A stretch of 29,155 bases of DNA from a virus (IMGVR_UViG_3300033571_018636:1-29155); one strand, 5' to 3'. Numbered from the stretch's first letter, positions 1-29,155 are shown. Made by a program: numbers and translations. The notes: generated by a model not told the origin, from the letters alone.

Positions 1-10
1 AAGAGAATTC

Positions 11-691
11 ATGGAGTCATACAAAAAGAATTTCAATCTTAACAATCTGAAATTGAAAAAACACTTCCCGTTTACAGACAACCAAACTAGGTGTTATTAT
101 ACCATCAACGACAACAACGCAAACATGATTTTCATTGATGGTCTAGCGGGAAGTAATAAAACATACATGTCTGTATATGCAGCCCTTGAGCATTTGAAAG
201 AAGGAAAGTGTGATCAGATTATTTACATCAGATCCGTTGTGGAAAGCTCATCTAGAAGTTTGGGCGCATTGCCCGGAGAATTGGATGAGAAGTTCAGTCC
301 ATATACATTACCACTTATGGATAAGCTTGCTGAAATTGTGGACGAAACCAGCACTCATGCACTGTTCAATCAGAAATACATCAAAGCAATACCTGTGAAC
401 TTCGTTAGAGGTCTAACATTCCACGATTCCTTTGTCATCATCGACGAAGCTCAAAACTTAACCAGAGGTGAATTAGCCACAATTTTAACTAGATTTGGTA
501 GAAATAGCAAATACATTATTTGCGGAGACGCAAAACAAAGCGACATCAAGGATTCTGGATTTGAAAAAGTGTTTCAATTATTCGACACCGAACATTCAAT
601 TAAGAATAACATCCATTGTTTTAAATTCGATGTTGATGATGTTGTGAGAAGTCCATTGCTCAAGCATATTACTCAAGTGCTGGGCGTGTAA
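11..691 (+). CDS. phoH: PhoH-like ATPase
   Basis: Predicted cytoplasmic P-loop ATPase of the PhoH family, common in T4-like and marine phages; its role there is unsettled (phosphate-stress or RNA-related ATPase). The P-loop GLAGSNKT is at residues 44-51, Walker B FVIIDEAQN at 141-149, and the motif SKYIICGDAKQSD follows at about 167-179, all in family order. The P-loop has Asn49 where the consensus GxxxxGK(S/T) has Gly; this may weaken or merely restyle nucleotide binding. The 226 aa length fits phage PhoH proteins. No in-frame stop precedes the ATG inside the window, so the true start could lie upstream; a weak AAGAG sits 5 nt before this ATG. The gene ends 5 nt from the convergent gene at 697. 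The family call is firm; the function is not. Confidence 0.88.
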   Translation: MESYKKNFNLNNLKLKKHFPFTDNQTRCYYTINDNNANMIFIDGLAGSNKTYMSVYAALEHLKEGKCDQIIYIRSVVESSSRSLGALPGELDEKFSPYTLPLMDKLAEIVDETSTHALFNQKYIKAIPVNFVRGLTFHDSFVIIDEAQNLTRGELATILTRFGRNSKYIICGDAKQSDIKDSGFEKVFQLFDTEHSIKNNIHCFKFDVDDVVRSPLLKHITQVLGV

Positions 692-696
692 TTGAA

Positions 697-906
697 TTAA
701 GAATTACCCCAACTCGTTCCATTAAACCAATCCAGCCCCCTTTGATTTTCAATCGGGGCCGGTTTCGGTTGTGGATGATTCGCAATTTCAACAGGGGCTT
801 CCTCAACTGGAATTTGATTTTCTTCAATTTGCGTCGTGCTTGTGTTGGAGTTGATCCCCACGATTTTGAAATTATCGTCCTGTTGTATAATTAGTTCTAT
901 TCGCAT
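697..906 (-). CDS. Small hypothetical protein, Pro/Glu-rich
   Basis: A 69 aa protein that I do not recognise. The N-terminus (MRIELIIQQDDNFKIVGI) looks like a beta hairpin. The middle is a Pro/Glu/Gln-rich, probably disordered linker, and the C-terminus is aromatic and Gly-rich (GLDWFNGTSWGNS). It lies at the end of the minus-strand late block, 31 nt downstream of the gene at 938, with no promoter motif of its own, so it is probably co-transcribed. Unlike its neighbours it lacks an N-terminal LxE site. It converges on the PhoH-like gene with 5 nt between stop codons and no visible terminator hairpin. Confidence 0.55.
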   Translation of the reverse strand: MRIELIIQQDDNFKIVGINSNTSTTQIEENQIPVEEAPVEIANHPQPKPAPIENQRGLDWFNGTSWGNS

Positions 907-937
907 ATGAACTAAAATAATCGAATAAATTCAAATG

Positions 938-1339
938 TCAATTGGTAATTTGCGATCCGTTTTTATCAACATAAATTTGACGCTGCGCTCTTGATGGAGA
1001 TGAAGTATCAATCACTGTTACTGTATATATATCTTTACCGGAGTTTGGGTCTATTGCAACACGCCTAATCGGAGTTTGATTCGATACTATCATATTTCGT
1101 CTTTGCAACCCTTTTTTAATAGACATCAATACATCTGAAGATACGGATGTTGATGTTTTTTGAGCATTTGATCCCTTTATTGCATTTTTCAACCCTTTAA
1201 CAGCGTTATATGGATCTCTGTATAATTTTCGAACTTCGGGAGCTGCTTTTTTAAGAATATAATCCAACCCACGCCCAGCAGATTTGATTCCGTTCCAAAA
1301 ACCTTCGTTTAATAATTCTAGTTGTGTGTATTTCTTCAT
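938..1339 (-). CDS. Putative internal/prohead-core protein with LxE leader
   Basis: A 133 aa basic protein without a recognised domain. Its first 12 residues, MKKYTQLELLNE, followed by GFWNGIKSAGRG, closely resemble the capsid-targeting peptides of T4 internal proteins (MKTYQEFIAE), which the prohead protease gp21 cuts after (L/I)xE. Cleavage would fall after Glu12. The mature part is Lys/Arg-rich, as expected of a DNA-associated or injected protein, and the C-terminal half looks beta-rich (DIYTVTVIDTSSPSRAQRQIYVD). The start codon overlaps the stop of the upstream gene (ATGA), so the two are translationally coupled. The internal-protein role is inferred from the leader and the late-gene context only. 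Confidence 0.6.
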   Translation of the reverse strand: MKKYTQLELLNEGFWNGIKSAGRGLDYILKKAAPEVRKLYRDPYNAVKGLKNAIKGSNAQKTSTSVSSDVLMSIKKGLQRRNMIVSNQTPIRRVAIDPNSGKDIYTVTVIDTSSPSRAQRQIYVDKNGSQITN

Positions 1340-1782
1340 AGTTTTACTTCTAAGTTCCTACCCGCAACATTTGATAAACTCACATCAATCAACGCATCTA
1401 AAGATTTTTGAATAAAGTCTTTGCCAATTAAAATCTTCTGATTGTTGCTGCTTCTATTACCAACGCTAAACGGAACATTTTTAAAAATCCGATCACCCAC
1501 TTTTATATTAAAATTAACAACCGGTCTAGCTTCGCTTTTACCAGCTCCTACATTTATGACAATTTCATCAATTAAGTCTTTTTCCAAAGACACCGCGTTG
1601 ACGGTGGTAAATCTGACAAGCTTCTGTTTCTTGTCAATTTGTATGTCTTCTCCGTGAATTACGTTGTATGCACCGTTTCCACTGTCAATTTTTGATGATA
1701 TTTTTCCGAGACCGTCGATATATACATCTTCGATCAAACCGATTATATACTTTTCAAAAAAGAAATCGTGGAAATTAATCAT
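1336..1782 (-). CDS. Retropepsin-like aspartic protease (RimK-associated PF05618-like)
   Basis: A 148 aa single-domain protein matching the pattern of the retropepsin-like 'ATP-dependent zinc protease' / RimK-associated family. An N-terminal strand (YIIGLIEDVYIDGLG) leads to the catalytic-type turn K-I-D33-S34-G35 and then AYNVIHG. ARPVV is at 85-89, a beta region follows, and the second-half motif ILIG is at 117-120, corresponding to the hydrophobic-hydrophobic-Gly signature of aspartic proteases. The active-site triplet is DSG, not the usual DTG, an accepted variant. Residues 1-10 (MINFHDFFFE) precede the domain and look like a T4-type capsid-targeting leader, though with F where L/I is usual. 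It sits in a late block between putative internal proteins. Family assignment is by motif; substrate and packaging are unknown. Confidence 0.65.
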   Translation of the reverse strand: MINFHDFFFEKYIIGLIEDVYIDGLGKISSKIDSGNGAYNVIHGEDIQIDKKQKLVRFTTVNAVSLEKDLIDEIVINVGAGKSEARPVVNFNIKVGDRIFKNVPFSVGNRSSNNQKILIGKDFIQKSLDALIDVSLSNVAGRNLEVKL

Positions 1783-1788
1783 GATTAA

Positions 1789-2223
1789 TTATTGGTCACA
1801 ACCGCAATTAGCGTAATCAGCTTTTGTAGAAAGTCTGAAATAAACATCGCTGGTGTAATCAGATGCTTTGGTGATTTTTGCAGCCATCCATTCTTCGAAA
1901 TCCGCATCTTTTGACATTTCACTCAAGCGATTTGCAAACTCGACCAATTTGGCTAATTCGCTTCTAATCATGTCATTACGCTCAGTTGTAGCATAGTCGC
2001 CATGCTCTTCTTCGTGATGTTCATTGTGATCCATTTCAACTGGTTCTACGGTGTCGAATGACATCACGACACTTTGTTGATCATCATTGCCGAAATCTCC
2101 ATCATTGTATTCATCAGACTGATCGAACTCACCCACGCCCATGTCATCTTCTTCGTCTTGAGATCCAAAACGAGTCATGTAGTTCTCCCAAATCAATCCA
2201 TGTTCTTTTAATTTAAAATTCAT
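1789..2223 (-). CDS. Putative internal/structural protein, acidic, LxE leader
   Basis: A 144 aa late protein. The N-terminus MNFKLKEHGLIWE carries an I-W-E site at residues 11-13, a candidate prohead-protease cut. A very acidic, probably disordered segment follows at about 20-80 (Asp/Glu/Asn, with HNEHHEEEH). A helical C-terminal part contains EEWMAAKITKASDYTSDVYF, a type of motif I associate with phage structural proteins without being able to name its family. It ends in CGCDQ. A late-promoter-like ATAAATA lies 5 nt before the ATG, overlapping the stop of the upstream gene. A core or scaffold-associated role is an inference; the acidic region resembles prohead-core proteins. Confidence 0.62.
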   Translation of the reverse strand: MNFKLKEHGLIWENYMTRFGSQDEEDDMGVGEFDQSDEYNDGDFGNDDQQSVVMSFDTVEPVEMDHNEHHEEEHGDYATTERNDMIRSELAKLVEFANRLSEMSKDADFEEWMAAKITKASDYTSDVYFRLSTKADYANCGCDQ

Positions 2224-2228
2224 AATAT

Positions 2229-2235
2229 TATTTAT
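2229..2235 (-). promoter_or_regulatory. T4-type late promoter motif (ATAAATA)
   Basis: On the minus strand ATAAATA ends 5 nt before the ATG of the gene starting at 2223. It matches the TATAAATA consensus read by a gp55-type sigma factor except for the first position, and it overlaps the stop codon of the upstream gene. A start site about 7 nt downstream of the motif would fall at the ATG. Confidence 0.5.
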
Positions 2236-2618
2236 TTAATGTTTCCGAGCAATGTTCTCATTTCATCTGGCATGTGAGAATTCATCACCTTTTGATACTG
2301 TTTGTAATATTCCCTACCATTAACCTGCCCTTGTTTGAGTGCATCATCAAAAGAATTTGCGATTTGATCGATTTGATCTTTATCTTCCAAGTTACCAACA
2401 GCGTCTAAATAAAGTTTACTTAATTCTAGAATGCTTTTAACATACTCGTTTTCGCCCTGCTGTGTCATTTTCAACTGCTCGGGCTCTGTAGGTGCCACAG
2501 GAGCCTCTACAGCGCTTTCTGGAGCTGCTGTGGGGTCTGTAGCGGCGATATCTTGCTCGTCTTGCTCTAAGAGCATTCTGTGATACTTCCGCATCAATGA
2601 TAGTGTTTTGCTTTTCAT
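2232..2618 (-). CDS. Putative internal/structural protein with LLE leader
   Basis: A 128 aa protein. A basic N-terminus (MKSKTLSLMRKYHRMLLE) ends in L-L-E at 16-18, a candidate prohead-protease cleavage site. It is followed by an Ala/Pro/Glu-rich linker (about 20-50) and a helical C-terminal domain (EYVKSILELSKLYLDAVGNL and on). It starts 2 nt after the stop of the gene at 2621, so it is translated from the same transcript. The organisation (leader, low-complexity linker, small helical domain) matches other proteins of this block. I cannot assign a family. Confidence 0.6.
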   Translation of the reverse strand: MKSKTLSLMRKYHRMLLEQDEQDIAATDPTAAPESAVEAPVAPTEPEQLKMTQQGENEYVKSILELSKLYLDAVGNLEDKDQIDQIANSFDDALKQGQVNGREYYKQYQKVMNSHMPDEMRTLLGNIK

Positions 2619-2620
2619 AA

Positions 2621-2983
2621 TTACATTTTCGCGATTGATGCTGTTTTCGCACTCAGGTCGCTTATAGCCTTTGGTAGTTTTGCATTTGCAACTCTTAAAA
2701 AGTCGGATTTTGCTTTTGCAGCTTTTGGATTTATAGTTGATGTTGCATCAACGACATCATACGCTTCGTTGTCTTCCTCATCTTCATTTGAAGATTTAAT
2801 ATCCACAATCTTAACCACATATGTTTTATCATTTGCAGCGTCATCAATATAAAAAACGCCGTCACCAGTGACTCCAAATTTTATTCCATGAGATTTCAAC
2901 AGCGTTTTTAGATCATGCACACCACTGAAAAATGTGGAATTTTCGGGATTGTAATTTTCGACAAGGGTTAAAAACTTACTCAT
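2621..2983 (-). CDS. Putative internal/structural protein with LVE leader
   Basis: A 120 aa protein with N-terminus MSKFLTLVE, then NYNPENSTFFSG. The L-V-E at 7-9 is a candidate prohead-protease cut. The middle looks like a small alpha/beta fold (DLKTLLKSHGIKFGVTGDGVFYIDDAANDKTYVVKIVDI). An acidic stretch and an Ala/Lys-rich helical tail follow. It is the first gene of a two-gene unit with 2232, with CTAAATA 6 nt before its ATG. Function unknown; the late structural context is clear. Confidence 0.6.
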   Translation of the reverse strand: MSKFLTLVENYNPENSTFFSGVHDLKTLLKSHGIKFGVTGDGVFYIDDAANDKTYVVKIVDIKSSNEDEEDNEAYDVVDATSTINPKAAKAKSDFLRVANAKLPKAISDLSAKTASIAKM

Positions 2984-2989
2984 GCATAA

Positions 2990-2996
2990 TATTTAG
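2990..2996 (-). promoter_or_regulatory. T4-type late promoter motif (CTAAATA)
   Basis: CTAAATA on the minus strand ends 6 nt before the ATG at 2983. Its TAA is also the stop codon of the upstream gene at 2993, so terminator codon and promoter core share bases. Confidence 0.5.
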
Positions 2997-3535
2997 ATAA
3001 AAAGGCACAGCTTGTTTGTAAAATCCTTAAAATAAGTCTCATTCAAGTATGTCAGACCGTTTTTTTCAAAATATTTTTTTATACTTTTAAACGATTTACA
3101 TTTTCTAGTTTCATTTAAAAAAACATCGAGTGATGTTATTGTCAAACAATCTCGTTTTTCGATATTTTCATAAAAAATGTTCATGTCTTCGTAGGACTCC
3201 ATCAGATTAAATCCGAAAATGGTTTTTAATTTCTTAACAAGTCTATTTCTAAAGTCATCTTTCGATAAAATATTACTATAAATTAAAATTTTCTCAGTTC
3301 TCGATCTATTTTTGATGTATTCCATGAATGTTTTTATAAATTCATGGGTGTAAAGTTTTTTATTGTTTGATTTTTTAAAATCAAAATCAACTTTCAATCC
3401 AAGTCCATCGAGAAGTTTTGCAAAATTGCGATTTGTTTCCTTGAAAATTTGATCAATGTCTATAATTTCTTTATTTTTTGTTTCAAAAACGATGGAAACA
3501 ATATCATCATCTATTTTTTCTTTCAGAACACTCAT
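2993..3535 (-). CDS. Hypothetical protein downstream of GIY-YIG nuclease
   Basis: About 180 aa if it starts at the ATG at 3533-3535 (MSVLKEKIDDD), which overlaps the upstream nuclease gene by 29 nt. An upstream ATG at 3595 would give 200 aa and an 89 nt overlap. The protein is rich in Lys, Phe, Ile and Asn, mostly helical by eye, and has no motif I recognise. There is no N-terminal LxE site of the kind seen in the neighbouring late proteins, so it probably does not belong to that set. With the nuclease it may be part of an inserted segment. Function unknown. Confidence 0.5.
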   Translation of the reverse strand: MSVLKEKIDDDIVSIVFETKNKEIIDIDQIFKETNRNFAKLLDGLGLKVDFDFKKSNNKKLYTHEFIKTFMEYIKNRSRTEKILIYSNILSKDDFRNRLVKKLKTIFGFNLMESYEDMNIFYENIEKRDCLTITSLDVFLNETRKCKSFKSIKKYFEKNGLTYLNETYFKDFTNKLCLFI

Positions 3536-3965
3536 TGAAATCGAAGTTTTTGTATTTTTCTTGCAAAGATTTTGGAACAGAATTGATTCTAACATTGATT
3601 ATGCCATTGTATGATTGATTGTCAAACAAAACATTGTGTTTCATTTGTTCAAACATTTCTAAAAATTTCATCTCCCATTGATTTTCACACAGGTGTAATA
3701 TTTCTTTAGAAAAATATTCCAATCCATATGTTTCAATATCCCGTTTCAATTCTTCTGAACTACCCCAATATTTTTCAACATCATTATCAACATATGATAT
3801 TCTAGGTCTTTTTTTACCTTTTAATGGTTTTCTTTTTAATCTTTTTAAAAGTTTTTTACACCCAATATAATATTTTTTTAAAGAATCAGGATGGTTATTA
3901 TAAATTTTATATACAAATCCATGATAACCTTCCGTGTTGTCTGGCATGTTTTTCCAATTCGACAT
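3507..3965 (-). CDS. GIY-YIG endonuclease (Seg-like homing nuclease)
   Basis: A 152 aa protein with a GIY-YIG domain: GFVY at 16-19, YYIG at 32-35, then YWGSSEEL at about 67-74. A helix with the likely catalytic Glu (EMKFLEMFEQ) and the ending NVLFDNQSYNGIINVRI are typical of T4 seg-type free-standing nucleases. Such enzymes cut cognate phage genomes at specific sites and drive spread of their own gene. No separate DNA-binding domain is visible beyond the basic loop KRLKRKPLKGKKRPR after the YIG motif. It lies between late genes, preceded by an AT-rich intergenic region; the nearest late-motif match (TTAAATA) is 10 nt before the ATG. Confidence 0.78.
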   Translation of the reverse strand: MSNWKNMPDNTEGYHGFVYKIYNNHPDSLKKYYIGCKKLLKRLKRKPLKGKKRPRISYVDNDVEKYWGSSEELKRDIETYGLEYFSKEILHLCENQWEMKFLEMFEQMKHNVLFDNQSYNGIINVRINSVPKSLQEKYKNFDFNECSERKNR

Positions 3966-4179
3966 GTATTAATTATATTTAATATATAATATAACAAGTC
4001 GGATTACTATCGTAATCCTCCAGATGAAGTGATAATTATAACAGCCATAATGAGTATATATTAATTATAATATATTATATATTACCCGCCCACCCACCCG
4101 ATAATTATCACCCTTTATTCAATTGTCAAGGGGTATATCGAAAAATAGTGTGGAATATTACATTATTTTCAATATAATA
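3966..4179. repeat. AT-rich intergenic region with inverted repeats
   Basis: This 214 nt gap separates two minus-strand genes. Perfect hairpin GGATTAC-TATC-GTAATCC at 4001-4018. Inverted 11-mers GTGATAATTAT (4029-4039) and ATAATTATCAC (4101-4111) are separated by 61 nt; GATAATTATC inside the second is itself a palindrome. ATTAATTATA occurs near 3969 and again near 4069. A C-rich tract (CCCGCCCACCCACCC) lies at 4085-4099, unusual for this genome. TTAAATA at 3976-3982 (minus strand) may promote the nuclease gene. The role could be a promoter/regulatory region, an insertion scar or an origin-like element; I cannot tell which. Confidence 0.5.
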
Positions 4180-4434
4180 TTACATTTTCTTCTTAATTTT
4201 ACCATTCTTTTTGTGTTTAGCTGGATCAAATAATGGTTTGATTTTATTTCTTCTTTGAACACCGAGAACCGTAGGTATTCTAGTGTCTCCTTTTGCATAA
4301 CTATCTTCGTTTTCAATGGGTATTTCCTGCATTTCTGTTGAACCACCAACGACAGATGCTGAATCCATGTTTTCAGAATACATAGATTCGTATAAATTTT
4401 CCATTTTTTGTATTTCTTTTCTTGACAATGACAT
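4180..4434 (-). CDS. Small putative internal protein with LYE leader
   Basis: 84 aa, starting at MSLSRKEIQKMENLYE. A longer reading (93 aa from 4461) would put the start upstream of the late promoter, so I prefer this ATG. L-Y-E at residues 14-16 is a candidate prohead-protease site. The middle is acidic and Ser/Glu-rich, and the C-terminus is strongly basic (PAKHKKNGKIKKKM), suggesting DNA contact. A perfect TATAAATA lies 5 nt before the start. It is divergent from the uvsY-like gene with 28 nt between the two ATGs. No family recognised. Confidence 0.6.
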   Translation of the reverse strand: MSLSRKEIQKMENLYESMYSENMDSASVVGGSTEMQEIPIENEDSYAKGDTRIPTVLGVQRRNKIKPLFDPAKHKKNGKIKKKM

Positions 4435-4439
4435 AATTA

Positions 4440-4447
4440 TATTTATA
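4440..4447 (-). promoter_or_regulatory. T4 late promoter, perfect TATAAATA
   Basis: Exact match to the T4 late consensus TATAAATA on the minus strand, 5 nt before the ATG at 4434. This is the best instance in the window and anchors the reading of the shorter TAAATA motifs elsewhere. It lies in the 28 nt between two divergent start codons. Confidence 0.75.
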
Positions 4448-4462
4448 ATATAGAGCAACACT

Positions 4463-4867
4463 ATGAACCTTATTCAAAAAAGAGATGAACTATCCAAGCG
4501 TTATAAGGATTTCGTTTCTGATATTAACGATATTACACTGCTCGATAAATTGAATCAGGTTCCAAGTGAAAAAGCGTTTTGGGCGATGGTCTTGGTTGAC
4601 TACGAGAGAGCTTTGGCCAAACTTGAGTCTAAGCGTGATAAGATGATTAAGTCATTATCGAATGAAATAGTTGGAAAGGCTCCAGTGGTTTTGACAAAAA
4701 TTGCATTAGATAATGTTAAAAATGACGATTCTTTGCAAGAAATCAACGAAAATATTCAAGAATTAAAGCTTTGTGTCAGCCTATTTTCAAAAATCTACGA
4801 CAATGTTCGATATATTGCTAGGGATTTCGAAAATATTTTGAAGTTTAAACAATTACAAGAATTATGA
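4463..4867 (+). CDS. uvsY: UvsY-like recombination mediator
   Basis: 134 aa, mostly helical, very close to the T4 UvsY length (137 aa). UvsY loads the UvsX recombinase on gp32-coated ssDNA. The central helix EKAFWAMVLVDYERALAKLESKRDKMIKSL resembles the UvsY segment with a Trp-containing helix followed by a Lys/Arg-rich helix. The C-terminal helices (NIQELKLCVSLFSKIYDNVRYIARDFENILKF) align in character with the UvsY oligomerisation region. It lies directly upstream of uvsW, next to which uvsY also lies in T4, and the window has both partners (uvsX and 32). Sequence identity to T4 is low, so the call rests on length, helix pattern and synteny. Its stop overlaps a 21-codon ORF (ATGA). Confidence 0.7.
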   Translation: MNLIQKRDELSKRYKDFVSDINDITLLDKLNQVPSEKAFWAMVLVDYERALAKLESKRDKMIKSLSNEIVGKAPVVLTKIALDNVKNDDSLQEINENIQELKLCVSLFSKIYDNVRYIARDFENILKFKQLQEL

Positions 4868-4929
4868 AACGAGAAATTCTAAATTTATTAGAATTTGAAT
4901 TAGTCTTATTGGAACTGATTCAAATTTGA
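4864..4929 (+). CDS. Possible 21-codon coupling ORF between uvsY and uvsW
   Basis: MKREILNLLEFELVLLELIQI, starting in the ATGA overlap with the uvsY stop and ending in a TGA that overlaps the TTG start of uvsW. It exactly fills the gap and would carry a ribosome from one gene to the next. It may be a real coupling peptide or chance in AT-rich DNA. Confidence 0.3.
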   Translation: MKREILNLLEFELVLLELIQI

Positions 4930-6371
4930 TCACGATACATTACGATAAAAATACAGGCAAGGGCCAAATCATTTGCGATATGGTCGTCAATACTGTATTG
5001 AAACGACGCTTCAGTGTCAAGAATGAAGCTGCGAAGTTTCTAAAATCTAAAGGTCGTCACATACCTGATAAAAAATATGCAATTGATAAGACTGGTAAGT
5101 TTGATTTTGGACTTTATAAAGAAATCATCGAGTTTTTAAAATCCGAAGGATTTAAAACTATCGAATACACTCCTGAGTTCAAGGATCATCTCAGGTGTGG
5201 GATTGGTGATTGCGTGCTTTATGATGGCTTTAAATTCCCACACAGGGACTTCCAGAAGGAGATTGTGGAAAGGTGTCTAAAACACGGCAGAGGCACGATA
5301 AAGAGCGCCACAGGCTCAGGAAAGAGCTTTTGTATAGCGTCTCTAATTGAGAATATTTGGAGAGATAGAGTTGCTAGAAATTTTAAAGCAATTGTTGTTG
5401 TTCCCGGTATATCACTTGCAAGTCAGTTGAAGGGTGATTTTGAGAGCTATGGTGTAAATTTCTCATATAGCGTATGGACAGGGACTTGTAAATTACAAGA
5501 TACTGATGTCGTTATAGTGAATACTGAAAATTTAATATCAAAAATTAAAGATAACGGATGGGTTTACGATGTTGATCTTTTGATTGTGGATGAATGTCAC
5601 AGAGTTACAACAACCAGTAAGATATCTAAGATTGCTAATAAGTTTAAAACTCCAAATAAATACGGATTCACGGGAACTTTACCAAAAGATCAATACGAAT
5701 GTTGGAAAATTACTGGAATATTCGGTCCTGTTCTTTTTGAAAAGAACAGCAAAGAGTTGAGAGATGATAATATTTTGACTGATGTATCAATAAAAATGTT
5801 GAAAGTCATACATCCAGCGCATTTAATACCTAAAAAATCAAAAAAGAAGGATAAATCTCCAACTGAAGACTACATGAATGAGTTGAATTTCATTTATAAT
5901 TCAACGGAACGCAACGATCTGATACGAAAGATAGCATCCAAGCTAACCAATAATACATTGATACTTGTAAATCATTTAGAACACGGCGATGCTTTGATGA
6001 AAGTGATGCAGTCCTTAACAGATAAGGAAGTAATTTATATAAAGGGTGATATAGATATTCAATCTAGAATGCAAAGTATTCTAGATATGGAAAACAATAC
6101 CAATATTGTATGTATTGCAATGAGTAGTATATTTTCAACCGGTATTAATATAAAAAATTTACATAATATTTTATTCGTGTCCGGTGGAAAAAGTTTCATT
6201 AGGATTGTACAAGGAATAGGGCGGGGGCTTAGATTGCATGAAAACAAAGAAAAGCTTGTAATCATTGATATTTATGATAATTTAAAGTATTCAGAGGAAC
6301 ATGCATTAGAGCGTAAATCGATATATATCGATGAAGAAATACCTTGGAATGAAAAAGATATAATTTTATGA
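4926..6371 (+). CDS. uvsW: UvsW-like DNA helicase
   Basis: 481 aa SF2 helicase. Walker A ATGSGKS is at 128-134, DECH at 222-225, motif III FTGT at 248-251, and motif VI QGIGRGLR at 429-436. Length and layout match T4 UvsW (about 500 aa), which unwinds R-loops and branched recombination intermediates and helps switch from origin- to recombination-dependent replication. The N-terminal 90 residues correspond to the small UvsW DNA-binding domain. The start is TTG; no ATG suits the N-terminus better and the TTG protein begins like UvsW (hydrophobic beta strand). Its stop overlaps the gene 55 start (ATGA), so sigma factor and helicase are coupled. Confidence 0.9.
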   Translation: MITIHYDKNTGKGQIICDMVVNTVLKRRFSVKNEAAKFLKSKGRHIPDKKYAIDKTGKFDFGLYKEIIEFLKSEGFKTIEYTPEFKDHLRCGIGDCVLYDGFKFPHRDFQKEIVERCLKHGRGTIKSATGSGKSFCIASLIENIWRDRVARNFKAIVVVPGISLASQLKGDFESYGVNFSYSVWTGTCKLQDTDVVIVNTENLISKIKDNGWVYDVDLLIVDECHRVTTTSKISKIANKFKTPNKYGFTGTLPKDQYECWKITGIFGPVLFEKNSKELRDDNILTDVSIKMLKVIHPAHLIPKKSKKKDKSPTEDYMNELNFIYNSTERNDLIRKIASKLTNNTLILVNHLEHGDALMKVMQSLTDKEVIYIKGDIDIQSRMQSILDMENNTNIVCIAMSSIFSTGINIKNLHNILFVSGGKSFIRIVQGIGRGLRLHENKEKLVIIDIYDNLKYSEEHALERKSIYIDEEIPWNEKDIIL

Positions 6372-6817
6372 AAGTAAACGAAAAAGTTAAAAAGGAATAT
6401 TATGTAAGTCCATCCGAATTTACAAAACAAATCAACGAATATTATGAAACGGACATCATGACAGATGAATTGGCTATTAATATATTGAAGATTGCTGAAA
6501 ATTTAAGCTATAATTGGAGATTTATAAACTATACGAGAGGGTGGAAGGAAGAGATGATCGGTGATGCTGTGATCAAAATGTATTCGGCGTTGGATGGGAA
6601 GAAGTTTAAAATGGATTCTGGATTCAGTCCTTTTAGTTACTTCAATCAAATTGCTTGGAATGCTTTCACAAATCGAATAAAAAAGGAAAACAAACAACAT
6701 GAAGGATTGATGGAGTATAAACAAATGATGTATGAACAGCATTTACTTGGCTCCGAGGGTGATATTTATGTAAAGCAATCTCAATTTGACGACGAGTATT
6801 CTGATTTCGATGATTGA
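6368..6817 (+). CDS. 55: Late-transcription sigma factor gp55
   Basis: 149 aa; T4 gp55 is 185 aa. The core YTRGWKEEMIGDAVIKMYSAL...F.PFSYFNQIAWNAFTNRIKKENK matches the gp55 / sigma region 2 homology (T4: YTQSWKQEMIADGIE...YITQACFNAFVQRIKKE). gp55 binds host RNA polymerase core and reads TATAAATA late promoters, with the gp45 clamp as activator; both the motif and a clamp gene are in this window. The C-terminus is shorter than in T4 but still acidic (DEYSDFDD). The gene overlaps uvsW by ATGA. Its TGA stop lies inside a TTGACT -35-like box. Confidence 0.88.
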   Translation: MKVNEKVKKEYYVSPSEFTKQINEYYETDIMTDELAINILKIAENLSYNWRFINYTRGWKEEMIGDAVIKMYSALDGKKFKMDSGFSPFSYFNQIAWNAFTNRIKKENKQHEGLMEYKQMMYEQHLLGSEGDIYVKQSQFDDEYSDFDD

Positions 6818-6841
6818 CTTTTGATGGTGCTCATGTATCCT
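6814..6841 (+). promoter_or_regulatory. Possible sigma70-type promoter for 47-46
   Basis: TTGACT (6814-6819), 16 nt, TATCCT (6836-6841), 8 nt before the ATG of gene 47. The -35 box contains the stop codon of gene 55. The -10 is weak, so confidence is modest. Confidence 0.35.
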
Positions 6842-6849
6842 GTAATTAA

Positions 6850-7869
6850 ATGATTACAAATACTAAAATAGCCATTTTCAGCGATCTCCACTTGGGGATT
6901 TATGGGAATAGTGAAAAATGGCACAACACTGCATTGGAGTGGGCGGATTGGATTGTTTCTGAATTGAATAAGAAAAAGATCACAAATATATTTTTCTTGG
7001 GTGATTTTTTCGATAATAGAACTGAAATAAGTGTACAAACATTGCATATTGCATCTCTAATCATAGAAAAATTCAGAAATTTTAATATGTTTATGATAAT
7101 AGGCAATCATGACGCTTATTATAAGAACAGAAGCGATGTTCATAGTCTCGGAATGGTCAAGGGACATGAAAATATCACATTGGTAGACAAAACATTAGAA
7201 TTTGAAAAGTTTGGTAAGCGTTTTTTGATGGTTCCTTGGAATAATGAGCTTCCAGATTCCAAATATGATTATATTTTTGGCCATTTCGAGTTACAAACAT
7301 TCAAAATGAACAATTTTACTGTTTGTAACCACGGTTTATCCCCGATTGATATACTTTCCAAGGGAAAATTGGCATTTTCTGGTCATTTTCACAACAGAAA
7401 CAGTAAAAAATATAAAGAAGGCAGTATTAATTACATTGGAAGCTGTTTTTCGATGGATTTTTCCGATGTGGATAACACAAAGGGGTATCATATTTTGGAT
7501 GTTGAAGACGGATCTGTTGAATTTTTTGAAAATGTAGTGTCTCCATCGTTCATTAAATTTAATCTAAGCACTCTCAAAGGCTTGGATAAAGATTTGATCA
7601 AAAATAATATAGTTAAATTGATTGTTGATAAGGAGATTGAAGAAAAAAATCTAGAAAAAATTCAAATCGCTATTTCCAAGTTAGCGCCTTGGCAGTTTAC
7701 AACAGAACATAATGTATCTACAAAAACTTTGGATGATGTTGAAGTGGTTGATTCAATCAATATTGATGATATGTTTGATGAATTCTATGAAAAGTTAGGG
7801 CTTTCGGATGATCAGCTTGAACGAGTTAAAAAAATAAACAAAGATCTATATAATAATAACAAATTGTAA
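6850..7869 (+). CDS. 47: gp47 recombination nuclease subunit (SbcD/Mre11-like)
   Basis: 339 aa, the same length as T4 gp47. The calcineurin-type metallophosphatase motifs are all in place: D12-x-H14, GDFFDNR at 51-57, GNHD at 85-88, GH at 144-145 and GHFH at 178-181. These residues bind the two metal ions of the Mre11-family nuclease. With gp46 it forms the complex that resects DNA ends for recombination-dependent replication. The gene is followed by 46 with a TAATG stop/start overlap, giving coupled synthesis of the two subunits. Confidence 0.93.
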   Translation: MITNTKIAIFSDLHLGIYGNSEKWHNTALEWADWIVSELNKKKITNIFFLGDFFDNRTEISVQTLHIASLIIEKFRNFNMFMIIGNHDAYYKNRSDVHSLGMVKGHENITLVDKTLEFEKFGKRFLMVPWNNELPDSKYDYIFGHFELQTFKMNNFTVCNHGLSPIDILSKGKLAFSGHFHNRNSKKYKEGSINYIGSCFSMDFSDVDNTKGYHILDVEDGSVEFFENVVSPSFIKFNLSTLKGLDKDLIKNNIVKLIVDKEIEEKNLEKIQIAISKLAPWQFTTEHNVSTKTLDDVEVVDSINIDDMFDEFYEKLGLSDDQLERVKKINKDLYNNNKL

Positions 7870-9668
7870 TGAAAAAAATCAAATACAAAAGACTATCAGT
7901 TCAAAACTTCTTGAGTATTGGCAATGATACCATCGAATTAAATTTTCAGAAAGGATTGAACCTAATCACGGGCCAAAATATCGATAATCCAGAAAGAAAG
8001 AACGCTGTTGGTAAAAGCGCTTTGATGTCCGCTTACTTCTTTGCAATTTTTGGAGAAACTATTGGAAAAATCAAGAATGAATTCATTGTAAACAATGTAA
8101 CAAAGGGCAAAGGCCGAATTGAACTTGAATTTGATGTTGAATCATCTTCTGGAACGCAAAGTTATAAAATTATTAGACAAGTAAAGCCATCTAAAGTTGA
8201 ACTTTGGAGAGGATCTGAAGATATAACTCGCGACAGTATATCAAATACAAACAAATACATATGCGATCTGCTTGGTACCAATCCAATAATACATAAAAGC
8301 TGCGACATAATGACATTAAGTGATACCACACCATTCATGTTGAAGTCAGCAGCTGAAAAGCGAAAATTTATTGAAGATATTTTTGGCATTGAGATATTTG
8401 GATTGATGTTAAAGGATCTAAAGAAACACATCAATGAGAATAAGAATGATATGAATGTGTCTTCAGCTGTGTTGGATGAATTAAACACATCCATAGCGGC
8501 ATATAATTCTCAACTTGAACAGATTAAGAAGCAAATAGCTGAACGAGAGGCTGTTCTAGCATCTAGAAAGGCTGAATTGCAAGATAAAATCGAAAATGTG
8601 AAAGCTAGATTGGCTGATCTACCCCCCGATGTCGATATTTCTAAATTGAATGATCAATTCAAGAAATTAAACGACGCTTTGATTGGTTTAGATGCTAAAT
8701 TGGAAGCAATTTCAACTAAAATAACCGAGTCCAAGAGAGATTTAAATTATACTAATCTCGAATTATCAAAATTAAACAGTGTTGATGGAGTTGAATGCGA
8801 AAAATGCTTGCAAAGTATTTCTCATAATCACATTGAATTTATAGAGCAGCGTAAAGTTGAAACTTCCAATAAAATAACAAATATAGAGAATGATATTATA
8901 TTATATCAGTCCGAAAAAAGAAAATGGGACGATAATAAAAATCGTATTAAAACTAATATCGATTTGATAAACACGCAGATTAAAAACCAACAAGAAATTA
9001 GTCGTAAAAAGGAAAATTTAATACAAATTTTAAAACAATACGAAGAAAATCTGGAAAATTTCGAATCTGATAATGTCAACTCTGGAATAAGCCCTGATGT
9101 TTTTGAGGAAAACATCAGAAAAGTGGAACATCGTAAAGTTGAATATGATGCAAAACTGGCTGCGTGTAAAGAAAAGGAGAGTGATTATGATATTTGTAAA
9201 TTTGTTCTGGGAGAAGAGGGGGTTAAAAGTTTTGTAATTAAGAAATTACTTGATATGTTGAATCACACAATTCAACTATATATAAAAAACTTAGGTATGG
9301 ATATCGTTTGCAAATTTGATGAATATTTCGATGAAGAAATTTCAACAAAAGGTAAAAAGTTTTCGTATAATAACCTATCAGGAGCTGAAAAACGAAGTGT
9401 TGATGTGGCGTGTGTATTGAGTTTTTCTGATATGAGAAGAAAAATAAGCGGAATATCCAGCAATCTTGAATTTTATGATGAAATTTTCGACAGTGCATTC
9501 GATGAGCGTGGGTTGGATCTATTGATAGAAGTTCTGAAGAAGAGAATTCAAAAAAATAAGACATGCGTTTATGCAATTTCTCATAGAAAGGAAACCTCAA
9601 AGCATGTCGATGGTGAAATCGTTTCTTTGGAAAAGGAAAATGGTGTAACTAGACGAATTTTTCCATAA
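7869..9668 (+). CDS. 46: gp46 recombination ATPase subunit (SbcC/Rad50-like)
   Basis: 599 aa (T4 gp46: 560 aa). ABC-type ATPase split by a coiled coil: N-terminal P-loop ending GKS at 48-50, long helices from about 190 to 450, a zinc hook C310-E-K-C313 at the apex, signature LSGAEK at 503-508 and Walker B EFYDE at about 534-538. The P-loop is stretched: between ITGQN (33-37) and AVGKS (46-50) lies IDNPERKN, so the usual GxNGxGKS spacing is enlarged; I recall similar forms in marine T4-like phages. Works with gp47 in end resection. The start overlaps the gene 47 stop. Confidence 0.92.
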   Translation: MKKIKYKRLSVQNFLSIGNDTIELNFQKGLNLITGQNIDNPERKNAVGKSALMSAYFFAIFGETIGKIKNEFIVNNVTKGKGRIELEFDVESSSGTQSYKIIRQVKPSKVELWRGSEDITRDSISNTNKYICDLLGTNPIIHKSCDIMTLSDTTPFMLKSAAEKRKFIEDIFGIEIFGLMLKDLKKHINENKNDMNVSSAVLDELNTSIAAYNSQLEQIKKQIAEREAVLASRKAELQDKIENVKARLADLPPDVDISKLNDQFKKLNDALIGLDAKLEAISTKITESKRDLNYTNLELSKLNSVDGVECEKCLQSISHNHIEFIEQRKVETSNKITNIENDIILYQSEKRKWDDNKNRIKTNIDLINTQIKNQQEISRKKENLIQILKQYEENLENFESDNVNSGISPDVFEENIRKVEHRKVEYDAKLAACKEKESDYDICKFVLGEEGVKSFVIKKLLDMLNHTIQLYIKNLGMDIVCKFDEYFDEEISTKGKKFSYNNLSGAEKRSVDVACVLSFSDMRRKISGISSNLEFYDEIFDSAFDERGLDLLIEVLKKRIQKNKTCVYAISHRKETSKHVDGEIVSLEKENGVTRRIFP

Positions 9669-9683
9669 GCTCGATCAATAATG

Positions 9684-9711
9684 TTGACAACGAGGCGGGT
9701 GGACATAATTA
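9684..9711 (+). promoter_or_regulatory. Possible sigma70-type promoter for the glycosyltransferase
   Basis: TTGACA at 9684-9689, a 16 nt spacer, and TAATTA at 9706-9711, in the 47 nt gap after gene 46. The ATG follows 4 nt after the -10, so a transcript would be almost leaderless. The -35 is a perfect consensus; the -10 is weak. Confidence 0.35.
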
Positions 9712-9715
9712 TTTT

Positions 9716-10912
9716 ATGTTTGTAAAACCATTCGCCTCTCCTTTTCCAAAGTCCCCTTCAAGTTCCAAGCAAGCAATTTCGAATGTTGTTAAAAACGCTC
9801 CCAAATCCACTAGATATGTCAATTATATGGCAGATAGGCAGGGATGCGGGATGTGGAGAATTGGATGGGCTGAAATGCACATGAATATGTGCAATATGGG
9901 AGACAGCACTTCACTGACCAGTATGGTCTTGAATAAGGATTGGTATAGAAATGTTCGAACAGTCAAGCTGCAAAGACAGGCATCATCAGAACAGAAAGAA
10001 TTTGTCAAATTTTTAAAAAGCATTCAGTCTGAATGTGGATTTAAATTGATGTATGAGGTTGATGATGTAGTTTTTAGAGAAGATATTCCCGATTACAATA
10101 TATACAAAGGAGCATTTGATAATGATACAATTCGACAGAATTGTATTGATATAATAAACATGTGCGATGAGGTCACAGTGACTTGTAATTATATGAGAGA
10201 TCTTTACAAGTTAAGAACGGGGAAGAAAGAAATTACAACAGTTCCAAATTTCCCGCCATATTGGTGGATAGGTCATCATTATAATTATAGAGAGATCGTC
10301 GATAATTTTGATAAAAATAAGAAAAAGCCAAGGATAGTATACGCTGGTTCTGGAGCACACTTCGATGTTGGTAATAAAACCAATCAAGAGGATGATTTTA
10401 CACATGTTTTAAAATTTATTACTGAAAATGTTGATAAGTATCAGTTTGTATTCATCGGAGCCGTTCCTCCACCGTTGCAGAATTTGGTATTCAGTAAAAA
10501 AATTGAATTTCATCCTTGGAAAAACTTAATGCAATATCCAAACTTCTTGAGAAGTCTCAAGGCGCAATTATTCATCGCTCCCTTACAGGATAATAACTTC
10601 AACAGAAGTAAATCAGATATCAAATATATTGAAGCCGCTTGCTTGGGGATTCCTTGCTTATGTCAGGATATTACCACTTATGAAAATGCGCTTCCTAATT
10701 TAAAATTCACTGATAGTGATGATCTAGCGTATAAAGTTGAAAAGTTATTGAATTGGAAAAACAGATCCAAATATTATTCACTTGTTCCAGAATTGAGAAA
10801 TATCGGATCTCAGAGATTTTTGGAATTAGACGATAACATTGGAGCATTCATGGAAGCATTGAATACGGATTATGGCGATCCAGATAGAACATTACTACCG
10901 AGATGGAATTGA
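9716..10912 (+). CDS. GT4-like glycosyltransferase
   Basis: 398 aa. Looks like a GT-B fold glycosyltransferase (GT1/GT4 group). The second half has the Rossmann-like strand KKPRIVYAGSGAHF, then KYQFVFIGAVPPP, then HPWKNLMQYPNFLRSLKAQLFIAPL. The sugar-nucleotide-binding segment NRSKSDIKYIEAACLGIPCLC carries the conserved Glu (E in YIEA). The first 35 residues are Ser/Pro/Lys-rich and probably disordered. It sits between 46 and 43 in the replication block, which could point to modification of phage DNA bases, but similar enzymes also decorate virion proteins; the sequence does not decide. Its stop TGA is inside the -35-like TTGACA before gene 43. Confidence 0.8.
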   Translation: MFVKPFASPFPKSPSSSKQAISNVVKNAPKSTRYVNYMADRQGCGMWRIGWAEMHMNMCNMGDSTSLTSMVLNKDWYRNVRTVKLQRQASSEQKEFVKFLKSIQSECGFKLMYEVDDVVFREDIPDYNIYKGAFDNDTIRQNCIDIINMCDEVTVTCNYMRDLYKLRTGKKEITTVPNFPPYWWIGHHYNYREIVDNFDKNKKKPRIVYAGSGAHFDVGNKTNQEDDFTHVLKFITENVDKYQFVFIGAVPPPLQNLVFSKKIEFHPWKNLMQYPNFLRSLKAQLFIAPLQDNNFNRSKSDIKYIEAACLGIPCLCQDITTYENALPNLKFTDSDDLAYKVEKLLNWKNRSKYYSLVPELRNIGSQRFLELDDNIGAFMEALNTDYGDPDRTLLPRWN

Positions 10913-10938
10913 CATCCTTTCGATCTATGGTCTAATAC
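10909..10938 (+). promoter_or_regulatory. Sigma70-type promoter before DNA polymerase
   Basis: TTGACA (10909-10914), 18 nt, TAATAC (10933-10938), with ATG at 10943. Both boxes are close to consensus. The start codon lies 4 nt after the -10, so transcription would begin at or inside the ATG, implying a leaderless message or use of another start. Confidence 0.45.
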
Positions 10939-10942
10939 TGGC

Positions 10943-13531
10943 ATGTATCGAAATTGCGTATACAACAACAGGGATCGCTGCGTCCATTTGTTCACATGGG
11001 ATCAAGAAGGGAACAGAGTTAAATTCGATCTAGATTTCGATCCGTATATTTTGCTTGAAAGTAAAACAGGAGATTTGGAAAGTATCTTCAATACCAAATT
11101 GAAGAAAAAGGAATTTAAAACTCAATTTGAACGAAGTAAATTTGTAAAAGAATCGAATATTAAGAGAATATTTGAAAATATTCCAGCATCTCAGCAATTT
11201 TTAATTGATAATTATTGGAATACAAATACAGATGAAGATTTTTCCAAATTTCCATTGAAGGTGATGTTCATAGACATCGAAACTTTCAGCAACAAGGGTA
11301 AATTTCCAGATATTCAAAATCCAGAAGATGTAATCAATCTGATTACATGCTACGATTCAATTTCCGAAAGATATATAACATTTGGATTAAAACCTTTCGA
11401 ATCATCTCACATCAAAGATAAGAAAGTAAAATACATCCATTGCAAGAGTGAAGAAATTCTTCTCAAGACTTTCATCAAATTCTGGGAAATGGATTATCCT
11501 GATGTTGTTTCAGGATGGAATTCCAGCGGATTTGACATGCCTTATATCGTAAATCGTATTGCTGTTGTTTTGGATGAAGAATGGCAAAAAAGACTATCTC
11601 CGATTGGGAGGATTTATGAAAAGGCGAAAAAGAAAGTTAAGTTTGGTGAGCCTCCTATACAAATTATAATTGAAGGCGTATCATCCGTTGACTACATGGT
11701 TCTTTATCAAAAGTTCAAGCTCGATAAACAGGAGTCTTATAAGCTGGATTACATCGCGGAGGTAGAATTGGGTGAGCAGAAGTTGGAATACGAAGGTCAG
11801 CTATGGGAATTGGCATTGAATGATTGGAAAACTTTCGTTGATTATAACATAAAGGATGTTGAGCTTCTTGTGAAGCTTGATGACAAACTCCGATATATGA
11901 AAACATTGAGATTCCTTGCAAATATCGGATTATCGAATATCGAAAAAGCCATTGATACAGTTCCTATCATGAATGGAGCGCTCGCCGTGCAGGCTCGTAA
12001 GAGAAATCAGTTCATTCCAACTTTCCAAAGAACAATTAAAGATGGTAAAAATCCCGGAGCGTATGTAAGGGTTCCGAAAATTGGACTGAGCGAGAATATT
12101 GTCAGTTTCGATGCAAACTCTCTGTATCCTAGTGTGATGATTTCTTTGAATCTGTCACCAGAAACAAAAATTGGTAGCTACGAAGAGATCGATGGTGTTT
12201 ATAAAATCCACCATGTTAACGGAACAACTTATCAATTGTCTTCTGATAATTTTAAAAAATATATAGAGCAAGAAGAAATTTGCACAACAGAAGCCGGATT
12301 TTTATTTTCTCAAAAGCGTAAGGGGATCGTTCCTGAATATTTGGATTGGCTGTATAGCGAGAGAAAAAAAATGCAGAAACTTTATAAGGAATGTAAGAGT
12401 CGTTTAGAAAACGGAGACGATATGGATTCCGATGAAAGATCAGTGCTGTTAGCAAATTTAAATCGATATGATTCAGTGCAATATGCATATAAAATCAATT
12501 TGAATTCACTTTATGGATATATGGGGAATGCATATGCTCCCATGGGAGACGATGACATTGCATCATCCGTTACCTTAACAGGGCAGTCTGTAATTAAAAA
12601 ATCGGCCGATTTATTTGTAGAGTCTTTGAAAAATAGACATCCTGATATCGACAATTTTACTTTACAGGAATCTATTATATATGGAGATACGGATTCTATT
12701 TATATTTCTTTGAAATGTTTAAATCAATACGGGGTTTCTCTTATATCTGGAGATTCTATAAATCCTGTCTTTTATGAATATTGCGATTATATTGAAAATT
12801 ATTTAAATGACAACATGTCATTATGGGCTAGGGATTATTTAAAAAGTAAAGATCCTAGATTTGTCTTTAAAAGAGAAACCATTTGCGATGCTGGGATATT
12901 TCTGAAAAAGAAATATTATGTTCTTCATATGATTGATGATGAAGGTTTCAAAACTGACAAATTCAAATACAAAGGCGTATCCGTCGTTAAAACAACCATG
13001 CCCAAAAAATTGAAACCGTATTTGAAAGAAATTATAGAAACAATGATCATAACTAAAAACAAAAATCTAACAGATGATTTGTTTAAACAGGCTTATGAAA
13101 CATTTAAGAAACTGCCCATAGAAATTATTTCTAGACTGAGCGGTATCAATACATTTGACAAATATACAAATGACTGCGATGGATTTGAAAAAATAGCAAG
13201 CAGAATGCAGGAGCATATGCGAGCAGCTCATTATCATAATGAGATATTGAAAGCGCTAAATCTCGAAGGAAAGTATCCGAAGTTAAAACAAGGAGACAAG
13301 ATTAGATATGTGTCTGTCAAGAAACCGAACAAATTCAATATTGACGTTGTTGGATACGGCTCTAAATATCCAGATGAATTCTCAGATATTTTCAAAATTG
13401 ATTACGAACAAATGTTTGAAAATCTAATGTTTAGAAATATTGATTTTTTCTACAAAGCCGTTGGCTGGATTCTTAGAAAACCTAATGAGAATTTAAAAAC
13501 TGATTTGCTGGAATTTTTCGCAGAAGATTAA
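10943..13531 (+). CDS. 43: Family B DNA polymerase gp43
   Basis: 862 aa (T4 gp43: 898 aa), apparently complete. The 3'-5' exonuclease motifs are FIDIET (D111, E113), SGWNSSGFDMPYI (Exo II) and YNIKDVELL (Exo III). The polymerase motifs are SFDANSLYPS (motif A, D390), KINLNSLYGYMG (motif B) and YGDTDS (motif C, D582 and D584). All catalytic acids are present, so both proofreading and synthesis should be active. The C-terminus LLEFFAED is short, hydrophobic and acidic, consistent with a clamp-binding tail. No intein or intron interrupts the motifs. It is the replicative polymerase, working with the gp45-like clamp, gp32-like SSB, gp41-like helicase and gp61-like primase also in this window. Confidence 0.96.
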   Translation: MYRNCVYNNRDRCVHLFTWDQEGNRVKFDLDFDPYILLESKTGDLESIFNTKLKKKEFKTQFERSKFVKESNIKRIFENIPASQQFLIDNYWNTNTDEDFSKFPLKVMFIDIETFSNKGKFPDIQNPEDVINLITCYDSISERYITFGLKPFESSHIKDKKVKYIHCKSEEILLKTFIKFWEMDYPDVVSGWNSSGFDMPYIVNRIAVVLDEEWQKRLSPIGRIYEKAKKKVKFGEPPIQIIIEGVSSVDYMVLYQKFKLDKQESYKLDYIAEVELGEQKLEYEGQLWELALNDWKTFVDYNIKDVELLVKLDDKLRYMKTLRFLANIGLSNIEKAIDTVPIMNGALAVQARKRNQFIPTFQRTIKDGKNPGAYVRVPKIGLSENIVSFDANSLYPSVMISLNLSPETKIGSYEEIDGVYKIHHVNGTTYQLSSDNFKKYIEQEEICTTEAGFLFSQKRKGIVPEYLDWLYSERKKMQKLYKECKSRLENGDDMDSDERSVLLANLNRYDSVQYAYKINLNSLYGYMGNAYAPMGDDDIASSVTLTGQSVIKKSADLFVESLKNRHPDIDNFTLQESIIYGDTDSIYISLKCLNQYGVSLISGDSINPVFYEYCDYIENYLNDNMSLWARDYLKSKDPRFVFKRETICDAGIFLKKKYYVLHMIDDEGFKTDKFKYKGVSVVKTTMPKKLKPYLKEIIETMIITKNKNLTDDLFKQAYETFKKLPIEIISRLSGINTFDKYTNDCDGFEKIASRMQEHMRAAHYHNEILKALNLEGKYPKLKQGDKIRYVSVKKPNKFNIDVVGYGSKYPDEFSDIFKIDYEQMFENLMFRNIDFFYKAVGWILRKPNENLKTDLLEFFAED

Positions 13532-13534
13532 ATT

Positions 13535-13786
13535 ATGACAATACAGGAAGCGTACAATAAAGGACTGGATGATGCTGAAAATGCAATCATAAAAGAACTA
13601 TCGTCATTGGTTAGAACAAACAAAATGAATGATTTACAAAATCCTAAATTAAAAGAATTACAACTCATTTTGTCCGAATGGAGTGATTATTTTCACACTC
13701 AGGGAACTCTACTAACCATGACTGGAAAAAAACACAATAGAATGTTGAAAAGACAGATAGAGCAACTTGACAATAACCAAATATAA
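13535..13786 (+). CDS. Small hypothetical helical protein after gene 43
   Basis: 83 aa, mostly helical and charged, beginning 3 nt after the gene 43 stop and therefore probably co-transcribed. I see no known motif. The segment ELQLILSEWSDYFHTQGTLLTMTGKKHNRMLKRQIEQL suggests two packed helices. It lies where T4-like phages often carry small accessory genes between 43 and uvsX. Function unknown. Confidence 0.6.
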   Translation: MTIQEAYNKGLDDAENAIIKELSSLVRTNKMNDLQNPKLKELQLILSEWSDYFHTQGTLLTMTGKKHNRMLKRQIEQLDNNQI

Positions 13787-13802
13787 TATAATATCAAAAT
13801 AT

Positions 13803-14150
13803 ATGAGCAAAACGCATATCGCAATACAAGACCAAATCGGAAGAACCATCATTGGAATTCTAGATTCAGAAACAGACACCACGCTAACGCTGGAGAATCC
13901 TGTAATACTTCATTTAGAGCTTGAAGGTAATGGACAGATTCAAGTCCAGACATTCCCGGTGTTTTTCTTTGAACTACTAGCTAAAGAAAGTAGAGACACC
14001 AACAAGTGGACTTACACCAAATCTAATATTGTAACCAGCTCTGTTGTTCTTTCTGAAAATATTATTTCTCAATATTCCAGATTGAATGCTCCAGCTCCTC
14101 AGATCGCAGTTCCATCATCTCCAAATGTTATTTCAATTGACGATCTATAA
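13803..14150 (+). CDS. Small beta-rich (Sm-like?) protein upstream of uvsX
   Basis: 115 aa from the ATG at 13803; an in-frame TTG at 13767 would overlap the previous gene by 20 nt and adds an unlikely N-terminus. The first half reads like a small beta barrel (AIQDQIGRTIIGILDSETDTTLTLENPVIL, then QIQVQTFPVFFFELL), followed by a strand and a Pro/Ala-rich tail. Small proteins with an 'ENPV' strand of this type occur between 43 and uvsX in marine T4-like phages, as far as I recall; an Sm-like fold is only a guess. It sits 3 nt before uvsX. Confidence 0.6.
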   Translation: MSKTHIAIQDQIGRTIIGILDSETDTTLTLENPVILHLELEGNGQIQVQTFPVFFFELLAKESRDTNKWTYTKSNIVTSSVVLSENIISQYSRLNAPAPQIAVPSSPNVISIDDL

Positions 14151-14153
14151 TTT

Positions 14154-15290
14154 ATGTCTGAAATAAAACAAAAAGATTTAGACGCTCTATGGGAGACCGT
14201 GGCAGATATTACGCCATATTCTTCGTATTTGAGTGAAAATAAAGTATCCAAAGATGATTGGATCGACACTGGATCGATGGTGTTGAACGCTTTGATCTCT
14301 GGATCTTTGTATGGAGGTGTTCCGCGTGGTCGAGTTACTCAATTTGCTGGACCTAGCCAAACATTTAAAACTGGATTCATCCTAAAGACTCTAGCCAATG
14401 CTCAAAAGAAGGGCATGCAAGTTATCATATATGATACCGAGGGAGCGATTGATGACGAAAGTGCACGGGCGATGGGCCTCGATACAACCAAGGTTAAGTA
14501 TTTCAAAACCAAAACAGCTGAAAGTACTCGCAACTCCATTTACAAGTTGCTAACTAAAGTTAAAGAGAATGGTTGGGACGGTAAGTTCATTATCGCAATC
14601 GATTCGATTGCGAACTTGCAGAGTGAAATGGAAGTCAACAGAATGGACAAGGAAAACACATCAGCTGATATGGGTTCCTTCGCAAAGAGTGTTAAATCTC
14701 TTCTCAAGACATGCACTGTTATGAGCAATCTAACAAACACTCCAATTTTGCTGACCAATCATGTGTATGATGATCCAAGCCAGATGTATCCGACTCTTGA
14801 GAAGAATATCGCTGGAGGTAAGGCTGCTGTATATCTCCCATCAGTCACTATTCAGTTGGCTAGAAAAGCAGCAAAGGATGACGGTGGTAAAACTATCGAA
14901 GATACCAAAGCGGCTTCTCAAAAGAGCTTCTCAGGTGTTATCATTCGAGCTTTGACTGTTAAAAATCGTTTTATTAAGCAGTACCTAGAAGGTGAAATGT
15001 ACCTAGAATTTGCAACTGGATTGAGTAAGTATTACGGATTGTTGGAAATTATGAAAGGTATGGGAGTAGTAGTTGCAAATGGAGCGACATACACCGACTG
15101 GAAGGGTGTGAAGCTTGGTTTTTATAAACAGTGGAAAAACCAACAGGATGTGTGGGACTATTTAATTCCAGAATTAGAATCCCGACTCAAATCCGAGTGG
15201 TCGTATGGAAATAAACTAACTGGTGTTGAAGACATGCCAGATGAGGATGACTCGGAATATGTAGAAGATTCGGAAACAACTGAAGAATAA
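14154..15290 (+). CDS. uvsX: UvsX recombinase (RecA-like)
   Basis: 378 aa (T4 UvsX: 391 aa). Walker A GPSQTFKT at 66-73 is the UvsX form (T4: GPSKSFKS), with Phe where RecA has Gly. Walker B KFIIAIDSIANLQS and the loop containing ILLTNHVYDDPSQMYPTLEKNIAGG follow in order. The N-terminus includes WIDTGSMVLNALISGSLYGGVPRGR, the usual lead into the P-loop. The C-terminal tail is acidic (PDEDDSEYVEDSETTEE), as in RecA proteins, where it tunes DNA binding. It catalyses strand exchange, with the UvsY-like protein as mediator. Followed directly by a strong bidirectional terminator. Confidence 0.95.
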   Translation: MSEIKQKDLDALWETVADITPYSSYLSENKVSKDDWIDTGSMVLNALISGSLYGGVPRGRVTQFAGPSQTFKTGFILKTLANAQKKGMQVIIYDTEGAIDDESARAMGLDTTKVKYFKTKTAESTRNSIYKLLTKVKENGWDGKFIIAIDSIANLQSEMEVNRMDKENTSADMGSFAKSVKSLLKTCTVMSNLTNTPILLTNHVYDDPSQMYPTLEKNIAGGKAAVYLPSVTIQLARKAAKDDGGKTIEDTKAASQKSFSGVIIRALTVKNRFIKQYLEGEMYLEFATGLSKYYGLLEIMKGMGVVVANGATYTDWKGVKLGFYKQWKNQQDVWDYLIPELESRLKSEWSYGNKLTGVEDMPDEDDSEYVEDSETTEE

Positions 15291-15291
15291 G

Positions 15292-15325
15292 AAAAAAAGG
15301 GAGTGGTTAACCACTCCCTTTTTTT
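15292..15325. terminator. Bidirectional intrinsic terminator after uvsX
   Basis: A7, then the perfect 20 nt palindrome at 15299-15318 (stem GGGAGTGG, centre TTAA), then T7. It works in both directions: it ends the uvsX transcript and the convergent late gene, whose TGA begins at the last T. Confidence 0.93.
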
Positions 15326-17118
15326 CACTTGGTCATCCAATGCCAATAATTAATCGGCTTTTTAAATCCTCTATCGTTGTATTTTGAATTATCTCCTTTG
15401 AATTTAGAATCTCGTTGCAGTTGATTTTCCATATAATGGAATGTTGAATCATAAGATTCCTGCACAGGTCGTTCTTCAACTGGTTGCTGTTGAACTGGTT
15501 GCTGTTGAACTGGTTTTTTATCATCCATTATAGCTTTATCCATTTTTGCCATCACTCGTTCCAGTCGGTTAGCAGCATTCAACTCCAACACTTGTAATTG
15601 CATTTTAATGACATCTTTCACTTTTTGAAACATGTCTTTATTTTCAGGTTTATCAAACACGGCTCGCACGACTCTCTTTTCAATACCGTTGATTTCGTAC
15701 TGATTGTCATCATTGCCAAGATTTCCATAATCAATACCGACCAATCCATCATGTATGCTTTGCAAAACTTCGGTTTCATTTGGTGCAGTATTCAGTGCTT
15801 TTATTTTATCTACAACTTTGGTTTGAAAGTCATCTGATGTGAAAGCTATACCTTTATCATTGTATTTGTCTAAAAACATATCGAGTAAGTCTTTGATCAA
15901 ATTGAAACTTTTTAATGTTATGCCATTAACAGCTTTTCTTGGGATATTCACAGATGGCGCTGATATTGAATTTATGTATACAGGCTTAGATGGATCAAAT
16001 GCAGTGTTGATGTTTTTTCTAACATCAACCCCCCAAATAGCCAATATTGTTTCTAGATATTCATTAACATCATATTTTTCATCATCGGCATCGATGTCAT
16101 TCGGAAGTTCTCCAGTTTCTTCGTATTTTTTTAATGACGGAGATAGAGCATTTGGATCTTTTCTCTTTTTAATTGCGTGTCTTTGAATTTTATTGAGATT
16201 TTTAAGTTCTTTTATCAACGGTTCAACTTCGTTTCTTAGAGTAGCGTAATCAGACCTGCTAATATTGGCAGCTTTTAAGAAAATATCCTCTGCTTGCATA
16301 GCTGTAGCAGAACGATGTCTATCGGAAAGGCGATAGTGTTTAAATAAATCCATTGTTAACCTATCTGTGAATTCTCTCGAAGTTATTATATTTTGTCTTT
16401 TTTTAATATCGGGATCGATTTCAGATGATTTTGGATTTGAAACGAATAATTTTTCATATGCCGCAGTCATAGCCCTGTCATTAGTAGATGTGCCATTTGT
16501 TACAAGTTTAACCACATCCAACGGACCTAATACCGAAGCATCTGAATCATCTGGATTGTTAATCATATCAAATCTTTGTTGCAATAATGTATCCAACCTA
16601 GATGCGTGAGATTTGTTTTTTGATATATCATCCATAATCTTCATTAGTTCCTTTTCAATTTTGCTAGGAAGTTTTAATTTAGCGAATTGATCTGATGATA
16701 ATGATTTAAAATCTGGGAAATACACGCTATAAACAATAGATTCCGCCAATCTGATCGCAGAATCATAGTGCGGCTCTGCTTCGGAATCTGGATATATGTC
16801 TTCAAATGTTGCAATATCGAAATCTTCAGATCTTGGATATATATCTTTGAATATATCATGGACGAGTTTGTTAATTTCCTTATTGATAATAGGAATGGTA
16901 TATTCAAATTCTTTGCTCATGTCATTATACAATCCGATGACGGTTTTATTAAATAAATATCCTCTCGTTGATGGCCCAGCGTGTGGATCTAGTTCTCTAA
17001 GTAAGGGACTCAGCTCAGCGTATTTATTGTTCAAAGGTCCGAATTTAGTTGGCGGTTTGGCCATTTCATCGATCTGTTCTAAGCATTCGAGCAAGTGATC
17101 AAATTTGATTTTTTCCAT
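15325..17118 (-). CDS. Large late protein with LLE leader, probably internal/structural
   Basis: 597 aa from the ATG at 17118, chosen because GTAAATA lies 5 nt upstream and the leader MEKIKFDHLLE matches the (L/I)xE pattern of neighbouring late proteins (cut after Glu11 predicted). A longer reading to 17301 would run through the promoter and into the divergent gene. The body is helical and charged, with no catalytic motif that I recognise. Near the C-terminus is the short repeat PVQQQPVQQQPVEERPVQ, then a basic aromatic ending (FKKPINYWHWMTK). It stands alone between two replication blocks. A large injected or core protein is plausible, but tail or capsid roles are not excluded. Confidence 0.62.
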   Translation of the reverse strand: MEKIKFDHLLECLEQIDEMAKPPTKFGPLNNKYAELSPLLRELDPHAGPSTRGYLFNKTVIGLYNDMSKEFEYTIPIINKEINKLVHDIFKDIYPRSEDFDIATFEDIYPDSEAEPHYDSAIRLAESIVYSVYFPDFKSLSSDQFAKLKLPSKIEKELMKIMDDISKNKSHASRLDTLLQQRFDMINNPDDSDASVLGPLDVVKLVTNGTSTNDRAMTAAYEKLFVSNPKSSEIDPDIKKRQNIITSREFTDRLTMDLFKHYRLSDRHRSATAMQAEDIFLKAANISRSDYATLRNEVEPLIKELKNLNKIQRHAIKKRKDPNALSPSLKKYEETGELPNDIDADDEKYDVNEYLETILAIWGVDVRKNINTAFDPSKPVYINSISAPSVNIPRKAVNGITLKSFNLIKDLLDMFLDKYNDKGIAFTSDDFQTKVVDKIKALNTAPNETEVLQSIHDGLVGIDYGNLGNDDNQYEINGIEKRVVRAVFDKPENKDMFQKVKDVIKMQLQVLELNAANRLERVMAKMDKAIMDDKKPVQQQPVQQQPVEERPVQESYDSTFHYMENQLQRDSKFKGDNSKYNDRGFKKPINYWHWMTK

Positions 17119-17123
17119 ACTTG

Positions 17124-17130
17124 TATTTAC
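17124..17130 (-). promoter_or_regulatory. T4-type late promoter motif (GTAAATA)
   Basis: GTAAATA on the minus strand ends 5 nt before the ATG at 17118. It falls in the short divergent gap before the plus-strand glycosyltransferase gene. Confidence 0.5.
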
Positions 17131-17168
17131 CCAGATTGACAAGTAAATCATCGATGATAGCATCGGAT

Positions 17169-17840
17169 ATGGATAATAAAAAGATAGCATTTTTTTCCGC
17201 GTCACAGAAAAAGCATGCAAAAGACACCACGCTTTTAAAAAGCATTGAAAATTTCGATATAGATATCGATATAGCATTCGCTCTAGAGAACAAAGAATCA
17301 TTATCGGTTGTGTATAATAAAGTTATACAACACGCATTGGAAGAAAATTGGGATGCGCTAGTATTCGTACACGACGATGTTGTTTTGGAGCATGATCCAC
17401 GACCCAAATTGGTGAAATTGTTTGAGAAATTTGATCTAATAGGCGTTGCTGGTGCTTCATCAGTTGAAATAAAATCACCAGCGCTTTGGCATTTGATGGG
17501 GGGTGGATTCAATTCTGGAAAACTACACGGCGCAGTCGCGCATGGAACCTCCGAAAAGAAACAGATGACTTCATTCGGGCCATATCCCCGACGCGTTGTC
17601 ATGATTGATGGTGTATTCATGGCGATGAACCGAACTGTAATGGAAAATGTGCGATTTGATGAAACCAATCCATCCAAGTTTCATTTTTACGATCTTGACT
17701 TCTCAAGCGCTGTGAATAAACTGGGCTACCGAGTGGGTGTCGGCGACATCATCATCACGCATGAATCGCCCGGTTTGCGTGAATTTACGGAAGAATGGAA
17801 AGAAGGCGAACGATGGTTTTTAAATAAATATGAATCTTGA
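17169..17840 (+). CDS. StrF-like glycosyltransferase (Glyco_tranf_2_5 type)
   Basis: 223 aa from MDNKKIAFFSASQ; an earlier TTG (17121) would collide with the late promoter of the divergent gene, and an ATG at 17154 is an alternative. The pattern fits the PF13712 group: SVVYNKVIQHALEENWDALVFVHDDVVLE (metal-site-like HDD), FDLIGVAGA, VVMIDGVFMAMNR, FHFYDLDFSSAVNKLGYRVGVG and ITHESPG. These are GT-A fold sugar transferases. The 3' end overlaps gene 41 by 11 nt in another frame, so it is coupled to the replicative helicase. The acceptor is unknown: DNA bases, virion proteins or host glycans are all possible. Confidence 0.78.
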   Translation: MDNKKIAFFSASQKKHAKDTTLLKSIENFDIDIDIAFALENKESLSVVYNKVIQHALEENWDALVFVHDDVVLEHDPRPKLVKLFEKFDLIGVAGASSVEIKSPALWHLMGGGFNSGKLHGAVAHGTSEKKQMTSFGPYPRRVVMIDGVFMAMNRTVMENVRFDETNPSKFHFYDLDFSSAVNKLGYRVGVGDIIITHESPGLREFTEEWKEGERWFLNKYES

Positions 17841-19146
17841 CTTAGAATACTTTGAAAAAATAATAGCGCGTCAGTCGATCATTGACTCGTCGTATCTTAC
17901 AGCTATTGCTGATTATATCAAACCTGAATTTTTCGAGGATAAGCGAATCGCTACTTATTTTGAAATCGTTAAAGATTTTTATGAAAAAAGAAAAACACTT
18001 CCGACGATTTCGGAGATAAAAACTTATCTCACTGATGATTCGCTTAAAGAAGGGTTTAAGCAATTACTTTCATCTTTCAAGGATATTGATAAAAACTTGA
18101 ACAAAGACGAATTGTACGATAACACTGAGAGATTTCTAAAAGAAAAAAGCGTATACAACACTCTTCTAAAAGTTGCGTCTGAACTTTCAGAGGGAATTGT
18201 GGATACTTCTAAAATTTTAACCCAGTTTGAGACATCTTGTAATATCAATTTGATTTCAGATAAAGGCATGGAGCTATTTTGTGATGCTGATTTATTGATT
18301 GATGATATTTTGAATGTGGAATCCTGTATATCCACTGGATGGGAATGGTTAGACGACGCTCTAGGTGGCGGATACAGAGAAACTGGTAAAGGATTGTATA
18401 TCTATGCGGGACAAGCCAATATAGGTAAGAGTATTTTCTTGGGAAATGCAGCGATAAACATCGCAAAGCAAAATAAATCCGTTTTAGTCATCACGCTTGA
18501 GATGAGCGAGATGCTTTATGCCAAGAGAATGTCTTCCAACTTGACAGGGGTTCCTTTAAAAGATTTCGAGAATGCTACAGATTCATTGAAACGTTTACTT
18601 TCAAAAAGAAAGAGTGAAATTCCAAATGGTAAGATTTTCATTAAGGAATTTCCGCCAAGCACAATCACTCCAAAGCAATTAAGTTCATTTGTCAAAAAAT
18701 TTAAGGAGAGTGGTGAGAAAGTTGATGCTATAGTTATTGATTATATCAACCTATTGCATTCAACTATTGGGACTAATTCGTATGAGCGTGTGAAATATAT
18801 TTGTGAGCAAGTTCGAGCGATGAGCTATGAATTTGGATGTCCTATAATTTCAGCGACTCAGCTCAATCGATCGGCTTATAATACAAACAACCCCGGAATG
18901 GAGGGATTATCCGAATCAATCGGGCTGGCTGCTACAGCTGATGTAATTTTATCGATCTTTCAAAATGAAGAAGATCAAGAGATGAACATCATTCGATTAG
19001 GCATGATGAAAAATCGTTATGGTCCGAGAGGAATGGTGCAAGCAATGAGAATCGATTATAATACTCTAACCATTGAACAATCTGACGAAGAATTAAATTC
19101 TTTTGGAGGTGATGATATTTCATTGCTTGAAAAATTCGCAGATTGA
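17830..19146 (+). CDS. 41: Replicative DNA helicase gp41 (DnaB-like)
   Basis: 438 aa (T4 gp41: 475 aa). RecA-type hexameric helicase: Walker A GQANIGKS at 194-201, VLVITLEMSEMLYAKRM (the DnaB H1a region), Walker B VDAIVIDYINLLHS, and ISATQLNRSAYN with the Gln sensor. The N-terminal 150 residues correspond to the DnaB-type N domain. It unwinds ahead of the fork and works with the gp61-like primase encoded further down. The start codon lies inside the glycosyltransferase gene. No gene 59 helicase loader is recognisable in this window. Confidence 0.93.
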   Translation: MNLDLEYFEKIIARQSIIDSSYLTAIADYIKPEFFEDKRIATYFEIVKDFYEKRKTLPTISEIKTYLTDDSLKEGFKQLLSSFKDIDKNLNKDELYDNTERFLKEKSVYNTLLKVASELSEGIVDTSKILTQFETSCNINLISDKGMELFCDADLLIDDILNVESCISTGWEWLDDALGGGYRETGKGLYIYAGQANIGKSIFLGNAAINIAKQNKSVLVITLEMSEMLYAKRMSSNLTGVPLKDFENATDSLKRLLSKRKSEIPNGKIFIKEFPPSTITPKQLSSFVKKFKESGEKVDAIVIDYINLLHSTIGTNSYERVKYICEQVRAMSYEFGCPIISATQLNRSAYNTNNPGMEGLSESIGLAATADVILSIFQNEEDQEMNIIRLGMMKNRYGPRGMVQAMRIDYNTLTIEQSDEELNSFGGDDISLLEKFAD

Positions 19147-19163
19147 AGTAAATTGTATGATAC

Positions 19164-20015
19164 ATGAATGTTTTTTTATGGGTAAATTCCGATCTAGATG
19201 GTGTCGGGTCTACGATATTACTTGGAAATATATTCAAGCAGTTTGAATATAAACCTGTATTCTTTGGAAATTTTGAAGAAGAGTATTTCAATTGGTATGA
19301 TGATAATTTTCAAAAATATGATAAAATTTTCGTAGTTGGAATGCCCTTGAATCAGCATTTGATTAATAGGATTGATGACAAGAAGGTGGTTTTTGTATCC
19401 GATGCAGATGATATTTTACATGTTATCGAATCCACTTTAATTCAGGAAAAAACATCATCCTGTTCCAAGCTGTTATATAAAAAATTCAATAAATCCTTTA
19501 ATTTTTCCAAGCATATTCAAAAATTAATAGTTATAATTGATGATTATAACAGCTATAATTTGAAATTAAAAGAGAGTAAAATACTAAATGCGTTATTTAG
19601 AAAAAGCGGTAAACAGAGATTTTATAATTTCGTTAATAATTTTTGGACTGGGTTCAAACCATTCACCGATGGTGAAATTAAAGTGTTTGAAATATTTGAA
19701 AATGAATTACAAAAAGAACTTTCTAATTTGGAAATATTCAAAGGATTTTATAAAGGATACACTGTATTAGCTACATTTTCAAATTTTAGCGCCTCGGAAA
19801 TAGCATCTTCTATTTTATCAGCGTATTCTCCAGATATTGTCATCGTTGTTAATTTAAACACTAAATTCGTTTCGTTTAGAAAACGAAAGGATTCAAAATC
19901 CGATATAGTATATATGGCAACCAATATTTGCGGAGGTGGGGGGAGTGAATTTGCATCAGGCGGGCAAATTACTACCAAGTTTTTAGAATTTACAACTACA
20001 CTACAGCCATTATAA
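19164..20015 (+). CDS. DHH/DHHA1-like phosphoesterase, motifs degenerate
   Basis: 283 aa. The N-terminus VNSDLDGVGSTILL (D10, D12) looks like motif I of DHH-family phosphoesterases (RecJ/NrnA/Orn-like), and the C-terminus NICGGGGSEFASGGQI looks like the DHHA1 Gly-rich loop. The middle motifs are poor: the motif II Asp position reads VVGMP, and the DHH triad reads D80-A-D82-D83. It may be an inactive or altered nuclease, or have different metal ligands. Position directly after gene 41 in a replication operon fits a role in DNA or nucleotide metabolism. Family call by pattern only. Confidence 0.58.
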   Translation: MNVFLWVNSDLDGVGSTILLGNIFKQFEYKPVFFGNFEEEYFNWYDDNFQKYDKIFVVGMPLNQHLINRIDDKKVVFVSDADDILHVIESTLIQEKTSSCSKLLYKKFNKSFNFSKHIQKLIVIIDDYNSYNLKLKESKILNALFRKSGKQRFYNFVNNFWTGFKPFTDGEIKVFEIFENELQKELSNLEIFKGFYKGYTVLATFSNFSASEIASSILSAYSPDIVIVVNLNTKFVSFRKRKDSKSDIVYMATNICGGGGSEFASGGQITTKFLEFTTTLQPL

Positions 20016-20302
20016 TGAACGATCCATCTAATAGCATGATAGAATCTGAACAGATGCATCTGTTCATGTGTTACTGCACATTTATTGTTAACTTACAAGG
20101 CAAAAAAATGTCAATACAAAATGTATTCGTATATACATTACAAAATGAGAAGATGCGAGAATTATTGAAGAGGTTGCTATCTCTTGATACGGATTTCGAT
20201 GTGGTTAAAACCTTTTTGGATTTCGATCCAAGTCTTGTGAAAAGTAAGTATGTCACAAAATATCTCAACAGTCGTAAAAAACTTCCAAAAAAGAAGGCTT
20301 GA
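20015..20302 (+). CDS. Small hypothetical protein
   Basis: 95 aa, with the start overlapping the previous stop (TAATG). The N-terminal third is hydrophobic with two Cys (MHLFMCYCTFIVNLQGKK); the rest is helical and basic, ending KKLPKKKA. An internal ATG (MSIQNVFVYTL) would give a 64 aa form. No family recognised. Its TGA stop lies within a TTGACT -35-like box that precedes the next gene. Confidence 0.5.
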   Translation: MNDPSNSMIESEQMHLFMCYCTFIVNLQGKKMSIQNVFVYTLQNEKMRELLKRLLSLDTDFDVVKTFLDFDPSLVKSKYVTKYLNSRKKLPKKKA

Positions 20303-20326
20303 CTTTTCCTGAAAGTTGAGTAAATT
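20299..20326 (+). promoter_or_regulatory. Possible sigma70-type promoter before membrane protein and gene 32
   Basis: TTGACT (20299-20304), 16 nt, TAAATT (20321-20326), with ATG at 20350. This is the only one of the four TTGAC-type sites with room for a normal leader; AGAGG follows at 20330-20334 but is too far from the ATG for a good ribosome site. Confidence 0.4.
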
Positions 20327-20349
20327 GAAGAGGTAAGTAGCTGAAATTT

Positions 20350-20535
20350 ATGAAATACCTAGCATATATCACATTTGTTCTACTGTTACTTAAAGTAACA
20401 GGACTTATACAGATTAGCTGGGTGTGGATTCTACTTCCGGTTATATTACCAGTCTCTTTGGGGTTGGGCGCATTAGCGTTCATAACCGGGATGACAATAA
20501 TTGCATATAAACTAATAAAGAAAAAACTAAACTAA
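20350..20535 (+). CDS. Small two-helix membrane protein
   Basis: 61 aa with two predicted membrane helices: about 4-20 (LAYITFVLLLLKVTGLI) and about 25-53 (WVWILLPVILPVSLGLGALAF...), then a basic tail KLIKKKLN that should stay in the cytoplasm. The pattern 'LLKxTGLIxxSWxWILLPVxLP' is common in tiny phage membrane proteins of unknown function. It precedes gene 32 by 12 nt and is probably on the same transcript. Confidence 0.6.
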   Translation: MKYLAYITFVLLLLKVTGLIQISWVWILLPVILPVSLGLGALAFITGMTIIAYKLIKKKLN

Positions 20536-20547
20536 ACTAAAATAATA
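20521..20547 (+). promoter_or_regulatory. Candidate gp32 autoregulatory operator
   Basis: G-free leader directly before the gene 32 ATG, with three tandem ACTAA units and then AATAATA. In T4, gp32 represses its own translation by binding an unstructured A/U-rich leader of the gene 32 mRNA. This stretch has that character: no G, so little stable structure, and short repeats. No binding data can be read from the sequence. Confidence 0.4.
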
Positions 20548-21435
20548 ATGAGTACTAAAAATAAATTCAATGCGAGCATGTTTGAAAAAATCAAAGATGC
20601 CTTAAATAAGACTTCTGAATCTTCAGGAGGGGCTTTTGCGAATGTTATGAAATTCCCAGCTGGAAAGACATACACTCTTAGAATCATTCCAAATCTAGAA
20701 GATCCAGAAAAAACATTCTTCCATCATTACACACATGGTTGGAAGAGCAAGACCACTGGGAGTTACATTTCAACTCTTTCACTTCAAACCTTTGGTGAGC
20801 GCGATCCAATTACGGAAACATTTTGGTCGCTTATTAAAAGTGATGATAAGAATGAAAAGGAACTTGGTAAAATGATTCGCCGTAAGGAGAATTGGTTCGC
20901 TAATGTTTATGTCATCGACGATCCTTCGAATCCTGAAAATAACGGAACTGTAAAGGTTCTAAGAATTGGACCTCAGATTAAGAAAATCATTGACGATGCT
21001 CTAACTGGCGACGGCGCAGAAGAATTCGGCTTCCGTATCTTCGATCTCGGAGAGGATGGTGCAAACTTGAAGATCAAAGCTGAGCAAAGCGGAGATTTCG
21101 TAACATTCGCATCTTCTGGCTTCTATAATAAGCCTCAAATCAGTCTTACTGATGAGCAGATTGATAAGATTTATGCTTCTGCATATGATCTTGAAGCAAT
21201 TTACCCGAAAAAGACATTTGATGAACTTCAAGAAATTCTCGATGCTCATTTCTACGGTAAAAAAGGGGATGGCGTTAAGTCGAATTCTGCCCCAACCAAG
21301 CAAGTCCGCGATACACATGATGATTCGGATAGTGATGATGATATTCCATTCACATTTCCTTCGAAAAGTAATTCTTCATCATCAGATCCATCCGATGATG
21401 ATATTGACAAAATGCTAGCTGAACTAAATGACTAA
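20548..21435 (+). CDS. 32: Single-stranded DNA-binding protein gp32
   Basis: 295 aa (T4 gp32: 301 aa). Landmarks are a basic N-terminus, the OB-fold core (TYTLRIIPNLEDPEKTFFHHYTHGW, then WFANVYVIDDPSNPENNGTVKVLRIGPQIKKII, close to the T4 region [26 protein letters not shown]), and a long acidic Ser/Asp tail ending DDDIDKMLAELND. The tail normally recruits other replication proteins. Oddity: the T4 zinc site (His64, Cys77, Cys87, Cys90) is absent; the protein has no cysteine at all, although a His remains at 63. Its place just after a G-free leader and its neighbours (45, 61, 41) fit the SSB role. Confidence 0.9.
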   Translation: MSTKNKFNASMFEKIKDALNKTSESSGGAFANVMKFPAGKTYTLRIIPNLEDPEKTFFHHYTHGWKSKTTGSYISTLSLQTFGERDPITETFWSLIKSDDKNEKELGKMIRRKENWFANVYVIDDPSNPENNGTVKVLRIGPQIKKIIDDALTGDGAEEFGFRIFDLGEDGANLKIKAEQSGDFVTFASSGFYNKPQISLTDEQIDKIYASAYDLEAIYPKKTFDELQEILDAHFYGKKGDGVKSNSAPTKQVRDTHDDSDSDDDIPFTFPSKSNSSSSDPSDDDIDKMLAELND

Positions 21436-21438
21436 TAT

Positions 21439-21891
21439 ATGCTAACTCCTGAAGATAAACATACGCTGATTCAATTTGCCGGTCCTCTTTTTGCGATGAG
21501 TAAAGAGATTGATGGCATGTATTACAGCGATTCTAAGCCTAAAACGGATGGAATACCAGATTCAGGAATAGCTAGAGGTATACAAGAGGCGCTTGAAAGG
21601 GATTTTAGACTCTCTCAAGCGCCTCCCCCATCTCCTCCCGTTTATCAGGTTCCTGTGTATCAGCAACCGCCAACGCAACCAGCTCCCGTTTATGTAGAGC
21701 ACAATGCTCCCATTCAACAGCCGGTTGATCGAGGAGATCAACTTGAGTTCAACTTCAATCAAAGCAAACAAGATATTACTAATGCGTTGCTCGAAGCGCA
21801 AAACAAGCTATTGAAAGAGTTGAATAAAAAAATCGATGTGCTAATATCACACGCAACAAAAGATGACAAAAATAAAGGTAAACAAAGCTGA
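21439..21891 (+). CDS. Hypothetical protein with Pro-rich linker
   Basis: 150 aa in three parts: a short helical N-terminal region, a Pro/Gln/Val/Tyr-rich disordered linker at about 61-95 (APPPSPPVYQVPVYQQPPTQ and on), and a C-terminal coiled-coil-like helix (SKQDITNALLEAQNKLLKELNKKIDVLISHA). The layout suggests an adaptor or scaffold. It begins 3 nt after gene 32 and overlaps the clamp gene by 29 nt, so it is coupled to replication proteins. No family recognised. Confidence 0.6.
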   Translation: MLTPEDKHTLIQFAGPLFAMSKEIDGMYYSDSKPKTDGIPDSGIARGIQEALERDFRLSQAPPPSPPVYQVPVYQQPPTQPAPVYVEHNAPIQQPVDRGDQLEFNFNQSKQDITNALLEAQNKLLKELNKKIDVLISHATKDDKNKGKQS

Positions 21892-22582
21892 ATTTCTATT
21901 TTTCATAGACTCGCTCTCACACCTAAGCGATTCCGCCATTCTTCATATCAAGGATGGCGGAATTTCTGCTCTTGGCACTAACTTAGATGCTTCATTGTTT
22001 CTATGGAATACAATGCCAGTAGATTGTGATAGTGAAGAAGTGTTGAACATTCCATCATTAATGAAACTCCATTCTGCATTAAAAATGTGCGGAAGTGGTG
22101 ATACTTTGGAACTTATCCTGAATAAGAACAATCTAGAATATAGAGGGTCCAATATCAAATTTAAATATCATTTATATGAAGATGGTGTTATAATGAAAAG
22201 CAAGACAAGCCTTGCCAAACTTCAAAGTTTGAAGTATGATGTCGAGGTTAAATTTACTAAACAATTCCTATCAACATTTTTAAAATCGGCTTCTTCATTT
22301 TCAAAAATTAAAAAGCTACATTTATATACTGAAGATGATCATTTGATATGGTCTATACAAGATAAAACTATAGCCAATAGCGATGTGTTTAGCGTGGTGG
22401 GGCAATCTGTTGATTTTGATTTAGATCAATTCATTATGAATCTTGATAACATTCGACTTTTGGTTCTTCCTAAAGATGTTGATATAACTCTTAAAATGAA
22501 CATCAATCTTGGAATTGGTAAATTTGAGTTGAAATATGACAACGTTAATCTAAATTATATTATATCCACATTAATAAAATGA
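21863..22582 (+). CDS. 45: Sliding clamp gp45-like
   Basis: 239 aa (T4 gp45: 228 aa). The beta-rich duplicated layout fits a T4-type PCNA-like clamp: ILHIKDGGISALGTNLDASLFLW, a middle KFTKQFLSTFLKSASSFSKIKKLHLYTEDDHLIWSIQD, and a final ITLKMNINLGIGKFELKYDNVNLNYIISTLIK that resembles the C-terminal strands of gp45. A trimeric ring would tether the polymerase and also activate late transcription with gp55. Clamp loader genes 44 and 62, next to 45 in T4, are not in this window. The start overlaps the previous gene by 29 nt. Confidence 0.78.
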   Translation: MTKIKVNKAEFLFFIDSLSHLSDSAILHIKDGGISALGTNLDASLFLWNTMPVDCDSEEVLNIPSLMKLHSALKMCGSGDTLELILNKNNLEYRGSNIKFKYHLYEDGVIMKSKTSLAKLQSLKYDVEVKFTKQFLSTFLKSASSFSKIKKLHLYTEDDHLIWSIQDKTIANSDVFSVVGQSVDFDLDQFIMNLDNIRLLVLPKDVDITLKMNINLGIGKFELKYDNVNLNYIISTLIK

Positions 22583-22917
22583 TTATCAAAAATAAAATAT
22601 CAACCATGGGTTACTTTATGAAAAGGCTTCGCGATTGCGGATTTATCACAATTCGGGTCTTCAATAAATATTCATATCAAGATCCTAGAAAGTGGACCGT
22701 TATGGTAGATCCGGGAAATAGAAGCGTTTTGATAACTTGTTATGAAAACAAAGAATTCAAAGGGGATGTAGTTTTTGAAATTAACGATGGTGGTAATCAA
22801 TTTCCGAAAAATTACAATCTGAAAACTAATTCAATGGAAATTATTATCACAACTTTACTCGAAAAGAAAGTTCCCCAAAAAGCGGAGGATAGTGAGTTTC
22901 TTAAAAAAGTGAATTAA
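22579..22917 (+). CDS. Conserved-looking small protein downstream of the clamp
   Basis: 112 aa; the start overlaps the gene 45 stop (ATGA). A compact alpha/beta protein: helix MGYFMKRLRDCGF, then strands ITIRVFNKYSYQDPRKWTVMVDPGNRSVLITCYEN and GDVVFEINDGG, then a helix SMEIIITTLLEKKVP. The 'DPRKWTVMVDPG' and 'EINDGGNQFPKNYNLKT' runs look like constrained family motifs rather than random sequence, but I cannot name the family. Translational coupling to the clamp suggests a replication or transcription accessory. Confidence 0.62.
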   Translation: MIIKNKISTMGYFMKRLRDCGFITIRVFNKYSYQDPRKWTVMVDPGNRSVLITCYENKEFKGDVVFEINDGGNQFPKNYNLKTNSMEIIITTLLEKKVPQKAEDSEFLKKVN

Positions 22918-22928
22918 ATACATATAGT

Positions 22929-23213
22929 ATGGAAAACTCCGAATCAGATTATACCGATGATGACATTAAACAGTTATTAATCGACTCTCTCAAACTTAAA
23001 TTGAAGGATAATAGGAGTAAACCTAATAGAGTTAAAATAAATCAAGCTATTATATCATCACTCAGCGAGTTTTTAACATGTTTTAAACTTATAGGATATG
23101 ATATTGATGGAAATTGTGTAAATTTAACAGTTACCAAAACTGCCATGGACAAATCGGCACTTGAGCAATCTTTCATTAAAGAGTTTGGTAAGTTTATGAG
23201 CGATATAGATTGA
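22929..23213 (+). CDS. Small hypothetical protein
   Basis: 94 aa, with an acidic N-terminus (MENSESDYTDDDIKQLL) followed by helices and a short beta segment (LIGYDIDGNCVNLTVTKTA). TTAAATA lies 8 nt before the ATG, off the usual 5-6 nt spacing of the late motif, so I do not count it as a promoter. The stop overlaps the next ATG (TGATG). Function unknown. Confidence 0.55.
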   Translation: MENSESDYTDDDIKQLLIDSLKLKLKDNRSKPNRVKINQAIISSLSEFLTCFKLIGYDIDGNCVNLTVTKTAMDKSALEQSFIKEFGKFMSDID

Positions 23214-23491
23214 TGAAATTTAAATTATTTAAAGGAATACGATTCGGAAATGCTTACGCTGTTCAAACCGGTGATTATGCTGGTCAGATGTTTATATTCA
23301 TACATAAAAAAGGCGAATCTTATGAATTTCTATCAACACCATTGATGGAAAATAGAATAGTTCCAATTTCAGAGTTTGACTTTGCTTTAGAGAATGGTAT
23401 AATTGAGTATGTCAAAAGGGTGCCTAGATATGTCCGCAATATTGCGCGGCTTAAATTCCAAGAAAATTCAAGATCCTTTAGTATTACCTGA
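23213..23491 (+). CDS. Small hypothetical protein before primase
   Basis: 92 aa from the ATG at 23213, coupled to the previous stop (TGATG). It looks like a small beta barrel: KLFKGIRFGNAYAVQTGDYAGQMFIFIHKKGESYEFLSTPLMENRIVPI. This is followed by YVKRVPRYVRNIARLKFQENS. It overlaps the primase gene by 62 nt when that gene starts at 23430. No family recognised. Confidence 0.55.
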   Translation: MKFKLFKGIRFGNAYAVQTGDYAGQMFIFIHKKGESYEFLSTPLMENRIVPISEFDFALENGIIEYVKRVPRYVRNIARLKFQENSRSFSIT

Positions 23492-24500
23492 AAATTATGT
23501 AGTGTCTAAGTTTTTTGAACTTGGGCCTTATCCAATTCAAAACGAGTATAACAATACATATCAATGCTGTTGTCCCATCTGCAAAGAAGGGAAAAGTTTC
23601 GGAAAAAAAAGGAGATGCTTTTATATTCCATCTAATGATTTAATATTTTGTCATAATTGTGGTTGGTCTAGTAAGCCACTGACTTGGATTTTAAAGGTTG
23701 GTGATATGTCGATATCCGAGGTTTCGGACGAAATAGCACAAGGGGAATTTGATATGTTGGATATTTCAAATATTGACAAGCCTGAAGTTGAGATTCAAGT
23801 TCCGTCATTACCGGATGATTGTATTAATCTTTTTGATAAGTCACAGGTATTATTTTATTCAAAAAATAATATTGTTTTAAATATGTTGAAATATTTAAAA
23901 TCTAGAAATTTATTGAAATCAGTCAATAAACCGGATGCTGTTTATCTATCATTAAAAGATAGAACACATAAAAATCGGCTAATTATCCCATTTAAAGATT
24001 TAGATGGAAAGATAGTATTCTATCAAAGTCGCAAGGTGTTTGATTGGGATGAAAAAATCAGATATATATCTAAATTCAATGCCGATAAGAGCCTGTTTAA
24101 TATCCACAAAGTAGATGCAGAGCATGGAGATGCTATATTTGTGTTTGAAGGCCCATTAGACGCTTGTTTTGTGAAAAATGGAGTTGCCGTAGCTGGAATA
24201 ACGGATGGTGGTAATGTGCTCAACGATAAGCAAAAACAACAACTGGCGCAATTTAAATTCTTTCAAGTTATATGGTGTCTAGACAGTCAATATTTAGATA
24301 GCGCAAGTCGTGTAAAAAGTGAAGACTTATTAAAGAGTGGGGAGAGTGTGTTTATATGGCCCGCTGTTGATGGTAAACGTTATAAAGATTTTAATGAGAT
24401 GTGTATTGATAAAGACATGAGAGAAGTGTCTCACGATTATATAAAGACAAACACATTTTCTGGTAAGAGTGGGCTTTTAAAGCTATCAACTATTCCATAA
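23430..24500 (+). CDS. 61: DNA primase gp61
   Basis: 356 aa from the ATG at 23430 (T4 gp61: 342 aa); ATG 23409 and TTG 23403 upstream are alternatives, all inside the preceding gene. It has an N-terminal zinc ribbon CCCPIC (46-51) with CHNC (74-77), then a middle domain with RLIIPFKDLDGKIVFYQSRKV. The TOPRIM-type motifs are IFVFEGPLDACFV (catalytic Glu) and VIWCLDSQYLD (Asp). This is the DnaG-like primase that makes RNA primers on the lagging strand in complex with the gp41-like helicase of this window. A strong hairpin terminator follows at once. Confidence 0.9.
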   Translation: MSAILRGLNSKKIQDPLVLPENYVVSKFFELGPYPIQNEYNNTYQCCCPICKEGKSFGKKRRCFYIPSNDLIFCHNCGWSSKPLTWILKVGDMSISEVSDEIAQGEFDMLDISNIDKPEVEIQVPSLPDDCINLFDKSQVLFYSKNNIVLNMLKYLKSRNLLKSVNKPDAVYLSLKDRTHKNRLIIPFKDLDGKIVFYQSRKVFDWDEKIRYISKFNADKSLFNIHKVDAEHGDAIFVFEGPLDACFVKNGVAVAGITDGGNVLNDKQKQQLAQFKFFQVIWCLDSQYLDSASRVKSEDLLKSGESVFIWPAVDGKRYKDFNEMCIDKDMREVSHDYIKTNTFSGKSGLLKLSTIP

Positions 24501-24530
24501 AAAAAGGCGCTTTGTACAAAGCGCCTTTTT
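24499..24530. terminator. Intrinsic terminator after primase
   Basis: A7 (including the last bases of the primase stop), the perfect 20 nt palindrome at 24506-24525 (GGCGCTTTGT/ACAAAGCGCC), then T5. It can serve both directions, ending the replication operon and any transcript of the convergent nuclease gene. Confidence 0.93.
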
Positions 24531-24588
24531 GTTTTGAATATCCGATTATAAATTTCTTGAATGCTTATTATGAATATATTGAGTAATT

Positions 24589-25593
24589 TTAAAAAACTGA
24601 AAGAATTTCAGTTCCCGAATTATTAAAAATGATAGTTAAATGAGTATATCCCGATTTTATCGATGCTGATCGTTTACTTTTATTCAATTCTAACATATTA
24701 TTATATGTATACTCGCATTTAACCTCGATTAATGTATTAGCATGTTTTATATATAAATCTGGAAAATACATTTTATTAGCGCCTTCAAACATGTATCTTA
24801 TTTTAGGAACGCTTCGACCTGATTGTATTTGATATACATCAAATTTCATCTCATTTACAAGATATTGTATTGCTTGAGGTTCGTATCCTTGAAGATGGCT
24901 AAATTTTTTACCGTTAATTATGAATGATTTAAATTTATATCTATTTATGTTTGATTTTTCATGTATGATAGGATGCTGCATTGGATTTTCCACTCCTAGA
25001 TTTTTTAAAAATGTGGCTTTTTTTCGGCTGATGGTAGATGGGAGATTAGCAGATTCTGTTAATGTTCGCATTTTAACGCCTAATTTTTTAAATTTAGTTC
25101 GGAGTCCGCTTGGCGTTATGTTATATTTTTTACCTATTATTTCTAAAACTTCTCCATTTTCATACATTGATATTGCATCATTGAGATCTTCGATATTTTT
25201 TAATTTTTTCGTGGTTCCTTTTGGTCTCCCATCTTCAGTATTTTTACTCTCCTTTGAATTTCTCAACGCTATATTATTTCGTTGTAGTAGTGTTTTAATA
25301 GCTTGATATGAACATCCTATGCGTTTTTTGATACTTTGTATTGTTAATTGTTCATCCAGATACATGCTTAAAATTTCAGTTGAATGATTTTCCAATTTTA
25401 ATACAGATAATGATTTTGGTGAATATCCATTTTTTATTAAAATATTCTGAATTGGTTTACGATCACACTTATATATTCTTGATAACTCTGAAATAGATAG
25501 TTTTTTGTTTATGTGTGCATCGATGATTTCTTCTTCGAGACCTTTAATTTGTGGTAATTTACTTCTCCATATTACGTCATATTTATACTTCAT
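24589..25593 (-). CDS. Putative homing endonuclease, HTH repeats plus PD-(D/E)XK-like domain
   Basis: 334 aa. The N-terminal half has about three HTH-like units (KLSISELSRIYKCDRKPIQNIL; QLTIQSIKKRIGCSYQAIKTLL; VLEIIGKKYNITPSGLRTKF), good for DNA recognition. KKATFLKNLGVENPMQHPIIHEKS is a motif I associate with phage homing nucleases. The C-terminal part has MYFPDLYI...NTLIEVK, matching the D...ExK core of PD-(D/E)XK nucleases. It is its own transcription unit: ATAAATA 6 nt before the start, a terminator just upstream of it and another downstream. Typical of a mobile gene dropped between operons. Function is inferred from motifs. Confidence 0.7.
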   Translation of the reverse strand: MKYKYDVIWRSKLPQIKGLEEEIIDAHINKKLSISELSRIYKCDRKPIQNILIKNGYSPKSLSVLKLENHSTEILSMYLDEQLTIQSIKKRIGCSYQAIKTLLQRNNIALRNSKESKNTEDGRPKGTTKKLKNIEDLNDAISMYENGEVLEIIGKKYNITPSGLRTKFKKLGVKMRTLTESANLPSTISRKKATFLKNLGVENPMQHPIIHEKSNINRYKFKSFIINGKKFSHLQGYEPQAIQYLVNEMKFDVYQIQSGRSVPKIRYMFEGANKMYFPDLYIKHANTLIEVKCEYTYNNMLELNKSKRSASIKSGYTHLTIIFNNSGTEILSVF

Positions 25594-25599
25594 ATTGTG

Positions 25600-25606
25600 T
25601 ATTTAT
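25600..25606 (-). promoter_or_regulatory. T4-type late promoter motif (ATAAATA)
   Basis: ATAAATA on the minus strand, 6 nt before the ATG at 25593, in the short gap between a terminator and the homing nuclease gene. Confidence 0.5.
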
Positions 25607-25620
25607 TACTTACATACAAG

Positions 25621-25647
25621 AAAAAACCCAGCGGCCGCTGGGTTTTT
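25621..25647 (-). terminator. Intrinsic terminator of the 25678 late gene
   Basis: Palindrome CCCAGCGGCCGCTGGG at 25627-25642, with A6 on the left and T5 on the right, so read on the minus strand it is a GC-rich hairpin followed by T6. It ends the late gene at 25678. Two near-copies of AAGTTAATT lie next to it at 25660-25679. Confidence 0.9.
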
Positions 25648-25677
25648 AATATATAATTTAAGTTAATTGAAGTTAAT

Positions 25678-26163
25678 TTAACAAAAAGCTGATGTATCCA
25701 CTCCAAATAGACTGAGAGATGTCAGCAATGCCCAAGCGACATACTTATATTTGGCATTCTTGGTCTGCGCCATGAATCCTAAGAATCCCTGATGCAGAGC
25801 GGCTAAGTCGGATGCAACTCTGGATATTTTAGTTTGTTGAGATTGTTTCATTTTGTCAAAAACTGTGTCTGGTTCAGCATTGGCCAATCTGCTTTGAATG
25901 CTCGATGGGTCTTCGCTGTTTAGAATTTTTAGGAAGTTATCAATTTCATTAATCCAAGTTTGTAATTCACCTACGATTTGTTGGTTTCTTTTTGATAAAA
26001 TATCAGCGAGTTCGCTTTGGGTGTCATCGACACTGACATCAGCATCAAATTGCGTTGGATCGGTATCATCATCTAAAGACGCCTCCATGGCGTCTCTCTC
26101 AACATCCATCATATCATCTTCTAATAGAATTTTTTTAAAACGTCTTCCGTATAGATTGGTCAT
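25678..26163 (-). CDS. Putative internal/structural protein with LLE leader
   Basis: 161 aa with a basic N-terminus MTNLYGRRFKKILLE; L-L-E at 13-15 is a candidate prohead-protease site, after which the sequence turns acidic (DDMMDVERDAMEASLDDDTD). The rest is helical, with coiled-coil character (SELADILSKRNQQIVGELQTWINEIDNFLKIL) and a more hydrophobic end (YKYVAWALLTSLSLFGVDTSAFC). The leader is built like those of the late proteins at 938-2983. CTAAATA lies 5 nt before its ATG, and a strong terminator follows. Core or injected protein is inferred. Confidence 0.63.
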   Translation of the reverse strand: MTNLYGRRFKKILLEDDMMDVERDAMEASLDDDTDPTQFDADVSVDDTQSELADILSKRNQQIVGELQTWINEIDNFLKILNSEDPSSIQSRLANAEPDTVFDKMKQSQQTKISRVASDLAALHQGFLGFMAQTKNAKYKYVAWALLTSLSLFGVDTSAFC

Positions 26164-26168
26164 GCATA

Positions 26169-26175
26169 TATTTAG
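26169..26175 (-). promoter_or_regulatory. T4-type late promoter motif (CTAAATA), divergent pair, left
   Basis: CTAAATA on the minus strand, 5 nt before the ATG at 26163. Together with the plus-strand motif at 26185 it fills the 33 nt between two divergent start codons. Confidence 0.55.
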
Positions 26176-26184
26176 TGTAAAAAG

Positions 26185-26191
26185 GTAAATA
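26185..26191 (+). promoter_or_regulatory. T4-type late promoter motif (GTAAATA), divergent pair, right
   Basis: GTAAATA on the plus strand, 5 nt before the ATG at 26197. The equal spacing on both sides of this divergent gap supports a functional element rather than chance AT-richness. Confidence 0.55.
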
Positions 26192-26196
26192 TATTA

Positions 26197-26559
26197 ATGG
26201 CAAGTAAAGATTCTCCATATTCCACTGGGTTTTTATCATCGAATATTAATTTCAGCGATGATACTTCTGAAATGTTTAAGCAGATAAAAAAGGAGGAGGA
26301 TATAACACACGAAGCTATCCCAACATTGCCGTTTGAGCTTTCTATGCTTCCCGAATATTTTGCAAATATGGTAGACAATGCTATGAATGCATCAATAAAC
26401 ATTGATAAAGTATTAAGCACTAAAGATTTAAAGAATAAAAAAGATTTAACTAAATTAAAAGAGAATGTTGATAAGATGATTCGATTTTTGATAAAAAATG
26501 TAGATCCAACTCTTGACAAATACGCCATTCGAAGTAAACTGGAGACTAATGAAGATTGA
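26197..26559 (+). CDS. Hypothetical late protein
   Basis: 120 aa. A Ser-rich N-terminus (MASKDSPYSTGFLSSNINF), then helical, with a charged segment DKVLSTKDLKNKKDLTKLKENVDKMIRFLIK. No LxE site occurs near the N-terminus, unlike the divergent gene. It has its own late-promoter motif. The end overlaps the next gene by 11 nt. No family recognised; late virion-related timing is inferred from the promoter. Confidence 0.58.
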   Translation: MASKDSPYSTGFLSSNINFSDDTSEMFKQIKKEEDITHEAIPTLPFELSMLPEYFANMVDNAMNASINIDKVLSTKDLKNKKDLTKLKENVDKMIRFLIKNVDPTLDKYAIRSKLETNED

Positions 26560-27046
26560 GATTGTTTACAAATTACTGGGATGTTCGGTATTAACTAATC
26601 CTTTAATCGCATATGGGCTATCGCCATTTATTCCATTCGTAAATACCATTTGTTTATTATCAGCAATTACAATTGTACTGGGCTCGTATTACATTTTGAT
26701 AAAACCTGAACTGGAATCTGTTCGAGATAAGCAACACACCGCCGATGAAACTGAGATTCTTAATATGTTTGATAAAATAGCGGAGCAAGAAGATGTCATC
26801 GCTGAATATGAATCTATGTTGAGTGAACAAGTTGTTGTTTTGCCTTGTGATTGCGGTAAAACATTATTCGAGGGTATTTTAATTCCAAATGTTGAAAATA
26901 TTTGCAAATGTTCATCTTGTAATTCTTCATACAAGGTCATAATCAGCTATGATTCGTTTCTAATCACCGAAGAACTGAACAGTGCTCAGATATTCGATAA
27001 TATTAATAAAATTCAGAGTGAAAGTATTGATAAAACGTTAGAGTAA
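26549..27046 (+). CDS. Membrane protein with C-terminal zinc ribbon
   Basis: 165 aa from MKIEIVYKLLG (an upstream TTG at 26513 is less likely). Two hydrophobic helices at about 5-24 and 27-51 place it in the membrane. A charged coiled-coil segment follows (about 52-92), then a Cys set C100-D-C102 ... C119-K-C121-SSC124 that looks like a zinc ribbon in the cytoplasm. The combination suggests an inner-membrane anchor for a nucleic-acid or protein partner. The start overlaps the preceding gene by 11 nt. Family and function unknown. Confidence 0.62.
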   Translation: MKIEIVYKLLGCSVLTNPLIAYGLSPFIPFVNTICLLSAITIVLGSYYILIKPELESVRDKQHTADETEILNMFDKIAEQEDVIAEYESMLSEQVVVLPCDCGKTLFEGILIPNVENICKCSSCNSSYKVIISYDSFLITEELNSAQIFDNINKIQSESIDKTLE

Positions 27047-27056
27047 TATCGTCAGC

Positions 27057-27296
27057 ATGAATCAAATACAAATCAAAAGAAAAAACGGAACTGTAGAACA
27101 ACTGACTGCTGTATCATTTGCCCGTTGGGCTTCTTTGATTGAAGCATTCGATCTAATTTCTGAAAAAGCAAACGAATTGAATGTAGATCTGGACAAATTT
27201 CTAAAACCAGTTGCGATAGAACACTATATCGAAGAGCGATTTCCCTCTATTCTACATGATGTCGAATATGAGATTGAACATGGACTACTCAATTGA
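27057..27296 (+). CDS. Small hypothetical protein
   Basis: 79 aa, beginning with a basic beta-like strand (MNQIQIKRKNGTVEQLTAVSF) and then helical (FARWASLIEAFDLISEKANELNVDLDKFLKPVAIEHYIEERF). It is the last gene of a three-gene plus-strand unit. The 3' end overlaps the convergent glycosyltransferase gene by 8 nt inside a perfect palindrome. Function unknown. Confidence 0.55.
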   Translation: MNQIQIKRKNGTVEQLTAVSFARWASLIEAFDLISEKANELNVDLDKFLKPVAIEHYIEERFPSILHDVEYEIEHGLLN

Positions 27297-27301
27297 GTAG
27301 T
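27284..27301. terminator. Palindrome at overlapping convergent gene ends
   Basis: Perfect 18 nt palindrome ACTACTCAATTGAGTAGT containing both stop codons of the convergent genes. No T-run follows on either strand (TCTCTCTC on the plus strand), so it may be a weak terminator or only an RNA-end hairpin that protects transcripts. Confidence 0.45.
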
Positions 27302-28113
27302 TCTCTCTCAATTTCTTCTATTTTAGAAGATCCGACAGAATCTTTAAAGTGATTTTTGATTTCCGTTGTGTCCAATCCCAATTCATGAAATCCGATTAAA
27401 TAATTTTTAACTCTTTGCGGCAATTCATTAGGGTAACTCACACCAGCGGGTCTGTAAAAACGGTGATTCCATCTTAAAAATGGCAAACATAGTGTCTTTT
27501 TACCATGCTTTTCGTATTTTTTATGGATATACCCCTCTTCACCTCCAAATCCTCTAAAGTTTTTGTTGAATCCTAACCACGCATCTTTGCGGCAAGAGAA
27601 TAAACCCAAGCCTTGAGCGGGTATTTCAAAAGGTGGTCCATCAGGATCTTCACCGCGTTTATCGGTACCCCACACCCCCCACATATTTGATTGCCACACA
27701 AGATCAAAATGGGTAGATACCGATCTAAGATCGTCATATACGAGTGGCCCTTGTAGTAGATTTCCATCGTCTTTGTTATTGTCATAAAATTTAATTAATT
27801 TTTTAATTGCGCCGGGTTCTATGAGAACATGACTATCGATACTCATAACATACGGAGTATCAGCTAATTCAAAGATTTTATTTCTGATAGAAGTAGATTT
27901 AAAATTGGTAAATGGTAGATACTGAATTGGCTCCTGTACCCAATCGATAAAATCTCGTATACATTTGGAGTGATTTCCAGATGGATTATTGTCAACTACT
28001 ACAAATTCAATATCATCGAGTACTTCTTTGTGAAACATTCTTATCGCTTGTATTGTAAAATACAAGCCATCGATATCATCGTGAACAGCCATTCCAATCG
28101 TCAGTTTTCTCAT
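27289..28113 (-). CDS. GT2 glycosyltransferase, polypeptide GalNAc-transferase-like
   Basis: 274 aa GT-A fold enzyme. Landmarks are the N-terminal strand LTIGMAVHDD, DNN at 41-43, the metal-binding DxH-type motif D93-S-H95, and GFGGEEGY at 188-195 (resembling the GWGGED/E motif of GalNAc-transferases). WNHRF at 215-219 supplies a possible metal-binding His. It transfers a sugar from a nucleotide donor, probably to a protein. It lies 12 nt downstream of a mucin-like Ser/Thr-repeat gene on the same strand, which makes that protein a natural candidate acceptor. Family assignment is good; the sugar and acceptor are inferred. Confidence 0.82.
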   Translation of the reverse strand: MRKLTIGMAVHDDIDGLYFTIQAIRMFHKEVLDDIEFVVVDNNPSGNHSKCIRDFIDWVQEPIQYLPFTNFKSTSIRNKIFELADTPYVMSIDSHVLIEPGAIKKLIKFYDNNKDDGNLLQGPLVYDDLRSVSTHFDLVWQSNMWGVWGTDKRGEDPDGPPFEIPAQGLGLFSCRKDAWLGFNKNFRGFGGEEGYIHKKYEKHGKKTLCLPFLRWNHRFYRPAGVSYPNELPQRVKNYLIGFHELGLDTTEIKNHFKDSVGSSKIEEIERELLN

Positions 28114-28125
28114 TGCTATAATTTA

Positions 28126-28749
28126 TTAAAAATTTAATTTTTTGCAATGTTTATCGATACACGGTGTTGTATTCGCGGGAGCTTGAGTTGTGGTGGGTTG
28201 AATTGTAGTTGTTGAGGTCGTCGCAGGTAATGTAGTTTCTATAATTGTAGATGGATCTGTGAGCGATTGGGATTTTGGAATCGATACTTTTGGAATCGGC
28301 GGTAATTCTACAGGCTTTTTTGTTGTATTTTCAACTGGTGGAGGAAATATATATTTCACTCTTGGGGGGCAGCATGGTATTTTAGGAGCTTGTGTCGTAC
28401 TCGTCGATGTGCTAGTGCTAGTTGATGTGCTAGTACTCGTCGATGTGCTAGTGCTAGTTGATGTGCTGGTCGGGATCGGAGTGGTGCTCGTTCCCTCAGA
28501 CACTGATATGGTCACATTGGCCGAACCATAAAGATTACCGTCGTTAATTTGGGCATATTCCCAATATATTAGATAATCATCTTTTGGTATAGTGTATACA
28601 TATGATGTATTGAGTTCATAATCTACACCAGTTATATATAGATCTTCATCATTATATATAAAAATGTTGTAAAAATACCCCTCTTCTGGAATAGCATGTA
28701 TATTAACTGTAAGAGGAGCGGACCCTGATATTGGCGTTATACTGATCAT
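28126..28749 (-). CDS. Mucin-like protein with PKD/Ig-like N-domain and Thr-Ser repeat
   Basis: 207 aa. Residues 1-85 look like a small PKD/Ig-like beta domain (MISITPISGSAPLTVNIHAI; YDYELN-type strands; SANVTISVSEG). Then comes a pure Thr-Ser repeat (about 95-118), a Pro/Lys-rich part with PCCPP, a Thr-rich part (TTLPATTSTTTIQPTTTQ), and a C-terminal Cys knot-like end TPCIDKHCKKLNF. No signal peptide or membrane helix is visible. A fibre-like or head-decoration surface protein with a glycosylatable stalk is plausible. The 3' half is clearly related to the next gene's C-terminal part (both have LPPI.KV..P and TPC.DK.C). The start lies 7 nt after that gene's stop. Confidence 0.65.
   Translation of the reverse strand: MISITPISGSAPLTVNIHAIPEEGYFYNIFIYNDEDLYITGVDYELNTSYVYTIPKDDYLIYWEYAQINDGNLYGSANVTISVSEGTSTTPIPTSTSTSTSTSTSTSTSTSTSTSTSTTQAPKIPCCPPRVKYIFPPPVENTTKKPVELPPIPKVSIPKSQSLTDPSTIIETTLPATTSTTTIQPTTTQAPANTTPCIDKHCKKLNF
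28394..28470 (-). repeat. 18-bp tandem repeat coding for Thr-Ser
   Basis: Units beginning GATGTGCT recur at 28406, 28424, 28442 and 28460, exactly 18 bp apart, alternating between two variants (a 36 bp higher-order period). They code for (Thr-Ser)n on the minus strand. Synonymous differences between units show the repeat is older than the perfect one at 29089. Confidence 0.85.
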
Positions 28750-28756
28750 AATTATA

Positions 28757-29155
28757 TCAATATCCTAATATATTGCATTTTTTGTCTTTACACGGTGTTA
28801 TTAAACTGGTCGATGTTGCTGTAGTCGGAGATGGTGTGGTTTGAGTAGTTGTTGTTATTGTTGTAACAGTCGTGGATGCTATATTATCCGGGTTTGAAAG
28901 TGGAAACGATGCAGGTACAACAACTTTAATAATAGGCGGTAGTGTATTATTAATTGATGGAGTTTTAGTCGTTAAAGATATTGGAGTTGGAGGGGTCTCG
29001 ATGATTAAATCTGGACAACTTAAACATGGATAGCATGTAGTGGAGCCCGGTGTTGGAGGTGTTGTGGGCGCGGTGGTTGTTGTACTAGTACTGCTTGATG
29101 TACTGCTTGATGTACTGCTTGATGTACTGCTTGATGTACTGCTTGATGTACTGCT
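28757..29155 (-). CDS. Second mucin-like protein, 5' end cut by window
   Basis: The last 132 codons of a gene that continues beyond the window; the reading frame is open to the edge. From the edge inward: a perfect Ser-Ser-Thr-Ser repeat, a Thr/Pro-rich run, a CYPCLSC cluster, LIIETPPTPISL, LPPIIKVVVPASFPLSNPDNI, another Thr-rich run, and the ending TPCKDKKCNILGY. It shares the order of these blocks with the gene at 28126, so the two are tandem paralogs. Its stop is 7 nt before the start of that gene, so they form one operon with the GT2 glycosyltransferase. Role as a virion surface protein is inferred. Confidence 0.62.
   Translation of the reverse strand, partial: SSTSSSTSSSTSSSTSSSTSSSTSTTTTAPTTPPTPGSTTCYPCLSCPDLIIETPPTPISLTTKTPSINNTLPPIIKVVVPASFPLSNPDNIASTTVTTITTTTQTTPSPTTATSTSLITPCKDKKCNILGY
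29089..29155 (-). repeat. 12-bp perfect tandem repeat coding for Ser/Thr
   Basis: TACTGCTTGATG repeats five times without a change, plus seven bases of a sixth at the window edge; it probably continues. It codes for Ser-Ser-Thr-Ser on the minus strand. Perfect identity, including codons, indicates recent expansion and likely copy-number variation; assembly length here should be treated with care. Confidence 0.9.

Follow-up and report, generated by a model that had tools for sequence, protein, structure and literature searches.

T4-type N-terminal leaders on the late proteins of an uncultured phage, and a coat-protein-like module carried by one of them

The question raised by this locus is whether the short N-terminal leaders of its late proteins are prohead-targeting signals of the kind known from bacteriophage T4, where CTS propeptides of 10–20 residues are removed by gp21 and work on foreign proteins (PMC9958956, PMC5694885). 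The first-pass annotation had proposed that late proteins of this phage share N-terminal (L/I)xE leaders, that the plus-strand replication proteins do not show them, and that at least seven core or internal proteins are packaged, probably to be injected with the DNA. The open reading frames that it named, with starts at 1339, 1782, 2223, 2618, 2983, 4434, 17118 and 26163, all exist on the minus strand with the N-termini as quoted (Table 1), the start at 17118 sitting within a longer reading frame and having a TAAATA box just upstream.

The window, by which we mean the whole stretch analysed, is a virus record of 29,155 bases, a fragment with no larger genome behind it. Its phage is an uncultured member of the T4 superfamily: the plus-strand DNA polymerase is about 30% identical to those of Caulobacter phage Cr30 and cyanophages, and the translated plus-strand genes look like replication functions of the T4 type (UvsX-, gp41-, gp46/47- and gp32-like). 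Among cultured phages there is no DNA-level near-identity match to the window, tblastn with the 1336–1782 protein and with orthologs of three further families gave no cultured relative at the chosen thresholds, and no cultured member or virion proteome was found for the phage group. The closest relative is the 50-kb contig G001, with 87–93% DNA identity to the window across most of the overlap; the 154-kb contig G008 holds the same gene block, with a marker protein about 60% identical to that of the window. Several minus-strand neighbours of the leader genes are without leaders, namely a SegE-like GIY-YIG homing endonuclease gene inside the leader-gene block (3507–3965; Pfam E=3e-21), an overlapping reading frame of no assigned family (2993–3595), and a DUF7487 protein in late orientation with weak helix-turn-helix matches (24589–25593; E=2e-24). 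On the same strand, 28126–29155 encodes tail-fibre-like Ser/Thr-rich proteins, the long (ST)n runs of which are prone to slippage.

Table 1. Leader genes of the window and associated features (a slash marks the predicted cut)
Position	Strand	Feature	Detail
938..1339	-	basic (pI 10.2) hypervariable candidate cargo protein	conservation restricted to leader
1304..1339	-	leader of 938–1339 protein	MKKYTQLELLNE/GFW, predicted cut after E12
1336..1782	-	retropepsin-like protein, RloA/RimB aspartic peptidase-related	Pfam PF05618 E=6.3e-9
1753..1782	-	leader of 1336–1782 protein	MINFHDFFFE/K, predicted cut after E10, FxE type
1789..2223	-	acidic (pI 4.2) leader-bearing protein	
2185..2223	-	leader of 1789–2223 protein	MNFKLKEHGLIWE/NY, predicted cut after E13
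2232..2618	-	acidic (pI 4.8) leader-bearing protein	
2565..2618	-	leader of 2232–2618 protein	...YHRMLLE/QDE, predicted cut after E18
2621..2983	-	leader-bearing protein, pI 5.3	
2957..2983	-	leader of 2621–2983 protein	MSKFLTLVE/N, predicted cut after E9
4180..4434	-	small basic (pI 9.4) protein	leader, gp23-like module and Lys-rich tail
4264..4371	-	module like mature gp23 N-fist and N-arm start	NMDSASVVGG...EDSYAKGDTRIPTVL
4372..4434	-	leader of 4180–4434 protein	MSLSRKEIQKMENLYESMYSE/NMDSA, probable cut after E21
4440..4447	-	TATAAATA	just upstream of start at 4434
15325..17118	-	597-aa late-strand protein, no family assigned	
17086..17118	-	probable leader of 15325–17118 protein	MEKIKFDHLLE/C, one sequence, TAAATA box upstream
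25678..26163	-	acidic (pI 4.4) leader-bearing protein	40 viral-contig loci
26119..26163	-	leader of 25678–26163 protein	MTNLYGRRFKKILLE/DD, predicted cut after E15

The motif was counted as [LI].E within residues 5–18, and the expectation was taken from windows of 14 residues at other positions in the proteins concerned. So counted, it occurs in 8 of the 14 minus-strand proteins against 1.5 expected (P=2e-4; 2.8 expected from shuffled N-termini, P=1e-3) and in one of 23 on the plus strand, a UvsX-like protein, against 4.7 expected, in agreement with both of the patterns that had been claimed. When both strands are pooled the count (9/37 versus 6.1) is not significant; set beside the minus-strand enrichment, this restricts the signal to the late strand. 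As the hypothesis had been formed on the window, the syntenic block of G008 provides the fairer test, and there 9 of 13 proteins carry the motif against 1.2 expected, a repeat that is not independent of the kinship between G008 and the window. In T4 the same simple count gives 48 of 246 against 36 expected, which is no clear enrichment; taken alone, the motif says little about any single gene, and orthologs are needed.

Orthologs of the window families were gathered from 36 loci. Five families show a conserved Glu at the end of the leader, and four of the five have a leader that is more strongly conserved than the body (42–67% versus 14–25% identity, the leader figures leaning somewhat high because leader ends were chosen by regular expression). 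For the 938–1339 family (13 distinct orthologs) the leader, of pattern K[LY][ST]QK.LLxE followed by GF, is 59% identical and the bodies, of 120–518 aa, 14%; in blastn 908–1344 has no match in G001, though both flanks match at 90–93%, so that a leader of the same kind is joined there to a swapped body, as expected of a cargo locus. The corresponding values for the 2621–2983 family (MSKFLxL[VI]E; 11 orthologs) are 67% and 21%. Leaders end in LIWE, LIAE, LLSE or MLEE in 22 distinct orthologs of the 1789–2223 protein, and those of the 2232–2618 protein read ...YRILNE before QE or ...YMRLLE before QD. In the 25678–26163 family, for which 32 relatives are listed, L13 and E15 are nearly invariant across 21 aligned sequences; an AF2 model of this protein was of low confidence (pLDDT 56) and was not used. 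The exception is the 1336–1782 family, in which the body too is conserved (58%). The FFFE remarked upon at residue 10 of this protein proves to be its conserved leader end, read in orthologs as FFIE, FFVE, YIEE or FFE, and the (L/I)xE picked up by the count is a separate site at E18. For the protein starting at 4434, a leader exists as had been proposed, but the LYE quoted for it (E16) is not the conserved site; the family alignment places the conserved Glu at E21 (MYSE, or MLNE in one ortholog). No orthologs of the 15325–17118 protein were found in viral contigs, and in G001 the locus is cut by the contig end. At a similar genomic place G008 encodes a protein of 503 aa that has DLLNE close to the N-terminus, a counterpart in position and at most a candidate homolog.

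The window itself, being a fragment, contains no gp21 gene. The gp21-type protease that the first-pass annotation would have looked for elsewhere in the genome is encoded in relatives: of the 17 related contigs, 11 have Peptidase_S77 (gp21), G001 included, and 9 have Gp23; in both G001 and G008, gp21 and gp23 share a strand with the leader block. The gp22 of G001 begins MKIKDLLNE and its gp21 MSLKLKLISE. Between these two genes lies one for a Lys-rich protein without a leader (39433–39885, L059/L060 region), the place of which recalls T4 gp67/gp68. In the T4 record the leaders end ...LLIE (gp21, E9), ...LIAE (gp22, E9), ...LLRE (gp24, E10) and ...FIAE (IPII and IPIII, E10), and from the literature T4 gp24 loses 10 residues and T4 gp21 cleaves nine from itself. 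T4 Alt has ...LFDE (MELITELFDE), with which the FFFE at 1782 is in keeping.

A position matrix was built without the G008 clade, on 73 dereplicated leaders. On this held-out clade, seven G008 N-termini score at least 10, versus 0.7 expected from internal windows, and two of the seven come from families absent in training. These two, a cytidyltransferase-like protein (8994–9533 of L011) and a DUF6267 protein (7789–8997), lie in the late block with strong leaders, MRTFKEYFED and MKKFKLYFED respectively, and are candidate packaged enzymes. Applied to T4, the same matrix places seven known gp21 leader substrates, as a group, ahead of the 237 other calls (P=4e-4), with many single false positives and no clean separation of single proteins. 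The leader signal is thus a property of the class and not a gene-by-gene predictor. The protein ranked third in T4 is gp2, the DNA end protector (MAIFQIINE; L192 27061–27885).

The hexamer TAAATA directly precedes the ATG in five of the eight leader genes (2223, 2983, 4434, 17118 and 26163), boxes that were read off with the strand counts in the window (7/16 on the minus strand, 3/23 on the plus) as sole control. In G008 it precedes leader genes as well as genes read as sheath, tube and gp21. The octamer at 4440–4447, TATAAATA, is identical to the T4 late -10 consensus; exact copies are not enriched in the window (3 versus 4.4 expected), and the shorter hexamer at the start codon was the more informative of the two. 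As far as sequence goes, the TAAATA boxes and the strand of gp21 and gp23 in relatives are compatible with late expression of the leader genes, along with the head genes.

By its predicted fold and its D-[ST]-G motif, both in common with the RloA/RimB retropepsins (PF05618), the 1336–1782 product is a retropepsin-like protein. The D33 of the motif is invariant in 18 aligned sequences, and the AF2 model (pLDDT 80) has a Foldseek match to RloA (9g58, E=1.1e-8). RloA or RimB proper is ruled out, as the scores fall far below the NCBIfam equivalog cut-offs (RloA3, 3e-8 and 33.5 bits versus 210; RimB, 27.6 versus 200), and with the fold retained the protein is best described as a distant relative; unlike RloA and RimB it is phage-encoded and carries a leader, and its peptidase activity is putative. 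The ortholog in G001 (14714–15733) has 339 aa with a C-terminal extension, and the window version has 148 aa without it. This difference in size, together with the differing neighbouring cargo gene, may mark a recombination or deletion hot spot.

In the 4180–4434 family the leader is followed by a Gly/Ser-rich stretch containing D-x-Y-A-x-G-D-x-R-x-P-K-x-L and then by a Lys/Arg-rich tail. The middle portion resembles the coat protein gp23. A two-sequence blastp comparison of the module with the gp23 of its own clade gives E=1.6e-6, and hhalign of the family against gp23 N-termini gives a probability of 98.1 and E=1.4e-13 over 48 columns, with a score of 81 versus at most 15.8 in 30 column shuffles. 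Among 1,582 ORFs the family profile matched gp23 of G001 and G008 at 1e-6 and, beyond these and the family itself, was significant only for two larger leader-bearing proteins. The alignment runs from the predicted gp21 cut in gp23, after a 65-residue propeptide (from the alignment of gp23 with that of T4), to the start of the N-arm; in T4 the N-fist comprises gp23 residues 66–91 and contacts four subunits (PMC7136217). One pattern search located the module at 202 viral-contig loci, and in bacterial and archaeal genome contigs it was not found. It stands at the C-terminus of a GNAT acetyltransferase in L035 (leader MKIGKVLNLINE), adjoins DUF5661 in L149, and is N-terminal to larger regions in L036, L128, L136, L145 and L177, the first of which has a weak XendoU match. 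The extended similarity (e.g. SFGxGxTM...YxP) favours common descent with gp23 over convergence. When the module was scored against own and foreign gp23 as a measure of co-evolution, the own one was best in three of five phages and not in the other two.

Of the readings that would deny these leaders a role in loading cargo, the most serious is that they mark a prohead scaffold in the style of T4 gp22, gp67 and gp68, which gp21 would chop into peptides that leave the head, with nothing delivered to the host. Three of the leader proteins are indeed small and acidic (pI 4.2–4.8), the gp22 of the relatives carries a similar leader, and T4 gp21 breaks down gp22, gp67 and gp68 (PMC9958956). On the other hand, [LI].E occurs 4.1–4.9 times per 100 residues in gp22 homologs versus 0.8–2.8 in the leader proteins, a sparseness that argues that most of them would be clipped, not shredded, the case being least clear for the acidic 1789–2223 protein; others are basic and hypervariable like the T4 internal proteins, and some are enzyme-like (retropepsin-like, cytidyltransferase-like, GNAT). 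We regard a purely scaffolding role as unlikely, though far from negligible, and since five leader proteins hold further internal [LI].E sites beyond the leader, some could be degraded core proteins. That the leaders sort proteins to some other late destination (tail, membrane or a host factor) is improbable: localisation has so far been read from sequence, but the same kind of leader is found on the head-core proteins gp21 and gp22, its form agrees with the leaders of T4 gp24, gp21, gp22, IPII and IPIII, and one family pairs it with a segment of the capsid protein. Mere coincidence of short, charged N-termini could account for the pooled window count and for the T4 count given above; the strand-specific enrichment, its repeat in G008, the held-out matrix and, above all, conservation of the leader in orthologs leave this reading with hardly any weight.

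The gp23-like module calls for a separate judgement. It could be a relic of evolution, or a capsid cement in its own right, rather than a docking tag for cargo, and we put the chance of this only somewhat below even, as most members of the 4180–4434 family consist of leader, module and Lys-rich tail with nothing more, and a small basic protein could just neutralise DNA or cement the lattice. Against it stands the recurrence of the module at either end of proteins with GNAT, DUF5661, weak XendoU and other regions. The module may, judging from its likeness to gp23, be a coat-protein mimic that docks cargo, and the presence of a piece of gp23 in a leader-bearing protein hints that cargo may be docked within the shell by a second route. 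We accordingly advance, as a tentative proposal with the odds leaning against it, that uncultured T4-like phages use two modular tags for head loading, one being the CTS leader, which is cleavable, and the other a copied gp23 N-fist segment. Through the latter, cargo such as an acetyltransferase, other domains or a DNA-binding Lys-rich tail would dock on the inner capsid wall by imitating the N-terminus of a coat subunit.

The leader is real, conserved in orthologs, enriched on the late strand, and of the same kind as the leaders of gp21 and gp22 and of the T4 gp21 substrates. We conclude that these leaders are T4-type prohead-targeting propeptides, with packaging and cleavage inferred by analogy; the proposal of at least seven packaged core or internal proteins is well supported, if indirectly, by the protease, the enrichment and the ortholog conservation. 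At least seven, probably eight, late minus-strand proteins would carry an N-terminal propeptide of about 9–21 residues, approximately an amphipathic helix ending in hydrophobic-x-E, which as in T4 would pull them into the prohead core during shell formation. The gp21-type protease of the phage would then cut after the Glu, and the mature protein would be left inside the head. Injection with the DNA would be a further, conjectural step, and the acidic members may be core proteins that are not ejected. The module of the 4180–4434 protein would dock on the inner shell at the position of a gp23 N-fist, and its Lys-rich tail, which may contact DNA, or the fused domains in other phages, would tether DNA or cargo there. 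We give this explanation, taken as a whole, a probability of roughly 0.83.

The known system nearest to this is T4 itself, in which the CTS-bearing internal proteins IPI, IPII and IPIII, and Alt, likewise have a 9–21-residue leader ending in hydrophobic-x-E and are products of late genes, as the leader proteins here probably are. As with the T4 internal proteins, variable bodies stand behind conserved leaders and the phage group has a gp21-type protease. The difference is one of breadth, in that at least five unrelated families use the leader here, whereas the T4 CTS is reported as conserved only in IPII and IPIII (PMC9958956), and in that packaging is a prediction in the present case. Head and ejection proteins of the giant phage SPN3US also have a propeptide, which a related prohead protease removes and which has been proposed as a head-targeting signal, but most of those propeptides exceed 100 residues, and the ones described here are short like those of T4 (PMC5694885). 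The N-fist and N-arm of T4 belong to gp23, whereas the module here sits on proteins that lack the capsid fold, some of them separate, small and basic, others multidomain. A search of the open-access literature turned up no paper in which a cargo tag mimics the coat protein, and none on an N-fist outside gp23, which is weak evidence of novelty. Encapsulin cargo-loading peptides are also short tags for docking, there to the inside of a shell with the HK97 fold; the likeness is one of concept alone, with no claim to a sequence relation, and the tag described here resembles the coat protein's own N-terminal region.

The kind of signal is thus known from T4, and what is new is the breadth of families that bear it in uncultured phages, together with the coat-protein-like module. 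The placement of proteins in the T4 core has been described as still mysterious (PMC9958956). With many families sharing a common leader, the signal becomes readable from alignments and not from two T4 proteins, and the 4180–4434 protein, bearing the N-terminal segment of the coat protein, is a concrete candidate for a contact between a core protein and the shell. Candidate head cargo, enzyme-like proteins among it, can as such be picked from sequence in phages that have not been grown.
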